64,000 nucleotides of DNA from Enterococcus mundtii. GTDB taxonomy: Bacteria; Bacillota; Bacilli; Lactobacillales; Enterococcaceae. The translations under genes were made by a program, and so were the position numbers. The notes under the pieces were generated by a model. It had not been told where the DNA came from, ran no database searches, and saw only the letters and a list, made by a program, of their open reading frames with translations. Shown in pieces: positions 1 to 64,000 of the stretch (position 1 is its first letter; each line of letters starts with the position of its first letter). The DNA lies in assembly GCF_003957375.1 (NCBI RefSeq), contig NZ_CP025473.1, positions 594,001-658,000 of the forward strand, given 5' to 3'.

Positions 1-671
1 TTGGCTCGTTTGTCTATTTAGGTGAGATCGTGACCAATATCGACCTAGAACCAGATGCTCCTGGTGTCTTTGGGTGTGGCGAATGTACGCGTTGTGTGAC
101 GGCTTGCCCAACGGATGCGCTTTTAGGTGATGGTCGAATGAACGCTAAACGCTGTTTGTCTTATCAAACGCAGACGAAAGGCATGATGCCAGAGGAGTAT
201 CGAAAAAAGATGAGCAACGTCATTTATGGTTGTGATATCTGTCAGTTGGTATGTCCTTATAATAGAGGGAAAGATTTTCACTTTCATCCAGAAATGGAGC
301 CAAAAGTAGACGAAGTCTATCCGAAACTCACCCCCATGTTAACGATCTCTAATAAAGAATTTAAACAGCAATACGGTCATTTGGCTGGTTCATGGCGTGG
401 CAGGAAACCTCTTCAACGAAATGCGCTGATTGCCTTAGCCAATTTAGGAGAACGTGCTGCTTTGCCTCATATTGAAGAGTGTCTAAGTGATGTCCGTCCA
501 GTGATTCGCGGGACAGCAGCGTGGGCAATCGGTAAGTTAGGAATCAAAGATCCTAAAAAATGGCAAGAGGTATTAAGTTGCGCACTAGAAAAAGAAACAG
601 AAGAAGAAGCAATCCATGAAATGAACCAAGCAATCCAATTGTTACAAAAGAAAAAAAGTTCTAAAAAATGA
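1..671 (+). CDS. queG: Epoxyqueuosine reductase QueG, 3' part
   Basis: The reading frame is already open at base 3, so the gene starts before the window; the GTG at 30 is internal, because the residues before it (GSFVYLGEI) are typical QueG sequence. QueG reduces epoxyqueuosine to queuosine in the wobble position of GUN-anticodon tRNAs, in the cytoplasm, using cobalamin and two [4Fe-4S] clusters. Both cluster motifs are visible: [12 protein letters not shown] and CDICQLVCP. The C-terminal ~80 residues ([25 protein letters not shown]) are the HEAT-like repeat found in the family. The N-terminal cobalamin-binding half lies outside the window. A strong terminator follows the stop codon directly. 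Confidence 0.95.
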
Positions 672-698
672 ATTTTTTACTCAAACACGTCATTTTTC

Positions 699-731
699 CC
701 AGTAATTGTTGTAACAATTACTGGTTTTTTT
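699..731 (+). terminator. Intrinsic terminator of queG
   Basis: A perfect 12-bp inverted repeat (CCAGTAATTGTT / AACAATTACTGG, two bases between the arms) is followed by seven T residues. It lies 27 bases after the queG stop. Confidence 0.9.
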
Positions 732-1048
732 GTGTTTATTATATTAATTATTGGAAAAACGAAAAGAATTTCGCAGATAAATACCATAAATTGAAAAAAA
801 ATTATTCTGAATATTACAGAACATAAGTTTTTCAAAAGTATCTGCGGAAGAGTTAGAAAACGATTTCGACGTTGATTTATAAAGATTCTACGACTTTAGT
901 CCTAGTTTTTCGGAAAATCAAATATTACAAATATTAAAAATGTGACGATTTTGTCATTAAATGTCATAATTCCTTCACCTATGAAATATTTCTAGATGAT
1001 AAAGTTAGTGACGTTGAAACAAATCAAAGAGAAAAAAAGGAGCTTACT
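732..1048 (+). promoter_or_regulatory. Leader of the LysM/Apf-like gene with TGTCAT direct repeats
   Basis: This AT-rich stretch holds no gene. It must contain the promoter of the LysM gene. At 941-967 three TGT-type hexamers follow each other: TGTGAC (941), TGTCAT (952) and TGTCAT (962), spaced 11 and 10 bp. WalR of Firmicutes binds two TGTWAH-type hexamers spaced 5 bp apart and controls wall hydrolase genes, so these repeats could be a degenerate WalR site, but the bases fit only in part. The ribosome binding site AAGGAG lies just before the ATG at 1049. Confidence 0.4.
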
Positions 1049-1657
1049 ATGAATTCAATTAAAAAGATCGTTTTGGGGACAACTGTTGCCGCTGGAGCAA
1101 CTGCAATGTTTGTAGGGACTACTGCTCATGCAGATGAAGTCTATACAGTAAAAGCTGGAGATTCATTATCTAAAATCTCACAAAAATTTGCAGGTGACAA
1201 TTCACTGATAAAGGCTATTGCAGAGCAAAATTCGATTGACGATATCAACCGCATTTTCGTTGGTGAAGAATTAACAATTCCAACTGACGCTTCATCAGTA
1301 AAAACAACAGAAGTAGCACCAACAACTGAAAAAGTAGAAACTCCTGTAGTAACAGAAACACCAGCGCAAGAATATACATATGTTGCGCCTGTTGAAACAG
1401 TTGAAGTAGCACCAGCTACAACTACTGTAACAACAAACAGCAACTCTGCGAAAGAATGGATTGCACAAAAAGAATCAGGTGGTTCTTACACTGCAACAAA
1501 CGGACGCTACATCGGACGCTACCAATTAGATTCAGCATATTTGAACGGTGACTACTCACCAGCGAACCAAGAACGTGTTGTAGAAGAATACGTTGCTGGA
1601 CGCTATGGTTCATGGGATGCTGCAAAAGCATTCTGGTTAGCAAACGGTTGGTACTAA
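1049..1657 (+). CDS. Secreted LysM protein with Apf-like transglycosylase-type C-terminus
   Basis: This 202-residue secreted protein probably binds and may cut peptidoglycan. Residues 1-28 form a signal peptide ending TTAHA. Residues about 31-77 are one LysM domain (VYTVKAGDSLSKISQKF ... IFVGEELTIP), which binds glycan chains. A Thr/Val/Pro-rich linker follows to about residue 132. The last 68 residues (WIAQKESGGSYTATNG ... AAKAFWLANGWY) match the C-terminal domain of lactobacillal aggregation-promoting factors and SceD/IsaA-like putative lytic transglycosylases; the E of KESGGSY would be the catalytic acid. The gene stands alone behind a long leader and ends in a terminator shared with the convergent oxidoreductase gene. 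Enzymatic activity is inferred from the family only. Confidence 0.85.
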   Translation: MNSIKKIVLGTTVAAGATAMFVGTTAHADEVYTVKAGDSLSKISQKFAGDNSLIKAIAEQNSIDDINRIFVGEELTIPTDASSVKTTEVAPTTEKVETPVVTETPAQEYTYVAPVETVEVAPATTTVTTNSNSAKEWIAQKESGGSYTATNGRYIGRYQLDSAYLNGDYSPANQERVVEEYVAGRYGSWDAAKAFWLANGWY

Positions 1658-1680
1658 GATAACCATCAATTTATGATGTC

Positions 1681-1717
1681 AAAAAAGAGGGCTACGCAAG
1701 TAGGCCTCTTTTTTTCT
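1681..1717 (+). terminator. Terminator of the LysM gene
   Basis: An inverted repeat GAGGGCTAC-GCAA-GTAGGCCTC (one mismatch) is flanked by an A-run and a T-run, so it may work in both directions between two convergent genes. Confidence 0.8.
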
Positions 1718-1723
1718 CTTCAT

Positions 1724-2830
1724 TTACAATCGTGAAAGATACGTATCGATCGGTTTTTGATAATGATCACCTCGCCAAATCCCTGTATTGATATACTCTG
1801 CAATCAAATAGCCGATATAAGGGCCGGTAGTCAAACCAGAGGAGCCTAAGCCGCTTGCGGCAATCAAGCTTGGTTCCCCTGGGACAGGGGCAAAGAACGG
1901 CGCAAAATCGGATGTGTACGCACGAGTACCTACTCGCATGGTGTGTTTCCATGTAGCAAGCTGATCGGGTTCAGCTAAAAATGGCACTGTACTTTTTATC
2001 AATTGCAGATAAGCAGATTCAGTAGGAGTCAAATCCCAGCCTCCATCATTTTCATGGGTTGCGCCTACCAATATAGTTCCATCTTTGAATGGGATAAAAT
2101 CGGCTTCCCCTTCCAACATGGCGACAGGCCATTCTTGACTGTTTACATAAGGTGTTTGAAAAACGATCAACTGTCCTTTTTGTGGACGAATATCGGCATG
2201 AAAGCCAACCTGCTCCAGTAATGGCTTCAATGAAGGGCCAGGCGCTAATATGACTCGGTCAAAGCTAAGATGTCCAAAAGCACCAGAGACGATCCATTGT
2301 GCAGATTCTTTGCGTAACTGGACACGTTCAGAGATTACTTTGACCGTTTGTTTCTCCAATCGTGTGGCCAGATGAGATAGGTAGGCATGGCCGTCTAAAC
2401 GTCCCCCTCCACTTACAAATAAAGCAGGTGTTGATTTTAACAATGGAAGAGTCGTGGCTGTCTCTTCAGCCCTTAACAGCGAAATATTGCCGATTTCAGG
2501 TGCGTCTTTCTTTCGTTCTTCGGCCACTGCAGCAAGATCTTCCAACGCTTCTTTTTGGCGAAAGATCAGTGTACCGGATTGTTTATAGATGGAATCATCA
2601 AGTGATAGATCCTGGATTAGTTTTGGGAAAAAAGCCGCACCATCTTTTGCTAACTGATACCACTGTTTATTTCGTCTTTTTGAAAGCCAAGGCGAGATGA
2701 TGCCTGCACTAGCGCGAGTGGCTTGTCCTTCTTTTGCATCAAATAAGGACACCTCAAATTTAGAGGTGTCTAAATAGTTGGCTAATGTCATACCGATGAT
2801 GCCACCACCGATAATAGCAATTTTTTCCAT
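1724..2830 (-). CDS. FAD-dependent amino acid oxidase-like protein (DAO family)
   Basis: This 368-residue protein belongs to the DAO superfamily (glycine oxidase, DadA and sarcosine oxidase relatives), which oxidises amines with FAD. The N-terminus carries the dinucleotide-binding Rossmann motif IIGGGIIGMTLANYL, and the C-terminus has the second FAD contact ASGLGSSGLTTGPYIG. No signal peptide or membrane segment is seen. The start is set by AAAGGAGG seven bases before the ATG. The gene stands alone on the minus strand between a convergent LysM gene and an efflux gene, so context does not reveal the substrate. Thiamine-type glycine oxidase (ThiO) is possible, but no thiamine genes are nearby. 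Confidence 0.85.
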   Translation of the reverse strand: MEKIAIIGGGIIGMTLANYLDTSKFEVSLFDAKEGQATRASAGIISPWLSKRRNKQWYQLAKDGAAFFPKLIQDLSLDDSIYKQSGTLIFRQKEALEDLAAVAEERKKDAPEIGNISLLRAEETATTLPLLKSTPALFVSGGGRLDGHAYLSHLATRLEKQTVKVISERVQLRKESAQWIVSGAFGHLSFDRVILAPGPSLKPLLEQVGFHADIRPQKGQLIVFQTPYVNSQEWPVAMLEGEADFIPFKDGTILVGATHENDGGWDLTPTESAYLQLIKSTVPFLAEPDQLATWKHTMRVGTRAYTSDFAPFFAPVPGEPSLIAASGLGSSGLTTGPYIGYLIAEYINTGIWRGDHYQKPIDTYLSRL

Positions 2831-2966
2831 AGAAAAACCTCCTTTACTTATCTACCATCTCATAGAACCATTAGAGATACAATATTTTATCCAAGGATTT
2901 TTTTCTATTTCATATGAACAAATGTATGGACAAAACTGATTATTGATCAAATTAGAGACAAAAAAC

Positions 2967-3001
2967 AAGGAGGAGTGAGCTTCATTCTCCCACACCTCCT
3001 T
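2967..3001 (-). terminator. Terminator of the DHA2 efflux gene
   Basis: On the minus strand AAGGAGG...CCTCCTT with extra pairing inside the loop is followed by GTTTTTTG, 18 bases after the stop codon of the efflux gene. Confidence 0.75.
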
Positions 3002-3018
3002 ATATATTAATTTTGTAT

Positions 3019-4389
3019 TTACTTAGGCTTTTGCACCATATGGCGGATAAATAGGATCAAACTAATGAGCAACAAGCCAAGTAGGACGCTTAAAGCAACT
3101 TTTGATCCTAACGTTGTTGCTGCTTCATAACTATCTGAACGATGGTCTTGGAAAAAGTTGATGATCACAGCGACTAGCGTAGTAGCGACAGCTCCGGAAA
3201 ATTGTTGTAACGTATTGAATACAGCGTTACCATCACCTTGTAATTCCATCGATAAAGCATTCATTCCAGTAGTCATCATATTGCTATAAGACAAACCAAT
3301 ACCGATCATATAGAAGAAATGACAGGCAATCAAAAAAACTAATGATGCGTGACCTAAAATAAGCACAAGGACGGTCCACCCGATAAGTGAAAATAAGAGA
3401 CCAATAAAGATTGGCTTTTTAGGTCCATGTTGGTCGAGTAACTTTCCAGAAAAAGGAGATAAGAGGGCACCAATGGCTGCACCTGGTAGCATAGCTAGAC
3501 CAGCGACAAAGGCATTGTTTCCTTGGACGATTTGGACGAAGTTCGGTAGGACAAAAGAAACACCAAGTAATAAAAATTGATAAACTAAAAAGCTAAATAA
3601 GAATAAGCAGAACGTATGATTTTTAAAAATTTCAAGTCGGATCAAAGGATGATCGGCTTTTTTTGTTCGTTGATAGAAAAGAATAAATCCTAAAATGGCG
3701 ATGATTAAGGATACCCAGCCAACCCAGTCTCTAAACATGCTTAGAAAAGTTAAGCTTCCACTGAACATCAGACTAACACCAAGGACGCTGGGCAAATCTA
3801 AGCGGCCACTTTTTTCAACTTTAAATTTAGGAATTGCGTATAAGCCAATCCCAAGTGAAAGGAGTAATACTGGCAATAGAAAGAGAAAAATATGACTCCA
3901 TGAGAAATTAGCAGTCAAAATCCCACCATACGTAGGACCAATCGCGGGGGCAATGGCGGTTGTCAAAGTACCAAGGCCCATCATCGTTCCTCTTTTTCCC
4001 AGAGGAGCAAAAGTCAAGATGATGTGAAACATCAATGGCAAGGCTATCCCTGTCGCAGCACCTTGGAGTACCCGCCCTAAAAGCAGTAACAAGAAGGTAG
4101 GGGAAAAGTAATCGACCAACAACCCAGCAATAAATAGTAAATTGGAACACAAGAAAAGGGTTCTCAGACTAAAGTTTTTGGTCAGATAAGTTGAAAGTGG
4201 CACAATGATCGCAATCATTAATAAGTAAATGGTTGTTACCCATTGTACTTGGGAGGTACTGATTTGAAATTCCTGAATCAGTGTTGGGAAGGTCACGTTC
4301 ATTGCGGTTTCGATCAAAACGCCTGAAAATGACATGATCCCAGTAGCAAGTACGGCCGGCACTAACTGTAGTTGTTTTTGTTTTTGCAT
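3019..4389 (-). CDS. DHA2-family (14-TM) MFS drug efflux transporter
   Basis: This proton-coupled drug exporter of about 456 residues belongs to the DHA2 (QacA/EmrB) branch of the major facilitator superfamily. Hydrophobic segments run through the whole protein (about 14). The antiporter motif C region AIAPAIGPTYGGIL is present in TM5, and LGRVLQGAATG precedes it. A GTG at 4398 would extend the frame, but it lies within the Shine-Dalgarno AGAGGTG, so the ATG at 4389 is the likely start. The gene is preceded by a strong promoter and a leader terminator, which suggests induction by attenuation. A GyrI-like ligand-binding protein is encoded divergently. The substrate is unknown. Confidence 0.88.
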   Translation of the reverse strand: MQKQKQLQLVPAVLATGIMSFSGVLIETAMNVTFPTLIQEFQISTSQVQWVTTIYLLMIAIIVPLSTYLTKNFSLRTLFLCSNLLFIAGLLVDYFSPTFLLLLLGRVLQGAATGIALPLMFHIILTFAPLGKRGTMMGLGTLTTAIAPAIGPTYGGILTANFSWSHIFLFLLPVLLLSLGIGLYAIPKFKVEKSGRLDLPSVLGVSLMFSGSLTFLSMFRDWVGWVSLIIAILGFILFYQRTKKADHPLIRLEIFKNHTFCLFLFSFLVYQFLLLGVSFVLPNFVQIVQGNNAFVAGLAMLPGAAIGALLSPFSGKLLDQHGPKKPIFIGLLFSLIGWTVLVLILGHASLVFLIACHFFYMIGIGLSYSNMMTTGMNALSMELQGDGNAVFNTLQQFSGAVATTLVAVIINFFQDHRSDSYEAATTLGSKVALSVLLGLLLISLILFIRHMVQKPK

Positions 4390-4412
4390 GTTTTTCACCT
4401 CTAATTTATTCG

Positions 4413-4461
4413 TAAAAAAAGAGAGAGATTTCTATTCGAAAATAGAAACCGCCTCTCTCTC
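4413..4461 (-). promoter_or_regulatory. Terminator-type attenuator in the efflux gene leader
   Basis: Read on the minus strand, the leader forms AGAGAGAG-GCGG-TTTCTATT-TTCG-AATAGAAA-T-CTCTCTCT followed by seven T residues: two 8-bp helices, a TTCG tetraloop and a U-tract. It lies between the promoter (4504-4533) and the ribosome binding site. In the plus direction there is no T-run, so it is not the terminator of another gene. An intrinsic terminator upstream of a coding region is the signature of transcription attenuation. A smaller hairpin (ACACG/CGTGT, about 4463-4477) precedes it. No leader peptide with an ATG start was found. Confidence 0.75.
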
Positions 4462-4503
4462 GACACGCTAGGCGTGTTATCTGTACGATTTATCGTTCGG
4501 CTT

Positions 4504-4533
4504 ATTCTAGCATAAGTCTAAAAATAGTGTCAA
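4504..4533 (-). promoter_or_regulatory. Promoter of the DHA2 efflux gene
   Basis: On the minus strand TTGACA (4528-4533) and TAGAAT (4504-4509) are separated by 18 bp, with TG just upstream of the -10. Transcription would start near 4497 and give a leader of about 100 nt that contains the attenuator hairpin. Confidence 0.75.
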
Positions 4534-4597
4534 CCAGATTAGCCAATCCAATGTAAAAGAGTTATGATAGTAGTGAAGAAGAAAACAAGGAGGGCCT

Positions 4598-5248
4598 ATG
4601 GAAAAAATCGAATGGAGAAAAACCGACCCTAGTTATCGTATGTCAAAGAAACCGCAATTGATCACACTTCCTGCTCAAAAATTTTTTTGTATCAACGGAA
4701 TAGGTGATCCAAATGGAGAAGAATTTAAGCGTCGTGTAAGTAGTTTATATGCTGTTAGCTATACGATCCGAATGGCACCTAAAAATGATTGGCTAGTTCC
4801 TGATTACTCACCTTATACTGTGTATCCTTTAGAAGGTCAGTGGGGACTGCAAGAAAAATTTTTGAATGAACCATTGATGTTAAAAGAGCATTTTTCTTAT
4901 CAGTTGATGATCAAGCAACCGGATTTTGTGACTCCTCAAGTTGCTGCAGAGGCGTTAGTGCGAGCCAAAACCAAAATTCCAGAAGATCTCGCGAGTCAGC
5001 TCGTTTTTAAGACGATCGAAGAAGGCCTTGTAGCGCAGATCTTACACATTGGTTCCTACGACGATGAACCAGAAACATTTGAAAAGCTGGCTTTATTTCT
5101 CAAAGAAAAAGGCTATCGCCGAACTTCGAAGGAGCATAAAGAAATCTATCTGAGTGATCCCAGAAGGACGGCGCCAGAAAAATTAAAGACGATTTTGCGA
5201 GTAACTGTTGAACAAGACAAATCATTCGAAGTGTCAGATATTAACTAA
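4598..5248 (+). CDS. GyrI-like small-molecule-binding domain protein
   Basis: This 216-residue soluble protein consists of a single GyrI-like domain (SOUL/BmrR ligand-binding fold), without a DNA-binding part. Typical stretches are LPAQKFFCINGIGDPNG near the start, then a duplicated half ending VAQILHIGSYDDEPETFEKL and YRRTSKEHKEIYLSDPRRT. Stand-alone GyrI-like proteins bind or hydrolyse small hydrophobic compounds. The gene lies divergently from the DHA2 efflux pump with about 200 bp between the start codons, so a role in sensing or handling the same compounds is plausible but not shown. The start follows an AGGAGGG ribosome binding site. Confidence 0.8.
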   Translation: MEKIEWRKTDPSYRMSKKPQLITLPAQKFFCINGIGDPNGEEFKRRVSSLYAVSYTIRMAPKNDWLVPDYSPYTVYPLEGQWGLQEKFLNEPLMLKEHFSYQLMIKQPDFVTPQVAAEALVRAKTKIPEDLASQLVFKTIEEGLVAQILHIGSYDDEPETFEKLALFLKEKGYRRTSKEHKEIYLSDPRRTAPEKLKTILRVTVEQDKSFEVSDIN

Positions 5249-5305
5249 AAGAAAGAAAGACTCCCTGTTTTTTTGCTATAATAGATACGAAGAGGTGTTT
5301 TTTGT

Positions 5306-5761
5306 ATGAAAAAAAATCAACGACAATCATTGATTCGCCAATTGATCACGGAACATGCGATCGGTACGCAAGAGGAATTATTGAATCATTTGCAACTGAA
5401 CGGGGTCAATGCAACGCAAGCAACGATCTCACGAGATATACGTGAGTTGAAACTTGTGAAAATCCAAGATGAGAATAAACAAATACGCTATGCGTTGTTC
5501 AATAAACAAGCGGATTCTTTGATGGAAGATCGCTTGCGAAGTGCGGTCAAACGAGAAGTATTACGAATTCAACGGATTCAATTCATGATCGTTGTCTTAA
5601 CCGAAAAAGATGGTGCGGATGTGGTAACAAACTGGTTAGATGAAGTGGATTATCCAGAAGTAGCTGCAACGATTGCCGGCGTTGATACGTTCATAGTCAT
5701 TTGTCGCACAGAAGAAGAAGCCCAGACTTTCGCTGAAAAATTAGAGCAAATGAGAGAATAG
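5306..5761 (+). CDS. argR: Arginine repressor family regulator (ArgR/AhrC)
   Basis: This 151-residue transcription regulator has the two ArgR domains. The N-terminal winged helix carries NATQATISRDIRELKLVKI, the DNA-recognition segment of the family. The C-terminal oligomerisation and arginine-binding domain contains AATIAGVDTFIVICRTEE, which corresponds to the GDDT-type loop of ArgR although the first D of that loop is V here. Enterococci carry several ArgR paralogues, and the altered loop fits a divergent one. The gene stands alone with a TATAAT-like -10 at about 5276 and no arc or arg genes in the window, so the target operon is elsewhere. Confidence 0.88.
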   Translation: MKKNQRQSLIRQLITEHAIGTQEELLNHLQLNGVNATQATISRDIRELKLVKIQDENKQIRYALFNKQADSLMEDRLRSAVKREVLRIQRIQFMIVVLTEKDGADVVTNWLDEVDYPEVAATIAGVDTFIVICRTEEEAQTFAEKLEQMRE

Positions 5762-5955
5762 GCTCACTTTTAGTCTAATGATCAATGGAAGCGCTAAACA
5801 TATTGACGTTGTGTAAATCCTACTAAATTCCATGGATACTGGACTTGCAAGAATGGTACGAAATGATTAGAAGGATGTCTGTACAATCTGGATCATTCTA
5901 AAGTTGCAATCAATTTGAATAAGCATATAGTGAAAGAGGGGCGAGCAGTCCAGTG

Positions 5956-6159
5956 ATGACAAATATGATCATTTTCCTGACGATTTTAGTTTACGGCGTC
6001 AATTTTTTGGCATTTATGTACATTAAAATAAAAGAGATCAAAAATTACCTGGAAAAAATTGCAATCTATTTTGGTGTGAACATGACATTGTTGTTTACCA
6101 GTAGTATTTTCCTATTTTTTGGTAAGATCGTCGAAGACGGAATATTGTTGATAGAATAA
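5956..6159 (+). CDS. Small two-helix membrane protein
   Basis: This 67-residue protein is not recognised. It has two hydrophobic segments (about residues 4-24 and 40-58) separated by a lysine-rich stretch KIKEIKNYLEK, so it is probably a small inner-membrane protein with a charged loop. A purine-rich sequence AAAGAGGGGCG at 5933-5943 serves as ribosome binding site; the ATG at 5956 is preferred over the GTG three bases earlier. It ends at a strong bidirectional terminator shared with the catalase gene. Function unknown. Confidence 0.55.
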   Translation: MTNMIIFLTILVYGVNFLAFMYIKIKEIKNYLEKIAIYFGVNMTLLFTSSIFLFFGKIVEDGILLIE

Positions 6160-6162
6160 TAG

Positions 6163-6200
6163 AAAAAACTGATGCCCATTAATATAGGGCATCAGTTTTT
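6163..6200. terminator. Bidirectional terminator
   Basis: A-run, a perfect 10-bp stem CTGATGCCC.. / ..GGGCATCAG, then a T-run. It lies between the convergent small membrane gene and the catalase gene. Confidence 0.9.
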
Positions 6201-6205
6201 AAGTC

Positions 6206-7039
6206 TCATTTATTTTTTTTGGGAGGTGTACCATACATTTTAGGTGTTACCGGTTTTAATTTAGGTGCTTTGCCTTCGATCTTAGGTTCTTCCAACCATT
6301 GATATTCCCCTTCACCATCTAAAGCTTTACCTTTTGCCCAAGAACCTTTGCTACTTTCGTCACCTTCTGAAAAGTTATAGAAGTCATAAGCAATATCTTT
6401 ACGTTCTTCTTCTCTTGGGAAAGTCGTAGGAACAAGAATACCGCCCTCTGTTTCTTCTAATTCTTTGACAGCTGCTGCCCAAAGGTTTTGATGATAACTG
6501 TCTCTAGCCAATAAAACTGATAGTAGGTCTTTTACGCCACGATCATCGATCATTTCGTAAATACGAGCTACTTGTAGTCTTCCTTGAGATTCTGCGTTTA
6601 AGTTTGCACGAAAATCAGCAAGTAAATTTCCACTAGCAACAATATAACCACCACTCCAAAGATTACCAACGCTATCCGCAGGACGAGGTCCTAAGCCAGC
6701 TACAATAGCGTGTTGAGGATTCATGCCGGAAATGATCGCACCAATCGTTGGGTCTTTTTTCATTGCTTCTTCTTGATCTTCAACAGGTGCATCTTCAAGT
6801 AAGCGAGCAACCATTGTCGCTAACATTTCAACATGTCCAAGTTCTTCTGTTGCAATGTCCATCAGCATATCTTTATATTTTTCTTCTCCACGACAGCTCC
6901 AACCTTGGAAAAGATATTGCATCGCTACACTCATTTCACCATACTGTCCGCCAATTAATTCTTGTAAATATTTTGCGATTAATGGATTGGGACGATCTGG
7001 TTTTGCCTCAAACTGTAATTCTTTTTGGTGTCTAAACAT
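6206..7039 (-). CDS. Manganese (non-haem) catalase
   Basis: This 277-residue enzyme splits hydrogen peroxide with a di-manganese centre. All five ligands of the Lactobacillus plantarum enzyme can be placed: E35 (GGQYGEMSVAMQ), E66 and H69 (ATEELGHVEM), E150 (NLNAESQG) and H183 (ARDSYHQNLW), with two extra residues relative to the reference numbering in the second half. The C-terminal tail is Pro/Lys-rich. The ATG at 7039 lies seven bases after GGAGG and is preferred over the TTG just before it. Enterococci do not make haem, so a manganese catalase gives haem-independent peroxide defence. It is a single gene with its own promoter. Confidence 0.93.
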   Translation of the reverse strand: MFRHQKELQFEAKPDRPNPLIAKYLQELIGGQYGEMSVAMQYLFQGWSCRGEEKYKDMLMDIATEELGHVEMLATMVARLLEDAPVEDQEEAMKKDPTIGAIISGMNPQHAIVAGLGPRPADSVGNLWSGGYIVASGNLLADFRANLNAESQGRLQVARIYEMIDDRGVKDLLSVLLARDSYHQNLWAAAVKELEETEGGILVPTTFPREEERKDIAYDFYNFSEGDESSKGSWAKGKALDGEGEYQWLEEPKIEGKAPKLKPVTPKMYGTPPKKNK

Positions 7040-7493
7040 CAAATCTCCTCCTAATCATTTTTTAATACATTACTATTGTTATATGTAATGGAAAAAAATT
7101 CAAAGAAAACGCTCTAGATATTGAATTTATTTTTTAAACGTTGATCTATCAATGTTTTATTCTGTGAGAATGACTTCGTTAAAAGAAAAAAATTAGGAAT
7201 AGCTCAATGAAATATTTTTTTTATAAATGATAACTATTGATGATTTCCAATTGTATTCTCATTTTTGTTAACGGAAAGTAAGTAACGAGAAAGAAGAGAG
7301 GGTCACATCAAAGAACGATTGTTTTTAATTCCAGCTTCCAGCTTGGAGCTGAACGGCTTTCTCACGCCCCTGATAAACGGTGTTCCAAAAGCTTACTGCT
7401 CAGGTCAAAATGCTTTTGTCACGACCTATTGTTACTTGTAGAATGTTTGCTTCTTTGATATGGTTAATACAAGAAAAACATCGGAGGTATATC
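7040..7493. other. Intergenic region with two promoters and a GC-richer repeat-like block
   Basis: No gene is seen. The part near 7040-7120 should hold the catalase promoter (minus strand TTGAAT with TATAAC downstream). The block 7330-7440 is richer in GC and contains inverted repeats such as CCAGCTT/AAGCTGG-like and GGTC...GACC arms. It shares a 13-nt string (7373-7385, reverse strand) with 57976-57988. The reading frame of the response regulator is open upstream to 7380, but the only good ribosome binding site (CGGAGGT, about 7482) points to the ATG at 7494. Confidence 0.4.
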
Positions 7494-8168
7494 ATGGCTA
7501 AAATTATGGTAGTGGAAGATGAAGAGATCATTCGTCAGCTGATTATGGAAGAGTTGGAGAAATGGCAATTTGAAACCTATGGAACGTCAGATTTCAATCA
7601 GGTTTTTGCTGATTTTGAGAAAGAAGAACCACAACTTGTTCTTTTAGATATCAATTTACCAGTATTTGATGGATATTATTGGTGCCAAAAAATACGAGAA
7701 ATTTCCAAAGTCCCAATTATTTTTATTTCAAGTCGTAATACGAATATGGACATGATCATGGCGATGAACATGGGGGCAGACGATTTTGTGACGAAGCCGT
7801 TTCAAATCGATGTCTTGATTGCTAAAATCAATGCTTTATTGCGTCGCTCATATAATTATGGTGAGTTGTCGAGTGAAATGATGACCCACAATGGAATCAC
7901 GTTGAATGTCGATAATGGTAGTATGGAGATTAATGGTGAAATGATCGATTTGAGCAAGAATGAGTATCGCTTGTTGTTTATTTTAATGAAGCAACACGGG
8001 AAAATTTTGACTCGTGAAAAATTGTTGCGTGCGTTGTGGGATGATGAACGGTTTGTCGATGACAATACACTGACGGTTAATATCAATCGCTTACGTCGTA
8101 AAATCGAACAGGCAGGGATCACCGATTATATCGAAACAAAAGTCGGCCAGGGGTATATTGTTCCCTGA
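7494..8168 (+). CDS. OmpR/PhoB-family response regulator, BceR-like
   Basis: This 224-residue transcription regulator has an N-terminal receiver domain (residues 1-115; acidic pocket EDEE, phospho-acceptor aspartate in LLDINLPVFDG, switch residues IFISSR and KPF) and a C-terminal winged helix (LSKNEYRLLFILMKQHGKI ... DNTLTVNINRLRRKIE). It pairs with the kinase 17 bases downstream. The type resembles BceR/VirR regulators of cell-envelope antibiotic detoxification. Those are usually next to a BceAB ABC transporter, which is missing here, so the transporter it works with must be encoded elsewhere. The ATG at 7494 follows CGGAGGT. Confidence 0.88.
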   Translation: MAKIMVVEDEEIIRQLIMEELEKWQFETYGTSDFNQVFADFEKEEPQLVLLDINLPVFDGYYWCQKIREISKVPIIFISSRNTNMDMIMAMNMGADDFVTKPFQIDVLIAKINALLRRSYNYGELSSEMMTHNGITLNVDNGSMEINGEMIDLSKNEYRLLFILMKQHGKILTREKLLRALWDDERFVDDNTLTVNINRLRRKIEQAGITDYIETKVGQGYIVP

Positions 8169-8185
8169 AAGGATGAAAGACAACT

Positions 8186-9211
8186 ATGAACTTTTTTAAG
8201 TATTTGAAAGATCAATGGTCGCTGATCGTCGGATGGATATTTTTTATTTTATTGACGATTTTTGTGATGTGGTTAGCCCCTAATATTACGGTCGATTGGG
8301 CCACGATTGCTTATTTAATACTGATCGAAGGTGTTTTCTTAATCTTTTTTTTACTTGTCTGTTACTTGAGTAAACGTCGATGGTGGGCAAAATTGGCAAA
8401 TCTACAAAAAAATTCTCCCTTGCAAAATTATTTAGATGGTGGACATACAGAGGAAGAGAAGTTGATAGAAGATTATATCAATCAACTGATACGTGAACAT
8501 CAGGAAGTGATGCAAGAAGCCATCACGAACCAGCAAGATCAAAAAGATTATATCGACTCATGGGTCCATGAAATCAAAGTCCCCGTAGCGGCTGCAGAAT
8601 TGTTAGTACGATCGATCGAGTTTGATATCGATGATCAAAAATATACATTGTTAGAAAATGAGTTGTCTAAAATCGATGAGTATGTGGAACAAGTATTGTA
8701 TTATGCGCGCTTGGATAGTTTTTCAAGAGACTATTTGATCCAAGAATACAAGATCAAGAGTATCATCCAACCCGTCATTCGTAGCCAAGCCAATTATTTT
8801 ATCCAAAAGAAAATACGTTATGAAGTGATAGGTGAAGATCAAACGATTTTGACTGATTCCAAATGGGTGGCTTTTATTTTCAAACAGATTCTTAGTAATG
8901 CCATTAAGTATACGCCGGATGAAGGCGAGATCAAACTATTGATCGAAAAGACGACAAAAGGTGTAAAATTTTCTGTCAAAGATTCGGGCATCGGTATACC
9001 GAAAGAGGATATTGGACGGATTTTTGACAAAGGCTTCACTGGAGCGAATGGCCGTCTGAGCAAAACTCACTCTACTGGTTTAGGATTATACCTCGCTAAA
9101 AATCTCGCGGAAAAATTAGGGATTTCTCTCACTGTTGACTCGATTGAAGGAGAAGGGACGACCATGTCTTTGTTTTTCCCTATCTTGAGTTTTTACCAGG
9201 AAGAACGTTAA
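8186..9211 (+). CDS. Intramembrane-sensing sensor histidine kinase, BceS-like
   Basis: This 341-residue membrane kinase phosphorylates the regulator encoded just upstream. Two membrane helices (about residues 14-32 and 40-62) are joined by a very short extracellular loop, the hallmark of intramembrane-sensing kinases such as BceS. The phosphorylated histidine lies in SWVHEIKVPVAAAELL. The ATPase part has the N box (FKQILSNAIKYTPD), G1 (VKDSGIGIPKEDIGRIFDKGF) and G2 (STGLGLYLAKNLAEKLG). Such kinases receive their signal from a BceAB-type transporter rather than by binding the drug. No such transporter gene is present in the window. Confidence 0.88.
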   Translation: MNFFKYLKDQWSLIVGWIFFILLTIFVMWLAPNITVDWATIAYLILIEGVFLIFFLLVCYLSKRRWWAKLANLQKNSPLQNYLDGGHTEEEKLIEDYINQLIREHQEVMQEAITNQQDQKDYIDSWVHEIKVPVAAAELLVRSIEFDIDDQKYTLLENELSKIDEYVEQVLYYARLDSFSRDYLIQEYKIKSIIQPVIRSQANYFIQKKIRYEVIGEDQTILTDSKWVAFIFKQILSNAIKYTPDEGEIKLLIEKTTKGVKFSVKDSGIGIPKEDIGRIFDKGFTGANGRLSKTHSTGLGLYLAKNLAEKLGISLTVDSIEGEGTTMSLFFPILSFYQEER

Positions 9212-9542
9212 AAAATGGGATTGCGACAGGTTCACGCGTATTTCTGAAGGAACTACCGGTTGAACATATTCTAATTTGGTTGTGAGAGAAGTGTGTTGAC
9301 CTTAAATGATGATTGAACAAGTTTAAATATAGTTATCCATCAGCTGTTACCCCGAAAGTAGAAGAATTTTCGAGGAAACAGTTGATTTTATTTATGGATT
9401 TATTAGTGACTGATTGAACTTCATAAAAACGTCAATGAAGTTAAGTTAGAAAAAAGTGAGAAATAAAAAATAACTCTTGTGTTGTTAACGTTTTCGTTGA
9501 TATGTTCTATAACATGTGACATTTAAAAGAAGGAGAATGTTT
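9212..9542. other. Intergenic region with imperfect inverted repeat and cre/promoter
   Basis: No gene is seen. An imperfect inverted repeat at 9341-9384 (CTGTT..CCCGAAA / TTTTCG.GG.AACAG) could be a decayed terminator of the two-component operon, but a T-run is lacking. The promoter and catabolite site of the next gene are listed separately. Confidence 0.4.
9483..9513 (+). promoter_or_regulatory. cre (CcpA) site and -10 of the sugar transporter gene
   Basis: The segment 9483-9497, read on the minus strand, is ACGAAAACGTTAACA, which fits the cre consensus WTGNAANCGNWNNCW with a single mismatch. A -10 like TATAAC lies at 9508-9513, so the cre overlaps the -35 region. CcpA bound here would block the promoter when a preferred sugar is present, which suits a secondary sugar transporter. 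Confidence 0.6.
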
Positions 9543-10409
9543 ATGGAATTATTAATCGCATTAGTCCCAATGGTCGCGTGGGGAAGTATTGGTTTAGTCA
9601 GTGGAAAGATCGGTGGCGATGCCAATCAACAAACATTAGGAATGACGATCGGTGCATTTCTTTTTTCACTCGTTGCTTTTTTCATCGTTAATCCAACGAT
9701 TACGCCATGGATCATATTGATTGGATTTTTATCTGGTCTAGCGTGGAGTGTCGGACAAAATGGGCAATTTCATGGTATGAAGTTCATGGGAGTATCTGTA
9801 GGATTACCTTTATCCACTGGTTTTCAATTAATTTTGAATACGATTGCGGGCGCTGTCTTTTTCCATGAATGGACACAAACAAAAGATTACGTTTATGGTA
9901 TTTTAGCGCTGATTCTTCTTGTAAGCGGTGCGTATTTGACTGCTCGACAAGATGATGAAGGAAAAGTCGATACAGATAATAAAATGCTTGATTTCGGTAA
10001 AGGATTCAGAGCATTGATCTACTCTACTTTAGGTTATGGTGTCTATACGATCATCGTCAACTGGGCGAATTTAGATGCGATGTCGATTATTTTACCGCAA
10101 AGTATCGGTATGATCTTAGGGGCTAGTTTCTTTGCTTTCCGAAAAGTAAAAGTTGATCAATATGTTTGGAAAAATATGGCGAGTGGATTGTTATGGGGAA
10201 TCGGTAACGTATGTATGCTATTGACCGTTAAGTCATTAGGACTAGCAGTCGGTTTCTCTCTTTCTCAAATGGGGATCATCATTTCAACTCTAGGTGGTAT
10301 TTTTATCTTAGGGGAGAAAAAGACCAAAAAAGAGCTTATATTTGTAATTGTAGGTTGCCTTTTAGTTATTTTTGGTGGTATCCTTTTAGGGTATATGAAA
10401 ACAGCGTAA
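9543..10409 (+). CDS. GRP-family sugar uptake transporter (RbsU/GlcU type)
   Basis: This integral membrane protein of 288 residues has ten hydrophobic segments in two homologous halves, as in the glucose/ribose porter family (GlcU of Bacillus/Staphylococcus, RbsU of lactobacilli). These carry sugars by proton symport. Typical stretches are ALVPMVAWGSIGLVSGKIGG, SGLAWSVGQNGQFHGMKFMG and SGLLWGIGNVCMLL. The ATG at 9543 lies seven bases after GAAGGAG; an upstream GTG at 9516 has no ribosome binding site. The cre site in front predicts repression by CcpA. Glucose or ribose cannot be told apart from the sequence. Confidence 0.82.
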   Translation: MELLIALVPMVAWGSIGLVSGKIGGDANQQTLGMTIGAFLFSLVAFFIVNPTITPWIILIGFLSGLAWSVGQNGQFHGMKFMGVSVGLPLSTGFQLILNTIAGAVFFHEWTQTKDYVYGILALILLVSGAYLTARQDDEGKVDTDNKMLDFGKGFRALIYSTLGYGVYTIIVNWANLDAMSIILPQSIGMILGASFFAFRKVKVDQYVWKNMASGLLWGIGNVCMLLTVKSLGLAVGFSLSQMGIIISTLGGIFILGEKKTKKELIFVIVGCLLVIFGGILLGYMKTA

Positions 10410-10422
10410 AGCTGTTTTTTTA
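10398..10422 (+). terminator. Terminator overlapping the transporter stop codon
   Basis: AACAGC-GTAAA-GCTGTT followed by T7; the first arm is inside the coding region and the stop codon sits in the loop. Confidence 0.75.
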
Positions 10423-10452
10423 TATACCAAAAAATCAGGGGGAGGGAATTTA

Positions 10453-11832
10453 ATGGATTTGTTTCGTAAGAAAAAAATCAGTCTCAATCATACGAGTGAG
10501 ATGAAGAAAGAACTAAAAACATCCGATTTGATCATGCTTGGTATTGGCGCGATCATCGGTACAGGTATATTTGTCGTAACAGGAGTGGCAGCAAACCAAA
10601 ATGCCGGTCCGGCACTATCATTATCATTTGTTTTAGCAGCGATCGTTGTGATTTTATCTGGTCTAAGCTTTGCAGAATTTGCTTCGCGGGTACCAGTGAT
10701 CGGCGGACCATATGCGTATCTATACGTCGTATTCGGTGAATTTGCAGCTTGGTTGACTGGATGGTTATTAATCGGTGAGTTCTTATTGGCCGTTTCATCC
10801 GTTGCGTCAGGTTGGTCCGGTTATGTACAAGGGTTTATTGAAAGTCTTGGTTTTGGCTTACCAACGGCACTAACAGGTGGATATAATCCAGCCAATGGTA
10901 CATACATCGACTTAATTGCGGTGCTTGTTGTGATTTTCGTCACATACGTTGTTTCTTTGGAAGCGAAGAAAGCGTTACGATTGAACAACATGATGGTTTA
11001 TGTGAAATTTGGAATCATTGCATTATTTATTATTGTAGGAATCTTTTTTGTTAAACCAGAGAATTGGCAGCCATTCACACCATTCGGCTTTGAAGGTGTA
11101 CTAGACGGTGCAGCCTTAGTTTTCTTTGCATTCTTAGGATTCGATGCGGTAGCGATGGCTGCGGAGGAAGTAAAAAATCCTCAAAAAGATGTACCAAGAG
11201 GAATCATCGGCTCGATCTTGATCGCCACGGTGTTGTATATTATTGTGACATTGATTTTAACAGGGATCGTTCCTTATACAGAATTAGGTGTAAATGATCC
11301 TGTGGCATTTGCGATGCGTTACGTAGGGCATGGAACAGTAGGAGCAATCATTGCGGTTGGAGCGATTTTGACCTTATTGACTGTAACGATCTCAATGATG
11401 TATTCATTAGCTCGCTTATTGTTTGCAGTAAGTAAAGATGGCTTGTTACCACAGTTCATGACAGAAATCGACAAAAAACATCGTACACCGAAGAAAGCAA
11501 CTTATGCAGCTGGAATCGCTGCACTATTCTTTGCTGGGTTCTTCCCACTAAATATTTTGGCAGAGTTGACGAACATCATGGCATTGGCTTATCTAATGTT
11601 AGTTAGTCTAGGCTTACTGAAATTGCGTAAAATGTTTGGCAAACCAAAAGCAGGCGAGTTCAAAGTGCCATTGGTACCGATTTTACCAATCATTTCGATC
11701 TTATCTTGTCTAGTCTTGATGTTACGTTTACAGGCGGTTACTTGGTTAGTCTTCGCGATTACGATGGTGATCGGCCTAGTGATTTACTTTGGCTATGGTT
11801 ACAAACACAGTAAGATGAATACCGAAAAATAA
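10453..11832 (+). CDS. APC-superfamily amino acid permease (YfnA/CAT type)
   Basis: This 459-residue permease has about 12 transmembrane helices. The first helix carries the APC substrate-binding motif GIGAIIGTGIFV, and TM6 has FFAFLGFDAVAMAAEEVKNP, which is characteristic of the cationic amino acid transporter (CAT/YfnA) branch. A 40-residue cytoplasmic N-terminus precedes TM1. It probably takes up amino acids by proton symport; the substrate (branched-chain, basic or other) cannot be set. It lies after the sugar transporter terminator with its own GGGGGAGGG ribosome binding site and is followed by a strong bidirectional terminator. Confidence 0.87.
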   Translation: MDLFRKKKISLNHTSEMKKELKTSDLIMLGIGAIIGTGIFVVTGVAANQNAGPALSLSFVLAAIVVILSGLSFAEFASRVPVIGGPYAYLYVVFGEFAAWLTGWLLIGEFLLAVSSVASGWSGYVQGFIESLGFGLPTALTGGYNPANGTYIDLIAVLVVIFVTYVVSLEAKKALRLNNMMVYVKFGIIALFIIVGIFFVKPENWQPFTPFGFEGVLDGAALVFFAFLGFDAVAMAAEEVKNPQKDVPRGIIGSILIATVLYIIVTLILTGIVPYTELGVNDPVAFAMRYVGHGTVGAIIAVGAILTLLTVTISMMYSLARLLFAVSKDGLLPQFMTEIDKKHRTPKKATYAAGIAALFFAGFFPLNILAELTNIMALAYLMLVSLGLLKLRKMFGKPKAGEFKVPLVPILPIISILSCLVLMLRLQAVTWLVFAITMVIGLVIYFGYGYKHSKMNTEK

Positions 11833-11841
11833 AAAATGAAC

Positions 11842-11886
11842 AAAAAACCTTGTATCAAGCAGCGTTGCTGATACAAGGTTTTTTCA
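11842..11886. terminator. Bidirectional terminator
   Basis: AAAAAACCTTGTATCA / TGATACAAGGTTTTTT, a perfect stem with an 11-base loop, between the APC permease and the convergent telA gene. Confidence 0.92.
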
Positions 11887-11895
11887 TTCTATTTG

Positions 11896-13095
11896 TTATT
11901 GCGTTAAATCGAGTAATTTTTGTTTCAAGTCTTCTTCCATATGGCCAAGTTCGACTTCTGCATGACGACGTTTTTCTTTTCCTTCTTGTTGGATACGAAG
12001 TGTTTCTTGGATCGTTTCGATCAAATCATTTTGTGTGGTTTGCAATGTTTCGATATCCACGATGCCACGTTCATTTTCTTTAGCAGTTTCGATGGCAGAG
12101 ATTTTCAACATTTCTGAGTTTTTCTTCAATAAATCATTGGTTGTTTCAGAAACTTGTCGTTGTGCTGTCACTGCATCTTTTTGTCGAAGCAAGGTCAACG
12201 CAATCACCACTTGGTTTTTCCATAATGGGATGGCTGTAGCAATCGATGCTTGGATCTTTTCTGCCAATGCTTGGTTTGTATTTTGGATCAAACGGATCTG
12301 GGGCGCTTGTTGGATCGTGATCTGTCTGGCTAAGCGTAGATCATGAGTGCGCTTGTCCAGGCGATCAAGAAACTGTGTATAATCATTGGCGATCTGTACA
12401 TCCATTTGATCCCCTGTTTCTTCTGCTTTTCGCATGGCTTCTGGAATGATCTTTGTTTGCAATTCTTCCATTTTTAATTCGCCAGCAGCGATATAAATGT
12501 TCAACGCATCAAAATAATCTTTATTTTTTTGATAAAGTTGTTCTAACATCAGATTGTCTTTTAATAGGCCATCTTTTTCTTTGTCTAATTTGACTGAGAT
12601 CTTGTCGATTTGCGCACCGATTTTTTGGTATTTGGCAGTGACTTCATAAATCGATTGTTTGACTTTACCGAATACGCGTTGGAAAATATTTCCTTCTCCT
12701 GCACGTAATTCATCTGGATTTGCTTCTTGAAGGCGGTACATCAGTTCAGTCAATGAATCACCGACTGGTCCGATATCTTGTGCTTGCACGTGATTCAACA
12801 TCGACTGTGAGAACTCACCTAATTTTGTTTGAGCAGCTGAACCGTAGCTGATGACCGACTGAGAATCAGTGACATCAATTTTTTCAGCCAATTGTTTGGC
12901 TTGTTCTTGTCTTTCAGCAGGTAATTTATCAATCAACCGAGCAGCAGTTTGCTGTTCTTGAAGTGCATTAATTTCATTTTGTTGTGTTTGAGTCAATTTA
13001 TCGACGGGTGTCGAAAAAGGATTATTCAATAAATCTTCTAAAGTATCATTTACAGGGGTTACTTCGTTTTTTGGTTCATGTGGATTATTTTCCAT
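11896..13095 (-). CDS. telA: Toxic anion resistance family protein TelA
   Basis: This 399-residue soluble protein is rich in coiled coils and belongs to the TelA/KlaA family, named for plasmid tellurite resistance. In Firmicutes the chromosomal members are linked to cell-envelope stress and antibiotic tolerance; the molecular activity is not settled. Family features seen here are the early [19 protein letters not shown] block, the central [14 protein letters not shown] and the conserved [18 protein letters not shown]. It follows the xpaC-type gene with an 89-base gap on the same strand, which is the usual pairing. The ribosome binding site AAGGAGG precedes the ATG. Confidence 0.9.
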
Positions 13096-13184
13096 TAAAA
13101 TTCCTCCTTATCGATTAAGCTAGAAAAAGTACCCGAAACAATCAGACGATGTCTAAGTGTTCCGAGTCCAAGAAATAAACGTGC

Positions 13185-13841
13185 TTATTCTTCTGGTACA
13201 TCTTTATTATCACGCTTTAAGCTTTGTTTCGCAACAGATATCTCTACATCGATATCTTCCAAATCTTCCGAAACGAAATCTTGATAGTCTTTCGCGACTA
13301 ATGAAGCAAGTTGATCAATGATCTGGGTACTTTCTTCCAGTTTTTGATAGGTCTGTTTGTTTTTGATCTCGTGTTCATTGATCTCAATATATTTGTTTGT
13401 CAAATCCACTAGGTTTGGCAAGTGGGTGTAAAGAAACTGACTCGCATCATGCAATCGAGTAGGTTCTTTTACGAGTTCTTTGAACAAACCTTTTGCTGCT
13501 TTTACAGGTTCGTGACGAAGATCGATCGCTTTAAGCTTTGCCGTTTCGTACATATTTTTTTCTAGTTGTTCGATTTCATTTTTTGTTTGATTCATCGTTT
13601 CTCTGAAAAAAGAGACTTCACTCGGTGTCATGCCATTTTCGCTATAATGGGCTGCTAATTTATCAGATAGATTTGGTAAAGCTGTTTTGTCCTTAGGTTT
13701 TTTACGAAAACCAAAAAGCCCCCAAATCAGCAAAACTGCGCCAATTAACAAGATCATTGATATGATCGATACATCATTATAACTGAAGAACAGTATCACT
13801 AAGAGTAAACCTACGATCCATTTCCAATTCTTTTTAATCAT
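13185..13841 (-). CDS. XpaC-like membrane protein (5-bromo-4-chloroindolyl phosphate hydrolysis family)
   Basis: This 218-residue protein starts with two closely spaced membrane helices (residues about 8-24 and 27-44), followed by a basic linker (FRKKPKDK) and a long helical cytoplasmic domain. It fits the XpaC family, whose name comes from an indirect phosphatase phenotype; the true role is unknown. Members are almost always encoded directly upstream of telA, as here, so the two proteins probably act together at the membrane. An AGGTTTTT-type weak ribosome binding site precedes the ATG. Confidence 0.83.
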   Translation of the reverse strand: MIKKNWKWIVGLLLVILFFSYNDVSIISMILLIGAVLLIWGLFGFRKKPKDKTALPNLSDKLAAHYSENGMTPSEVSFFRETMNQTKNEIEQLEKNMYETAKLKAIDLRHEPVKAAKGLFKELVKEPTRLHDASQFLYTHLPNLVDLTNKYIEINEHEIKNKQTYQKLEESTQIIDQLASLVAKDYQDFVSEDLEDIDVEISVAKQSLKRDNKDVPEE

Positions 13842-14058
13842 CCTAAAAACCTCCGTGTATATTCATTGTCCACTCTGCTCATCTACTTCTTTATTTTAGC
13901 ACAACCTTCTTAATAATTAGTATCGGACTAAAGGTGGATTTTATGAGTTTATAGAATTTCTAAGGTTTGGATATGGTAAACTAAGTAAGAAATCAAAAAG
14001 AAAATTGAAAAAAATAAAAAAAGTAGTTATTATAGGACAAAAGAAAGCAGGGGAAAAG

Positions 14059-14622
14059 ATGCTTGAATATGAACAGTTTGAAGAGAAAACGATCCAACGA
14101 AAAGAAATTTATCATGGAGCGATCATTGATGTCGCTGTGGATGATGTCCGCTTACCAGATGGAAATATCGGGAAGCGTGAATTAGTCTTTCATCCCGGTG
14201 GTGTAGGAATCATTGCTTTTGATGAAAAAGATCGTCTACTATTAGTCAAACAATTCCGCAAACCTTTAGAAAAAGTGATCCTCGAAATACCAGCTGGTAA
14301 AATTGATCCAGGAGAAAAACAGGCGCCTGAGATCACTGCTGCTAGAGAATTAGAAGAAGAAACTGGATACCGCGCAGAGCGTTTAGAGCATTTGACTTCT
14401 ATGTATTTGTCACCAGGATTTGCGAATGAACTCCTGCATATCTATCATGCAGTAAATATCGAAAAAGTGGAACAGCCTCTCGCACAAGATGAGGATGAAG
14501 TATTGGAACTTTATGCGTTGACTTTAGCAGAAGCAAAACAAGCGATGTCAGATCAAGTCATTTGCGATGCAAAAACGATTTATGCGATTCAATACTGGGA
14601 ATCAATGAACAAAGGAAAGTAG
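14059..14622 (+). CDS. nudF: ADP-ribose pyrophosphatase, NUDIX family (NudF)
   Basis: This 187-residue hydrolase splits ADP-ribose into AMP and ribose 5-phosphate, which limits toxic free ADP-ribose. The Nudix box is present as GKIDPGE...RELEEETGY, but nine residues separate the E from RE, two more than the canonical Nudix spacing (GX5EX7RE). The ATG at 14059 after AGGGGAAA is chosen; an upstream in-frame start at 14005 (TTG) gives a lysine-rich extension without a ribosome binding site. The gene opens a four-gene operon (nudF, macP-like, mtnN, isochorismatase), with gaps of 12-17 bases. Confidence 0.88.
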   Translation: MLEYEQFEEKTIQRKEIYHGAIIDVAVDDVRLPDGNIGKRELVFHPGGVGIIAFDEKDRLLLVKQFRKPLEKVILEIPAGKIDPGEKQAPEITAARELEEETGYRAERLEHLTSMYLSPGFANELLHIYHAVNIEKVEQPLAQDEDEVLELYALTLAEAKQAMSDQVICDAKTIYAIQYWESMNKGK

Positions 14623-14634
14623 AGGGATCAATTG

Positions 14635-14919
14635 ATGGTCAAAGGACCGCTAGTCACACGTAGCGAAATCCGTAAACGACAGCAAGCACAAGCACAAGCA
14701 TCATTAAAAAAACAAAGAAAAGCGGAAGCTACGTACAAACAAGAAGAAAAAAAGATCGCGAGTTTCTATCGTAAAGAACAAAAGAAAAATAAGCCAATCA
14801 CGAAAACAAGAGCGGGCGAACGAGAAAAAACACGTAAATGGAATGCTGTTTTGATGAAAGGCTTGGTTATCGTTATTTTATTGTTAGCCATCGTTTTTCT
14901 GGCAGTTGCATTTATATAG
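14635..14919 (+). CDS. Small tail-anchored membrane protein, MacP-like
   Basis: This 94-residue protein has about 72 highly basic cytoplasmic residues and one C-terminal membrane helix (MKGLVIVILLLAIVFLAVAFI). Its start (KGPLVTRSEIRKRQQ) resembles the start of pneumococcal MacP, a tail-anchored phosphoprotein that activates the class A penicillin-binding protein PBP2a. The position next to nudF and mtnN also fits what I recall of streptococcal order. The assignment rests on short similarity, topology and context, so it is tentative. The ATG at 14635 follows AGAGGGA. Confidence 0.55.
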   Translation: MVKGPLVTRSEIRKRQQAQAQASLKKQRKAEATYKQEEKKIASFYRKEQKKNKPITKTRAGEREKTRKWNAVLMKGLVIVILLLAIVFLAVAFI

Positions 14920-14936
14920 AAAGAAGGAACAACTAA

Positions 14937-15629
14937 ATGAAAATTGGAATCATCGGAGCAATGGAAGAAGAAGTAAAAATTTTAAGAGAACAACTAGGAG
15001 AACCCTTATCATGGGAAAGAGCAGGTGCTCTGTTTATCTCAGGCTCATTAGGCAATCATGAAGTCATTGTTGTACGTTCAGGTATCGGTAAAGTCTTGGC
15101 ATCGATCACAACAAGCTTATTGATTCAACAATACGGTGTAAACATGGTCATCAATACAGGATCAGCTGGCGGCATCGGTGAAGGCCTACGTATAGGGGAT
15201 GTAGTGATCTCTGACAAAGTTGCCTATTTTGATGCAGATGTTACAGGGTTCGGTTACAAGCCAGGACAGTTACCAGGCATGCCTCTTTATTATGAAGCAA
15301 GCACGTATTTACGTTCAGAAATGAAAAGAGCCGCAGAAGCAACCAACTTGAATGCAAAAGAAGGCTTGATCGTCACAGGAGATACATTTGTTGATTCGCC
15401 AGTCAAAGTCCAAGAGATCCTTGGCAATTTCCCTGAAGCACTTGCTTGTGAGATGGAAGGGGCTGCAGTCGGTCAAACGGCGCAACAATTCAATATTCCT
15501 TTCTTGATCGTGCGAGCAATGAGTGATACGGCGGACCATTCAGCGACACAAAGCTTTGACGAATTCATCGAAGAAGCAGGGAAACGTTCAGCTGAAATGG
15601 TGATTGAATTTGTCAAACATCTTGTATAA
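14937..15629 (+). CDS. mtnN: 5'-methylthioadenosine/S-adenosylhomocysteine nucleosidase
   Basis: This 230-residue cytoplasmic enzyme removes adenine from methylthioadenosine and S-adenosylhomocysteine, so it recycles by-products of SAM-dependent methylation and makes the precursor for AI-2. The catalytic residues of the family are seen: E12 in IIGAMEEEV, the ribose-binding EMEGAAV and the catalytic aspartate in RAMSDTAD. The length is typical. It is the third gene of the nudF operon, 17 bases after the MacP-like gene and 12 bases before the isochorismatase gene. Confidence 0.96.
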   Translation: MKIGIIGAMEEEVKILREQLGEPLSWERAGALFISGSLGNHEVIVVRSGIGKVLASITTSLLIQQYGVNMVINTGSAGGIGEGLRIGDVVISDKVAYFDADVTGFGYKPGQLPGMPLYYEASTYLRSEMKRAAEATNLNAKEGLIVTGDTFVDSPVKVQEILGNFPEALACEMEGAAVGQTAQQFNIPFLIVRAMSDTADHSATQSFDEFIEEAGKRSAEMVIEFVKHLV

Positions 15630-15641
15630 GGAGCGAACCGA

Positions 15642-16193
15642 ATGAAAGCATTGATTTCGATTGATTACACCTATGATTTTGTGGCAGATGATGGGAAATT
15701 GACGACTGGAAAGAGCGGTCAGGCAATTGAACCAGCTTTAACGAAGTATACAAAAAAGTTTATTGATGAGAAAGAATTTGTCGTATTTGCGATCGATGCA
15801 CATGATCCCGAAGATGCTTTTCATCCGGAAAACCAATTGTTTCCACCACATAATATAGTCGGAACCAGAGGCCGCGATCTGTATGGTTCATTGCAAGAGA
15901 TTTATGCGGAACATCAAACACAAGCCAATGTTTATTGGATCGATAAACGTCACTATTCTGCATTCAGTGGAACAGATCTTGACATTCGTTTACGGGAACG
16001 TGGGATTACAGAGATTTATTTAACAGGTGTTTGTACAGATATCTGTGTCTTGCATACAGCAATCGATGCCTATAACCTAGGCTATCAATTATTTATTTAC
16101 GAAGATGCAATTGCCAGCTTTGATCCAATCGGACATGACTGGGCATTGAAACATTTTCAAACAGCCCTTGGTGCAGAGATCATTAAGGGATAA
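15642..16193 (+). CDS. Isochorismatase-family cysteine hydrolase (nicotinamidase-like)
   Basis: This 183-residue hydrolase carries the full catalytic triad of the family: D8 (ISIDYTYDF), the lysine of DKRHYSAF and the nucleophile cysteine in TGVCTDICV, preceded by the cis-peptide region. The metal-binding pattern DAHDPEDAFHPE (D...H) matches nicotinamidase PncA, which converts nicotinamide to nicotinate for NAD salvage, so this is the best guess. Related amidases with other substrates exist. It is the last gene of the nudF operon and is followed by a long palindrome. Confidence 0.85.
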   Translation: MKALISIDYTYDFVADDGKLTTGKSGQAIEPALTKYTKKFIDEKEFVVFAIDAHDPEDAFHPENQLFPPHNIVGTRGRDLYGSLQEIYAEHQTQANVYWIDKRHYSAFSGTDLDIRLRERGITEIYLTGVCTDICVLHTAIDAYNLGYQLFIYEDAIASFDPIGHDWALKHFQTALGAEIIKG

Positions 16194-16204
16194 AAAGAGT
16201 GAGG

Positions 16205-16242
16205 TAGTGGATAAAATATTCGATCGAATATTTTATCCACTA
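16205..16242. terminator. 38-bp perfect palindrome, probable operon terminator
   Basis: TAGTGGATAAAATATTCGA and its exact reverse complement meet without a spacer, followed by ATTTCTATT. As RNA it would form a long hairpin 12 bases after the isochorismatase stop. The U-tract is poor, so termination is likely but not certain. Confidence 0.6.
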
Positions 16243-16342
16243 TTTCTATTGGTCATTAACTGAAACAATGGGAAATATATACATACAAATTGATCAATGG
16301 AGTGTACATAAAGTCGTTTATACGTGAAAGGAAGGAATCGGT

Positions 16343-16612
16343 ATGAGAAAAGGGAAAGCAAATTTAGGTTTTTTTGGTTTAATGGGAATTTTAGTGTTTT
16401 TAGGATATTTACCAAATCTCTCAGGGTTATTTTCGCTCTTTGCATTATTTTCTTTGCTTGGCTTTTTTTGGATAACAAAAAATGGGGGAGGAGTGGAAGA
16501 TTTTTTTATTAAAGAGAGCATTTTAACCAGAAGTATCTTACTAAAAACTATAATTTTTTCACTGTTATTAGCATATATTTTAACTATAAAACTGGGAGAG
16601 TTACAATTTTAA
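16343..16612 (+). CDS. Small membrane protein, DUF3796-like
   Basis: This 89-residue protein has a basic start (MRKGKANLGFFGLMG) and about three hydrophobic segments (residues 9-24, 26-45 and 65-84) separated by NGGGVEDFFIKES. The glycine/phenylalanine-rich opening resembles DUF3796 proteins of Firmicutes, which usually precede a small XRE regulator gene. No intact regulator follows here, only about 440 bases without a clear gene. AAAGGAAGG lies 8 bases before the ATG. Function unknown. Confidence 0.5.
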   Translation: MRKGKANLGFFGLMGILVFLGYLPNLSGLFSLFALFSLLGFFWITKNGGGVEDFFIKESILTRSILLKTIIFSLLLAYILTIKLGELQF

Positions 16613-16946
16613 TTGTTTTAAATTCATATCTGAGCAGAGGCTAGTACGGAGTAGCATCAGTTGATAGGTAAAGAAAATATAAAATCATACATAGATTCAA
16701 ATTCAAAATATCAAAAAGAAATATGAAATAAGCCGGAAAAAAAGTTTTTCGACAAGTAGTGTTTTCATTTCAACTATTAAGAGGTGGGTGGAAAAAAGCA
16801 GGAACTCTATTTAAAAAACTGAACACTGCTGAAAGCCAGTTAAGTCAAATTGTGGGAGTAACCACCATTCGAGAATCAGAGTCAAAGATTGGTATAGAGA
16901 CAAAATGAAAAAAGACTGTTTATCGAAGTAATTACTGTAAATAATA
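16613..16946 (+). other. Intergenic stretch with a possible gene remnant
   Basis: No convincing gene is seen. A 49-codon frame from a GTG at 16759 to a stop at 16906-16908 reads as soluble, protein-like sequence (RGGWKKAGTLFKKL ... GVTTIRESE) but has no ribosome binding site and no recognised family. It could be the 3' remnant of a gene lost after the DUF3796-like gene. Confidence 0.25.
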
Positions 16947-17050
16947 TGATATAATTTTGAGGTAGAGAAGTGAAAAGATGGTGGCTAATCTCTTGAAAAA
17001 AGGATGATGCCTATGGTCCATAGCTCTTTATCCCTAGAAGGGGTAGGCAA
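16947..17050 (+). promoter_or_regulatory. Extended -10 promoter and structured leader of the toxin-like gene
   Basis: TGATATAAT at 16947-16955 is an extended -10 element without a good -35. The leader of about 90 nt contains a short open frame (ATG at 16979, nine codons) and the motif CCCT-AGA-AGGGG around 17033, in which the Shine-Dalgarno AAGGGG can pair with the upstream CCCT. A masked ribosome binding site is common in type I toxin mRNAs. Confidence 0.5.
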
Positions 17051-17182
17051 GTGTCAAGTTTTGAAGCAATGCAACTGATGATTGCTTTTGCGACGTTAGT
17101 GTTGCTGATTATTGACTATAAAAATCAAATAAATAACCCTCTAAACAGAAAATTCTTTACTGAAAAAACGTTGATACAATGA
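17051..17182 (+). CDS. Putative holin-like / type I toxin peptide
   Basis: This 43-residue peptide (start GTG) opens with SSFEAMQLMIAFATLVLLII and continues with a charged tail (DYKNQINNP...). It fits the family of small 'putative holin-like toxins' related to TxpA/Fst-type peptides: a short Phe-Glu-Ala start, one membrane helix and a polar C-terminus. Such peptides damage the membrane when overproduced and are held in check by an antisense RNA. A strong bidirectional terminator follows at 17194, where an antisense RNA could overlap. I could not identify a convincing antisense promoter. An overlapping 21-codon frame from 17014 is likely not used. Confidence 0.6.
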   Translation: MSSFEAMQLMIAFATLVLLIIDYKNQINNPLNRKFFTEKTLIQ

Positions 17183-17193
17183 AATATGACTTT

Positions 17194-17244
17194 AAAAAAA
17201 GAGTATAAAGCAAACAATTTGGTGTGTCTGCTCTATACTCTTTT
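17194..17244. terminator. Bidirectional terminator between toxin-like gene and pepO
   Basis: AAAAGAGTATA-A-AGCA...TGCT-C-TATACTCTTTT with A- and T-runs on the two sides. Confidence 0.85.
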
Positions 17245-17295
17245 AACTTGTTGTTTGACTATCAATTTTTTGATATAGTTCCTAAAAGAAATTTT

Positions 17296-19203
17296 TCACC
17301 AAATATGCACACGTTTTTCAGGTGCTAGATACATCGGATCTTCTTCGGTAATCTTAAATGCTTCGTAGAACTCTGCTAAGTTTTGTGGTTGGATATTCGC
17401 CCGAAGTTTCGCAGGTGCGTGAACATCGATTTGTAAAAGTAATTGTTGGTATTCTTTTTTCGCTTTTGTACGCCAGATTGTCGCCCAGTTCATGAAGAAA
17501 TCGGCTGCTGAATAATCGTCTTCTGTCATTGCAGCTTCTAGTGCGCAACTTAATCCACCGGCATCGGCAATGTTCTCAGAAACAGTCAGTTTTCCATTGA
17601 CTGTGCCATCAGCAAAAGGTACACCGTCAAACTGTTCGATCATGGCTTGCGCTTTTTCTTGGAAATGAGCGAAGTCTTCTTCTGTCCACCAGTTATTCAA
17701 GTTACCGAATTCATCAAATTTCGCGCCGTTGTTGTCAAACGCATGGGAAATCTCATGGGCAATGACTGCACCGATTCCGCCGAAGTTTGCCGAGCTAGAT
17801 TGTTCCAAACTATAAAATGGTGCTTGTAAAATCGCAGCTGGGAAAACGATCACGTTTCGAAATGGATGATAGTACGCATTGACTGTATCAGCACTCATTT
17901 CCCATTCATCACGATCAACAGGCTTGTTCCATTTACTGAAACGGTCTTTTAGGGTTAGATGACTAAAGTTCAACGCATTTGAAAGCAAGGTTCCACCTTC
18001 ATTTGCGGGAACTGTTTGGAACGCATCGAACAAGGCAGGGATTTTATCAGGGTAACCGACTTGGATGCCTAATTTGTTCAATTTGACGATTGCTTTTTCA
18101 CGTGTCGCATCACTTAACCATTCATTCGTTTCGAGTCGTTTTTGGTAAACAGTGATCATTTTCTTGACCATTTGTTCAACATCTTTTTTTGCTGCTTCGC
18201 CAAAATACTTGTTTCCGTAGTAATCGCCCAACACATGATCAAACTGTCCAGAAGCAAGGTAATAAGCTGCTTTCTTTTGTGGCATTGCTTCATCAGTTCC
18301 TGATAAAGTCCGAGAGAAGATCCCACTGACTTGACGGAAATCTTCAGATAGATAACTGCTTAGTGAACGAACCGTTTTTACGATCATCCAGCTTTTAAGT
18401 AGTCGGAAATGTGGAGTCGTCAAAAGTTCAGCTAAATGTTCAAAGTAGACAGGGTCAGTAACGATCACTTGGTCTGGACGTGTGCCGATCAAGCCAGTGG
18501 TCAACGTAGTTAAGTCGAGAGCATCTGTATATGCCGTAAATTCAGTAAAGGCACGTGGGTTGTACATTTGGCTATAATCTGCATTTTCTTCCGCGCTTTT
18601 GACATGTGGCGCAATCAATTTATCGAATTGGATCGCTTGTTCGACGATTGCTTCTGCCTGACTTCTTTCTCGGCCTGTCATTTCTAAAAGTTGGACCATC
18701 ATATCAAAAAAGACGGACAATAATTGAGCACCATTTGGATGTTCTGCTTCATAATATGTTTTATCTGGTAAAAATAAAGAGGGTGGTGAAGCGAAAAAGG
18801 CATTGACCTGCGCATTTTTCATATCTGCATCCACATCTAAGACAACAGGCAACGGTAAGCTGTCCAATGTCCATTCGGGAAATTGCTGATTTAATTCGTC
18901 AAAGGAAGTGACTTGCTCGATCCTTTCGAGGATTGGTTGTAAAGGTGTAGCACCTAATTGATCTCTATATTCATAATCATTTGCTAGTTGATAATAAGCA
19001 AGGAAGTGACGCATTTTATCAGATGTAACTTTTGTTGGATCAGCTAACATCTCATCTGTATCTCGCATCATTAGTTGATCAATGCCATCAACTAAATCCT
19101 GAAACCCACCAGTTGCTGGCTTATCGGCAGGAATTGTTGCTGTTTTTAACCATGCTTCATTTACTGCTTCAAAAAAATCTTGTTTCAAACGTTCTTGGTT
19201 CAT
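17296..19203 (-). CDS. pepO: Neprilysin-type oligoendopeptidase PepO (M13)
   Basis: This 635-residue zinc metallopeptidase cuts oligopeptides of up to about 30 residues. The M13 motifs are clear: AVIAHEISHAFD (zinc-binding HExxH) and ENIADAGGLSCAL (third zinc ligand), plus the substrate-binding NAYYHP. The C-terminus HIW corresponds to the conserved CxVW end. No signal peptide is seen, as usual for lactic acid bacterial PepO, which works in the cytoplasm on imported peptides. The frame is open further upstream to 19353, but AAGGAG before the ATG at 19203 sets the start. It is a single gene. Confidence 0.95.
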   Translation of the reverse strand: MNQERLKQDFFEAVNEAWLKTATIPADKPATGGFQDLVDGIDQLMMRDTDEMLADPTKVTSDKMRHFLAYYQLANDYEYRDQLGATPLQPILERIEQVTSFDELNQQFPEWTLDSLPLPVVLDVDADMKNAQVNAFFASPPSLFLPDKTYYEAEHPNGAQLLSVFFDMMVQLLEMTGRERSQAEAIVEQAIQFDKLIAPHVKSAEENADYSQMYNPRAFTEFTAYTDALDLTTLTTGLIGTRPDQVIVTDPVYFEHLAELLTTPHFRLLKSWMIVKTVRSLSSYLSEDFRQVSGIFSRTLSGTDEAMPQKKAAYYLASGQFDHVLGDYYGNKYFGEAAKKDVEQMVKKMITVYQKRLETNEWLSDATREKAIVKLNKLGIQVGYPDKIPALFDAFQTVPANEGGTLLSNALNFSHLTLKDRFSKWNKPVDRDEWEMSADTVNAYYHPFRNVIVFPAAILQAPFYSLEQSSSANFGGIGAVIAHEISHAFDNNGAKFDEFGNLNNWWTEEDFAHFQEKAQAMIEQFDGVPFADGTVNGKLTVSENIADAGGLSCALEAAMTEDDYSAADFFMNWATIWRTKAKKEYQQLLLQIDVHAPAKLRANIQPQNLAEFYEAFKITEEDPMYLAPEKRVHIW

Positions 19204-19438
19204 TGAATCATCGCTCCTTTTTAGTTCCGTGTGCCCATTATCTAACAAAAAAGCAGAATAAACAAATGGAACGTAAAATCTATTTCCGAGGAATAAAAGT
19301 GTAATCGGTTTCTCAGGCGGAAGAGGAGTAAAAACACGTAACATCTGAATCAAGAAAATTGATCAGAAAGAGCAATCAATCACTAGTCGATCTGATTTAT
19401 TTTTTTAGGACTATCCCTTATAATGAGGGAGGAGGTGA

Positions 19439-20293
19439 TTGATTCTGAAAAAAGCAAGTGGGAAATGGCAAGAAGTCTTGCTCAATGGAAAAACCGAGCG
19501 AATCAGTGAGTTTCGTCTGCTAAAAAGGAAACAAGAAAAAGGACACTATTTAGCAGTGATTTTTGAAAATGAGAGTTATTTGATCGTTGATCCTCAAGGA
19601 AAAGCAGTCGAATTTGTTACAGTGGTAAATGCCTATTCAACAAGCATTGCAACATCCAATACTTGGCAAGAAGCCAGTATAAATGCAGAAGGAATTGACG
19701 ATGAGATGATCGATAAGCTTTGGGCAAAGTGGACACAACGAGCGCCGACGACTCATTTAATTGATTGCTGGGTAGGTTTGCCGGAACAACGTTTCTTGAC
19801 ATATAAAAAGTGGCGAACAACATCTGGTTATCTTTGTGGTACCTATGCGGCAGCAGTTTTACTTGCCTACTATCAAGATCATTGTATGCCCAATCTGATT
19901 CCTTCAGATATCCGCCGAAAAGATTCCCGCGATGCGAAAGAATTGATCCAAAAACTGCGTAAAACGATTCAACCTTTAGGCTTGCCTACCGTACCTATCC
20001 AAGTAAGTACAGGAATCTCAGCCTTTTTTAGAAAACAACAGCAACCGATTTATGCCAGAAGTACAGTAGTCGGTTCTTGGCAACGAGCAACAAAGCGTAT
20101 TCGAGAAGGAAAACCTGTGATGATCGGTATTTTAAGATTGCTAGGTAGTACCTATGGTAATCATTGGGTCACTGCGTATGCTTACTATGAATCAGCTTCT
20201 GGTGAGCGTTATTATAAAGTCCATGATAATTGGGGAAACACAAATAAAGTGATTCCTGCAAGTTGGGGAAATGGAACAGTCTCACTTCCTTGA
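19439..20293 (+). CDS. Papain-like (C39-type) cysteine peptidase-like protein
   Basis: This protein of about 284 residues has a papain-like domain in its second half: nucleophile region [18 protein letters not shown], histidine region [12 protein letters not shown] and the final DNWG that orients the histidine. This pattern matches C39-like peptidases, but no signal peptide, transporter domain or maturation partner is present, so the substrate is unknown. The start is unclear: the frame has no ATG in its first 80 codons. TTG at 19439 is only three bases after GGAGG, while CTG at 19445 has better spacing. A TATAAT at 19420-19425 implies a very short leader. The next gene, prs, begins 78 bases later. 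Confidence 0.65.
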
Positions 20294-20370
20294 TTATTTT
20301 CAGAAAATACCAGAAATACGGAACGAAATATGTTAAACTATCGAAGAATAGAGAAGTTTGGGAGGATGTC

Positions 20371-21351
20371 ATGAGTAAAAAGTATCAGGACGACACGTTG
20401 AAAATCTTTAGTTTGAATGGGAATCGACCGTTAGCAGAAAAAATCGCCAAAGTATTTGGAACAGAGTTAGGGAAAAGTGTAGTCAAACAATTTAGTGATG
20501 GAGAAATTTCAATCAACATTGAAGAAAGTATCCGTGGCGACCATGTCTACATCGTTCAATCGACGAATGCACCAGTCAATGATTACTACATGGAATTATT
20601 GATCATGATCGATGCGATGAAACGTGCAAGTGCCAAAACAATCAATGTGGTATTGCCTTATTATGGTTATGCGAGACAAGACCGTACAGCGAAGCCCCAT
20701 GAACCAATTACAGCAAAATTGATTGCGAACATGCTTGAAGAAGCAGGAGCGACTCGTGTATTGACCTTAGATCTGCATACGGTGCAAGTACAAGGATTCT
20801 TTGATATTCCAGTAGATAACTTATTTACAATGCCATTATTTGCACATTATTACCGTGAACTTGGTCTGATCGGCGATGACATTGTCGTTGTTTCACCAAA
20901 GAACAGTGGTGTCCAACGCGCGCGTAGCTTATCAGAGTATTTGAATAGTACGTTAGCGATCGTTGATCATGCGGACGAAGAAGTCGAAGGGACAGCAGCA
21001 AGTTACGTGATCGGGAATGTTCAAGGAAAAACGTGTATACTGGTTGATGATATTTTAAATACTGGATTGACATTCGCTCGAGCAGCCAAAGTCTTGAAAG
21101 AAAATGGCGCCAAGGATATCTATGTTTGTGCTTCCCACGGCTTGTTATCAGAGCCAGCAAAAGAGATCTTGGACGAAGCGCCAATCAAAGATATCTGTAT
21201 CACTGATTCTGTCTATACACCAGAAGACCGTCACCCTGAAAACTTGACGATCGTCACTTGTTCAAACTTGATGGGTGAAGCCGTCAAACGTATCCACGAA
21301 AACACGCCAATGAGCCCATTGTTCCGTTTGGAAGAGAAGAGCTTTAGATAA
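20371..21351 (+). CDS. Ribose-phosphate pyrophosphokinase paralogue (Prs2 type)
   Basis: This 326-residue protein belongs to the PRPP synthetase family, which makes PRPP from ribose 5-phosphate and ATP for nucleotide, His and Trp synthesis. The PPase signature region around [18 protein letters not shown] and the start [14 protein letters not shown] are well kept. The PRPP-binding loop reads [11 protein letters not shown] instead of the usual VDDMIDTAGT, and the region usually read as SPDHGGVTRAR is [11 protein letters not shown]. This marks the divergent second paralogue that streptococci and enterococci carry in front of a nifS-like gene. Its activity could be changed. ATG at 20371 follows GGAGG; the frame is open upstream only by chance. 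Confidence 0.85.
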
Positions 21352-21356
21352 CAAAT

Positions 21357-21402
21357 GAAACACCATAAAATGACGGAATTTAGGTCATTTATGGTGTTTT
21401 TT
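21357..21402 (+). terminator. Terminator of the prs paralogue
   Basis: AAACACCATAAAATGAC / GTCATTTATGGTGTTTTTT, a long stem with a T-run directly after the stop. It separates prs from the desulfurase gene. Confidence 0.85.
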
Positions 21403-21517
21403 GCTAGAAACTTGGGCATATCGACTAAAAAAACATCTTTTTGGCTAAGTTTATTTTTGGTAACTAGCTATTTCTATGCTAGAATGTGCCTAGTTCTATT
21501 TGAAAGGGATGAATACA

Positions 21518-22648
21518 TTGGGCAATATTTATTTAGATCATGCAGCGACGACGCCGATGCATCCGTTAGTAATCAAAGAAATGATGGCTATCATGGAAGG
21601 GACATTTGGCAATCCTTCGAGCATTCATGGATTTGGTCGGATGGCTCATGAAAAATTAGAAAATGCCAGACAAATCGTGGCAGATAGTTTGCACGTCCAC
21701 CCGCATGAAATCATTTTTAACAGTGGCGGAACGGAAGGCGATAATACTGCGATTATTGAAACAGCATTCTCACGTCAAAATGAAGGGAAACATCTAATCA
21801 CTACAGTTATTGAGCATCCAGCTGTCTTGAATACGATGAAGTATCTTGAAAAAAAGGGTTTTGAGGTTACATATCTACCAGTTGACCAAAAAGGAAATAT
21901 CTCGATCGCTGATTTCCGCTCGGCTTTAAGAGAAGACACGATTCTAGTCTCGATCATGTACGGGAACAATGAAATCGGCAATTTATTACCAATCAAAGAA
22001 ATCGGTGGAATTTTACGAGAACATCCAGCCTATTTCCATACGGATGCTGTTCAAGCTTATGGTAATCAAACGATTCATCCTCAAGAGTTAGGAATCGATC
22101 TTTTGAGCATATCTGGTCATAAAATCAATGGACCTAAAGGAATCGGTTTTTTATATAAAAGAGATGGCGTAAATATCCCACCTTTGCTTTTAGGTGGAGA
22201 ACAAGAAGAAAAACGCCGTGCCGGTACAGAAAACTTAGCAGGGATCTGTGGCTTAGCGAAAGCGGTAGAAATATTAACGCTGGAAGAAAGAGAAGCACGT
22301 AATAAAAAATACTTGGGCTTCCAACAACTGATTTTAGATAAATTGACAGAAAATGAGATTGAATATGCGATCAATGGTGATTTGACGAATAAATTACCTC
22401 ATGTACTGAATTTACGTATTCCAGGGATCGTCAACGATCTATTGTTGATGAAATTGGATCTACAAGGCTTTGCGATCTCAATCGGTTCGGCATGTACTGC
22501 TGGAAATATCGAACCTTCTCATGTACTAGAAGCCATGTATGGAAAAGGAACACCATTCTTGAAAGAATCCATCCGCATCAGTTTTGGCTATGGGAATACA
22601 GAAGAAGAAGTCCAACGATTTGCTGATGGTTTAGTCAAAGCAATCTAA
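21518..22648 (+). CDS. Cysteine desulfurase, NifS/IscS family
   Basis: This PLP enzyme of about 376 residues takes sulfur from cysteine and passes it to tRNA thiolation or cluster assembly. The start IYLDHAATTP is typical, the PLP lysine is in SISGHKINGPKGIGFLY, and the persulfide-forming cysteine is in SIGSACTAGNIEPSH. A TTG at 21518 placed ten bases after AAAGG gives the usual N-terminus; an ATG at 21509 directly abuts the ribosome binding site. It forms a unit with the DUF1831 gene. Because mnmA is also in this window, it may supply sulfur for 2-thiouridine, as dedicated desulfurases do in other Firmicutes. Confidence 0.9.
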   Translation: MGNIYLDHAATTPMHPLVIKEMMAIMEGTFGNPSSIHGFGRMAHEKLENARQIVADSLHVHPHEIIFNSGGTEGDNTAIIETAFSRQNEGKHLITTVIEHPAVLNTMKYLEKKGFEVTYLPVDQKGNISIADFRSALREDTILVSIMYGNNEIGNLLPIKEIGGILREHPAYFHTDAVQAYGNQTIHPQELGIDLLSISGHKINGPKGIGFLYKRDGVNIPPLLLGGEQEEKRRAGTENLAGICGLAKAVEILTLEEREARNKKYLGFQQLILDKLTENEIEYAINGDLTNKLPHVLNLRIPGIVNDLLLMKLDLQGFAISIGSACTAGNIEPSHVLEAMYGKGTPFLKESIRISFGYGNTEEEVQRFADGLVKAI

Positions 22649-22723
22649 GCGCTAAAAAACCTAGTAAAACGAGTTAGAAACTTTTATAATAAAGAGGAAA
22701 CTAAACTTACTGAGGTGAAAAAG

Positions 22724-23071
22724 ATGGCATTTGAACAAACAGCGTCCGTACTCGGTTCTCCAGTTAGCTACCGTTTACATCCAGATGCAAAAAGATACAC
22801 ATTACGCGATAATGGCTTTACAGAAACAAATGGCGGGAACTATCAATTGATTCGTCCACTTGATGCAACACCACAAAGCAAAGAAGGTTTTAAATTAAAA
22901 ATCACGGTTGCAAAAGACATCAAGACAATGAAAATGTCGATCACGACAGCCAATGGTTTGCGTGCAGTCGATATTTTTAAAGATCCAAAGCAAAAAATGA
23001 GCCAAGATAAGTTTTATTTCTTGATGGATAGCATGATCAGTCGTGGACTATTTGAAAAAGTAGAAGGCTAA
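22724..23071 (+). CDS. DUF1831 family protein
   Basis: This 115-residue soluble protein starts MAFEQTASVLGSPVSYRLHPD and matches the DUF1831 family of lactic acid bacteria, which is known structurally but not functionally. The family is found next to NifS-like cysteine desulfurases, as here (75-base gap), so a helper role in sulfur transfer is a reasonable inference. ATG at 22724 is preferred to the GTG at 22715, which lies in the ribosome binding site TGAGGTG. A TATAAT-like -10 at about 22685 suggests it also has its own promoter. Confidence 0.8.
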   Translation: MAFEQTASVLGSPVSYRLHPDAKRYTLRDNGFTETNGGNYQLIRPLDATPQSKEGFKLKITVAKDIKTMKMSITTANGLRAVDIFKDPKQKMSQDKFYFLMDSMISRGLFEKVEG

Positions 23072-23100
23072 GCACTCATGTGACACAACAAAGAAAAACA

Positions 23101-23195
23101 AAAAAGTACCCAAGCACTAGAAAAACAAGTGCATGTATCGTCTTCATGTGACGGCGAGCATGCGTAACTGTCCTTCTTGCGCTTGGGTATTTTTC
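23101..23195. ncRNA. Structured RNA-like element / elaborate bidirectional terminator
   Basis: An outer helix TACCCAAGC (23107-23115) / GCTTGGGTA (23181-23189) with A- and T-runs on both flanks encloses two further hairpins: GCACT-AGAAAAACA-AGTGC (23114-23131), and GCATG...CATGC closing CGTC...GACG (about 23131-23163). It lies between convergent genes (DUF1831 and an unknown protein). A simple terminator does not need such a three-way structure, so a small RNA or an interspersed repeat is possible. It can terminate in both directions. Confidence 0.5.
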
Positions 23196-23211
23196 ATTTA
23201 TCGATCAGCAA

Positions 23212-23991
23212 TCATTCAACTTTTGACCATTCATCTAATGTTTTTCCTTGGGCATCTTTTAGTTCTAACCAACTATTTGTTCCGCCATAATACAGTAATA
23301 GGCTAGCTTCATTCACGCTTTTGACGATGATGTCCTCCACAACTTTCCCATCTTTGATCTGCTCTTGGTAGTCAGCCCGCATCTTATCTCCATATTTCGC
23401 GGCATAACTAACCGAACCGTCTTTATTCAAAGGGGCATCAAGTAATAACGTAGCGCCAGCTTTGATCAACATCTCATTGCGACTGATCCAGTAAAGTGTT
23501 GCCTTGCTACCACGAAATTCCACAGTAAAAGGAATCTCGCTGATTTGTTTCGTCCACCGATGACGCGCTTTGGCAGGTTTCTTTTTCGTTGCAGTAAGCG
23601 GAGCAAATCCGTAGCCAAACGAGGATAACACAGTCGTTACTTTTTCGATCGTCGGGGCTAATTTTTTGGTTGCTTCAACTGGGATTTTTTCTTTGAAATC
23701 TTTGTCTTTTTCTAATGTCAGCCCAACTTCGGCGGCTTGATTATTCATTAGATACATAAAATAATCGGCTTCAAGATCCCATGGTAAATGGATAGTGATG
23801 ACTTGGTCAAAGGATTTTGGGCGGATCTTTGTACCAATTGCCAGACACTTTTTATCTAAGTAATAAAGATAAAAGGAATTTTCTATTTCTTTTACTGGCT
23901 TTGAACAAATAGAGAGTTGGATTTGTTCTTTCTCCAATTGGATCTGTGTTTCAGAAGCAGTGATCGTGGTGTGAAAACTAACCTTAGGCAT
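23212..23991 (-). CDS. Conserved protein of unknown function
   Basis: This 259-residue soluble protein is not recognised. It has no signal peptide or membrane helix. The first half is rich in beta-type sequence (SFHTTITASETQIQL, VITIHLPWDLEADYFMYLM). A lysine-rich linker KKKPAKARHRWTK follows, and then a second domain starting IPFTVEFRGSKATLYWISRNEMLIKAG. The ATG at 23991 after GGGAGGA is chosen over an upstream in-frame start at 24036. It is a single gene, convergent with DUF1831 and divergent from an efflux gene. Context gives no clue. Confidence 0.6.
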   Translation of the reverse strand: MPKVSFHTTITASETQIQLEKEQIQLSICSKPVKEIENSFYLYYLDKKCLAIGTKIRPKSFDQVITIHLPWDLEADYFMYLMNNQAAEVGLTLEKDKDFKEKIPVEATKKLAPTIEKVTTVLSSFGYGFAPLTATKKKPAKARHRWTKQISEIPFTVEFRGSKATLYWISRNEMLIKAGATLLLDAPLNKDGSVSYAAKYGDKMRADYQEQIKDGKVVEDIIVKSVNEASLLLYYGGTNSWLELKDAQGKTLDEWSKVE

Positions 23992-24121
23992 AGGTGTATC
24001 CTCCCGTTTTTTTCTACAGTGTACCATGTTTTTCAAGCAATAATAAAATAATCATAATTATAAAAAAATATGAGATAAATGAATGGTAAAATACAGAAAG
24101 AATACAAAATTAGGAGGCGTT

Positions 24122-25354
24122 ATGCAGAAATACTGGAAAAAGAATATTAATTTATTTTTGATGGGACAATTTTTATCAGGAATCACAAGTATGGTCGTTC
24201 AATATGCTATTATTTGGTATTTGACGCAAGAAACAGGTTCTGCGACTATTTTAAGTTTTGCCACATTATTAGGAATGTTGCCGATGGTTCTATTAAGTCC
24301 GTTTGTTGGGCCGCTGATCGATCGCTGGGATAAGAAAAAATTATTGATTTATACGGATATCATTGTTGCGATCTTTGCACTTATTTTATCCATTGTAGGA
24401 ACGGTGATGTCGACCTTGCCGCTCTGGTTAGTGTTTGTTTCTTTATTTATTCGCTCGGTCGCACAGACATTCCAAATGCCGACGATCCAATCAATTTTAC
24501 CAACAATGGTTCCAGAAGAAGAATTAACAAGGATCAATGGGCGATTGGGGATGGTGCAATCAGCGAATTATATCGTTGCTCCTGGACTAGGTGCTTTTTT
24601 ATTTGCTGCGGTACCCATGAATGCTTTGATTCTTTTGGATGTATTAGGTGCCATTCTTGGTGTGGGATTGTTGATTCTTGTGGTAATTCCCAAGATGGAC
24701 ATCCAGGGAGAAGCGGTTCATTTGTTAGCTGATACTAAATTTGGAGTAAAGAAACTATATGAGAAGCGAGGGGTGTGGCATATCATGATCAATGGGGCAG
24801 TTTTCATGTTGTTGTTCATGCCTGCCGCAAGCTTATATCCCCTGATGACCATAGGCTATTTTAAAGGCACAGTTGGACAAGCGGGGTTGATCGAAGTCAT
24901 TTACGCCGTTGGGATGTTAATAGGAGGCGCAATCATTGGTTTTTCTGGCCATTTTAAGAATCGGATGCAGGTAGTCATTCTTTCTTATATTGTCATGGGT
25001 CTGTCGATTGGTGCTAGTGGATTGTTGCCAGCAACCTCACAAGGATTTATTTACTTTGTTCTGTTGAATGCCATTGCCGGCTTGGCTACGCCTTACTACA
25101 ATACATTAGTCATGGCGATGATCCAACAAAGTTTTGAGCCAAGTATTTTAGGAAGAGTATTGGGCGTGTTCAATTCGCTGATGTCTCTCCCTGGTCCAAT
25201 CGGTTTGATCTTTGCCGGGCCACTAGCAGATGCCATTGGCGTTGAGAAACTATTTGTGATTGCCGGTGTCGGTACATTACTTTGTGCAATTGCACTGTAC
25301 ATGGTTCCTTCAGCTAGAAACTACGATTTAGAATTACAAAGTAAACATAGCTAA
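24122..25354 (+). CDS. MFS efflux transporter, Mef-like (DHA3)
   Basis: This 410-residue transporter has 12 predicted helices. Its opening (NINLFLMGQFLSGITSMVVQ, AIIWYLTQETGSATILS) and the loop VGPLIDRWDKKKLLIYTD follow the pattern of Mef-type macrolide efflux proteins in the DHA3 branch. Whether it exports macrolides cannot be judged; many chromosomal members have other or unknown substrates. ATG at 24122 after TTAGGAGGC is used. The upstream in-frame start at 24083 has no ribosome binding site. Confidence 0.82.
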   Translation: MQKYWKKNINLFLMGQFLSGITSMVVQYAIIWYLTQETGSATILSFATLLGMLPMVLLSPFVGPLIDRWDKKKLLIYTDIIVAIFALILSIVGTVMSTLPLWLVFVSLFIRSVAQTFQMPTIQSILPTMVPEEELTRINGRLGMVQSANYIVAPGLGAFLFAAVPMNALILLDVLGAILGVGLLILVVIPKMDIQGEAVHLLADTKFGVKKLYEKRGVWHIMINGAVFMLLFMPAASLYPLMTIGYFKGTVGQAGLIEVIYAVGMLIGGAIIGFSGHFKNRMQVVILSYIVMGLSIGASGLLPATSQGFIYFVLLNAIAGLATPYYNTLVMAMIQQSFEPSILGRVLGVFNSLMSLPGPIGLIFAGPLADAIGVEKLFVIAGVGTLLCAIALYMVPSARNYDLELQSKHS

Positions 25355-25447
25355 GAAAAAGCAATAAATTTCTTTTTTGAAAATAGGCATTGATTGCCTA
25401 TTTTTTTTGTTTTCACATACGATATTTATATAGGAGAGTGAGCTTAG

Positions 25448-26059
25448 ATGAATTATTTTATCAGTGATATGCATTTTTTCCATGAACGGTTGCTCGGTAA
25501 TAGTGATTTTTCGCCGAGACCATTTAAAAATGTTGCCCACATGCACCATCAACTGATCACTAGTTGGAATGCAGTCGTAAAGGAATCCGACCATGTTTAT
25601 CATCTAGGAGACCTCGCGATGCACCCTAAGTATGAAAAAGGTAGCGCAGAAATTCTTTCCTTAGTCAAAGAACTGAATGGCACGATCCACTTTATCAAAG
25701 GGAATCATGACAGTCGGGCCTTTTTCAACTATTTGAAACAACATGATCCGTGGAAAAATGAAGGAAAGCAAAAGTTTCACTTTTATGATGTAGGTGTCAT
25801 CATAAAATTCAATCATCAGCAATACTATTTGACCCATTATCCATTGTTGCTCGGAGGCAATGATAAAATACGCAATCTTCATGGCCATATCCATCATTAT
25901 AGCGTACCCATCGGCAACGACGTCAATGTAGGCGTAGACGCACCAGAGCGAGAACTGTTGGCAAAATCATTACCTTTTGGCACTCCCTTATCTGAAAATA
26001 ATATTGAAGAAATCTATCAGAAAAAACAAGCAGAATTGGAACGTTTGAAGAAAATGTAA
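25448..26059 (+). CDS. Calcineurin-like metallophosphoesterase
   Basis: This 203-residue cytoplasmic protein shows the full set of metal-binding motifs: ISDMHFFHE (D-x-H), YHLGDLAMH (GD), KGNHDSR (GNHD), a histidine in YLTHYPLLLGG and the final GHIHHYSVP (GHxH). It therefore hydrolyses phosphoesters with a two-metal centre. The early FHE and 'HYP' pattern is close to small phage-type and housekeeping phosphoesterases whose substrates are unknown. It has its own ribosome binding site (AGGAGAGTG) and ends at a strong terminator. Confidence 0.85.
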   Translation: MNYFISDMHFFHERLLGNSDFSPRPFKNVAHMHHQLITSWNAVVKESDHVYHLGDLAMHPKYEKGSAEILSLVKELNGTIHFIKGNHDSRAFFNYLKQHDPWKNEGKQKFHFYDVGVIIKFNHQQYYLTHYPLLLGGNDKIRNLHGHIHHYSVPIGNDVNVGVDAPERELLAKSLPFGTPLSENNIEEIYQKKQAELERLKKM

Positions 26060-26105
26060 CCGCAAGTACGAGATCGTAGTAAAAGCATTCAGTCGATAGA
26101 TAGTT

Positions 26106-26155
26106 GAAAAAGCATTCAAATACTACTCGTAAGGGGAGTACTTGAATGCTTTTTA
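26106..26155. terminator. Bidirectional terminator
   Basis: AAAAAGCATTCAA...TTGAATGCTTTTT with further pairing (AGTACT-like) in the loop, between convergent phosphoesterase and secreted protein genes. Confidence 0.88.
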
Positions 26156-26194
26156 TTGTCGGTAGATGAGTTAGTTAAAGAAATGTTACTTATT

Positions 26195-28117
26195 CTATAT
26201 AATACAGTTCACCCATTTTCCTTGATCATTCAGCCCTTTACCCACGGAAGCAGTATCATCATTCAAACGTTTAAGATCATTCGTGATATTTGTTGAGTAG
26301 ACGATAAGGACCTCTTCTTTTGTATATTGATTCAACCAGTCGATCGCGTAATCCACCGATTGGTTGACGCCGATATGATAGTAATAATTTTGGTAAATCG
26401 TTTTGGCTTCATCGGTCATTGTAAAGTCATAGTTCAAGCCATAACCGTTCCTCTGAGAAGCAGGGGTTGTGAAAGAGCCATGGAATCGTAGATAAGTAGC
26501 GGAACGATAGGTACCATTTTCTAGCTTGATCAAGGCATGGAAATTATTAAAGAAGTAATACCAAGTCGGACGGTTCTTCGTGTAGGATACGTCATAATTC
26601 AATGGATTCGGATAGGCTAGATCATAATTTTCATAGACACTTAAATTCTCCGTGTAATCAAATGTTCGTTGAGTAAATGCTGGAGAAGTATGTACTACTT
26701 GACTAACTAAATAGCCATATGAAGGATGTGCTTTTTGATCAATTTTTGAATAAGTCGGATTATAGCGTAGGTGATTACTATCCGTCGTGATATCTTTTGA
26801 GTAAACAATATCAAAGCTACACTGAGTATAGAGATTGATCCAATTCATCACGTAATTTGGGATATCCGCAAGTTCAATACCATTAGGTACAACAGGGATA
26901 TTTTTATCTGCGTATTTTTGCTTCGCTTCATCAGTCAAAGCGAAATTGATGAATAAATCTAATTGTGCAACAACATTTCCACTGGCGTTACGACCGAGTG
27001 TAAGGGATTTGTTGGTGTAGGGACGTTGGTTGTTTTGGTCGATTGCTAAGAAATGATAGTCGTTTTCAAGGTAATAGAGGTTAGAGTTTCTACTGAAAAT
27101 AAAATCTTCACCTTCCATTGGGGAACCTCCTCCCGCCCAAGTGATATTCTTTGTATAATCATTGTATTCAGGGAACGAAGGACTGATTTTTTCCAGTTTA
27201 TCGGAGCGCCAGATATCGTTAGGTGTAATCGTTGGCGATTCAAACGGATCATCTTTAGACTCAAGATCAATCCCTTGGAAATTTGGGTCATCTCCAGGCG
27301 TCAGGTCATCAATGTTGCCATCAGGTGTAGCGTTCATGTAAGCAGCCCATACGAGCATGGAACAATACCATGTAGATCGGCTAGAGGAGCGGTTGCGATG
27401 ATTATCATGATCATCAAGATCATGTAAGGCATAACCTTTTCCTAGTTGTGATTCCATAAATCTTACGGCAGCTTGTTTTTGTAAAACTGTTGCTTCAGGT
27501 ACTCGTAGGATGGAGGCATTGGTATAATCAAAGCGTTCGTCATCTAATACTCCGTAGACAACGCCATCACTTTTGACACCGAAGTTTCCTTTTGTCGCTT
27601 CAATTGTTCGAATATATGTAAAGGTTTCTTCTTTTCCATTGATTATATATGTTTCTTCAACAATATCATCGACAATCATGACATGATGAAGGTATCTTAT
27701 GAGAATATCAGCTCTGTTTACCTCAAAAATAACATCTCCAGGCTGGACCGTATTTAACAAGTCATAAGTACCATATTCCGGCTTCTTTTCAAAAGTAATA
27801 TTATCTAAAGAATTTCCAATATTGAAGGACCATAGTGGTGGAATTTTGGCTAACCTTTCTGCTTCCTCGGTTAAATACGTGTCATTGATGGAATGTGCAT
27901 ATTCTTTTAAGTGATCCTCATCTAAATAAGGTGTCTGGTTGTAGTAATCAGCTGAAAATTCCTCAAATGTCCGCCTAATGGAAGCGTATTCATTTTCGAA
28001 AAATTCATAATAATCCTCTAAAGACTGATAAGATTCCGCTTCGGCAAGTACCTGCATATTTGAGAATTGAAGTGAAACGATTAATAAAAAAGTTGTGAAA
28101 AAGAGTTTGATCTTCAT
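26195..28117 (-). CDS. Large secreted protein with YycO/YiiX-type papain-like domain and C-terminal repeats
   Basis: This 640-residue protein begins with a clear signal peptide (MKIKLFFTTFLLIVSLQFSNMQVLAEA). Residues about 115-280 look like a permuted papain-like amidase domain: VQPGDVIFEV, histidine in LHHVMIVDDI and cysteine in TWYCSMLVWAAYMN. This is the YycO/YiiX pattern, known from cell-wall hydrolase relatives and lipid or peptide amidases. The C-terminal half holds two repeats (FALTDEAKQKYAD ... FDIVYSKDITTDSNHLRYN and FTMTDEAKTIYQN ... VLIVYSTNITNDLKRLND). No LPxTG or wall-binding domain is seen, so it is probably released. AAGGAG precedes the ATG. The tandem array of tiny membrane proteins starts 384 bases away on the other strand. 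Confidence 0.7.
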   Translation of the reverse strand: MKIKLFFTTFLLIVSLQFSNMQVLAEAESYQSLEDYYEFFENEYASIRRTFEEFSADYYNQTPYLDEDHLKEYAHSINDTYLTEEAERLAKIPPLWSFNIGNSLDNITFEKKPEYGTYDLLNTVQPGDVIFEVNRADILIRYLHHVMIVDDIVEETYIINGKEETFTYIRTIEATKGNFGVKSDGVVYGVLDDERFDYTNASILRVPEATVLQKQAAVRFMESQLGKGYALHDLDDHDNHRNRSSSRSTWYCSMLVWAAYMNATPDGNIDDLTPGDDPNFQGIDLESKDDPFESPTITPNDIWRSDKLEKISPSFPEYNDYTKNITWAGGGSPMEGEDFIFSRNSNLYYLENDYHFLAIDQNNQRPYTNKSLTLGRNASGNVVAQLDLFINFALTDEAKQKYADKNIPVVPNGIELADIPNYVMNWINLYTQCSFDIVYSKDITTDSNHLRYNPTYSKIDQKAHPSYGYLVSQVVHTSPAFTQRTFDYTENLSVYENYDLAYPNPLNYDVSYTKNRPTWYYFFNNFHALIKLENGTYRSATYLRFHGSFTTPASQRNGYGLNYDFTMTDEAKTIYQNYYYHIGVNQSVDYAIDWLNQYTKEEVLIVYSTNITNDLKRLNDDTASVGKGLNDQGKWVNCII

Positions 28118-28500
28118 GATATTTTCTCCTTGATTTTATGATAAAATAATAACATATGAAAATTTATAAAAACACCTATTTTTTATTTTTTTATGTTTTT
28201 TTTATATGAATTTATGGGAAAAATATCTAATTATATTGTTTATTAAAAGTTGATGTGGTTTTTTTATTATTGATTTGTAAGTTTGTTGATTTATTTTAAA
28301 GTTATTTTATCTTTTATTTTAAATAACTGTTTATCGGTTTTTTTGTTCACCGTAAATTATTTATTCGCCCCGCATCTTCATATCAGATATTTAATCCAGT
28401 TTTTAACGAGGGTTCTATAGGTTGTAAGAGATCAACGAATAAAAATAAGCTGAATCAGCGAATAGCGTTACCTAAAATTTTTAGAAGAAAGGAAGATTAG
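28118..28500. other. Very AT-rich divergent intergenic region
   Basis: No gene is seen. Between 28130 and 28340 the strand is strikingly T-rich. It should contain the divergent promoters of the secreted protein gene (minus) and of the small membrane protein array (plus); I could not fix their -35/-10 elements with confidence. Confidence 0.4.
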
Positions 28501-28764
28501 ATGAACGGTTATAAAATCGGGTTAATTATTTCTATGATTTTATCGATCTTATGTTTATTGGGAATACTCATAGATTATAGAGGGTATGTTGGTTTTATTT
28601 TGTCATTTGTAATCATAATTCCTGGCTTTTTGGGAGTTTATTTTACTACAAAAACTACCATGAAAAAGTACTTAGAGTGGACTCTGTTAGTTGTGAATTA
28701 TTTATTTGCGACTACGCTTAGTGGTTGGTATTTTATTCAGTTTATTTTACATTTATGCAAGTAA
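28501..28764 (+). CDS. Small three-helix membrane protein, array type A (copy 1)
   Basis: This 87-residue protein has three hydrophobic segments (YKIGLIISMILSILCLLGIL, YVGFILSFVIIIPGFLGVYF, LLVVNYLFATTLSGWYFIQF). It is not recognised as a known family. It opens a tandem array in which A-type and B-type proteins alternate. Its first 66 bases are almost identical to copy 2 at 29128, so the duplication is recent. AAAGGAAG precedes the ATG. The size, topology and duplication resemble immunity or accessory proteins, but nothing direct shows this. Confidence 0.7.
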   Translation: MNGYKIGLIISMILSILCLLGILIDYRGYVGFILSFVIIIPGFLGVYFTTKTTMKKYLEWTLLVVNYLFATTLSGWYFIQFILHLCK

Positions 28765-28805
28765 TGTATGATACATATCAAAAAATGGGAAAAGGAGGAA
28801 ATATA

Positions 28806-29054
28806 ATGACTCAAAATAAAAAGTATTTAATTCTATCATTTGTCTTTTTAGGTCTGTCATGTCTGCTTGCTAGGCATTATTTTTTACCCTATATGCAATA
28901 CCCTCTTATATTTCGAAGAATCATTATTATCGGCTGTTGGATACTAAGCGGATTTAGTTTATTTTTTTGTCGAGGAATCAGGAATAAACTTCTGAAAGTG
29001 ATTGTCATTGGCATCAACATTTTCTGTATCTATGGTTGGTGGATTTTTTATTGA
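28806..29054 (+). CDS. Small three-helix membrane protein, array type B (copy 1)
   Basis: This 82-residue protein has the type B pattern: short polar start (MTQNKKYLIL), CLLARHYF, a middle helix IIIGCWILSGFSLFFCRGI and an end helix IVIGINIFCIYGWWIFY. The ATG at 28806 has AAAGGAGG at the right distance. The frame is open upstream to 28725, overlapping A1, but that part has no ribosome binding site. Function unknown; it is probably co-transcribed with A1. Confidence 0.7.
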   Translation: MTQNKKYLILSFVFLGLSCLLARHYFLPYMQYPLIFRRIIIIGCWILSGFSLFFCRGIRNKLLKVIVIGINIFCIYGWWIFY

Positions 29055-29127
29055 TTGTTAAGTTCTATCAAGTAAACTGGTCATCCGAACAACAATAACT
29101 TAAATGAAATTATGAGAGGATATAGTT

Positions 29128-29415
29128 ATGAACGGTTATAAAATCGGGTTAATTGTTTCTATGATTTTATCGATCTTATGTTTATTGGGAATAATCATAG
29201 ATTACGGAGGATATATCGGCTTCATTTTGGTGTTTGTGATCATTATCCCAGGACTTACGGGAATTCATTTTACCACAAAAATCACTATGAGAAGGTACTT
29301 GAAATGGTCTCTGTTAGTCGTGAATTACTTATTTGCGACTACGCTCACCATATGGGATTTGGTCTATGTTTTCTTACAATTTTTTATAAATAAAAAGGAC
29401 CAGATGTATCAATAA
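29128..29415 (+). CDS. Small three-helix membrane protein, array type A (copy 2)
   Basis: This 95-residue paralogue of copy 1 has almost the same first 30 residues (MNGYKIGLIVSMILSILCLL), the shared IIIPGLTGIHFTTK motif and LLVVNYLFATTL. Its C-terminus is longer and charged (FFINKKDQMYQ). Changes between copies cluster at the C-terminus. GAGAGGATATAG is a weak ribosome binding site. Confidence 0.7.
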   Translation: MNGYKIGLIVSMILSILCLLGIIIDYGGYIGFILVFVIIIPGLTGIHFTTKITMRRYLKWSLLVVNYLFATTLTIWDLVYVFLQFFINKKDQMYQ

Positions 29416-29439
29416 AAGTATTGAGAGAAGGAGAAAAAA

Positions 29440-29694
29440 ATGGTTCGAAATAAAAAATATTGGATTTTGTCGTGTGTATTATTGATACTCTCATGTCTAC
29501 TTGCTAGACATTATTTTTTATCCTATAGACTATATCCACTTGTATATCAAAGAATGATTGTCTACGGTTGTTGGCTACTAAGTGGATTTAGTTTATTTTT
29601 TTGTCGGGCGATTAATAATAAATTTCTGAAGAGTATTGTCATTGGAATCAACATTTTCTGTATTTATGGTTGGTGGTTTATATATGATTTTTGA
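29440..29694 (+). CDS. Small three-helix membrane protein, array type B (copy 2)
   Basis: This 84-residue paralogue of B1 keeps CLLARHYFLSYRLYPL, GCWLLSGFSLFFCRAI and IVIGINIFCIYGWWFIYDF. GAAGGAGAAAA lies upstream of the ATG, 25 bases after A2. Confidence 0.7.
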   Translation: MVRNKKYWILSCVLLILSCLLARHYFLSYRLYPLVYQRMIVYGCWLLSGFSLFFCRAINNKFLKSIVIGINIFCIYGWWFIYDF

Positions 29695-29729
29695 AAATAC
29701 AGATATTCATAAGTTTAAAGGAGAATAAG

Positions 29730-29996
29730 ATGACGAATAACCAATTCATATTATCTATAGCAATGTTTTTTTCGATGAGTTGTTTTGTTGGAGGAATCAT
29801 TTCAGGAGAGAGTGCTCTACGAATTATTTTGTTTTTCATGATGACTTTTCCAAGTCTGCTAGGACTTTATTTTTCCACTAAAGTGGAACTTCGACATTAT
29901 AAATGGTTGCTTATTTCTTTGAATTACTTTTTTGCTACATTTATAATTATTGGACAATTCATTCAATTAATTGTTTTAACTTTGAACAAAAAATAG
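29730..29996 (+). CDS. Small three-helix membrane protein, array type A (copy 3)
   Basis: This 88-residue, more diverged type A protein keeps the layout: TM1 ILSIAMFFSMSCFVGGII, TM2 with FPSLLGLYFSTKVE (matching PGFLGVYFTTK) and TM3 LLISLNYFFATFIIIGQF. AAAGGAG sits correctly before the ATG at 29730; the frame is open upstream to 29691. Confidence 0.65.
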   Translation: MTNNQFILSIAMFFSMSCFVGGIISGESALRIILFFMMTFPSLLGLYFSTKVELRHYKWLLISLNYFFATFIIIGQFIQLIVLTLNKK

Positions 29997-30026
29997 AGGT
30001 AAGTATTATTTGAAAGGGAGATTGAA

Positions 30027-30275
30027 ATGAAAAGTACATACAAAAGATATTGTTCATTGATTGTTTTACTATTATCCATCAGTGTGATTACGTTCAGCCT
30101 GGTTCAAGGAGGATGATATAGTATTGAATTGCGAGTAATATTGACATCGATTTGTTGGCTACTTAGTAGTATAAGTTTATTTTTTTCAAGGTTCATTGAA
30201 AGTAAAGCCTTAAAAAACTTAGTCATTTTTTTGAACTTTAGCTGTATTTACGGTTGGTTATTTTCCTTTAGTTAA
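30027..30275 (+). pseudogene. Array type B copy 3, broken by an in-frame TGA
   Basis: ATG at 30027 after GAAAGGGAG opens a frame that stops at TGA 30114-30116 after 29 codons. The same frame continues to TAA 30273-30275 and encodes the rest of a type B protein (SICWLLSSISLFFSRFIES, VIFLNFSCIYGWLFSFS). One base change therefore interrupts an otherwise complete 82-codon gene. Confidence 0.7.
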
Positions 30276-30365
30276 GTCTCTATTTATTTATGAAATGAAC
30301 ATTAACTGTAAATAGAAAAAAACGCCATCACGCTACAATAAATAAAAGTTGAATAGGAGATCACC

Positions 30366-30629
30366 ATGAAATTCCATAAAACAGGATTCAGTTTGTCGAT
30401 GCTGTTGTCTACCTTCTTTATGATAGGGAGCTTTCTATATCGAGAAGATCAACTTTCAAGTTTTGCATTTGTCCTGTACATGGTAATTCCTGGACTTATG
30501 GGGATTTATTTTACGAACTGTCTTACGATGGGTAAATATCAGAAAGGATTTCTCTTAGTCGTAAATTATGGATTTGCGACCGCTATGAGTTTGATGCGTG
30601 TGATTGAGTTTATTTCTAGTAAGCTATGA
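30366..30629 (+). CDS. Small three-helix membrane protein, array type A (copy 4)
   Basis: This 87-residue type A protein contains FHKTGFSLSMLLSTFFMIGS, VIPGLMGIYFTNCLTMGKY and LLVVNYGFATAMS. AATAGGAGATCACC gives the ribosome binding site. A 90-base gap separates it from the broken B3, and its stop overlaps the region leading into B4. Confidence 0.65.
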   Translation: MKFHKTGFSLSMLLSTFFMIGSFLYREDQLSSFAFVLYMVIPGLMGIYFTNCLTMGKYQKGFLLVVNYGFATAMSLMRVIEFISSKL

Positions 30630-30659
30630 TCGTAATCGTTGAAAAAAGGAGTGAGTGGA

Positions 30660-30886
30660 ATGTTTGTAAAAAAAGTATGCCGAATAAATATATTTCGTTC
30701 TATCTATTGGCGCTTTGTTTTCTATTGGGAAGTTTAGTTTTTGTTTTCAAATTTTTTTGGTTATTTGGAACAGTCCAATATTCTTGGTGGAACATCAGTG
30801 GAATCAGTTTGTTTTATTCAACTAGAATCCCCTCAGCATTCTTAAAAAGGTGCTCATTGGCATTCATCTTGTTTTGATGTACGGTA
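30660..30886 (+). pseudogene. Array type B copy 4, frameshifted twice
   Basis: ATG at 30660 after AAAGGAG starts MFVKK and then leaves the type B frame at a run of seven A (30668-30674). One extra A would restore a frame reading SMPNKYISFYLLALCFLLG ... WWNISGISLFYSTRI. At AAAAA near 30846 the frame is lost again; one extra A would lead into KVLIGIHLVLMYG, the type B end. Two losses in A-runs suggest decay or sequencing error in homopolymers. Confidence 0.55.
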
Positions 30887-31281
30887 TTGTACTTGGAACT
30901 TTATTAGGTTTTGTCAGCTTTAGTAAGGTGGAGTATTTATTATTCCCTGTTGCGTACGTATGGATTGTGGGCGCGCTTCATGAGTTAGAGAGAAAGAAAG
31001 CATTCTTTATCATGGGCTGGGTCATCCCGATGTCTATTTCTACACTCGCATTTATTTATGTGCATTATTTGATTATTTTTCAAAGTCATTCCTTCGAAAG
31101 TTATTATTTGATTCCTTTACTGCTGTTGATGGTGATCTCTGGATTGATTAGATTATACGCCGTACCAAAGCTTGAAACTAGCCGGCGAAAGTTTTACTTA
31201 TTGCTTATCAACTATTTGTGTTCTACATATTTCAATGTTGTGCTGTTACTTTTGTTTTTGGTGAATGTAGTAAGAAACTAA
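30850..31281 (+). CDS. Hybrid membrane ORF: type B tail joined to a type A-like part
   Basis: This frame of up to 143 codons begins with the end of the broken B4 (LIGIHLVLMYG) and continues through a linker with one helix into a type A-like sequence (LLLLMVISGLIRLYAVPK matches IIIPGFLGVYFTTK; LLINYLCSTYF matches LLVVNYLFATT). About four membrane helices are predicted. No ribosome binding site supports the ATG at 30850, so the true start, and whether it is expressed, is unclear. Confidence 0.4.
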   Translation: MLIGIHLVLMYGIVLGTLLGFVSFSKVEYLLFPVAYVWIVGALHELERKKAFFIMGWVIPMSISTLAFIYVHYLIIFQSHSFESYYLIPLLLLMVISGLIRLYAVPKLETSRRKFYLLLINYLCSTYFNVVLLLLFLVNVVRN

Positions 31282-31384
31282 ATCACGAATAAGACTCATC
31301 TCATAGCAAAGTTTTGGTATCTGAAAAGTACAGAATGAGCTAACTAAAAAACGTCGCTTTTTTAAATTGATTATTTAGGGGTGA

Positions 31385-31409
31385 AATTTTCAGAAAGATG
31401 ACGTATAAT
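31385..31409 (+). promoter_or_regulatory. mnmA promoter region with CodY-like motif
   Basis: TATAAT at 31404-31409 is the likely -10. Just upstream AATTTTCAGAAAGAT (31385-31399) matches the CodY consensus AATTTTCWGAAAATT with two differences. CodY control of mnmA is not a known general rule, so the motif may be chance. Confidence 0.35.
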
Positions 31410-31465
31410 GTAAAATACTGAAAAGTTGCGACCTTCAACTCGTAGATGTTTCAGAATCTAATTGA

Positions 31466-32602
<1,137 letters not shown>

Positions 32603-32608
32603 CATAAT

Positions 32609-32652
32609 CTAAAAAAGCCGCAGGATTTTTTTACGAATCCTGTGGCTTTTTT
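32609..32652. terminator. Bidirectional terminator
   Basis: AAAAAAGCC(G/A)CAGGATT...AATCCTGTGGCTTTTTT between mnmA and the convergent efflux gene. Confidence 0.9.
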
Positions 32653-32653
32653 G

Positions 32654-33916
32654 CTATTTATTGGCGAAAGCATGACCATTGCTTGTTTCTTCCTGCTTAT
32701 GGATCTCCTTCGTATTATGGCGAACCAGTACAAAGTTTGCTAGTACAAGTAAGGATGTGGATAAAAAGACCCCACGATAACCGAAAATACTTGAAACGCT
32801 TGAACCAATCAATGGACCAACGACATTTCCAGTGGCTTGGAAGGATTGATTATAACTAAATATTCTTCCGGCAGCTTGTGGGGGAGAGTATTTAGTGATC
32901 AATGCTTGCACCGCTGGAAGGAGGCAAGCGTCGGAGATCCCGATCAAAAATCGTAGTCCTGCAAGTTGCCATACATTCGTTACGAAAGCCATTGGGATAT
33001 AGACGATCAAGGCGAAGCCTAATCCGATGGCTAAGATTCGTTCACTTCCGATTTTATCACCTAAGCGTCCGAAACGAGGAGCGGCTATCAGGGTGGCAAT
33101 CCCGGGAATAGACGCAATGATTCCGCTGATCAACGTGACGTTGCCGTGTCCATGTAATAATTGCCGGATATATAAACTAATGATCGGGCTGATTGAATTA
33201 TTTGATGCTTGAATGATCATTGTCGTAATAAACATGCCGATGACAACATGTGGGTATTTCAGGTCACGGAAAATTTGTTTAGCAGAAACCAACTCGCCTT
33301 TTTCTACAGGAACAAATTGTTCATGGACAAAAAATAAGCTGAGTAAGAAAACGAAGAACAAAATTGTTCCAGTGATAAAGAAGGTGGGGCGATACCCAAA
33401 AGCGGAAGCAGAGAGTCCGCCGAGTAGAGGACCAAGCAATGTTCCGGTCACAGAGCCAGTCGCCAAAGTACCAAGTACTTGGCCACTTTTTTCTCGCGGG
33501 GTGCCAGTAGCGACTAAAGCTGTTGCATTACTGATATAACCGGAAAAAATCCCTTGTAATAGTCGTAATGCGACTAATTGATACACGCTTGTTACTAGAC
33601 CCATCAATGAAATCACTACCGCCATCCCTAGTGAAGCGCGTAACAACATCAATTTTCGGCCTTTTTGATCGGCAAGGCGACCCCACCATGGAGAGATCAA
33701 TGTCGTCACAAGGAATGTCGAGGAGAAGGTCAAGCCACTCCAAAAGTTCAATTGTGACGTACTGTAATTTCCTAACGTATCTATGTAAAGGGACATAAAA
33801 GGCATTACAAGACTAAAGCCAATGCCAGCCATAAATGTGCCAAACCATAAAACCACTAGATTTTTCTCCCAAGGTTCTCTTTTTCTGAATACAGCATCCT
33901 TTACTTTTGAAACCAC
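32654..33916 (-). CDS. MFS multidrug efflux pump, PmrA-like (DHA1)
   Basis: This 420-residue, 12-helix exporter has the DHA1 motif A WWGRLADQKGRKLMLLRA between TM2 and TM3 and the motif C LGPLLGGLSASAFGYRP in TM5. It is close in type to pneumococcal PmrA and Listeria Lde, which export fluoroquinolones. The gene starts with GTG after GAAGG. The promoter is a textbook TTGATA-N17-TATAAT with a 9-bp palindrome inside the spacer, and a TetR-type regulator is encoded divergently, so repression with drug-induced release is likely. Confidence 0.88.
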   Translation of the reverse strand: MVSKVKDAVFRKREPWEKNLVVLWFGTFMAGIGFSLVMPFMSLYIDTLGNYSTSQLNFWSGLTFSSTFLVTTLISPWWGRLADQKGRKLMLLRASLGMAVVISLMGLVTSVYQLVALRLLQGIFSGYISNATALVATGTPREKSGQVLGTLATGSVTGTLLGPLLGGLSASAFGYRPTFFITGTILFFVFLLSLFFVHEQFVPVEKGELVSAKQIFRDLKYPHVVIGMFITTMIIQASNNSISPIISLYIRQLLHGHGNVTLISGIIASIPGIATLIAAPRFGRLGDKIGSERILAIGLGFALIVYIPMAFVTNVWQLAGLRFLIGISDACLLPAVQALITKYSPPQAAGRIFSYNQSFQATGNVVGPLIGSSVSSIFGYRGVFLSTSLLVLANFVLVRHNTKEIHKQEETSNGHAFANK

Positions 33917-33956
33917 AATAAAGCCTTCTTTCTGAAAATTTTCATCTACAATTATT

Positions 33957-33986
33957 TATTATAAACTACAATGTGTAGTTTATCAA
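33957..33986 (-). promoter_or_regulatory. Promoter with TetR-type operator between efflux and regulator genes
   Basis: On the minus strand TTGATA (33981-33986) and TATAAT (33958-33963) are exactly 17 bp apart. The perfect inverted repeat ATAAACTAC-AATGT-GTAGTTTAT (33961-33983) fills the spacer and touches both elements, so a bound repressor would block RNA polymerase. Confidence 0.8.
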
Positions 33987-34062
33987 CAACAAGTCTTTTT
34001 TCTCTTTGTCTTTCATGGTAAACTAAAGGGGATTGAGTTTATTCCATAAGAGGGGAAATCAA

Positions 34063-34629
34063 ATGAAAAAACGAACGCTGTCACAAGAGAAAATCATCGA
34101 CTGCTTTCGAGAATTGGCAGAAGAGATGACTGTACAGCAAATCACTTTCCAACACTTAGCTAAAGCTTTGAATATCAAATCACCGTCGCTTTATAACCAC
34201 TTCAAAAATATTCGAGAAGTAAAAACGGCATTGACTGCGAAACTTTTAACGGAGTTAAATGATCAATTACGTCGAGTGTTAGTTGGGAAAAGTAGGGGAG
34301 AAGCGATACAAGCATACGCGCAAACTTATCAGTTATTTGCTTTTCAAAATCAAGCAGTCTATGAACTGTTGATCAGTGTACCGCATACAAATGAAGAAAT
34401 TTTATTAGAGGGAATACATGAAACAAACCAAATTATTTTGCAAATATTTGACGCTTTTTCTTTGTCGAAAGAAGAGAAGGTCCATCGAAGTCGAGAACTG
34501 CGCAGCATGATTCATGGCTATCTTTCATTACGTTTTTTAGGGTATTTTACCAATGAACCGAATGTTTCTCCAGAAGAAAGTTATGTCTGGATGATCGACG
34601 ACTTTATTGCAACTTTACCAATAAAATAA
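34063..34629 (+). CDS. TetR/AcrR-family repressor, probably of the PmrA-like pump
   Basis: This 188-residue regulator has an N-terminal TetR helix-turn-helix (MTVQQITFQHLAKALNIKSP followed by SLYNHFKNI) and a C-terminal ligand domain (WHG/TetR_C-type, ending RSMIHGYLSLRFLGYF). It is divergent from the efflux gene with a 146-bp gap that contains the palindromic operator; this layout is typical of local drug-responsive repressors. The ATG at 34063 after AGAGGGGA is chosen; an upstream in-frame start at 34033 is less likely. Confidence 0.85.
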   Translation: MKKRTLSQEKIIDCFRELAEEMTVQQITFQHLAKALNIKSPSLYNHFKNIREVKTALTAKLLTELNDQLRRVLVGKSRGEAIQAYAQTYQLFAFQNQAVYELLISVPHTNEEILLEGIHETNQIILQIFDAFSLSKEEKVHRSRELRSMIHGYLSLRFLGYFTNEPNVSPEESYVWMIDDFIATLPIK

Positions 34630-34753
34630 AAGGCATCATTTCAATGAATTTTCTGATCATTCATAAAAAGCCCCTTTTAAGCAAAATTTCTTGCAACTTT
34701 CTTGGAAAGTGACTAATATGTTTTTAAGATGACCTGAGAAAAGGAGCGCATGT

Positions 34754-35131
34754 ATGTATCAAGTAATTACAATGTTCGGTGATAATGAGCCTTGGTGGTT
34801 CTTTGAGGATTGGCAAGAAGATATTCAAATGGAGGAAACTTTCTCCTCTTTTGAAGAAGCGCAACAAAACTATGAAGAAAAATGGCTAGCCATTAAAGAC
34901 AACTATGAGTATATCCACGCCAAAAATAATTTTCTTAGCGCTTTTTGGAATGATGGCGATGAGCGCTGGTGTGAAGAATGCGATGATGATTTGCAGCAAT
35001 ACAAAGGACTGGCTTTGCTGAAGGATTATCAGCCGATCACCATGGAAAGCAGAAAGGATTTTTATGAAACAACTAATTCTAGCGGAAAAGCCAAGCGTTG
35101 CGAAAGACCTAAGCAAGGTGCTTGGTGCTAA
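34754..35131 (+). CDS. DUF1033 family protein
   Basis: This 125-residue acidic protein is rich in Trp, Asp and Glu (EPWWFFEDWQEDIQ, AFWNDGDERWCEECDDDLQQYK) and matches DUF1033, a family limited to lactic acid bacteria and relatives, without known function. The ribosome binding site AAAGGAG precedes the ATG. The last 22 codons overlap the start of topB in another frame; the family core ends near GLALLKDYQP, so the tail (ESRKDFYETTNSSGK...) may be an extension arising from the overlap. Confidence 0.7.
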   Translation: MYQVITMFGDNEPWWFFEDWQEDIQMEETFSSFEEAQQNYEEKWLAIKDNYEYIHAKNNFLSAFWNDGDERWCEECDDDLQQYKGLALLKDYQPITMESRKDFYETTNSSGKAKRCERPKQGAWC

Positions 35132-37139
35132 TCAAAAACACAAAAATTACTACGAAGGACCTAAGGTGATCGTGACTTGGGCCCTTGGTCATTTATTAGG
35201 TCTAAAGATGCCAGAAGATCTGAATAAGGAATGGCAAAGCTGGCAGATGGAAACATTGCCGATGATCCCGAAAAAACTAGGGATCAAACCATTACCAAAA
35301 ACTGGTCATCAATTGAAAGCTATCAAGCAATTGGCTAGTCGTAAAGATGTCTCAGAAGCAGTGATCGCCACAGATGCCGGACGTGAAGGAGAACTCGTTG
35401 CACGTTGGATCTTGGAATACGTTCATTTCAATAGGCCGGTGAAACGTTTGTGGATCTCCTCACAAACAGATAAAGCAATCAAGACAGGTTTCAACCAATT
35501 GAAACCAGCTAAAAGCTATGATGCGCTTTATGAGTCTGCTTTGGCTAGGGCAAAAGCAGATTGGTTGGTTGGGTTGAATGTGACACGTGCGCTGACAGTA
35601 AAATATCAAGACAATTTATCAGCGGGTCGGGTACAAACTCCAACCTTAGCTTTAGTGCGTAATCAAGAAAAGAAAATCGAGTCGTTCCGACCACAAACGT
35701 ATTTTACGATTTCATTGACAGTCGGCAATGAACAAGCAAAAATGGTCCAAAAAAACCAGTTTGCTTTGAAATCCCATGAAGAAGCCCAAGCGTTTGTTAA
35801 AACCCTTAGTCAGAGTAAGGGAACAGTAGTCAACATTGAAGAAAAAACAAAGACAGAAAAAGCGCCACTGCCTTATGATCTAACGGAGATCCAACGCGAA
35901 GCCAACCAACGTTATGGCTATTCTGCAAAGAAAACGTTAGGTCTTGTTCAAAGTTTATACGAAACGCACAAGATCGTCACCTATCCACGAACAGATAGTA
36001 AATATTTGACGAATGATATGAAAAGCACGATGAAAGAACGACTTCAAGCCATCAGCGATTTTGCACCAGAAGTCAAAACTTATTTGAAAAATGGGGCAGT
36101 GGTTCGTCAAACGAGTGTCTTCCAAGATAGTAAAGTAACAGATCACCATGCCTTGTTGCCGACGGAAAATCGTCCACGCTATGAGAAACTAAGCAACGAA
36201 GAACAAAAAATCTATCAAATGATCGTGACACGTTTCTTAGGCTTGTTTGCAGAACCACATAAAATCAGTCAAACAAAAATCACTGTCGTATTTGGTAACG
36301 AACAATTTGTTTTTCGCCAAAACCGGGTGTTGGAAGCTGGCTGGAAAACGTCTGCGGAAAGTCATGTGGATTCGTTTGACTGGAAAAAAGACATGCGCAT
36401 CCAACCTGATTTTACAATCAAAAAAGAATTGTCGGCACCGCCGAAACCTTTGACGGAAGCAAGTTTGTTAGGCTTAATGGAAAAACACAGTTTAGGCACG
36501 CCTGCGACTCGTGCGGAGATCATTGAAAAATTGATCAAATCCGAATTAATGGAACGCACACCCCAAGGTTTACAAGTCTCGCCGAAAGGCAAGCAGTTGT
36601 TAGAACTGGTCAATCCATCACTTGTGACACCAGATTTGACTGAAAGTTGGGAAAGAGATTTAGAAGCGATCGCGCTTGGGAAAAAACAAGCGAATGTCTT
36701 TTTGCAATCCATCGAAAAAGAAACGAAGCGACTTGTCCAAGAAATCAAAACAAGTAAACAACAATATCAAGATTTTTCGATTACACAAAAGAAATGTCCG
36801 GATTGTGGCTCGAATCTCCGTGAGAAGAACACGAAAGATGGCAAAATCTATGTGTGTACAAACCAAGATTGTAACTATCGCCGTCGCAAAGATCCGAAAG
36901 TCTCCAACCATCGTTGTCCGCAATGTCATCGCAAAATGGAGATCATTGAAGGCAAGAACGGGGCTTACTTCCGTTGTAAATTTGATGGGACGACAGAGAA
37001 AATGCTAGGGAAAAAAGAGCAGAAGAAAAAAATGACGAAACATGAAGAACGTCGCTTGATGAAGAAATATTCTCAAGCAGAAGAACCGGAAGAAAGCCCA
37101 CTAGCAGCAGCCTTAAAAGCTGCGATGAAAGATCATTGA
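35064..37139 (+). CDS. topB: DNA topoisomerase III (TopB)
   Basis: This 691-residue type IA topoisomerase passes single strands and resolves replication and recombination intermediates. The Toprim domain starts LILAEKPSVAKDLSKVLG with acidic residues in ATDAGREGELVAR; the catalytic tyrosine is in IVTYPRTDSKYL. Near the C-terminus two cysteine clusters form zinc ribbons (CPDCGSNL...CTNQDCNYR and CPQCHRKM...C), followed by a Lys-rich end. AAAGGA lies before the ATG at 35064, inside the DUF1033 gene. The stop is two bases from the stop of the convergent ProX-type gene, with no terminator between. Confidence 0.94.
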   Translation: MKQLILAEKPSVAKDLSKVLGANQKHKNYYEGPKVIVTWALGHLLGLKMPEDLNKEWQSWQMETLPMIPKKLGIKPLPKTGHQLKAIKQLASRKDVSEAVIATDAGREGELVARWILEYVHFNRPVKRLWISSQTDKAIKTGFNQLKPAKSYDALYESALARAKADWLVGLNVTRALTVKYQDNLSAGRVQTPTLALVRNQEKKIESFRPQTYFTISLTVGNEQAKMVQKNQFALKSHEEAQAFVKTLSQSKGTVVNIEEKTKTEKAPLPYDLTEIQREANQRYGYSAKKTLGLVQSLYETHKIVTYPRTDSKYLTNDMKSTMKERLQAISDFAPEVKTYLKNGAVVRQTSVFQDSKVTDHHALLPTENRPRYEKLSNEEQKIYQMIVTRFLGLFAEPHKISQTKITVVFGNEQFVFRQNRVLEAGWKTSAESHVDSFDWKKDMRIQPDFTIKKELSAPPKPLTEASLLGLMEKHSLGTPATRAEIIEKLIKSELMERTPQGLQVSPKGKQLLELVNPSLVTPDLTESWERDLEAIALGKKQANVFLQSIEKETKRLVQEIKTSKQQYQDFSITQKKCPDCGSNLREKNTKDGKIYVCTNQDCNYRRRKDPKVSNHRCPQCHRKMEIIEGKNGAYFRCKFDGTTEKMLGKKEQKKKMTKHEERRLMKKYSQAEEPEESPLAAALKAAMKDH

Positions 37140-37140
37140 G

Positions 37141-37626
37141 TTACAAGACTTCATATCTTGGTAGATGATTTACATGAGTGAGTAGTCGTTCAAAATCTGC
37201 AAAGGGAAATATGATGGTACTGGTGTTGCTGTTTGGATGAAAGCCAACGGTATCATTGCGATCGATCGAGGAGTCAATGACGACTTGGATCTCGTTTTCT
37301 AAATCGTTGACTAAGGCAAATGGATTGACGGTGCCTGGCGGAACATGCAACAACTGTTTGACTTGGTCTTCTGGCACAAACGATAATCGTTTTTCATTCA
37401 ACTGTTCTGCCAATAATTTCAAGTCGGCTTGTTTTTCATCAGGTAAGACGACAAAATAAATTTGTTTACCTTTCTTTGGTTTGACCAAAAGATTTTTGAC
37501 TTGTGGACCTGGCAAAGTAAACGTTAGATTTTTAACAGAAGTAATGGCTGGGTGGTTCACTTCATGGTAATTGATTGCCAATAGATCCAGCAATTCATAG
37601 GCCTCTTGTTTCGTGGCATGACACAT
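37141..37626 (-). CDS. ProX/PrdX-type aminoacyl-tRNA deacylase (YbaK fold)
   Basis: This 161-residue protein has the YbaK/ProRS editing-domain fold, which removes wrongly attached amino acids (Ala, in the PrdX type) from tRNA-Pro. Typical features are HPAITSVKNLTF, the conserved lysine of LLVKPKKGKQIYFVVLP, and the GTVNPFALVND and VGFHPNSNTSTI loops. The frame begins at 37647, but GGAGG at about 37636 lies inside that extension, so the ATG at 37626 is the start. It is a single gene. Confidence 0.87.
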   Translation of the reverse strand: MCHATKQEAYELLDLLAINYHEVNHPAITSVKNLTFTLPGPQVKNLLVKPKKGKQIYFVVLPDEKQADLKLLAEQLNEKRLSFVPEDQVKQLLHVPPGTVNPFALVNDLENEIQVVIDSSIDRNDTVGFHPNSNTSTIIFPFADFERLLTHVNHLPRYEVL

Positions 37627-37674
37627 AAAAAACAATCCTCCATTCATTTTTTATTTATTTTAGCACAAAAAAGA

Positions 37675-37703
37675 TTGACAAATAAAAATGAATCGGGTAA
37701 ATT
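37675..37703 (+). promoter_or_regulatory. Promoter of the T-box/ABC transporter operon
   Basis: TTGACA (37675-37680), a 17-bp spacer and TAAATT (37698-37703). Transcription would begin near 37710 and produce a leader of about 330 nt that contains the T-box. Confidence 0.75.
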
Positions 37704-37709
37704 ACTCAT

Positions 37710-37982
37710 TAAGTTAAATAAAAGACATCGAAAAGAAGAGTAGCAATTAAGTGTTTGAAGAGAGTCTCTGGTTGGTGAGAAGAGGCAATAACTGATTGTG
37801 AAACACATCTTGGAGTCGATTTTCTGAACAGCCAGTAAGGAAATCCGGGAAGCCCGTTACAGCTGCGGTCGTTGTTAGACGACCAGATAAGGTTAGTTTT
37901 GCGAGAAACTAATAAAAAAAGGTGGAACCACGTATTTTGCGTCCTTTGGTCTTCGGATCAAAGGACTTTTTTTGTTTTTCAT
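37710..37982 (+). ncRNA. T-box riboswitch (specifier probably CAC, histidine)
   Basis: The T-box sequence GGTGGAACCACG is at 37921-37932 and is followed by the terminator GTCCTTTG...CAAAGGAC plus T7 (37941-37982). Stem I starts near 37725 with the AGAGAGTC / GTGAGAAGAG motifs. The specifier loop ends TGAA-A-CAC-A, which puts CAC (37804-37806, His codon) in the specifier position; ACA (Thr), one base earlier, is the alternative. Uncharged tRNA would pair with the specifier and the T-box and open the transporter operon. Confidence 0.88.
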
Positions 37983-38040
37983 GTGGTTGGAAGGGACAGC
38001 TAACAATGTACCCCTTTAAAGAAAAGAGGAGGAAAAGAAA

Positions 38041-38682
38041 ATGAATGATTTATTAGAAGTGATGCCACAGTTGTTAGTAGGGGCACTGACAACCTTGAAA
38101 TTATTTGCCTTTACCTTGATTGGTTCTTTACCATTAGGAATTATTTTAGCCTTAGGGTTGTCGTTACATTTTAAACCAATCCGTTATTTCGTACAAACGT
38201 ATGTCTGGATCATGCGAGGAACGCCGCTATTGTTACAATTGATCTTCGTGTTCTACGGCTTGCCAACGATCGGGATCGTGTTTGATCGCTTCGAAGCTGC
38301 CTTGATCGCATTCATTTTAAATTATGCTGCCTATTTTGCAGAAATTTTCCGTGGTGGTATCCAGTCGATTCCTAAAGGGCAATATGAAGCAGCACAAGTC
38401 TTACAGTTGAGTCCTTTCCAAACAGTGACAAGAATCATTATTCCGCAAGTAACAAAAATCGTGTTACCTTCTGTCGGCAATGAAGTCATCAATCTAGTGA
38501 AAGATTCTTCGTTGATCTACATCTTAGGTTTAGGTGATGTGATGCGAGCTGGTAAGATCGCGATGGAGAGAGACGCAAGTTTACTTCCGTTGCTTGGCGT
38601 GGCGTTGATCTATCTAGCGCTAACAGGAGTGCTGACGATCGTGTTGAAGCAAATTGAAGAAAAATTAAATTATTACCGCTAA
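38041..38682 (+). CDS. Amino acid ABC transporter permease (probably histidine)
   Basis: This 213-residue membrane protein belongs to the HisM/GlnP permease family: about five helices and the EAA loop QYEAAQVLQLSPFQTVTRIIIPQ that docks onto the ATPase. It is the first gene of a three-gene transporter (permease, ATPase, binding protein) under the T-box. With a CAC specifier it corresponds to the predicted lactic acid bacterial histidine importer HisXYZ. AGAGGAGGAAA precedes the ATG. Confidence 0.88.
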   Translation: MNDLLEVMPQLLVGALTTLKLFAFTLIGSLPLGIILALGLSLHFKPIRYFVQTYVWIMRGTPLLLQLIFVFYGLPTIGIVFDRFEAALIAFILNYAAYFAEIFRGGIQSIPKGQYEAAQVLQLSPFQTVTRIIIPQVTKIVLPSVGNEVINLVKDSSLIYILGLGDVMRAGKIAMERDASLLPLLGVALIYLALTGVLTIVLKQIEEKLNYYR

Positions 38683-38702
38683 GAAACGAGGAGGGAACAG
38701 CG

Positions 38703-39338
38703 ATGATTGAATTAAAAAAGATTAGTAAATCATTTGGTGACAAACAAGTGATCAAAGATTTTGACTTAGTAATCCCAGAAGGGCAAACCTTAGCGATCGG
38801 TGGACCGTCAGGAGGCGGTAAAACAACGATGTTACGGATTTTAGCCGGTTTAGAAAAAGCCGACAGTGGCGAGCTTTACCTGGATGGCACGAAATTTGAC
38901 CCTTTCGAATTGAAAACGAAAGAACAAGTGGTAGGCGTCGTCTTTCAAGATTTCCAACTTTTTCCGCATTTAAATATTTTTGATAACATCACTTTGGCAC
39001 CTAAAATGGTGTTGAAACAAAGTAAAGAAGAATACACCAAAAAGGCGGAAGAATTAGCGGACTCATTAGGGATTCGTGATTTATTAGGAAATTATCCTTA
39101 TCAATTATCTGGGGGACAAAAACAACGTGTGGCCATTGCTCGTGCGTTAGCGATGAACCCGCGAGTGCTAGCTTATGATGAACCGACGAGTGCATTAGAT
39201 CCAGAGTTACGCCAACAAGTAGAGAAGTTGATTCTTTCATTAAAAGAAGAGGGCGTGACACAAATCATCGTGACCCACGATTTAGTCTTTGCTGAAAACG
39301 TTGGGGATCAATTGATCAAAGTTATGCCAAGTAAGTAG
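38703..39338 (+). CDS. Amino acid ABC transporter ATP-binding protein
   Basis: This 211-residue ATPase drives the T-box-controlled importer. Visible motifs are Walker A GGPSGGGKTT, Q-loop FQDFQLFPHLNIFDN, signature LSGGQKQRVAIARALA, Walker B VLAYDEPTSALD and the H-loop THD. It is shorter than most family members (about 240) because the C-terminus ends soon after the H-loop. It lies 20 bases after the permease gene with ribosome binding site GAGGAGGGAA. Confidence 0.92.
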   Translation: MIELKKISKSFGDKQVIKDFDLVIPEGQTLAIGGPSGGGKTTMLRILAGLEKADSGELYLDGTKFDPFELKTKEQVVGVVFQDFQLFPHLNIFDNITLAPKMVLKQSKEEYTKKAEELADSLGIRDLLGNYPYQLSGGQKQRVAIARALAMNPRVLAYDEPTSALDPELRQQVEKLILSLKEEGVTQIIVTHDLVFAENVGDQLIKVMPSK

Positions 39339-39356
39339 GAAAGCGGTGGGGAGAAA

Positions 39357-40169
39357 ATGAAAAAATTCAGCTTTTTGATTTTATCTTTGATTGGTTTTTT
39401 CTTTTTAACTGGCTGCACGAATGAGCGGACAGCGACAGAAAGCTGGTCAAGAATCAATCAAGAAAAAAAGATTATCGTAGGACTGGACGACAGCTTTGTA
39501 CCAATGGGTTTTCGTGATAAAGATGGCAAATTGACAGGATTTGATATTGAGTTAGCGAAAGCTGTCTTTGATGAATATGGCATTACTGTTGAGTTCCAAC
39601 CAATTGACTGGTCAATGAAGGAGTTCGAATTAAACAACGGAACAATTGATCTGATCTGGAACGGGTATTCAAAAACGCCAGAACGTGAAGAAAAGGTCTT
39701 GTTTACAAAACCATATATGAAAAATGATCAAGTGCTGATCACACCAAAAACTTCTGGCATTACAAGCTTTGAACAAATGCAAGACAAAATCTTAGGCGCA
39801 CAAAACGGTTCTTCTGGTTATGATATGTTTGTCAGACATCCAGAAATACTCAAAGACTATGTGAAAAATCAAGAGGCAGTTTTGTACGCAAGTTTTAATG
39901 AAGCATTGATCGATTTGAAAAGTGGCCGTACAGATGGTGTGTTGATCGATAAAGTCTATGCCGAGTATTTTTTGAACATACGAGACGAATTAGATAATTT
40001 CAATGTGATCAAAGGGGACTTTGATGGAGAAGATTTTGCTGTCGGTGCGCGAAAAAATGACGAAATACTTGTGGAAAAAGTCAATGACGGCATAGCTGAA
40101 TTGGTTAGAAACGGAAAATTTAGCAGGATCTCAGAGAAGTGGTTTGGTGAAGATGTCACACCAGAATAG
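39357..40169 (+). CDS. Amino acid ABC transporter substrate-binding lipoprotein
   Basis: This 270-residue lipoprotein captures the substrate outside the membrane. The signal peptide ends in the lipobox LTGC (Cys 20). The family-3 binding-protein fold is recognisable from IIVGLDDSFVPMGFRDKDGKL, LTGFDIELAKAVFDEYGI and IDLIWNGYSKTPEREEKVLFT, which includes the conserved arginine that holds the amino acid carboxylate. It is the third gene of the operon. The T-box specifier, not the protein, suggests histidine. Confidence 0.9.
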   Translation: MKKFSFLILSLIGFFFLTGCTNERTATESWSRINQEKKIIVGLDDSFVPMGFRDKDGKLTGFDIELAKAVFDEYGITVEFQPIDWSMKEFELNNGTIDLIWNGYSKTPEREEKVLFTKPYMKNDQVLITPKTSGITSFEQMQDKILGAQNGSSGYDMFVRHPEILKDYVKNQEAVLYASFNEALIDLKSGRTDGVLIDKVYAEYFLNIRDELDNFNVIKGDFDGEDFAVGARKNDEILVEKVNDGIAELVRNGKFSRISEKWFGEDVTPE

Positions 40170-40208
40170 GTGACAGGATGACATGAAGGATCGAATCATA
40201 GGGGAAGT

Positions 40209-40248
40209 CAAAAAAGTGGAACAGCATCTGCTGCACCACTTTTTTTGT
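40209..40248 (+). terminator. Terminator of the ABC transporter operon
   Basis: AAAAAAGTGG-AA-CAGCA-TC-TGCTG-CA-CCACTTTTTTT, a stem with small internal loops and a T-run. Confidence 0.85.
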
Positions 40249-40308
40249 TTGTTTCGGACTTATTTTTTAAATGACTAGACTTTTATTTGTAAATGTCAAA
40301 AATCTACT

Positions 40309-40337
40309 TGGTAATGAAAAGGGTTTCGTGTTATTCT
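40309..40337 (+). promoter_or_regulatory. Promoter of the GH1 gene with cre-like sequence
   Basis: TTGGTA (40309-40314) and TATTCT (40332-40337) are 17 bp apart. The segment ATGAAAAGGGTTTCG (40314-40328) resembles a cre site but has GG in place of the central CG and a final G, so CcpA control is possible rather than firm. Confidence 0.45.
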
Positions 40338-40359
40338 AAAGAGGTAAAGATTGAACTAG

Positions 40360-41817
<1,458 letters not shown>

Positions 41818-41863
41818 AGGGTCACTTTGATGCGTTTCCTCATTAAATAGTGAATAATTAACT

Positions 41864-41899
41864 AAGAAGAGAGGACCTAGGTCTTGCTCTTCTTTTTTT
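41864..41899 (+). terminator. Terminator of the GH1 gene
   Basis: AGAAGAG-GACCTAGGTC-CTCTTCT-type hairpin followed by T7. Confidence 0.85.
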
Positions 41900-41934
41900 G
41901 ATAAAGAAAGAAAATCAGTAATCGGGCAAACAAA

Positions 41935-41970
41935 ACTTTTGTTCGCTTGCTTTTTTTTGTATAATGGAAC
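41935..41970 (+). promoter_or_regulatory. Promoter region of ftsK
   Basis: A consensus TATAAT lies at about 41959-41964, after a T8 run; TTTTGT 17 bp upstream may act as -35. An inverted repeat (GCAAACAAAA / TTTTGTTCGC) precedes the T8 run and could be a weak second terminator of the upstream gene. Confidence 0.5.
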
Positions 41971-41992
41971 TTGATGAAAAGAGGGATATATC

Positions 41993-44431
41993 ATGGCAAA
42001 GAAAAAACGTCCTGCTAAGAAGAAGAGAAAAACTAAAAAACAAAAACAGCAGCAGGAGCAAATGATCGCGATCGGTGTTGGCTTTGCTTTTATACTATTT
42101 GCCGTCTTTGGCTTTTTGAAATTAGGCTTTTTAGGCATTTTAGTGGCGAATGGCTTTCGCATAGTCGCTGGAAATACGTATCAGATCCTCTGTGTATTAT
42201 TAGCAGTTTTAGGATTTTGGATCATGGTCAAAAATAGAGAATTCACGATGGGTAAGAGTCGTCGTTGGCTGGGAGTTGGGCTGTTTTATTTAGGTATCTT
42301 ACTCTTTTTACATGCCAATCTTTTTGGAAAATTGAACAGCGGAGAACCCAATATCATTGGAACGACTTGGGATCTACTATCGGCAGATATTCGTCAAAGC
42401 CAAATCACCACGAATGTCGGTGGTGGTATGCTAGGTGCATTTATTTATAATCTGACATTCTTTTTGATTGCTCAACCGGGAAGTTATTTCGTAGCTGTTT
42501 TATTGATTATTGGCGGAGCAGTATTATTCAGTAATGTTGAGGGGCATCAATTATTGAATGCCTTACAAGTCATGGGCGATCGATTCCAAGAACTGTTAGA
42601 AGGCGACCCAGAAAAGCAGGCACGCAAACAAGCTGCGAAAGAAGAGCGGCAAAAGCAACGAGCAGAAGCGAAAGAAGCGAAACGTCTTGCTGCGAAAGAA
42701 GCAGCCGAAGCTGAAGCGACGGAAATGGAACAAAAGCGAGCCACTCGTCAAAAGAATCAGGTCCAAAAGGAAACTTCTCCTATTTATGAAGAAAGTGAAC
42801 CTGAACAATTAAGTTTTGTGCCGATTGACAGTTTCCAAGGAAATGTCCAACCTCCTGTTATGGAACGTCCTAAACAGGATGAGATGAGTCAATTACAAGA
42901 GTCTTCCGAAGATGAGTTATTTGAAGATGATGGCACTGCATTAGAATTTGAGATCGAAGCAGAAGAAGAAAATCAAGCATACGAACTACCTTCAATCGAT
43001 TTATTAGACTCAGCGCAAACCGTGGATCAAAGTGATGAGTACAAGAAAATTGAAAAGAACATTGGCGTATTAGAACAAACTTTCCAAAGTTTTGGTGTCG
43101 ATGCGAAAGTCGTCAAAGCAAGTTTAGGACCATCTGTGACGAAGTTTGAGATTCAACCAGCTGTCGGAGTAAAAGTAAGTAAAATCGTTAGTTTAACGGA
43201 TGATATTGCCTTAGCTCTAGCCGCAAAAGATGTTCGTATGGAAGCACCAATCCCTGGGAAATCATTGATTGGGATCGAAGTGCCGAATAGCAAGATCAGT
43301 ATGGTTTCGTTTAGAGAGATCATCGAAGCCCAACCGGATCATCCAGACAAGCTATTGGAAGTACCTTTAGGACGAGATGTTTCGGGTCGTGTCCAAACGG
43401 CTGATTTATCGAAAATGCCTCACTTGCTCGTTGCCGGGTCGACTGGTAGTGGGAAGTCAGTGGCGATCAACGGTATCATCACAAGTATCTTGATGCGAGC
43501 AAAACCTCATGAAGTCAAACTGATGATGATCGACCCGAAAATGGTCGAGTTGAATATGTATAATGGTATCCCGCATTTGTTGACGCCAGTTGTGACCAAT
43601 CCTAGAAAAGCAGCACAAGCGTTGCAAAAAGTCGTTCAGGAAATGGAGGAACGGTATGAGAAGTTTGCTGCAACTGGTGTGAGAAATATCTCTGGGTACA
43701 ATGAATTTGTCCAACAAAAAAATCTAGAAAATGGAACCAAACATCCGACCTTACCATTTATCGTCGTCATTGTTGATGAATTGGCGGATCTGATGATGGT
43801 TGCAAGCAACGAAGTCGAAGATGCGATCATCCGGTTAGCGCAAATGGCTCGTGCCGCAGGTATCCATATGATCTTGGCAACACAACGCCCAAGTGTGGAT
43901 GTTATCACCGGAATTATCAAAGCCAATGTGCCTTCACGAATGGCGTTTGCTGTTTCCAGCGGAACAGATTCACGAACGATCATTGATTCTAATGGGGCGG
44001 AAAAGCTCTTAGGACGAGGGGATATGCTCTTCTTACCAATGGGTGAGAACAAACCGATCCGTGTTCAAGGAGCCTTCATTTCAGATCATGAAGTGGAACG
44101 TGTGGTCAACTTTGTCACCGATCAACAAGAAGCCAATTACGAAGAAAAAATGATGCCAACGGATGAAGTTGAATCGGCTGGTTCAGCAGAACAACCTCAA
44201 GATGAACTATTTGAAGAGGCAAAAGCATTAGTCATTGAAATGCAAACAGCAAGTATTTCTTTATTGCAACGTCGTTTCAGAATTGGTTACAATCGAGCAG
44301 CCCGTTTAGTCGATGAGCTGGAAGCTCACGGCGTCGTGGGTCCTTCAGAAGGCAGTAAGCCTCGAAAAGTTTTTATTGAGCAAGTGGAAGAGTCAATGGA
44401 TCAATCATCATCTGAAAATCAGGAAATATAA
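41993..44431 (+). CDS. ftsK: DNA translocase FtsK/SpoIIIE
   Basis: This 812-residue septal DNA pump moves chromosome termini out of the closing septum. The Lys/Arg-rich start is followed by four membrane helices (up to about residue 185), a charged Ala/Glu/Lys-rich and acidic linker (190-340), then the motor with Walker A LLVAGSTGSGKSVAI and Walker B FIVVIVDELADLMM. The C-terminal gamma winged helix (ASISLLQRRFRIGYNRAARL) reads the polar KOPS/SRS sequences. ATG follows AGAGGGATA. It is a single gene. Confidence 0.95.
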   Translation: MAKKKRPAKKKRKTKKQKQQQEQMIAIGVGFAFILFAVFGFLKLGFLGILVANGFRIVAGNTYQILCVLLAVLGFWIMVKNREFTMGKSRRWLGVGLFYLGILLFLHANLFGKLNSGEPNIIGTTWDLLSADIRQSQITTNVGGGMLGAFIYNLTFFLIAQPGSYFVAVLLIIGGAVLFSNVEGHQLLNALQVMGDRFQELLEGDPEKQARKQAAKEERQKQRAEAKEAKRLAAKEAAEAEATEMEQKRATRQKNQVQKETSPIYEESEPEQLSFVPIDSFQGNVQPPVMERPKQDEMSQLQESSEDELFEDDGTALEFEIEAEEENQAYELPSIDLLDSAQTVDQSDEYKKIEKNIGVLEQTFQSFGVDAKVVKASLGPSVTKFEIQPAVGVKVSKIVSLTDDIALALAAKDVRMEAPIPGKSLIGIEVPNSKISMVSFREIIEAQPDHPDKLLEVPLGRDVSGRVQTADLSKMPHLLVAGSTGSGKSVAINGIITSILMRAKPHEVKLMMIDPKMVELNMYNGIPHLLTPVVTNPRKAAQALQKVVQEMEERYEKFAATGVRNISGYNEFVQQKNLENGTKHPTLPFIVVIVDELADLMMVASNEVEDAIIRLAQMARAAGIHMILATQRPSVDVITGIIKANVPSRMAFAVSSGTDSRTIIDSNGAEKLLGRGDMLFLPMGENKPIRVQGAFISDHEVERVVNFVTDQQEANYEEKMMPTDEVESAGSAEQPQDELFEEAKALVIEMQTASISLLQRRFRIGYNRAARLVDELEAHGVVGPSEGSKPRKVFIEQVEESMDQSSSENQEI

Positions 44432-44433
44432 AA

Positions 44434-44484
44434 TGAAAGCAAGAAATCTTTTCTTATCGAATTGATTTTTTGCTTTTATTTTGC
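44434..44484 (+). terminator. Terminator of ftsK
   Basis: AAAGCAAGAAATC...GATTTTTTGCTTTTATTTT imperfect stem directly after the stop codon. Confidence 0.75.
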
Positions 44485-44620
44485 GTTTAGTTCATAAAAA
44501 TATCTGTTTCGTGTAAAAAACAAGAATTAACAAAACATACATAATAAAATTATACCCACTAAATAATGATAAGCTAAAAGTTACAATTCATCTATGTGAC
44601 ACGTATTTGGGGCATTTTTT

Positions 44621-44890
44621 ATGGAATTATTTTTGATCGATTCTAAGTACGATAAGTGTAATCGCTTTTACTTTGACCTTGTAATTATTGCTTTCAAGAG
44701 CATCAGGCTCGAAAAAAGTGGTTGGACTGATCATTTCAGATGTCGGGTATGGTTCGTCTCTTTTATTTAGTTTTTCTTGATCATTCCAGCAACCTTGTCG
44801 ATTTTAGGGTTTATCTTTATTGAATGGATGATTTTGGATCCAGAAAAATCAGTAGAAGAATACGATGAGTTGCATGATACTCATGCATAG
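44621..44890 (+). pseudogene. Small membrane protein gene interrupted by an in-frame TAG
   Basis: The frame from ATG 44621 reads 49 codons (MELFLIDSKYDKCNRFYFDL ... RCRVWFVSFI) to TAG at 44768-44770, and continues open for 39 more codons to a second TAG at 44888-44890 (FFLIIPATLSILGFIFIEWMIL, then an acidic tail). The stop falls inside a would-be membrane helix. Both halves look like one 89-residue protein, so this is probably a gene broken by a single point mutation. The family is not recognised and the ribosome binding site is weak. Confidence 0.5.
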
Positions 44891-45010
44891 CCTAAATAAG
44901 ATTTAGTATAAGTTTTTAACGATTATTTAGTTTCTTTTGTGAACTATTGCATTAATAAAGGGAATCAGTTATAGTATGTAGCGATACTTTGAAAAAAAGA
45001 GGGAATAATC

Positions 45011-46084
45011 GTGGAAAAACAATCCATTTATAGCTTAACAAATAAAGAATTGACTGCTTGGTTTTTAGAACATGGTGAAAAGAAATTCCGTGCCTCACAA
45101 GTATGGGAATGGCTCTATCAAAAGCGTGTCACAAGCTTTAAAGAAATGACGAATCTTTCAAAAAGCTTGATTGAAAAACTATCAGAAAATTTTGAGATCA
45201 ATCCATTGAAACAAGTGATTGTGCAAGAGGCAAGTGATGGGACAGTCAAGTACTTGTTTGAGTTGCCAGATAAAAATATGATCGAAACGGTGTTGATGAG
45301 ACAAGAATATGGCTTGTCTGTGTGTGTAACTACACAAGTCGGATGTAATATTGGCTGTACTTTTTGTGCCAGTGGTTTATTAACGAAAAACCGAGACTTG
45401 ACTGCGGGGGAGATCGTGGCTCAGATCATGATGGTCCAACATTACTTTGATGAACGTCAACTGGGGGAACGAGTCTCCCATGTCGTGGTGATGGGGATCG
45501 GTGAACCGTTCGACAATTACGACAATGTCATGGATTTCTTGCATATCATCAATGATGCCAAAGGTTTAGCAATCGGTGCTCGTCACATCACAGTGTCAAC
45601 TAGTGGGTTGGCAAACAAAATCAAAGAGTTTGCTGAAAATGGATTACAAGTCAACTTAGCAATTTCATTACATGCACCAAATAATGAAGTACGTACGTCC
45701 ATGATGCGCATTAATCGCCGTTTTCCAATCGAAAAATTGATGGAAGCAGTGGATGAGTACTTGGAGAAAACCAACCGCCGGATCACGTTTGAGTACATTA
45801 TGCTGAATCAAGTAAATGATCGTCCAGAACATGCGCAACAACTTGCTGATCTGTTGAAAGACAAGAAAAAATTAACTTATGTCAATTTGATTCCTTACAA
45901 CCCAGTAAGTGAACATGATCAATATTCAAGAAGTCCAAAAGCGGATGTATTGAAATTTTATGATGTCTTGAAAAAGAACGGCATCAATTGTGTGATTCGC
46001 AAAGAACATGGGACAGATATTGATGCAGCTTGTGGGCAATTGCGTAGCAAACAAATGAAAAAAGAAAAAACTGTAGCAAAATAA
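45011..46084 (+). CDS. rlmN: 23S rRNA/tRNA adenine-C2 methyltransferase RlmN
   Basis: This 357-residue radical-SAM enzyme methylates A2503 of 23S rRNA and A37 of some tRNAs. The iron-sulfur motif is in [12 protein letters not shown], and the two cysteines of the methylation cycle are the one near [12 protein letters not shown] and the one in [24 protein letters not shown] is the conserved SAM-contact region. The start is GTG after AGAGGGAA. It is a single gene. Confidence 0.96.
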
Positions 46085-46169
46085 ATATTCTTAAAGTTAA
46101 GTTTTCTTTCCTTCTCTTTTCCCCGTTTGGCTGATAGAATAGGCTGAAATTGGAATGGAGGGGAATAGG

Positions 46170-46712
46170 ATGATCATCAGTGAATTTGATCGTAGAAATA
46201 TTGGTTTGAAGGATCAGCTAGCTGACCTTTTGCGATTGACTTGGCCGAAGGATTACGGCGAACAACCAATGAAAGAAGTCGAGCAACTACTAGCGACGGA
46301 TCGAATCGCCGTCTCAGCGGTTGAACAAGATCGTTTGGTTGGTTTTATCGGTGCGATTCCGCAATATGGAATGACTGGTTGGGAAATTCACCCTCTAGTA
46401 GTAGAAACTTCTTATCGAAAGCAGTATGTCGGTAGCCGCTTAGTTGACTATTTGGAGAAAGAAATCACCTCTAAAGGTGGTGTGACGGTTTACTTAGGAA
46501 CAGATGATATGGATGGAGACACAAGTCTTAGTCATACAGATCTTTTTGATCATCCATTAGATAAACTGAAATCAATCGAAACCATCAACAAGCATCCTTA
46601 TACATTTTATGAAAAAATGGGTTATCAAGTCGTTGGAGTGATTCCTGATGCAAATGGGATCAATCAACCAGATATCATTCTGGCAAAACGGCTTGGAGAA
46701 ATGAATCAATGA
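46170..46712 (+). CDS. Aminoglycoside 6'-N-acetyltransferase, AAC(6')-Ii type
   Basis: This 180-residue GNAT enzyme matches the intrinsic AAC(6')-Ii/-Iid/-Iih enzymes of the E. faecium group along its whole length: MIISEFDR start, DQLADLLRLTWP, ELHPLVV-like EIHPLVVETS, the acetyl-CoA loop RKQYVGSRLVDYLEKE, YLGTDD and HPYTFYEKMGYQVVGVIPDANG. These acetylate the 6' amino group of aminoglycosides and give low-level natural resistance. It differs from the faecium, durans and hirae versions I remember, so another species of the group is possible. The ATG at 46170 after GGAGGGGA is used. It is a single gene after rlmN. Confidence 0.9.
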   Translation: MIISEFDRRNIGLKDQLADLLRLTWPKDYGEQPMKEVEQLLATDRIAVSAVEQDRLVGFIGAIPQYGMTGWEIHPLVVETSYRKQYVGSRLVDYLEKEITSKGGVTVYLGTDDMDGDTSLSHTDLFDHPLDKLKSIETINKHPYTFYEKMGYQVVGVIPDANGINQPDIILAKRLGEMNQ

Positions 46713-46752
46713 ACGAAACACTAAAATTTTTGTTTAATCGAATAAAACAAGC

Positions 46753-46784
46753 GAGCCTCCCCGTATGCGGAGGCTCTTTTTTTA
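46753..46784 (+). terminator. Terminator of the aac(6') gene
   Basis: GAGCCTCC-CCGTATGC-GGAGGCTC plus T8, a perfect 8-bp GC-rich stem. Confidence 0.92.
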
Positions 46785-46794
46785 GGCAAAAACC

Positions 46795-46815
46795 GAACAT
46801 TCATATCGAATGTTC
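46795..46815. repeat. Inverted repeat GAACATTC-N5-GAATGTTC upstream of oppA
   Basis: A perfect 8-bp palindrome lies between the aac(6') terminator and the oppA promoter, about 140 bp upstream of the -35. It could be an operator for an unknown regulator. Confidence 0.5.
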
Positions 46816-46955
46816 TAATGAAGACCATTTTTTTATGATTATTTTATTCGAAAGAGCACTAGTTAAAAAACCTTGATTTATCTAGTTTTTTTAGAAAAAA
46901 ATAATAAAACGTTCATGGAAAAGACATTATTTTTTAGAAAAAGCAAAAAAAACTG

Positions 46956-46984
46956 TTGCAAATTTAATAATTATTCATTAAACT
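46956..46984 (+). promoter_or_regulatory. oppA: oppA promoter with putative TldR target site
   Basis: TTGCAA (46956-46961), 17 bp, TAAACT (46979-46984). Inside the spacer TTTAA (46963-46967), a TAM motif usual for TnpB relatives, is followed by TAATTAT (46968-46974). The same seven bases begin the putative guide at 54337. A nuclease-dead, RNA-guided protein bound here would cover the -10 and block transcription of oppA. Confidence 0.55.
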
Positions 46985-47007
46985 CATAAACAACTCAGAA
47001 AATACTA

Positions 47008-47022
47008 ATTATTCTGAAAATT
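47008..47022 (+). promoter_or_regulatory. CodY-like box before oppA
   Basis: ATTATTCTGAAAATT matches the CodY consensus AATTTTCWGAAAATT with two differences and lies between promoter and start codon. CodY represses peptide uptake genes in other lactic acid bacteria when branched-chain amino acids and GTP are plentiful, so the site fits the gene. Confidence 0.55.
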
Positions 47023-47042
47023 TCGATAAAGGGGTACGGAAG

Positions 47043-48710
47043 ATGAAAAAGAATTTAACTTTTGGAGTTGTGGCCTTATGTGGGCTTGTGCTTGCTGGTT
47101 GTTATGGTGGCAGCAGCGCAGATACAAGTGGTAGTGGTTCTTCAAGCAGTGGATCAGCAGATGGAGGAGGCGTCTTCAACTTAGTAGTACCTCAAGAAAT
47201 GCCATCAGCCGACTTATCGGTTGCAACAGATACAATCAGTTTTACTGCACTAAATAATGTGTATGAAGGAATCTATCGTTTGGATGAAGATAGTAAACCT
47301 CAACCAGCCGGTGCCAGTGAATTGGCTGAAGTGAGTGAAGATGGATTGACTTATAAAGTCAAATTGCGTGAAGACGCAAAATGGTCAAATGGGGAGCCTG
47401 TCACAGCAGCTGATTATGTATACGGTTGGCAACGTACGGTAGATCCAGCGACGGCATCAGAATATGCGTATCTTTTTGCACCAGTTGAAAATGCTGAAGC
47501 AATCACAGCAGGCGACAAAGACAAATCAGAATTAGGCATCAAAGCAGTTGGTGATTATGAATTGGAAATCAAATTAGCCAAACAAACACCATACTTCCAA
47601 TACTTACTTGCTTTCCCTTCATTCTTCCCACAAAGTCAAGCGGTGGTTGAAGAACATGGAGATGCGTACGCATCATCAAGTGACAACGCAGTATACAACG
47701 GACCATTTACTTTAGCTGATTTTGATGGACCAGGTACTGATACAGAATGGACGTACAAGAAAAACGAAGAGTACTGGGATAAAGATGCAGTTAAATTATC
47801 AGAAATCAAAGTCAGTGTCGTAAAAGAATCTTCTACTGCATTGAATCTGTTCAAAGATGGACAAGCAGATGATGTTATCTTATCAGGTGAGTTAGCACAA
47901 CAAAATGCGAATGATCCAGCTTATACGTCAGTTAAAGAAGCACGTACAAGTTATATCGAGTTCAATCAAAGAGAAGATGATTCACCATTCAAAAATGTGA
48001 ACTTAAGAAAAGCCATTTCTTATTCAATCAACCGTGAAGCATTAGTGAAACAAGTTATGGGTGATGGTTCAGTGGTTTCAACAGGCTTGATTCCTGCAGA
48101 CATGACTAAGAACCCTGAAACAAATGAAGATTTCGCAGCAGAAGCCGGCGAATTAGTATCATATGATCAAGACAAAGCAAAAGAATATTGGGAAAAAGCG
48201 AAGAGTGAATTAGGAATCGACTCATTAGAATTTGAATTGATGGCATCAGATGACGACTCAACGAAAAAAGTGATCGAATATATCCAAAACTCTATCCAAG
48301 AAAACCTTGACGGTGTGAAAGTAAAACCTACACCAGTACCATTCTCTGTTCGTTTGGATCGTTCATCTTCTGGTGATTTTGACACAGTATTAGGTGGCTG
48401 GGGCGCAGACTATGCTGATCCAAGTAGTTTCACTGACTTGTTTGTAACAGGTAACTCTTACAACCGTGGTCAATGGTCAAATGCAGACTATGACAAAGCT
48501 GTTGAAGCATCTGCTTCTAAAGATGCTGGTGACGAACAAGCGCGTTGGGCTGACTTACAAGAAGCGAATAAAATCATCGCTGAAGATATGGGTGTCGCTC
48601 CAATTTACCAAAAAGCTGAAGGTCATTTAGTTAATCCAAAAGTCAAAGGTATCGTTCATCATGCTGCTGGCGCATCATGGGATTACAAATGGACATATAT
48701 TGAAGAATAA
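47043..48710 (+). CDS. oppA: Oligopeptide ABC transporter substrate-binding lipoprotein
   Basis: This 555-residue lipoprotein binds peptides outside the cell. The signal peptide ends in LAGC (Cys 19), followed by a Gly/Ser-rich linker. The family-5 binding fold is shown by NLVVPQEMPSADLSVATD, AKWSNGEPVTAADYVYGWQR and GGWGADYADPSSF. It belongs with oppBCDF, but a convergent-looking small gene (48803-49147, minus strand) and a hairpin after its stop separate it from oppB, so it can be expressed alone in excess, as is usual for binding proteins. Confidence 0.93.
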   Translation: MKKNLTFGVVALCGLVLAGCYGGSSADTSGSGSSSSGSADGGGVFNLVVPQEMPSADLSVATDTISFTALNNVYEGIYRLDEDSKPQPAGASELAEVSEDGLTYKVKLREDAKWSNGEPVTAADYVYGWQRTVDPATASEYAYLFAPVENAEAITAGDKDKSELGIKAVGDYELEIKLAKQTPYFQYLLAFPSFFPQSQAVVEEHGDAYASSSDNAVYNGPFTLADFDGPGTDTEWTYKKNEEYWDKDAVKLSEIKVSVVKESSTALNLFKDGQADDVILSGELAQQNANDPAYTSVKEARTSYIEFNQREDDSPFKNVNLRKAISYSINREALVKQVMGDGSVVSTGLIPADMTKNPETNEDFAAEAGELVSYDQDKAKEYWEKAKSELGIDSLEFELMASDDDSTKKVIEYIQNSIQENLDGVKVKPTPVPFSVRLDRSSSGDFDTVLGGWGADYADPSSFTDLFVTGNSYNRGQWSNADYDKAVEASASKDAGDEQARWADLQEANKIIAEDMGVAPIYQKAEGHLVNPKVKGIVHHAAGASWDYKWTYIEE

Positions 48711-48730
48711 TCTGTCCTAAAAAGAAAAAA

Positions 48731-48770
48731 GAGCGTCTGGGATGTTTAATAAATCCCAGACCTCTCAATT
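48731..48770 (+). terminator. Hairpin after oppA
   Basis: GTCTGGGAT-...-ATCCCAGAC, a perfect 9-bp stem followed by a weak T-tract (CTCTCAATTTT). It is a probable terminator. Confidence 0.65.
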
Positions 48771-48802
48771 TTCTGATCCTAGTTATTCTTTTGGCCGTTC
48801 AT

Positions 48803-49147
48803 TTAGACAAGTGAAATGAGCGCAAAGACAATCGAAAACACAAGCAAAATTCCAGCGATGATCAGCCAAAAGGTATACATACCGTAGCTGACCGAAGATA
48901 GGGAAGTAAATTCTGTTTTTTCCTTCCGGTTTCTCGTTCTTGCTAAGTGAAACGAACGTTGAAAGTGATCAAAGAAACCTGAGGAGAACACCCATAAAAA
49001 TCCGCCGATAATCAAAAACGGCAACGCACATAAAAATAAATCATTGGATAATTGAAGAAGGGTCAACTGATCAGTCAAAGCATTTTTAAGTAACACGAGG
49101 ACGATCACTAAACCGGCAAACAAATAAGGACGATATTTTTTTTTCAT
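48803..49147 (-). CDS. DUF3899-like small membrane protein
   Basis: This 114-residue protein has three hydrophobic segments (about residues 7-22, 36-54 and 91-112) and the central loop SSGFFDHFQRSFHLARTRN, typical of DUF3899. Its function is unknown. It is encoded on the minus strand inside the opp locus, between oppA and oppB, and has GGAGC before the ATG. Transcription towards oppA could interfere with read-through from oppA. Confidence 0.65.
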   Translation of the reverse strand: MKKKYRPYLFAGLVIVLVLLKNALTDQLTLLQLSNDLFLCALPFLIIGGFLWVFSSGFFDHFQRSFHLARTRNRKEKTEFTSLSSVSYGMYTFWLIIAGILLVFSIVFALISLV

Positions 49148-49227
49148 TTTTTTGCTCCTTTATCATTGATTCATTAAATAATGTAGCGAAACATTGATCA
49201 GAAGTCAAAAGCTAGGGGGAAACATTC

Positions 49228-50169
49228 GTGAATAGTTATATAAAATATGTATTAAAACGCGTCTTCTTTATGGTCATCACACTTTGGTTGATTGCAACCA
49301 TCACATTCTTTTTGATGCAATTATTACCTGGTACACCTTACACAAACCAGGAACGTTTAAGTCCTGAAACAATTGAAATGTTGAACAAGCAAGTTGGTTT
49401 GGATAAACCAGTCATCGTTCAATATGGGATCTATCTTTCTAATTTGCTCCAAGGAGATTTTGGTATCTCTTTCCAATTCAAAAACCAACCAGTTGCTAAC
49501 TTATTAGCAGGACGAGTAGGACCTTCATTACAGCTTGGTCTACAAGCAATCATTTTCGGAACTTTCTTTGGAACGATCCTAGGAACAATCTCAGCAATGA
49601 AACAAAATACATGGGTCGATACGTCTTCTACATTAGTCGCGATCTTAGGCCGTTCTATCCCTAACTTTGTTTTTGCTGTATTGTTACAATACATTTTTGC
49701 CATCCAATTTCGTGTATTGCCGATCGCAAAATGGGATGGGTTCATGTATACGATTTTACCAACGATTGCACTAGCCATGTCGCCATTAGCAGACTCTGCT
49801 AGATTCATACGAACAGAAATGGTCGAAGTCTTGCATAGTGATTATGTCGAATTGGCTCGAGCAAAAGGCTTGAGTCGTTGGGAAATTGCATTCAAACATG
49901 GTCTACGTAATAGTTTGATCCCGTTGATGACCTTATTAGGCCCATTAGCAGTCGCGTTGATGACTGGTTCATTAGTTGTCGAAAATATCTTTGCTATTCC
50001 GGGTATCGGTGAGCAATTCGTTAAGTCGATCACAACAAATGACTATCCAACGATCATGGCTGTCACGATCTTGTATTCATTTATGTTGATCTTAGTTATT
50101 TTAGTCGTGGATCTATTGTACGGACTAGTTGATCCGAGAATCCGAGTTTCTGAAGGGAGTCGAAGCTAG
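49228..50169 (+). CDS. oppB: Oligopeptide ABC transporter permease OppB
   Basis: This 313-residue permease has six helices. Its start (YIKYVLKRVFFMVITLWLIA) and the large first extracellular region with LSPETIEMLNKQVGLDKP are typical of OppB/DppB. The EAA loop is YVELARAKGLSRWEIAFKHG. GTG start after AGGGGGAAA. It directly abuts oppC. The 80 bases upstream should hold its own promoter, because the neighbour is on the other strand. Confidence 0.93.
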   Translation: MNSYIKYVLKRVFFMVITLWLIATITFFLMQLLPGTPYTNQERLSPETIEMLNKQVGLDKPVIVQYGIYLSNLLQGDFGISFQFKNQPVANLLAGRVGPSLQLGLQAIIFGTFFGTILGTISAMKQNTWVDTSSTLVAILGRSIPNFVFAVLLQYIFAIQFRVLPIAKWDGFMYTILPTIALAMSPLADSARFIRTEMVEVLHSDYVELARAKGLSRWEIAFKHGLRNSLIPLMTLLGPLAVALMTGSLVVENIFAIPGIGEQFVKSITTNDYPTIMAVTILYSFMLILVILVVDLLYGLVDPRIRVSEGSRS

Positions 50170-51213
50170 ATGGAACTGATACCTAAACGCTACGAAACAA
50201 TTGCAGAAATTCCTGCAGATGAATTTTTACCGTTACAAAAAAATACAGAAGAAGAACGTGAAAAAATCGAAGCTCCTTCACTGAATTTTATTCAGGATTC
50301 TTGGCGTCGATTGAAGAAAAACAAAGCGGCTGTTATTTCCATGGGACTACTGATCGTGATCATCTTTATCTCGATCATCACGATTTTCGTTTCACCCCAT
50401 GATCCAACCGCTCAAAATGTCGATTACATCAACTTACCACCACGTATTCCTGGTATCAATATCGACGGACTAAACGGAAAAGCAATGGTTGCGGGTGAGT
50501 TAGTCGATAAATATGCGCAAGCCAATGTTCCCGCAGATGTGAACTACTTTTTAGGAACAGATGGTCTAGGTCGTGATGTGTTAAGCCGTTTGTTCATGGG
50601 AACGCGAATCTCTCTATTGATTGCCTTCATCGCTGCATTACTAGATGTAACGATCGGTGTTGCCTATGGTTTGATCTCTGGTTTGTTAGGTGGTCGTGTG
50701 GATAATGCAATGCAACGTTTCTTAGAGGTCTTATCTGGAATTCCTAACTTAGTCGTAATGATCTTGATGTTAGTCGTTTTTGAACCAGGGATCTTCTCGA
50801 TCGTGGCAGCGATGGCGATCACGAACTGGATTCCGATGGCTCGGATCGTTAGGGCACAAACATTGAAATTAAAAGACCAAGAGTACGTGTTAGCAGGAAT
50901 GACATTAGGTGAATCCAAATGGAAAATCGCCTTCAAGCATATCTTGCCAAACATTTCGAGTGTGATCATCATCCAAATGATGTTCAGTATCCCATCAGCG
51001 ATTTTCTTCGAAGCTTTCTTAAGTTTCATCGGCCTAGGCTTGACACCACCTTCTGCTTCATTGGGAACGATGTTGAGTGATGGCTACAAAACATTCTTAT
51101 ACTTGCCGTACCTATTATGGATACCGGCAGCAACTTTATCGGTGATCATGATTGGTTTCAACTTATTAGCAGATGGCTTACGTGATGCCTTTGACCCTAA
51201 AATGAAAGAGTGA
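50170..51213 (+). CDS. oppC: Oligopeptide ABC transporter permease OppC
   Basis: This 347-residue permease has an extended cytoplasmic N-terminus of about 55 residues, then six helices. LGTDGLGRDVLSRLFMGTRISL is the typical OppC/DppC region, and YVLAGMTLGESKWKIAFKHILPN is the EAA loop. It starts with no spacing after the oppB stop, which suggests translational coupling. Confidence 0.94.
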   Translation: MELIPKRYETIAEIPADEFLPLQKNTEEEREKIEAPSLNFIQDSWRRLKKNKAAVISMGLLIVIIFISIITIFVSPHDPTAQNVDYINLPPRIPGINIDGLNGKAMVAGELVDKYAQANVPADVNYFLGTDGLGRDVLSRLFMGTRISLLIAFIAALLDVTIGVAYGLISGLLGGRVDNAMQRFLEVLSGIPNLVVMILMLVVFEPGIFSIVAAMAITNWIPMARIVRAQTLKLKDQEYVLAGMTLGESKWKIAFKHILPNISSVIIIQMMFSIPSAIFFEAFLSFIGLGLTPPSASLGTMLSDGYKTFLYLPYLLWIPAATLSVIMIGFNLLADGLRDAFDPKMKE

Positions 51214-51218
51214 GTACG

Positions 51219-52301
51219 ATGACGAAAATTCTTGAAGTAAAGAACTTACAAATCTCCTTTGATACCTATGCTGGAAAAGTCCAAGCAATTCGAGGCGTCG
51301 ATTTTCATTTGAACAAAGGTGAAACATTGGCCATCGTTGGCGAATCCGGTAGTGGGAAATCCGTAACGACTAGAAGTATCATGCGATTATTATCAAGTAA
51401 CGCATCAATCGATTCTGGTGAGATTTTATTCAAAGGACAAAACCTTGTTGGTAAAACAGAAAAAGAAATGCAAAAGATTCGTGGGAAAGAAATTGCGATG
51501 ATCTTCCAAGATCCGATGACTTCATTAGATCCAACGATGACGATTGGTAAACAAGTAGCAGAATCTTTACGTAAGCATAATAAAGTATCGAAAAAAGAGG
51601 GGCAAAAAGCCGCTTTAGAATTATTGAATCTTGTAGGGATCCCGGAGGCTGAGAAACGCATCCATAGTTATCCTCATCAATTTTCAGGGGGACAACGGCA
51701 ACGGATCGTGATCGCGATCGCGTTGATATGTTACCCAGAAATCTTGATTGCAGATGAACCAACGACAGCCTTAGATGTGACGATCCAAGCACAGATTTTA
51801 GAGTTGTTGAAAAAAATCCAATCAAAAATTGACACGTCGATCATTTTTATCACCCATGATCTTGGTGTCGTAGCGAATGTCGCTGATCGAGTAGCAGTGA
51901 TGTACGGTGGGAAAATCATTGAAGTGGGTACATCTGAAGAGATTTTTTACAATCCACAGCATCCGTATACATGGGGCTTACTTGGCTCGATGCCTACATT
52001 GGAAAGTGGCAATGAACGCTTATATGCAATTCCAGGTTCTCCACCAGATTTATTGAATCCGCCAAAAGGAGATGCCTTCTATCCACGAAATGAATTTGCA
52101 TTGAAAATCGATGCGGAACAAGCACCACCGTTTTTCGAACTATCACCAACACACCAAGCAGCTACTTGGCTATTAGCCCCACAAGCTCCAAAAGTGACAC
52201 CGCCAGAAGAGATTCAACGGCGCTGGGCGATTTTTCAAGAAAAACAAAAAGCACATGGCCAAGGGGGATTGAACAATGAACAAAAAACTGCTCGAGGTTA
52301 A
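51219..52301 (+). CDS. oppD: Oligopeptide ABC transporter ATPase OppD
   Basis: This 360-residue ATPase has Walker [12 protein letters not shown], signature [15 protein letters not shown], Walker [13 protein letters not shown] and the H-loop THD, followed by the oligopeptide-type C-terminus ([11 protein letters not shown]-like [13 protein letters not shown]). In this family that C-terminus can hold a [4Fe-4S] cluster when several cysteines are present; none are seen here. The ATG at 51219 is chosen over the GTG at 51210, which overlaps the oppC stop. It overlaps oppF by 26 bases. Confidence 0.93.
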
Positions 52302-53229
52302 AGGCTTAAAACAGTATTTTAATGTAGGAAAGAAAAATGAAGTCCATGCGGTGAATGATATCAGTTTTCACATCTATGAAGGGGAAACATTCGGCTTAGT
52401 TGGCGAATCTGGTAGTGGAAAGTCAACCACAGGTCGAACGATCATCCGTTTGAATGAACCAACGGGTGGCGAGATTTTATTTGATGGGCAAGATGTGACG
52501 AAATTAAAAGGCAAACAAGCCATGACAAAGTTTCGTCATGAAGTCCAAATGATTTTCCAAGATCCATATGCTTCATTAAATCCAAGAATGAAAGTACGAG
52601 ATATCATTGCAGAAGGAATCGATGTCAATGGCCTAGCTAAATCACCCGAAGAGCGTGCAGAAAAAGTCAACGAGTTACTAAAAACAGTTGGCTTAAATCC
52701 TAGCCATGGCACACGCTATCCTCATGAATTTTCAGGGGGACAACGCCAACGGATCGGGATTGCACGAGCATTAGCAGTCAATCCGAAGTTTATCATTTGT
52801 GATGAACCAATCTCTGCTTTAGACGTATCGATCCAAGCCCAAGTGGTCAATCTTTTACAAGATTTACAAAAAGAGCAAGGATTGACTTACTTGTTTATCG
52901 CGCACGATTTATCCATGGTAAAACATATCAGTGACCGTATTGGTGTGATGCACAATGGCTTGTTGCTTGAGATGGGAACCAGTGAAGAAATCTATAATCA
53001 TGGAGTGCATCCATATACGGAAAGCTTACTATCAGCGATTCCATTGCCTGACCCTGATCATGAACGTCAACGTCGCCGGATCAAGTATCAACCTGAACCA
53101 GACGATGGACAAATCCGCACGTTACGCGAAATTGCTCCTGAACATTTTGTATACGCAACAGAACAAGAAGTTGCTTATTATGCGAAAAAATTAAAACGGC
53201 AGAAAGAAGCCTTGCTAGTCGCAAACTAG
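52276..53229 (+). CDS. oppF: Oligopeptide ABC transporter ATPase OppF
   Basis: This 317-residue second ATPase of the importer has Walker [14 protein letters not shown], the Q-loop with [12 protein letters not shown], signature [16 protein letters not shown] and Walker [12 protein letters not shown]. The ATG at 52276, after AAGGGGGA, lies inside the oppD end. Only 12 bases separate its stop from the tldR start, so tldR is part of the opp transcript. Confidence 0.94.
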
Positions 53230-53241
53230 GGGGAGAAGCCG

Positions 53242-54249
53242 ATGCTAAAAGCCTTTAAATTTCGAATCTATCCCACTGATTCACAAAAACAGTGGTTGAT
53301 CCAAACATTTGGTTGTGTGCGTTTCACTTACAATCATTTATTAAAAGCCAGACAGGCGTATTATTTAGAAACACAAGAGATCGATTATACGCTGACACCA
53401 GCTTCTTTAAAAAAGCAATATCCGTTTTTAAAGGAAGTCGATAGTTTAGCCTTAGCGAATGCCCAATTAAACTTGGATCGTGCATTTCGTAATTATTTTA
53501 AAGGACGCGCAAGCTTTCCCAAACTAAAAAATAAAAAAAGTATTTGGCAGTCGTATACGACGAATAATCAAAAAGGAACAATCTATTTAGAAGAAACATA
53601 CCTTAAATTGCCAAAGCTAAAAGAGAAAATTCGCATCCATGCCCATCGTCCGATTGAAGGAACGATTCGTTCAGCAACGATCTCATCTCGATACAACGAG
53701 ATCTTTTATGTCTCCTTGCTCTGTGAAGTTCCCCCAAAGACGATGAAAGCGTCAAATAAATGGATCGGGATAGCCTATGATCCAGATCGTCTAGTGGAGA
53801 TGTCCACACCACTTGACATCACGATTCCAAAATTCAAACAAGTTGATCAACAACTCCTGCGGGCAAAGAGAAAGCTTGTGATCAAAGGACGATCAGCACA
53901 GCATCGACGCACACACGTTGAAAGAGTAAAAAATTATCAAAAGCAAAAAAGGAAAATCAAAGACCTTTATTTAAAACAAAAATTTCAACGAGAAGACTAT
54001 TTAGAACAAATTTCAGGAACAGTGATTCGTCATTATGATTATTTGTTTGTCGAATCGATTTCAGCAGATTGTCCGGAAGGCGATTTTTCTATCCAAGACT
54101 GGCATAAGCTATTAGCAAAGCTCCAATATAAATCGCAATGGTATAGCAAAAAGTTAGTATTGATCGATATGAAAGAACAAACAAATCCTTCCACAAATAA
54201 AAAGAGTCTGGAATTAATTGAAATCGGGAAGCAAGTCCTGTTTGAATAA
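53242..54249 (+). CDS. tldR: TldR: nuclease-dead TnpB homologue (RNA-guided regulator)
   Basis: This 335-residue protein has the TnpB/OrfB N-terminus (LKAFKFRIYPTDSQKQWLIQ, FGCVRFTYNHLLKAR) with its RNA- and DNA-binding part, and a degraded RuvC domain. RuvC-I, normally GID, reads WIGIAYDPD (Ala at 178); the RuvC-II Glu is kept (FVESIS, E271), but the following Asp is Ser. The four-cysteine zinc finger and final DRD motif are gone, replaced by a short tail (EQTNPSTNKKS...). No cleavage can be expected. No transposon ends or TnpA are present, and GGGGGAG couples it to oppF. Oligopeptide-operon TldRs of enterococci were described in 2024 as RNA-guided repressors; this fits that group. Confidence 0.88.
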   Translation: MLKAFKFRIYPTDSQKQWLIQTFGCVRFTYNHLLKARQAYYLETQEIDYTLTPASLKKQYPFLKEVDSLALANAQLNLDRAFRNYFKGRASFPKLKNKKSIWQSYTTNNQKGTIYLEETYLKLPKLKEKIRIHAHRPIEGTIRSATISSRYNEIFYVSLLCEVPPKTMKASNKWIGIAYDPDRLVEMSTPLDITIPKFKQVDQQLLRAKRKLVIKGRSAQHRRTHVERVKNYQKQKRKIKDLYLKQKFQREDYLEQISGTVIRHYDYLFVESISADCPEGDFSIQDWHKLLAKLQYKSQWYSKKLVLIDMKEQTNPSTNKKSLELIEIGKQVLFE

Positions 54250-54352
54250 AAAACTGGTAGGGGCGCCAGGGTTCGCCTTGCTAATAAAAAACATCTATTG
54301 TTTTTGTTTCTAGGAATTTCTTTCAGAGAAGCTCACTAATTATGACAAACCA
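54180..54352 (+). ncRNA. Putative TldR guide RNA (omega-RNA-like) with 3' guide
   Basis: By analogy with TnpB, the guide RNA should overlap the 3' end of tldR and end in the guide. Downstream of the stop are hairpin-forming segments: GGCG-...-CGCC in GGGGCGCCAGGGTTCGCC (54260-54277) and TTCT-TTCAG-AGAA (about 54319-54331), ending GCTCAC at 54336. The guide would start at 54337 (TAATTATGAC...). Its first seven bases equal the site beside TTTAA in the oppA promoter. The 5' boundary is a guess, and the boundary between scaffold and guide is inferred. Confidence 0.55.
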
Positions 54353-54392
54353 AAAAAGAGGAGAAGAGCATTCATGCCCTTCTCCTCTTTTT
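54353..54392. terminator. Bidirectional terminator after tldR/gRNA
   Basis: AAAAGAGGAGAAG-...-CTTCTCCTCTTTTT, perfect 11-bp stem with a GC-closed loop. It ends both the tldR transcript and the convergent NUDIX gene. Confidence 0.9.
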
Positions 54393-55212
54393 ATTCTGTA
54401 TGTCCAGGTTTTAATTGATAGATCTTTGAGGGACGTCCGATACCGACAGGACGTTCACCGATTTCATCGAAGTATTGTAACATGGCTTTTTTGAAATTGG
54501 AATGATCGATCATTTTAAAATCGATCCCTAAGAATTTAGCGAATACTTTGCGTGCTTCTGTGATCGTGAAGTCTTTTCCTAGCACTTGAAGCACTTGGGG
54601 TTCATGTTCCATTTTGTTGACGACACGGTTGAAGGCTTTGACAATGATCTCGCTATGGTCAAAGGCTAATGTGACTTTGCCAGAAGACTCGCTCGTCGTC
54701 AAGTCTAGAGTGATTGCTACATCCCCACTTGATAGATTCAGTTTGTTTGCATTACGTTCAAGTGAAAACCACTGCACTTCTTTGGCATCGTCTCCAGCGA
54801 TCAAAGGTTCTTCACCGATAAAGGCGAGATAGCTGACTGTCACGACCCAGCCACGAGGATCACGATTCGGTGTACTGAAGGTATGCAGCTGTTCAATATT
54901 TTCTTCGGATATGATGACGCCTGTTTCTTCTTTTGTTTCTCGCAAGACGCTGGCACCAGTCGATTCATTTTTTTGGACGAATCCGCCGGGAAGTGCCCAA
55001 GAATTTCGGTAAGGATGACTTTTACGTTGGATAAGTAAAACTTTTAATTGATCTTCTTCTTTGTTGTAGCAGAGTAAAACGATATCGACTGTCAATGAAG
55101 GTTTTTCATATTCAGGACGTTCTTGGTCTTGGTACCAAGATAAGAAATCAGTTTCAGAGGCCTCTTGTTCATAATATGTTTTTTCTTCTTCTTTTGAATG
55201 AAAATGTTCCAC
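54391..55212 (-). CDS. NrtR-like regulator: NUDIX domain plus winged helix
   Basis: This 273-residue protein combines a Nudix domain (residues about 40-180, canonical box GGFVQKNE...RETKEETGV) with a C-terminal winged helix (FTITEARKVFAKFLGI...). That is the NrtR architecture, in which the Nudix domain senses ADP-ribose and the protein represses NAD synthesis or salvage genes. The intact Nudix box suggests that hydrolysis may be retained. The ending GERPVGIGRPSKIYQL is typical. It is a single gene; a niacin transporter gene is 8.5 kb away but carries NiaR-type sites instead. AGGAGGTGAG precedes the ATG. Confidence 0.83.
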   Translation of the reverse strand: MEHFHSKEEEKTYYEQEASETDFLSWYQDQERPEYEKPSLTVDIVLLCYNKEEDQLKVLLIQRKSHPYRNSWALPGGFVQKNESTGASVLRETKEETGVIISEENIEQLHTFSTPNRDPRGWVVTVSYLAFIGEEPLIAGDDAKEVQWFSLERNANKLNLSSGDVAITLDLTTSESSGKVTLAFDHSEIIVKAFNRVVNKMEHEPQVLQVLGKDFTITEARKVFAKFLGIDFKMIDHSNFKKAMLQYFDEIGERPVGIGRPSKIYQLKPGHTE

Positions 55213-55303
55213 TTTCTCACCTCCTGTTATGTTAAGGTACTTTTTACTTTATTGTAGCAGAATCTCCCTGAAAACCAAATATTTCTAGACAAATAAATCC
55301 AAC

Positions 55304-55582
55304 TCAGAGTTGAAAAAGAAATGGTAAGAGTAGATTAAATAGGAAGAAAAGCAAATAAAAAGGGAGAAGTTTCTGTTTTTCTTCTCGAATGGCGAAAAAT
55401 CCACAGAGGACGATATATCCTGCTAGGATCACTCGAAGGATCAAAGTGAGCAAAAGAAAAGTATTTAATTGCCCATGTAGATTGAAATAACCATACAGGT
55501 GTAAATAGTAAAAACTAAATAATAGATGGATGAGGGAAAGTAAAGCAATGCTGATAATCATTCGTTTGTGTTTTTTTGTCAT
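55304..55582 (-). CDS. Small three-helix membrane protein
   Basis: This 92-residue protein (MTKKHKRMIISIALLSLIHL...) has three hydrophobic stretches (about residues 8-27, 41-60 and 72-91) and a basic start, so it is probably an inner-membrane protein. I do not recognise the family. The ATG at 55582 with AAAAGG upstream is preferred to the TTG at 55591. It lies between the NrtR-like gene and metG with no partner. Confidence 0.5.
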   Translation of the reverse strand: MTKKHKRMIISIALLSLIHLLFSFYYLHLYGYFNLHGQLNTFLLLTLILRVILAGYIVLCGFFAIREEKQKLLPFYLLFFLFNLLLPFLFQL

Positions 55583-55844
55583 TAGTCTCAAAACCTTTTC
55601 TTATATGATATTGCTTATTATAGCATGTTTGTAAAGTAAAAATGTGAGAGTAGACGATCCTGAAAAAAAAGGAGTAAGAGGGTGGGGAGAGAAGGAAGTG
55701 GATCATCACGATAACGTGAGTTCTTTATAAATGTTTTCATGAAGGGAAAGGACATCTTTACATTTCGGGAGTTATCAAAAAAAGCTAACAGCGTATTCAT
55801 TTTATGGTATACTAGCAAGGAAACGAATTCGCACCATGCGATAA

Positions 55845-57869
<2,025 letters not shown>

Positions 57870-57881
57870 TCAATGACTGTT

Positions 57882-57924
57882 AAGAACTATTCTAAGCAAA
57901 TAAGCTTAGAATAGTTCTTTTTTT
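57882..57924 (+). terminator. Terminator of metG
   Basis: AAGAACTATTCTAAGC / GCTTAGAATAGTTCTTTTTTT, a 16-bp perfect stem. Confidence 0.93.
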
Positions 57925-58229
57925 GATAGGGTTACTTTTCATGGATCTATAAAAATAAAACTAACGAGGTTGTGCGAACACCGTTTATTTTTTTAGGGGG
58001 TACGAGAGGACGAAGGTCCTCGGCTTTTTTATAACTTTAATTGAGTGACAAATTTTTTGGAACTGCAGTATTAAACCATTCATACATATTACAATAAGAA
58101 AGAAAAGCGAGTAAGTAAACAATCCAAGCCAAATGATCCGATCATTGGGTTAACTAGCGCTTGAGAAGAGAGAAGAAATAGAACAACTATGCTATCTATT
58201 GGACGGAGACGAAAGATGAAGGTGGCTGA
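57925..58229. other. Intergenic region with second terminator-like hairpin and coding remnants
   Basis: GAGGAC-GAAG-GTCCTC-GGC-T6 at 58003-58030 is a further terminator-like hairpin. It follows a block (57965-57998) sharing GAACACCGTTTAT with the reverse strand of 7373-7385. Between 58150 and 58230 short open stretches (LEKREEIEQLCYLLDGDER) in changing frames look like remains of a gene, possibly the lost 5' part of fic or another gene. Confidence 0.4.
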
Positions 58230-58949
58230 GTTAAATTTAGTTACCCGATTTGTACTGGAAAAAAAGCAAATCTGCATGGTGGAATTTACCATCTGACGCA
58301 AGTAGAAATGGCGTATCACTCCAATCGAATCGAAGGATCGAGAATTTCTGAGAAGCAAACCGCCTTAATATTTAAAAATAATATTCTCCCTCCTGCTGAA
58401 AGTGGCGAGGCAACGAAATTAGATGATATCAAAGAAATAGAAAGTCATTTCAAAGGTTTCGATTACGTGATCGATCATATCGAAGAACCGTTATCGAATG
58501 ATTTTATCAAAGAACTACATCAAATTTTGAAAAGAGGAACAACCGATGAAAACAATCCGCTAACACCTGTCGGAGAATTTAAACTTGTTCAAAATATGAT
58601 TGGTTTTGGTTATGCTGAGCTTGAAACCTCAGCACCCGAGGAAGTAACTGAAAAAATGACGGAATTACTTGCTTATTATGAAAACTCAAAAAAAAAAAGC
58701 TTAGTTGAAATTGTAGATTTTCATGTGAAATATGAACGAATCTACCCGTTTGCAGATGGCAACGGGCGTATAGGACGTTTGCTCATGTTCAAAGAACGCT
58801 TGAAGCACAATATCATGCCTGTCGTGATCAAAGATGTCGAACGTGAATTCTATTACAGAGGTCTAAGTAGTTGGGGAACCGAGAATGGTTATTTACTTGA
58901 TATTTTAGGTATGAGCCAAGATATGCATGAACAGTTTTTGAAAAAATGA
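58230..58949 (+). pseudogene. Fic-family protein, 5' end lost and catalytic His replaced
   Basis: The frame from 58308 (213 codons) starts in the middle of a conserved Fic block: the codons before this ATG still read CTGKKANLHGGIYHLTQVE in frame back to a stop at 58227-58229, with no start codon or ribosome binding site. The gene is therefore truncated at its 5' end. The inhibitory motif SNRIEG (S-x3-E-G) is kept. The active-site motif reads YPFADGNGRIGR, with Tyr where AMP-transferring Fic enzymes have His, so AMPylation is unlikely even if it is made. Confidence 0.7.
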
Positions 58950-58995
58950 AATTCACAGGATTGATTCATCAATAAAATAGTTTTATAGATAATTG

Positions 58996-59036
58996 AAAAA
59001 AGTCGAGCGATGATAATCATCGTCCGACTTTTTTTA
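58996..59036. terminator. Bidirectional terminator
   Basis: AAAAAAGTCG-AG-CGATGA-TAA-TCATCG-TC-CGACTTTTTTT between fic and a convergent membrane gene. Confidence 0.88.
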
Positions 59037-59610
59037 GTTTTAGCCGTTGTTTGACTTTCGTTGGCAATAATGCTGCGACGATCGAAAATGGAATACATAG
59101 AATATACCAAGCAATCAGGCGACTATTGCCGTAACGTGCATAAATCTTGGTCAATAGCGATTGAAGAATCACCAGCCCTAGGAGTAAGCTGATCGCGAAG
59201 AACCATCTTGTATCCCAATCAGTCAAATGACGTATTGCGTTCATGGCTAAAGGATAACCATAGAAAAAAATCCCGACTATCGTGACTCGCCAATTCCTGA
59301 CGATTGTTTGAAGGTTCAATAGTAAAAAGACGACCGATAGTAAAAAAGCAATGGGCGGAAACAAACCGACGAGGAAGGTATAGACGATTCCCCAAAGTAC
59401 CATTCCAGGTCCTTTGATCAATGTGACGACCAGAAGAAAACTAGCCATCAATAGCAATTGCTGTGTCAATGTCGCAATTGTTAACCAGCCAAATAAAATC
59501 AACAAAAACCAGTGTAGTTTGGATTGTTTTTGTTCTTTTTGTGGAAAGAAAGTGGTACCTTTATCTTTTAGATAAGATGCTAGTTTTGGATCGATCGATT
59601 GAAAATCCAT
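59017..59610 (-). CDS. Membrane protein of unknown function
   Basis: This 197-residue protein has a short cytoplasmic start (MDFQSIDPKLASYLKDKGTT) and about five or six membrane helices (residues 33-50, 52-66, 70-100, 108-122, 138-152 and 165-180), ending in a very basic tail (TKVKQRLKLKKVGR). The family is not recognised. The terminator hairpin overlaps its last codons. AAGGAGGTAACC precedes the ATG. Confidence 0.6.
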   Translation of the reverse strand: MDFQSIDPKLASYLKDKGTTFFPQKEQKQSKLHWFLLILFGWLTIATLTQQLLLMASFLLVVTLIKGPGMVLWGIVYTFLVGLFPPIAFLLSVVFLLLNLQTIVRNWRVTIVGIFFYGYPLAMNAIRHLTDWDTRWFFAISLLLGLVILQSLLTKIYARYGNSRLIAWYILCIPFSIVAALLPTKVKQRLKLKKVGR

Positions 59611-59778
59611 AGGTTACCTCCTTACATTTCAAGTAGCTTCATTCTATAAGAAGTAAAACAAGAATACATCCGTCTTTAGAGGGATATTTTCACTACAAAT
59701 TTCTGAAAAGAATGGTAAAATGAAAAGTTCTCGGTTATACTGAAAAAAATAAAAAAGAAATACGAAATGAGGAAGAGA

Positions 59779-61101
59779 ATGAAGGGGAAATTAAAACGCG
59801 AGATCAATTTGTTTGGTGCATTATCCACAGTAATGGGAACTGTGATCGGCGCCGGCGTCTTTTTTAAAACAGCAGCGGTAGTGGCAAGTACACAATCAAC
59901 AAGTTTGACGTTACTCGCGTGGTTGTTAGGGGGATTCTTAACGATCTGTGCGGGGCTAACAGTCGCTGAATTAGCCACTGCCATTCCTGAAACTGGTGGA
60001 GCGGTCAAGTATATTGAAGCAGCTTACGGTAAGTTACCAAGTTTTTTGTTAGGATGGGCACAAAGTTTGATTTATTTTCCAGCCAACATTGCGGCATTAT
60101 CGATCATCTTTGCAACACAGCTGATCAATCTCTTACAGCTATCTCCTGATTATTTATTAGTGATTGCTATTATTACAGCATTTTCTATCACTGGATTGAA
60201 TCTGTTAGGGACCAAAGTTGGTGCGTACGTTCAATCTATTACATTGGTAGTCAAGTTGATCCCAATTGCAGTGATTATTATTTGGGGGCTTCTGACACCA
60301 GGACAAGGTACTGTTCAATTATTTCCAGTAGAAGCCGGACAAGGTGTTTCATGGGCAGAAGGACTTAGTGGTGCTTTGTTGGCAACGCTTTTTGCTTACG
60401 ATGGCTGGTTAGGTGTCGGAGCCATGGCTGGAGAAATGAAACGTCCAGAAAAGGATCTACCAAAAGCAATTATTTTAGGCTTGAGTTTTGTGACATTCGT
60501 TTATCTATTGATCAACTTCGTCTTTTTAAAAACATTACCAATTGATCAAATTGCTGGGAACTTGAATGCTTCATCTGATGCGTCAGCAGTCATCTTCGGT
60601 GAACTAGGAGGGAAAATCGTGACGATCGGTATTTTGATCTCTGTCTACGGCGCATTGAATGGTTATACGTTGACTGGGATTCGTGTTCCATATGCAATGG
60701 CATTAGAAAATGAATTACCGTTCAGCAACCAGTTGACAAAGCTTTCAAAAAACTTTACTGTTCCTTATGTCCCTGCGTTGTTCCAATTAGCGATTGCATG
60801 TATCATGATGAGTTTAGGGTCTTTTGATTTTCTGACGGATATGTTGATTTTTGTCATGTGGCTATTTAGCTTATTGATTTTTATTGGTGTTTTTATTTTA
60901 AGAAAGAAAGCCCCAGAGATGCCTCGTCCATACAAAGTACCCCTTTATCCTGTGATACCGATCATTGCGATTTTAGGAGCCATCTTTATTTTAGGGATGA
61001 CACTGATCACACAAACGAATTTGGCATTGATCGGAATATTAGTCACATTGTTAGGTGTACCTGTGTTTTATTACAAAAAAAAACAGACTGAAAGTAACTA
61101 A
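59779..61101 (+). CDS. APC amino acid exchanger (LAT/SteT type)
   Basis: This 440-residue permease has 12 helices. The first helix shows TVMGTVIGAGVFFKTAAV, the substrate site of L-type (LAT) exchangers such as B. subtilis SteT (serine/threonine exchange), and TM6 has LLATLFAYDGWLGVGAMAGEMKRPEKDLP. This differs from the CAT-type permease at 10453. It probably exchanges neutral amino acids; the exact substrates are unknown. The ATG at 59779 lies six bases after GAGG and is preferred to 59767. Confidence 0.85.
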   Translation: MKGKLKREINLFGALSTVMGTVIGAGVFFKTAAVVASTQSTSLTLLAWLLGGFLTICAGLTVAELATAIPETGGAVKYIEAAYGKLPSFLLGWAQSLIYFPANIAALSIIFATQLINLLQLSPDYLLVIAIITAFSITGLNLLGTKVGAYVQSITLVVKLIPIAVIIIWGLLTPGQGTVQLFPVEAGQGVSWAEGLSGALLATLFAYDGWLGVGAMAGEMKRPEKDLPKAIILGLSFVTFVYLLINFVFLKTLPIDQIAGNLNASSDASAVIFGELGGKIVTIGILISVYGALNGYTLTGIRVPYAMALENELPFSNQLTKLSKNFTVPYVPALFQLAIACIMMSLGSFDFLTDMLIFVMWLFSLLIFIGVFILRKKAPEMPRPYKVPLYPVIPIIAILGAIFILGMTLITQTNLALIGILVTLLGVPVFYYKKKQTESN

Positions 61102-61110
61102 CTGATAATG

Positions 61111-61152
61111 AAAAAGACAAGAAGTGAATCAAGTCATTTCTTGTCTTTCTTT
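61111..61152 (+). terminator. Terminator of the APC exchanger
   Basis: AAAGACAAGAA...TTCTTGTCTTTCTTT, 11-bp stem. Confidence 0.85.
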
Positions 61153-61238
61153 GCATAATATATCTTGTTTTTTAGTCTTTGACACTTCTTTAACGCCTAT
61201 ATATATGCTAAAGTAATGAATGAAAAGGAGAGATAAAG

Positions 61239-62015
61239 ATGATATTTGATTCTCATACTCATTTGAACGCGGAACAATTCAATGATGATATTCCTGAAAC
61301 GATCCAGCGTGCAGAAGAACTAGGTGTGACTAAAATGGCCGTTGTAGGATTTGATACACCAACGATCGAAAAGTCCTTGATGCTTAGTCAAGATTACCCA
61401 AACATTTATAGCATCATCGGCTGGCATCCTACAGAAGCTGGTAGCTATACGAAAGAAATCGAAAACAAACTACAAGAACAACTGACTTTACCAAAAGTGG
61501 TTGCTTTAGGGGAAATCGGACTGGATTATTATTGGATGGAAGATCCCAAAGAAGTCCAAGATAAAATCTTTAGAAGACAGATCGCCATTGCAAAAGAAAT
61601 GCGTTTACCGATCAGTATCCATACGAGAGATGCCTTGGAAGATACTTATAAGGTGTTAAAAGAAGAAGACATTCGTGATATTGGTGGAATCATGCATAGC
61701 TTTAGTGGTGATTATGAATGGGCACAACGTTTCCTTGATTTAGGGATGCACATTTCTTTTAGTGGTGTCGTGACATTCAAAAAGGCGTTAGATGTGCAAG
61801 AAGCAGCGACAAACGTCCCAATGGATCGTCTATTAGTGGAAACGGATGCTCCTTATTTAGCGCCAGTGCCATATCGAGGAAAAAGAAATGAACCAGGGTA
61901 TACTCGTTACACAGTCGAAAAGATCGCTGAACTTCGTCAATTACCAATGGAAGAAGTAGCGGCACAAACATGGAAAAATGCCCATCATTTATTTGGATTG
62001 TCAGAGCATGACTAA
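61239..62015 (+). CDS. TatD-family metal-dependent deoxyribonuclease
   Basis: This 258-residue TIM-barrel hydrolase has the metal ligands [30 protein letters not shown] and the late [10 protein letters not shown]. TatD proteins are 3'-5' exonucleases on DNA and, in some cases, RNA. It begins the tatD-rnmV-rsmA cluster common in Firmicutes; its last codons overlap rnmV by 8 bases. AAAGGAGAG precedes the ATG. Confidence 0.92.
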
Positions 62016-62577
62016 GTTAAAGATCCAAGAAATCATTGTTGTCGAAGGGAAAGACGACACGAGAAGGCTACAAGAAGTGGTTGAAACCGACACGATAGAA
62101 ACGATTGGTTCAGCGATCAATGAAGAAATCTTGATGCAGATCGAACATGCACAGGAAACTAGGGGAATCATTATTTTTACGGACCCAGATTTCTCAGGTG
62201 AGAAGATCCGTAAAACGATCATGGAAGTGGTACCACAAGCAAAACATGCATTTTTGCCAAGGAACCAAGCCGTACCGAAAAAAAGGGGAAGCTTAGGGGT
62301 CGAACATGCGAGTGATGAAGCGATATTAGAAGCGTTGAAAAAGGTCGTTACGCCAATCGATGATGAGACCCAAGCACCGGAGATCACTAGACAAATACTT
62401 GTTGCATATGGATTGATTGCTGGAGCACATGCAAAAGAAAAACGTGAGATGTTAGGTGATGAATTACGCATCGGTTATACGAACGGAAAACAATTGGAAA
62501 AACGATTGAACATGTTCCGAATTACGTTAACTGAGTTTAAGCAGGCAATGAAAAAAGTGGAGGATCATTATGAGTGA
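62008..62577 (+). CDS. rnmV: Ribonuclease M5
   Basis: This 189-residue Toprim enzyme makes the final cuts that mature 5S rRNA. The Toprim glutamate is in [14 protein letters not shown], and the DxD-type acidic motif is in [26 protein letters not shown] is a typical RnmV stretch. Its ATG lies inside the tatD end (no separate leader), which implies coupled translation. The stop overlaps the rsmA start by 8 bases. Confidence 0.94.
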
Positions 62578-63454
62578 ATATCGGGATATTGCAACACCCA
62601 CTAGAACAAAAGAAATTTTATTGAAGCACGGCTTCTCTTTTAAGAAGAGTTTAGGACAAAACTTTTTGACAGAGCCCAATATCCTTCGGAAAATCATTGA
62701 AACTGGTCAAATCGATCAGCAGACTAATGTGATCGAAGTAGGGCCAGGAATTGGTGCATTAACAGAGCAAATCGCGCGTCATGCCAAACAAGTAGTCGCA
62801 TTTGAAATCGACGATCGATTGATTCCTGTCTTGGCAGATACCCTTTCACCTTATCCGAACGTCACAGTCATCCACCAAGATATTTTGAAAACTGATTTAG
62901 CAGAGGCAGTCCGTACAAAATTCAACGAGCAGTTACCATTGAAAGTGGTAGCTAATCTACCTTATTACATCACGACACCAATCATGATGCACTTTCTTGA
63001 ATCAGACGTAGTGGTTGACGAAATGATCGTGATGATGCAAAAAGAAGTAGCTGATCGCATCTCAGCAAAACCGGGAACAAAAGCATATGGTTCTTTATCG
63101 ATCGCTGTGCAATACTATATGGAAGCAAGTTTGGCTTTTATTGTGCCAAAAACAGTATTTGTGCCACAACCAAACGTGGATTCAGCAATCTTGAAATTGA
63201 CAAGACGCGCAACACCAGCAGTTTCCGTAACGGATGAAAAAGCCTTTTTCCGTCTGACAAAAGCAGCGTTTCAACAGCGTAGAAAAACTTTATGGAATAA
63301 TTTGCAACATGCCTATGGGAAAGACGAAGAAACTAAAAGATGGTTAACTGAAAGTCTGACTGAGGCAGGAATCGATCCGAAAAGACGAGGAGAAACACTT
63401 TCTTTAGGAGAATTTGCTGCTTTGAGCAATGCCATGGAACATCTAAAAAGATAA
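62570..63454 (+). CDS. rsmA: 16S rRNA dimethyladenosine transferase RsmA (KsgA)
   Basis: This 294-residue SAM-dependent enzyme dimethylates A1518 and A1519 of 16S rRNA. The SAM-binding motif is [14 protein letters not shown], and the catalytic motif IV is [13 protein letters not shown] (NLPY). The N-terminal KSLGQNFL is the family signature. Loss of such enzymes gives kasugamycin resistance. It is the third gene of the tatD-rnmV-rsmA cluster, with GTGGAGG before its ATG. Confidence 0.96.
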
Positions 63455-63498
63455 AGTGAAGAATAGAAGGCTGAAAAAGTCTTTTCGCTCTAAGCATA

Positions 63499-63545
63499 AG
63501 GCATCACTTGAGGAAACCATTTTGGGTATTCTTCAGGTGATGCCT
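63499..63545. other. Long hairpin after rsmA
   Basis: AGGCATCACTTGAGGA (63499-63514) pairs along 16 positions (two G-T) with TCTTCAGGTGATGCCT (63530-63545), 15-base loop. No T-run follows, so it may protect the mRNA end or be a weak terminator. Confidence 0.5.
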
Positions 63546-63621
63546 GACTATGTTAAGAAATAAGGTCCGAGATCAAATTTTTCGATTTCAGAGTGGGTAG
63601 CATTTCAGACATCCTGTTTCT

Positions 63622-63693
63622 CTTGATGTGTCTTGACACTTAAGAAAGTTAGCGGTACAATAGGTCAAAACAAATGTGTCAAGACACATCAAG
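63622..63693 (+). promoter_or_regulatory. niaX promoter flanked by two NiaR-like operators
   Basis: The promoter is TTGACA (63633-63638), 17 bp, TACAAT (63656-63661). Two palindromes GTGTC-N2-GACAC lie at 63628-63639 (over the -35) and 63676-63687 (just after the start site). The surrounding 18 bases (63622-63639 and 63676-63693) are exact reverse complements of each other. NiaR, the nicotinate-responsive repressor of Firmicutes, is known to control niacin transporters through TGTC/GACA-type palindromes, which fits the downstream gene. Confidence 0.75.
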
Positions 63694-63704
63694 GGAGTAA
63701 AAAA

Positions 63705-64000
63705 ATGAAAACAAATTCTGTAAGAAAATTGACAATTTCCGCTTTATTGATCGGAATGGGCGTCCTTATTCCGATGATCATGCCTAAGATCGTGATTCCG
63801 CCTGCTTCATTTACACTAGCTTCACATGTGCCATTATTTATCGCAATGTTTTTTTCACCTGGTGTAGCTGTGGCAGTGGCGCTAGGTACAACATTTGGCT
63901 TCTTCTTGACGACACCCGTGATTATTGCGCTTCGTGCACTATCGCATTTGGTGTTTGCTCTGCTTGGTGCGTGGTATTTACAAAAAAAACCAGGGATCGT
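63705..64000 (+). CDS. niaX: Niacin ECF transporter S component NiaX, 5' part
   Basis: The first 98 codons are in the window; the gene runs off the end. The sequence KTNSVRKLTISALLIGMG, LIPMIMPKIVIPPASFTLAS, then HVPLFIAMFFSPGVAV is typical of NiaX, a membrane S component that works with the shared ECF energy module to import niacin. At least three helices are seen. AAGGGAG lies before the ATG. The two NiaR-like operators in front support the assignment to niacin. Confidence 0.82.
   Translation, partial: MKTNSVRKLTISALLIGMGVLIPMIMPKIVIPPASFTLASHVPLFIAMFFSPGVAVAVALGTTFGFFLTTPVIIALRALSHLVFALLGAWYLQKKPGI

Follow-up and report, generated by a model that had tools for sequence, protein, structure and literature searches.

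The opp operon of Enterococcus mundtii very probably turns itself down by means of a nuclease-dead TnpB homologue (TldR) and a guide RNA that are both encoded behind oppABCDF, since, across the related species compared, a match to the guide is present at oppA beside tldR and missing from operons without tldR. As the repressed operon would itself supply both repressor and guide, peptide uptake would be placed under negative feedback. In the window (the whole stretch of 64,000 nt analysed), tldR directly follows oppF, as claimed in the first-pass annotation, with a 12-nt gap between the oppF stop and the tldR start; the coordinates given there proved correct when the sequence was read directly (Table 1). 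The three genes between oppA and oppF are, on the basis of ORFs and synteny, presumably oppB, oppC, and oppD. The opp–tldR gene order was found in 45 of 58 loci of the window's type (the check for transposon genes covered the ORF list).

Table 1. Features of the opp–tldR locus, in window coordinates.
Feature	Position	Strand	Basis or remark
−35 hexamer TTGCAA of oppA promoter	46956..46961	+	Sequence
TAM TTTAA of candidate TldR target	46963..46967	+	TTTAA also at left end of related TnpB element (13 left ends listed)
Guide-matching candidate target TAATTAT	46968..46974	+	TAATTA conserved; position 7 is T here
−10 hexamer TAAACT of oppA promoter	46979..46984	+	Sequence
CodY-box-like palindrome, oppA leader	47008..47022	+	2 mismatches to consensus
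oppA, peptide-binding lipoprotein	47043..48710	+	Pfam SBP_bac_5
oppB, permease	49228..50169	+	ORF and synteny
oppC, permease	50170..51213	+	ORF and synteny
oppD, ATPase	51219..52301	+	ORF and synteny
oppF, ATPase	52276..53229	+	Pfam ABC_tran and oligo_HPY
tldR, nuclease-dead TnpB homologue, 335 aa	53242..54249	+	Pfam HTH_OrfB_IS605; TnpB structures by sequence and fold; catalytic residues lost
Guide-RNA scaffold, ends CTCAC at 54336	54252..54336	+	Conserved alignment; match to model R1; weak match to Rfam Ref70
Guide nt 1–7, TAATTAT	54337..54343	+	Boundary from transposon right ends
Guide-proximal tail GACAAACC	54344..54351	+	Last bases conserved
Terminator-like hairpin, may end operon transcript	54353..54392	+	Detected on − strand; use on + strand presumed

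The product of tldR is homologous to ISDra2 TnpB (PDB 8h1j, 8exa, and 8bf8) both by sequence and by predicted fold: comparison with TnpB sequences in the PDB yielded 6.6e-27, and the predicted model (pLDDT 90.7, pTM 0.65) retrieved 8h1j as the top Foldseek match (E 1.9e-23, TM 0.51). ISDra2 TnpB is an active RuvC nuclease with a zinc finger. In contrast, alignment confirmed that the window protein lacks the RuvC-I Asp (aligned residue A178), the zinc finger, and the DRD motif with its last Asp, as had been noticed earlier; an active IS200/IS605 TnpB was ruled out, the intact RuvC D-E-D and the zinc finger not being present. The RuvC-II Glu is retained in the window TldR, as it is in 35 of the 56 proteins of its type. 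The RuvC-I Asp is gone from all 76 TldRs judged and present in 20/20 TnpBs. In a phylogenetic tree, in which seven rows tagged as TnpB are actually TldRs, both TldR groups (window-type and diverged) were supported and a single origin weakly so (81/61). Wiegand and colleagues reportedly described, in Nature in 2024, Enterococcus TldRs associated with oppF that consist of a dead TnpB with an adjacent guide RNA and a short guide. The window TldR most likely belongs to the very same family, with which it reportedly shares gene neighborhood, dead TnpB, adjacent guide RNA, and short guide; what the present analysis contributes is the family-wide presence/absence test, the sites at dtpT and at a second oppA, and the link to Ref70 (see below).

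A related intact transposon provides, through its copies, independent evidence for both the TAM and the end of the scaffold, so that the guide can be assigned to start at 54337, in agreement with the first-pass annotation: the right end was TTCAC in 20/20 copies and the left end TTTAA in 13/13 of the copies listed. From this position, the guide reads TAATTATGACAAACC, and it begins with TAATTAT in all 55 loci where the scaffold core is present; the scaffold is missing from three of the 58 window-type loci (L075, L090, and L095). A model of the scaffold matched in 73 of 105 genomes, every one of them TldR-bearing. In stem 1, both partners have changed in two of the pairs, and one of these two is broken in 10/41 sequences; folding of the window copy alone was unremarkable (z −1.34). 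In the hairpin behind the guide, the plus-strand T run belongs to the stem. A broken tldR occurs in E. innesii (L096), where guide and target are nevertheless still present.

Within the oppA promoter, TTTAA and TAATTAT can be read directly inside the 17-nt spacer between −35 and −10, and a search confirmed that this is the sole copy of the guide start flanked by TTTAA or TTTAT in the window. Taken for a single genome, however, the match between guide and target is weak, since word counts are near chance in both window and genome. Bare TAATTAT occurs 17 times in the window versus 18.6 expected; the word TTTAATAATTA (TTTAA followed by TAATTA) occurs once versus 0.17 expected, and at least one copy was present in 16 of 100 shuffles. 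A genome-wide search of TTTAATAATTA found six copies in total, equal to the reversed control word, so that sites of equal quality exist elsewhere in the genome. Of the 7-nt match claimed initially, all seven nucleotides stand in the window and in 33 of the 45 opp-linked window-type loci, but only six in the remaining 12, where nt 7 is unmatched; beyond nt 7, no pairing of the window-type guide with the target was found. A longer target, TTTANTAATTATNANAAA, was rejected: among the 105 genomes searched it had matches in 14, in none of them at the oppA spacer site. Its matches include the site at dtpT in G054 and one that is common to G000, G028, and G029. The −35 hexamer TTGCAA (46956–46961) fell below the cut-offs of a consensus promoter scan and is absent from its matches, and CodY-like matches with up to three mismatches are at chance level within the window.

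It is conservation across species that raises the guide–target match above chance. TTTAA followed by TAATTA was found near the start of oppA in 67/67 tldR-linked loci examined; in 45 of them it occupies the −35/−10 spacer, on the top strand, and in 22 it lies in the leader, on the bottom strand. Its distance from oppA was at most 200 nt in the 45 window-type and 20 of the diverged-type loci, and at most 260 nt in the other two diverged-type genomes; 13 window-type loci, being unlinked to this opp operon, are outside the 45. In 47 of 48 word-bearing top-strand oppA promoters, TTTAA starts exactly 1 nt past the −35 hexamer, the 48th being truncated by a contig end. In contrast, none of 16 complete opp operons that lack tldR had the word (a single genus accounts for 13 of them), nor did any of 16 additional oppA genes unlinked to tldR. 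The Fisher value for word presence versus tldR, which ignores the kinship of the species, is 3e-17, and contrasts within a genus are few (G024; G007 versus the rest of g3; G072; and G057 versus G056). When 462 AT words sharing its composition were compared, it was the only one found in all 45 promoters, with the runner-up in 33. Because the guide start is invariant, compensatory change of guide and target is not demonstrable.

An AT-rich word in a core promoter, with a CodY-like palindrome nearby, might also serve as a promoter element or be bound by a protein regulator, and match the guide by coincidence. This seems quite improbable, because the word is missing from operons without tldR despite the fact that 13 of 15 of them retain the CodY-like box, and several also −35 and −10. 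Moreover, it switches strand and position between clades, its first five bases are the TAM found independently in transposons, and where tldR lies behind a different opp operon, it is upstream of that operon's oppA (4/4 loci).

With a dead TnpB homologue, a conserved adjacent guide RNA, a guide start and TAM fixed by transposons, and a target in 67/67 loci versus 0/16, those steps of a self-encoded, RNA-guided repressor that can be followed in sequence hold. Standing at the end of the opp operon, tldR would be cotranscribed with it, its 3′ end running into the guide RNA, which would be released by processing. In the spacer of the oppA promoter, TldR with its guide would then recognize TTTAA and the adjoining TAATTA(T), open a very short R-loop there, and exclude RNA polymerase, thereby limiting peptide uptake. 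Binding of TldR at oppA might, on the other hand, mainly serve something else than repression, i.e. activation or action only together with another regulator, as it is the position of the site that is known, and in the diverged clade this is downstream of −10 on the opposite strand. Such a role is very unlikely, since occupation of the spacer between −35 and −10 should block polymerase, and since the flagellin-associated TldR of Enterobacter prophages represses its target promoter as an RNA-guided dead TnpB (PMC13418256). For that TldR, a guide or seed of 6 nt suffices according to the same paper, comparable to the 6–7-nt match found here, and promoter repression, inferred here, would be the common principle; unlike the window TldR, the last gene of the operon proposed as its target, it is described there as phage-borne together with a replacement flagellin. 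If self-repression of the opp operon is true, TldR would represent an RNA-guided transcription factor that is encoded on the chromosome and governs its own operon, would show how little complementarity suffices and how targets come and go in evolution, and would provide a testable new control of peptide import in enterococci.

In some species, a second peptide transporter is perhaps turned down as well. The same 11-mer is present upstream of dtpT, the gene for a di/tripeptide transporter, in 12 of 13 TldR-bearing species of the window's genus and in neither of its two species without TldR. Of the 105 genomes, 66 had a match at 1e-150, and the dtpT tally comprises these minus G050 (contig end); its 18 diverged-group rows include the TldR-less G072, which is counted also among the 8 TldR-less rows. 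L174 and L441 denote one and the same gene. For guide-bearing tldRs unlinked to this operon, the word was found upstream of a second oppA in 7/10; L067, L077, and L078, whose genomes carry another, opp-linked tldR, were outside this check. Within reach of the literature searched, the candidate sites at dtpT and at the second oppA are new. Rather probably, one invariant guide of 6–7 nt defines a small peptide-uptake regulon, acting on opp in cis, in several genera on dtpT in trans, and, where tldR is orphaned or located behind it, on a second opp operon. If so, the domesticated TnpB would be a chromosomal nutrient regulator whose regulon rests on 6–7 nt and whose targets arise by gaining an 11-bp word. 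That TldR acts mainly at dtpT and the second oppA, with only a minor part for the oppA site, would fit guide-bearing tldRs that persist without the opp operon (G036, G038, and G040) and the presence of the word at dtpT in four genera. This we give hardly any credence, because the word is at oppA in every tldR-linked locus examined but missing from dtpT in seven of the nine g4 species, among the diverged group, and in those g9, g10, and g17 genomes that have a dtpT match. Three further sites, with gene names read off the sequences, were dropped as regulon members: those at rhodanese/TetR (L197, L325, and L326) and at an amino-acid permease (L195, L305, and L306) are each confined to G000, G028, and G029, and that near rpsG (L268, L270, L283, and L296) to four species.

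Literature searches found no paper joining TldR, TnpB, and oppF, none on Ref70 as an Enterococcus sRNA, none on a CodY box and oligopeptides in Enterococcus faecalis, and no title on dtpT, oppA, and TnpB in Enterococcus, which does not imply absence from print. The Rfam entry Ref70 (RF02841) is described as Enterococcus sRNA 70, with nothing beyond its being an Enterococcus sRNA; self-repression via TldR would give this catalogued sRNA a function. In the window, Ref70 scored 32.6 bits at 54248–54348, below the gathering cut-off of 115, and it reached the cut-off in none of the six window-type loci searched. It does match, above the cut-off, the guide RNA behind tldR in three of four diverged-type loci searched (L136, L144, and L150, but not L155), a match that is new within reach of the literature searched.

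In the 2.83-Mb Enterococcus mundtii genome (G000), the gene order is oppA-oppB-oppC-oppD-oppF-tldR, with the guide-RNA scaffold just 3′ of the tldR stop codon and a terminator-like hairpin behind it. The encoded TldR shares 96% identity with the TldR of an E. mundtii strain. Read against the window sequence, its ORFs and domains, the coordinates of the first-pass annotation for this locus were correct. The operon may be under double control, by a CodY-like box and by TldR.

Features of the opp-tldR locus in the window
Feature	Position	Strand	Remark
CodY-box-like palindrome	47008-47022		adjoins the TldR target
Small gene, DUF3899 match	48803-49147	-	between oppA and oppB, opposite strand
AACC, end of the guide-proximal tail (nt 12-15)	54348-54351		kept with few exceptions across 55 window-type loci, without target match

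TldR had been described as a TnpB homologue without the RuvC-I Asp, the zinc finger and the last DRD, and residue comparison with 20 TnpBs bore this out. The Asp is replaced in 56/56 window-type TldRs (the count leaves out two window-type proteins shorter than 250 aa) and 20/20 of a diverged oppF-linked group, and is kept in 20/20 TnpBs; window-type TldRs also lack the DRD and the zinc-finger cysteines, bar one Cys-aligned residue in one protein. TldR matches TnpB structures by sequence and predicted fold, with a TM-score of about 0.5 that may reflect domain orientation. A TldR-like gene 64-68% identical to the window's also occurs in two records without annotation (OR848705.1 and OR847207.1; 4-4.6 kb), which bear the name Listeria phage and are perhaps enterococcal chromosomal DNA.

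The guide start and the TAM were read from intact TnpB elements related to TldR (identity about 42-44%; several copies in genomes G054, G052 and others), 20 of which were fetched. All 20 have TTCAC as their right end, followed by differing bases, and TTTAA stands at the left end in the 13/13 copies whose left end was shown. Because the TldR scaffold ends in CAC like these right ends, the guide begins with TAATTAT at 54337, as had been presumed, and the TTTAA at the left ends makes this motif the expected TAM. The oppA spacer holds both, so that the TTTAA previously noticed directly before the heptamer equals a TAM found independently.

Taken alone, the match in one genome would not convince. 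TAATTAT by itself is at chance level within the window; TAM plus guide start (TTTAATAATTA, hereafter the word) occurs once versus 0.17 expected, and six times in the whole genome, as often as the reversed control word. Conservation was assessed in 58 window-type loci: 57 loci encoding a window-like TldR, taken from 105 genomes of the family, and the window. The scaffold core TTTCTAGGAA was present in 55, all of which have TAATTAT as guide nt 1-7; the three loci failing the guide pattern searched (CACTAATTA) also lacked the core. In 45 loci tldR is preceded by the opp operon, and in 45/45 the word lies ≤200 nt upstream of oppA. Among the 51 oppA copies of these loci, 48 have it on the top strand, the other three being downstream second copies without it, and TTTAA starts exactly 1 nt past the -35 hexamer in 47/48 (the 48th is cut by a contig end). 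Guide and target agree over 7 nt in 33 loci; in the other 12 they do so over 6 nt. Of 462 AT words with equal composition, only TTTAATAATTA was found in all 45; the runner-up reached 33.

In one E. innesii locus (L096, genome G048), tldR is interrupted (a recent loss or a sequencing error); the scaffold, the guide and the target at oppA all appear undamaged. Three tldR copies (L075, which has stops, L090 and L095) are without a recognisable scaffold; G063 and G064, the genomes of L075 and L095, have a further tldR copy downstream of a second opp operon, as would fit decay of the older one.

Near oppA of complete opp operons without tldR, the word was found in 0/16 (G024, 13 genomes of genus g3, the second operon of G007, and G093; 13 of the 16 from one genus). 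It was likewise absent at 16 further tldR-unlinked oppA genes (12 in G057, G072, G092 and G095, and four paralogues in G085 and G086, genomes in which the word is confined to the tldR-linked copy) and at three oppA genes that stand alone in genomes with a TldR (L171-L173). In G024, a tldR-less member of the window's genus, one can recognise the -35, the -10 and the leader, but the spacer is different; the CodY-like box is kept in 13/15 tldR-less operons. Fisher's test of word versus tldR linkage gave 3e-17, a value that ignores kinship. The RNA-like scaffold noticed behind tldR gained support from a scaffold model, whose 78 hits (under strict filters, which may miss weak copies) fell in 73/105 genomes, every one TldR-bearing, and fit one per scaffold-bearing tldR plus a contig fragment in G104.

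The diverged group (37-41% identical; 22 genomes, 20 loci fetched) shares scaffold kind and guide start with the window type. Its oppA spacer is without the word, which lies on the bottom strand of the leader, just downstream of -10, in 20/20 loci and both remaining genomes; the match is 8 nt in 18 loci, 9 nt in one and 7 nt in one. Ten guide-bearing window-type tldRs are unlinked to the window's kind of opp operon, and the second-oppA comparison covers the seven outside G039, G042 and G043. Three genomes (G036, G038 and G040) have no OppA match at 1e-150; there, tldR and guide persist beside GNAT- and NUDIX-like genes (names read from sequence) that also border the operon of the window. Of the 5-6 copies of the word in these genomes, one is located 181-216 nt in front of a second-type oppA. 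In G062, G063, G064 and G056, a tldR lies behind the second-type operon, upstream of whose oppA the bottom strand carries the word near a -35-like TTGACG (4/4). Six second-type OppAs are 64-85% identical among themselves.

Most likely, TldR uses its 6-7-nt guide to block the core promoter of oppA and would so damp its own operon; we infer both repression and feedback. The oppF-linked TldR family is already known, reportedly from Wiegand et al. in 2024; the family-wide target test, dtpT (see below), the second-oppA sites and the Ref70 link may be new. For flagellin TldR, 6-nt guides are enough and the seed is 6 nt, according to PMC13418256. Ref70 (Rfam Enterococcus sRNA 70) scored above cut-off at the RNA behind tldR in 3/4 diverged-type and 0/6 window-type loci, and weakly in the window. 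From these sequence matches we read Ref70 as the TldR guide RNA; a literature search and a word search of PMC3166299 found no publication equating the two.

A gene for a POT-family peptide transporter, dtpT (name read from sequence), has one of the genome's six copies of the word in its upstream region. In the window's genus the word is on the bottom strand there, overlaps TATAAT, and occurs in 12/13 TldR-bearing species (absent in G035) and 0/2 without TldR; TldR-less genomes, including these two, total 0/8. Differently placed, or on the opposite strand, it recurs in genera g5 (4/5), g6 (4/4) and g4 (2/9); the diverged group's genera (G072 included) gave 0/18, and g9, g10 and g17 gave 0/9. 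Across 31 dtpT regions (g1, g4, g5 and g6) it ranked first of the 462 words (22/31), the next being an overlapping word (20); within g4 alone it ranks only fourth. That it partly coincides with a -10-like TATAAT weakens the dtpT case, which still stands. When all words in TldR-bearing species of the window's genus were viewed, only the oppA and dtpT sites were in more than four species. Between TetR-like and rhodanese-like genes, TTTAATAATTATGAAAAA (G000:C1:2289631-2289641, locus L197) agrees with the guide over 9 nt and again beyond one mismatch; it was found only in G000 and the close genomes G028 and G029.
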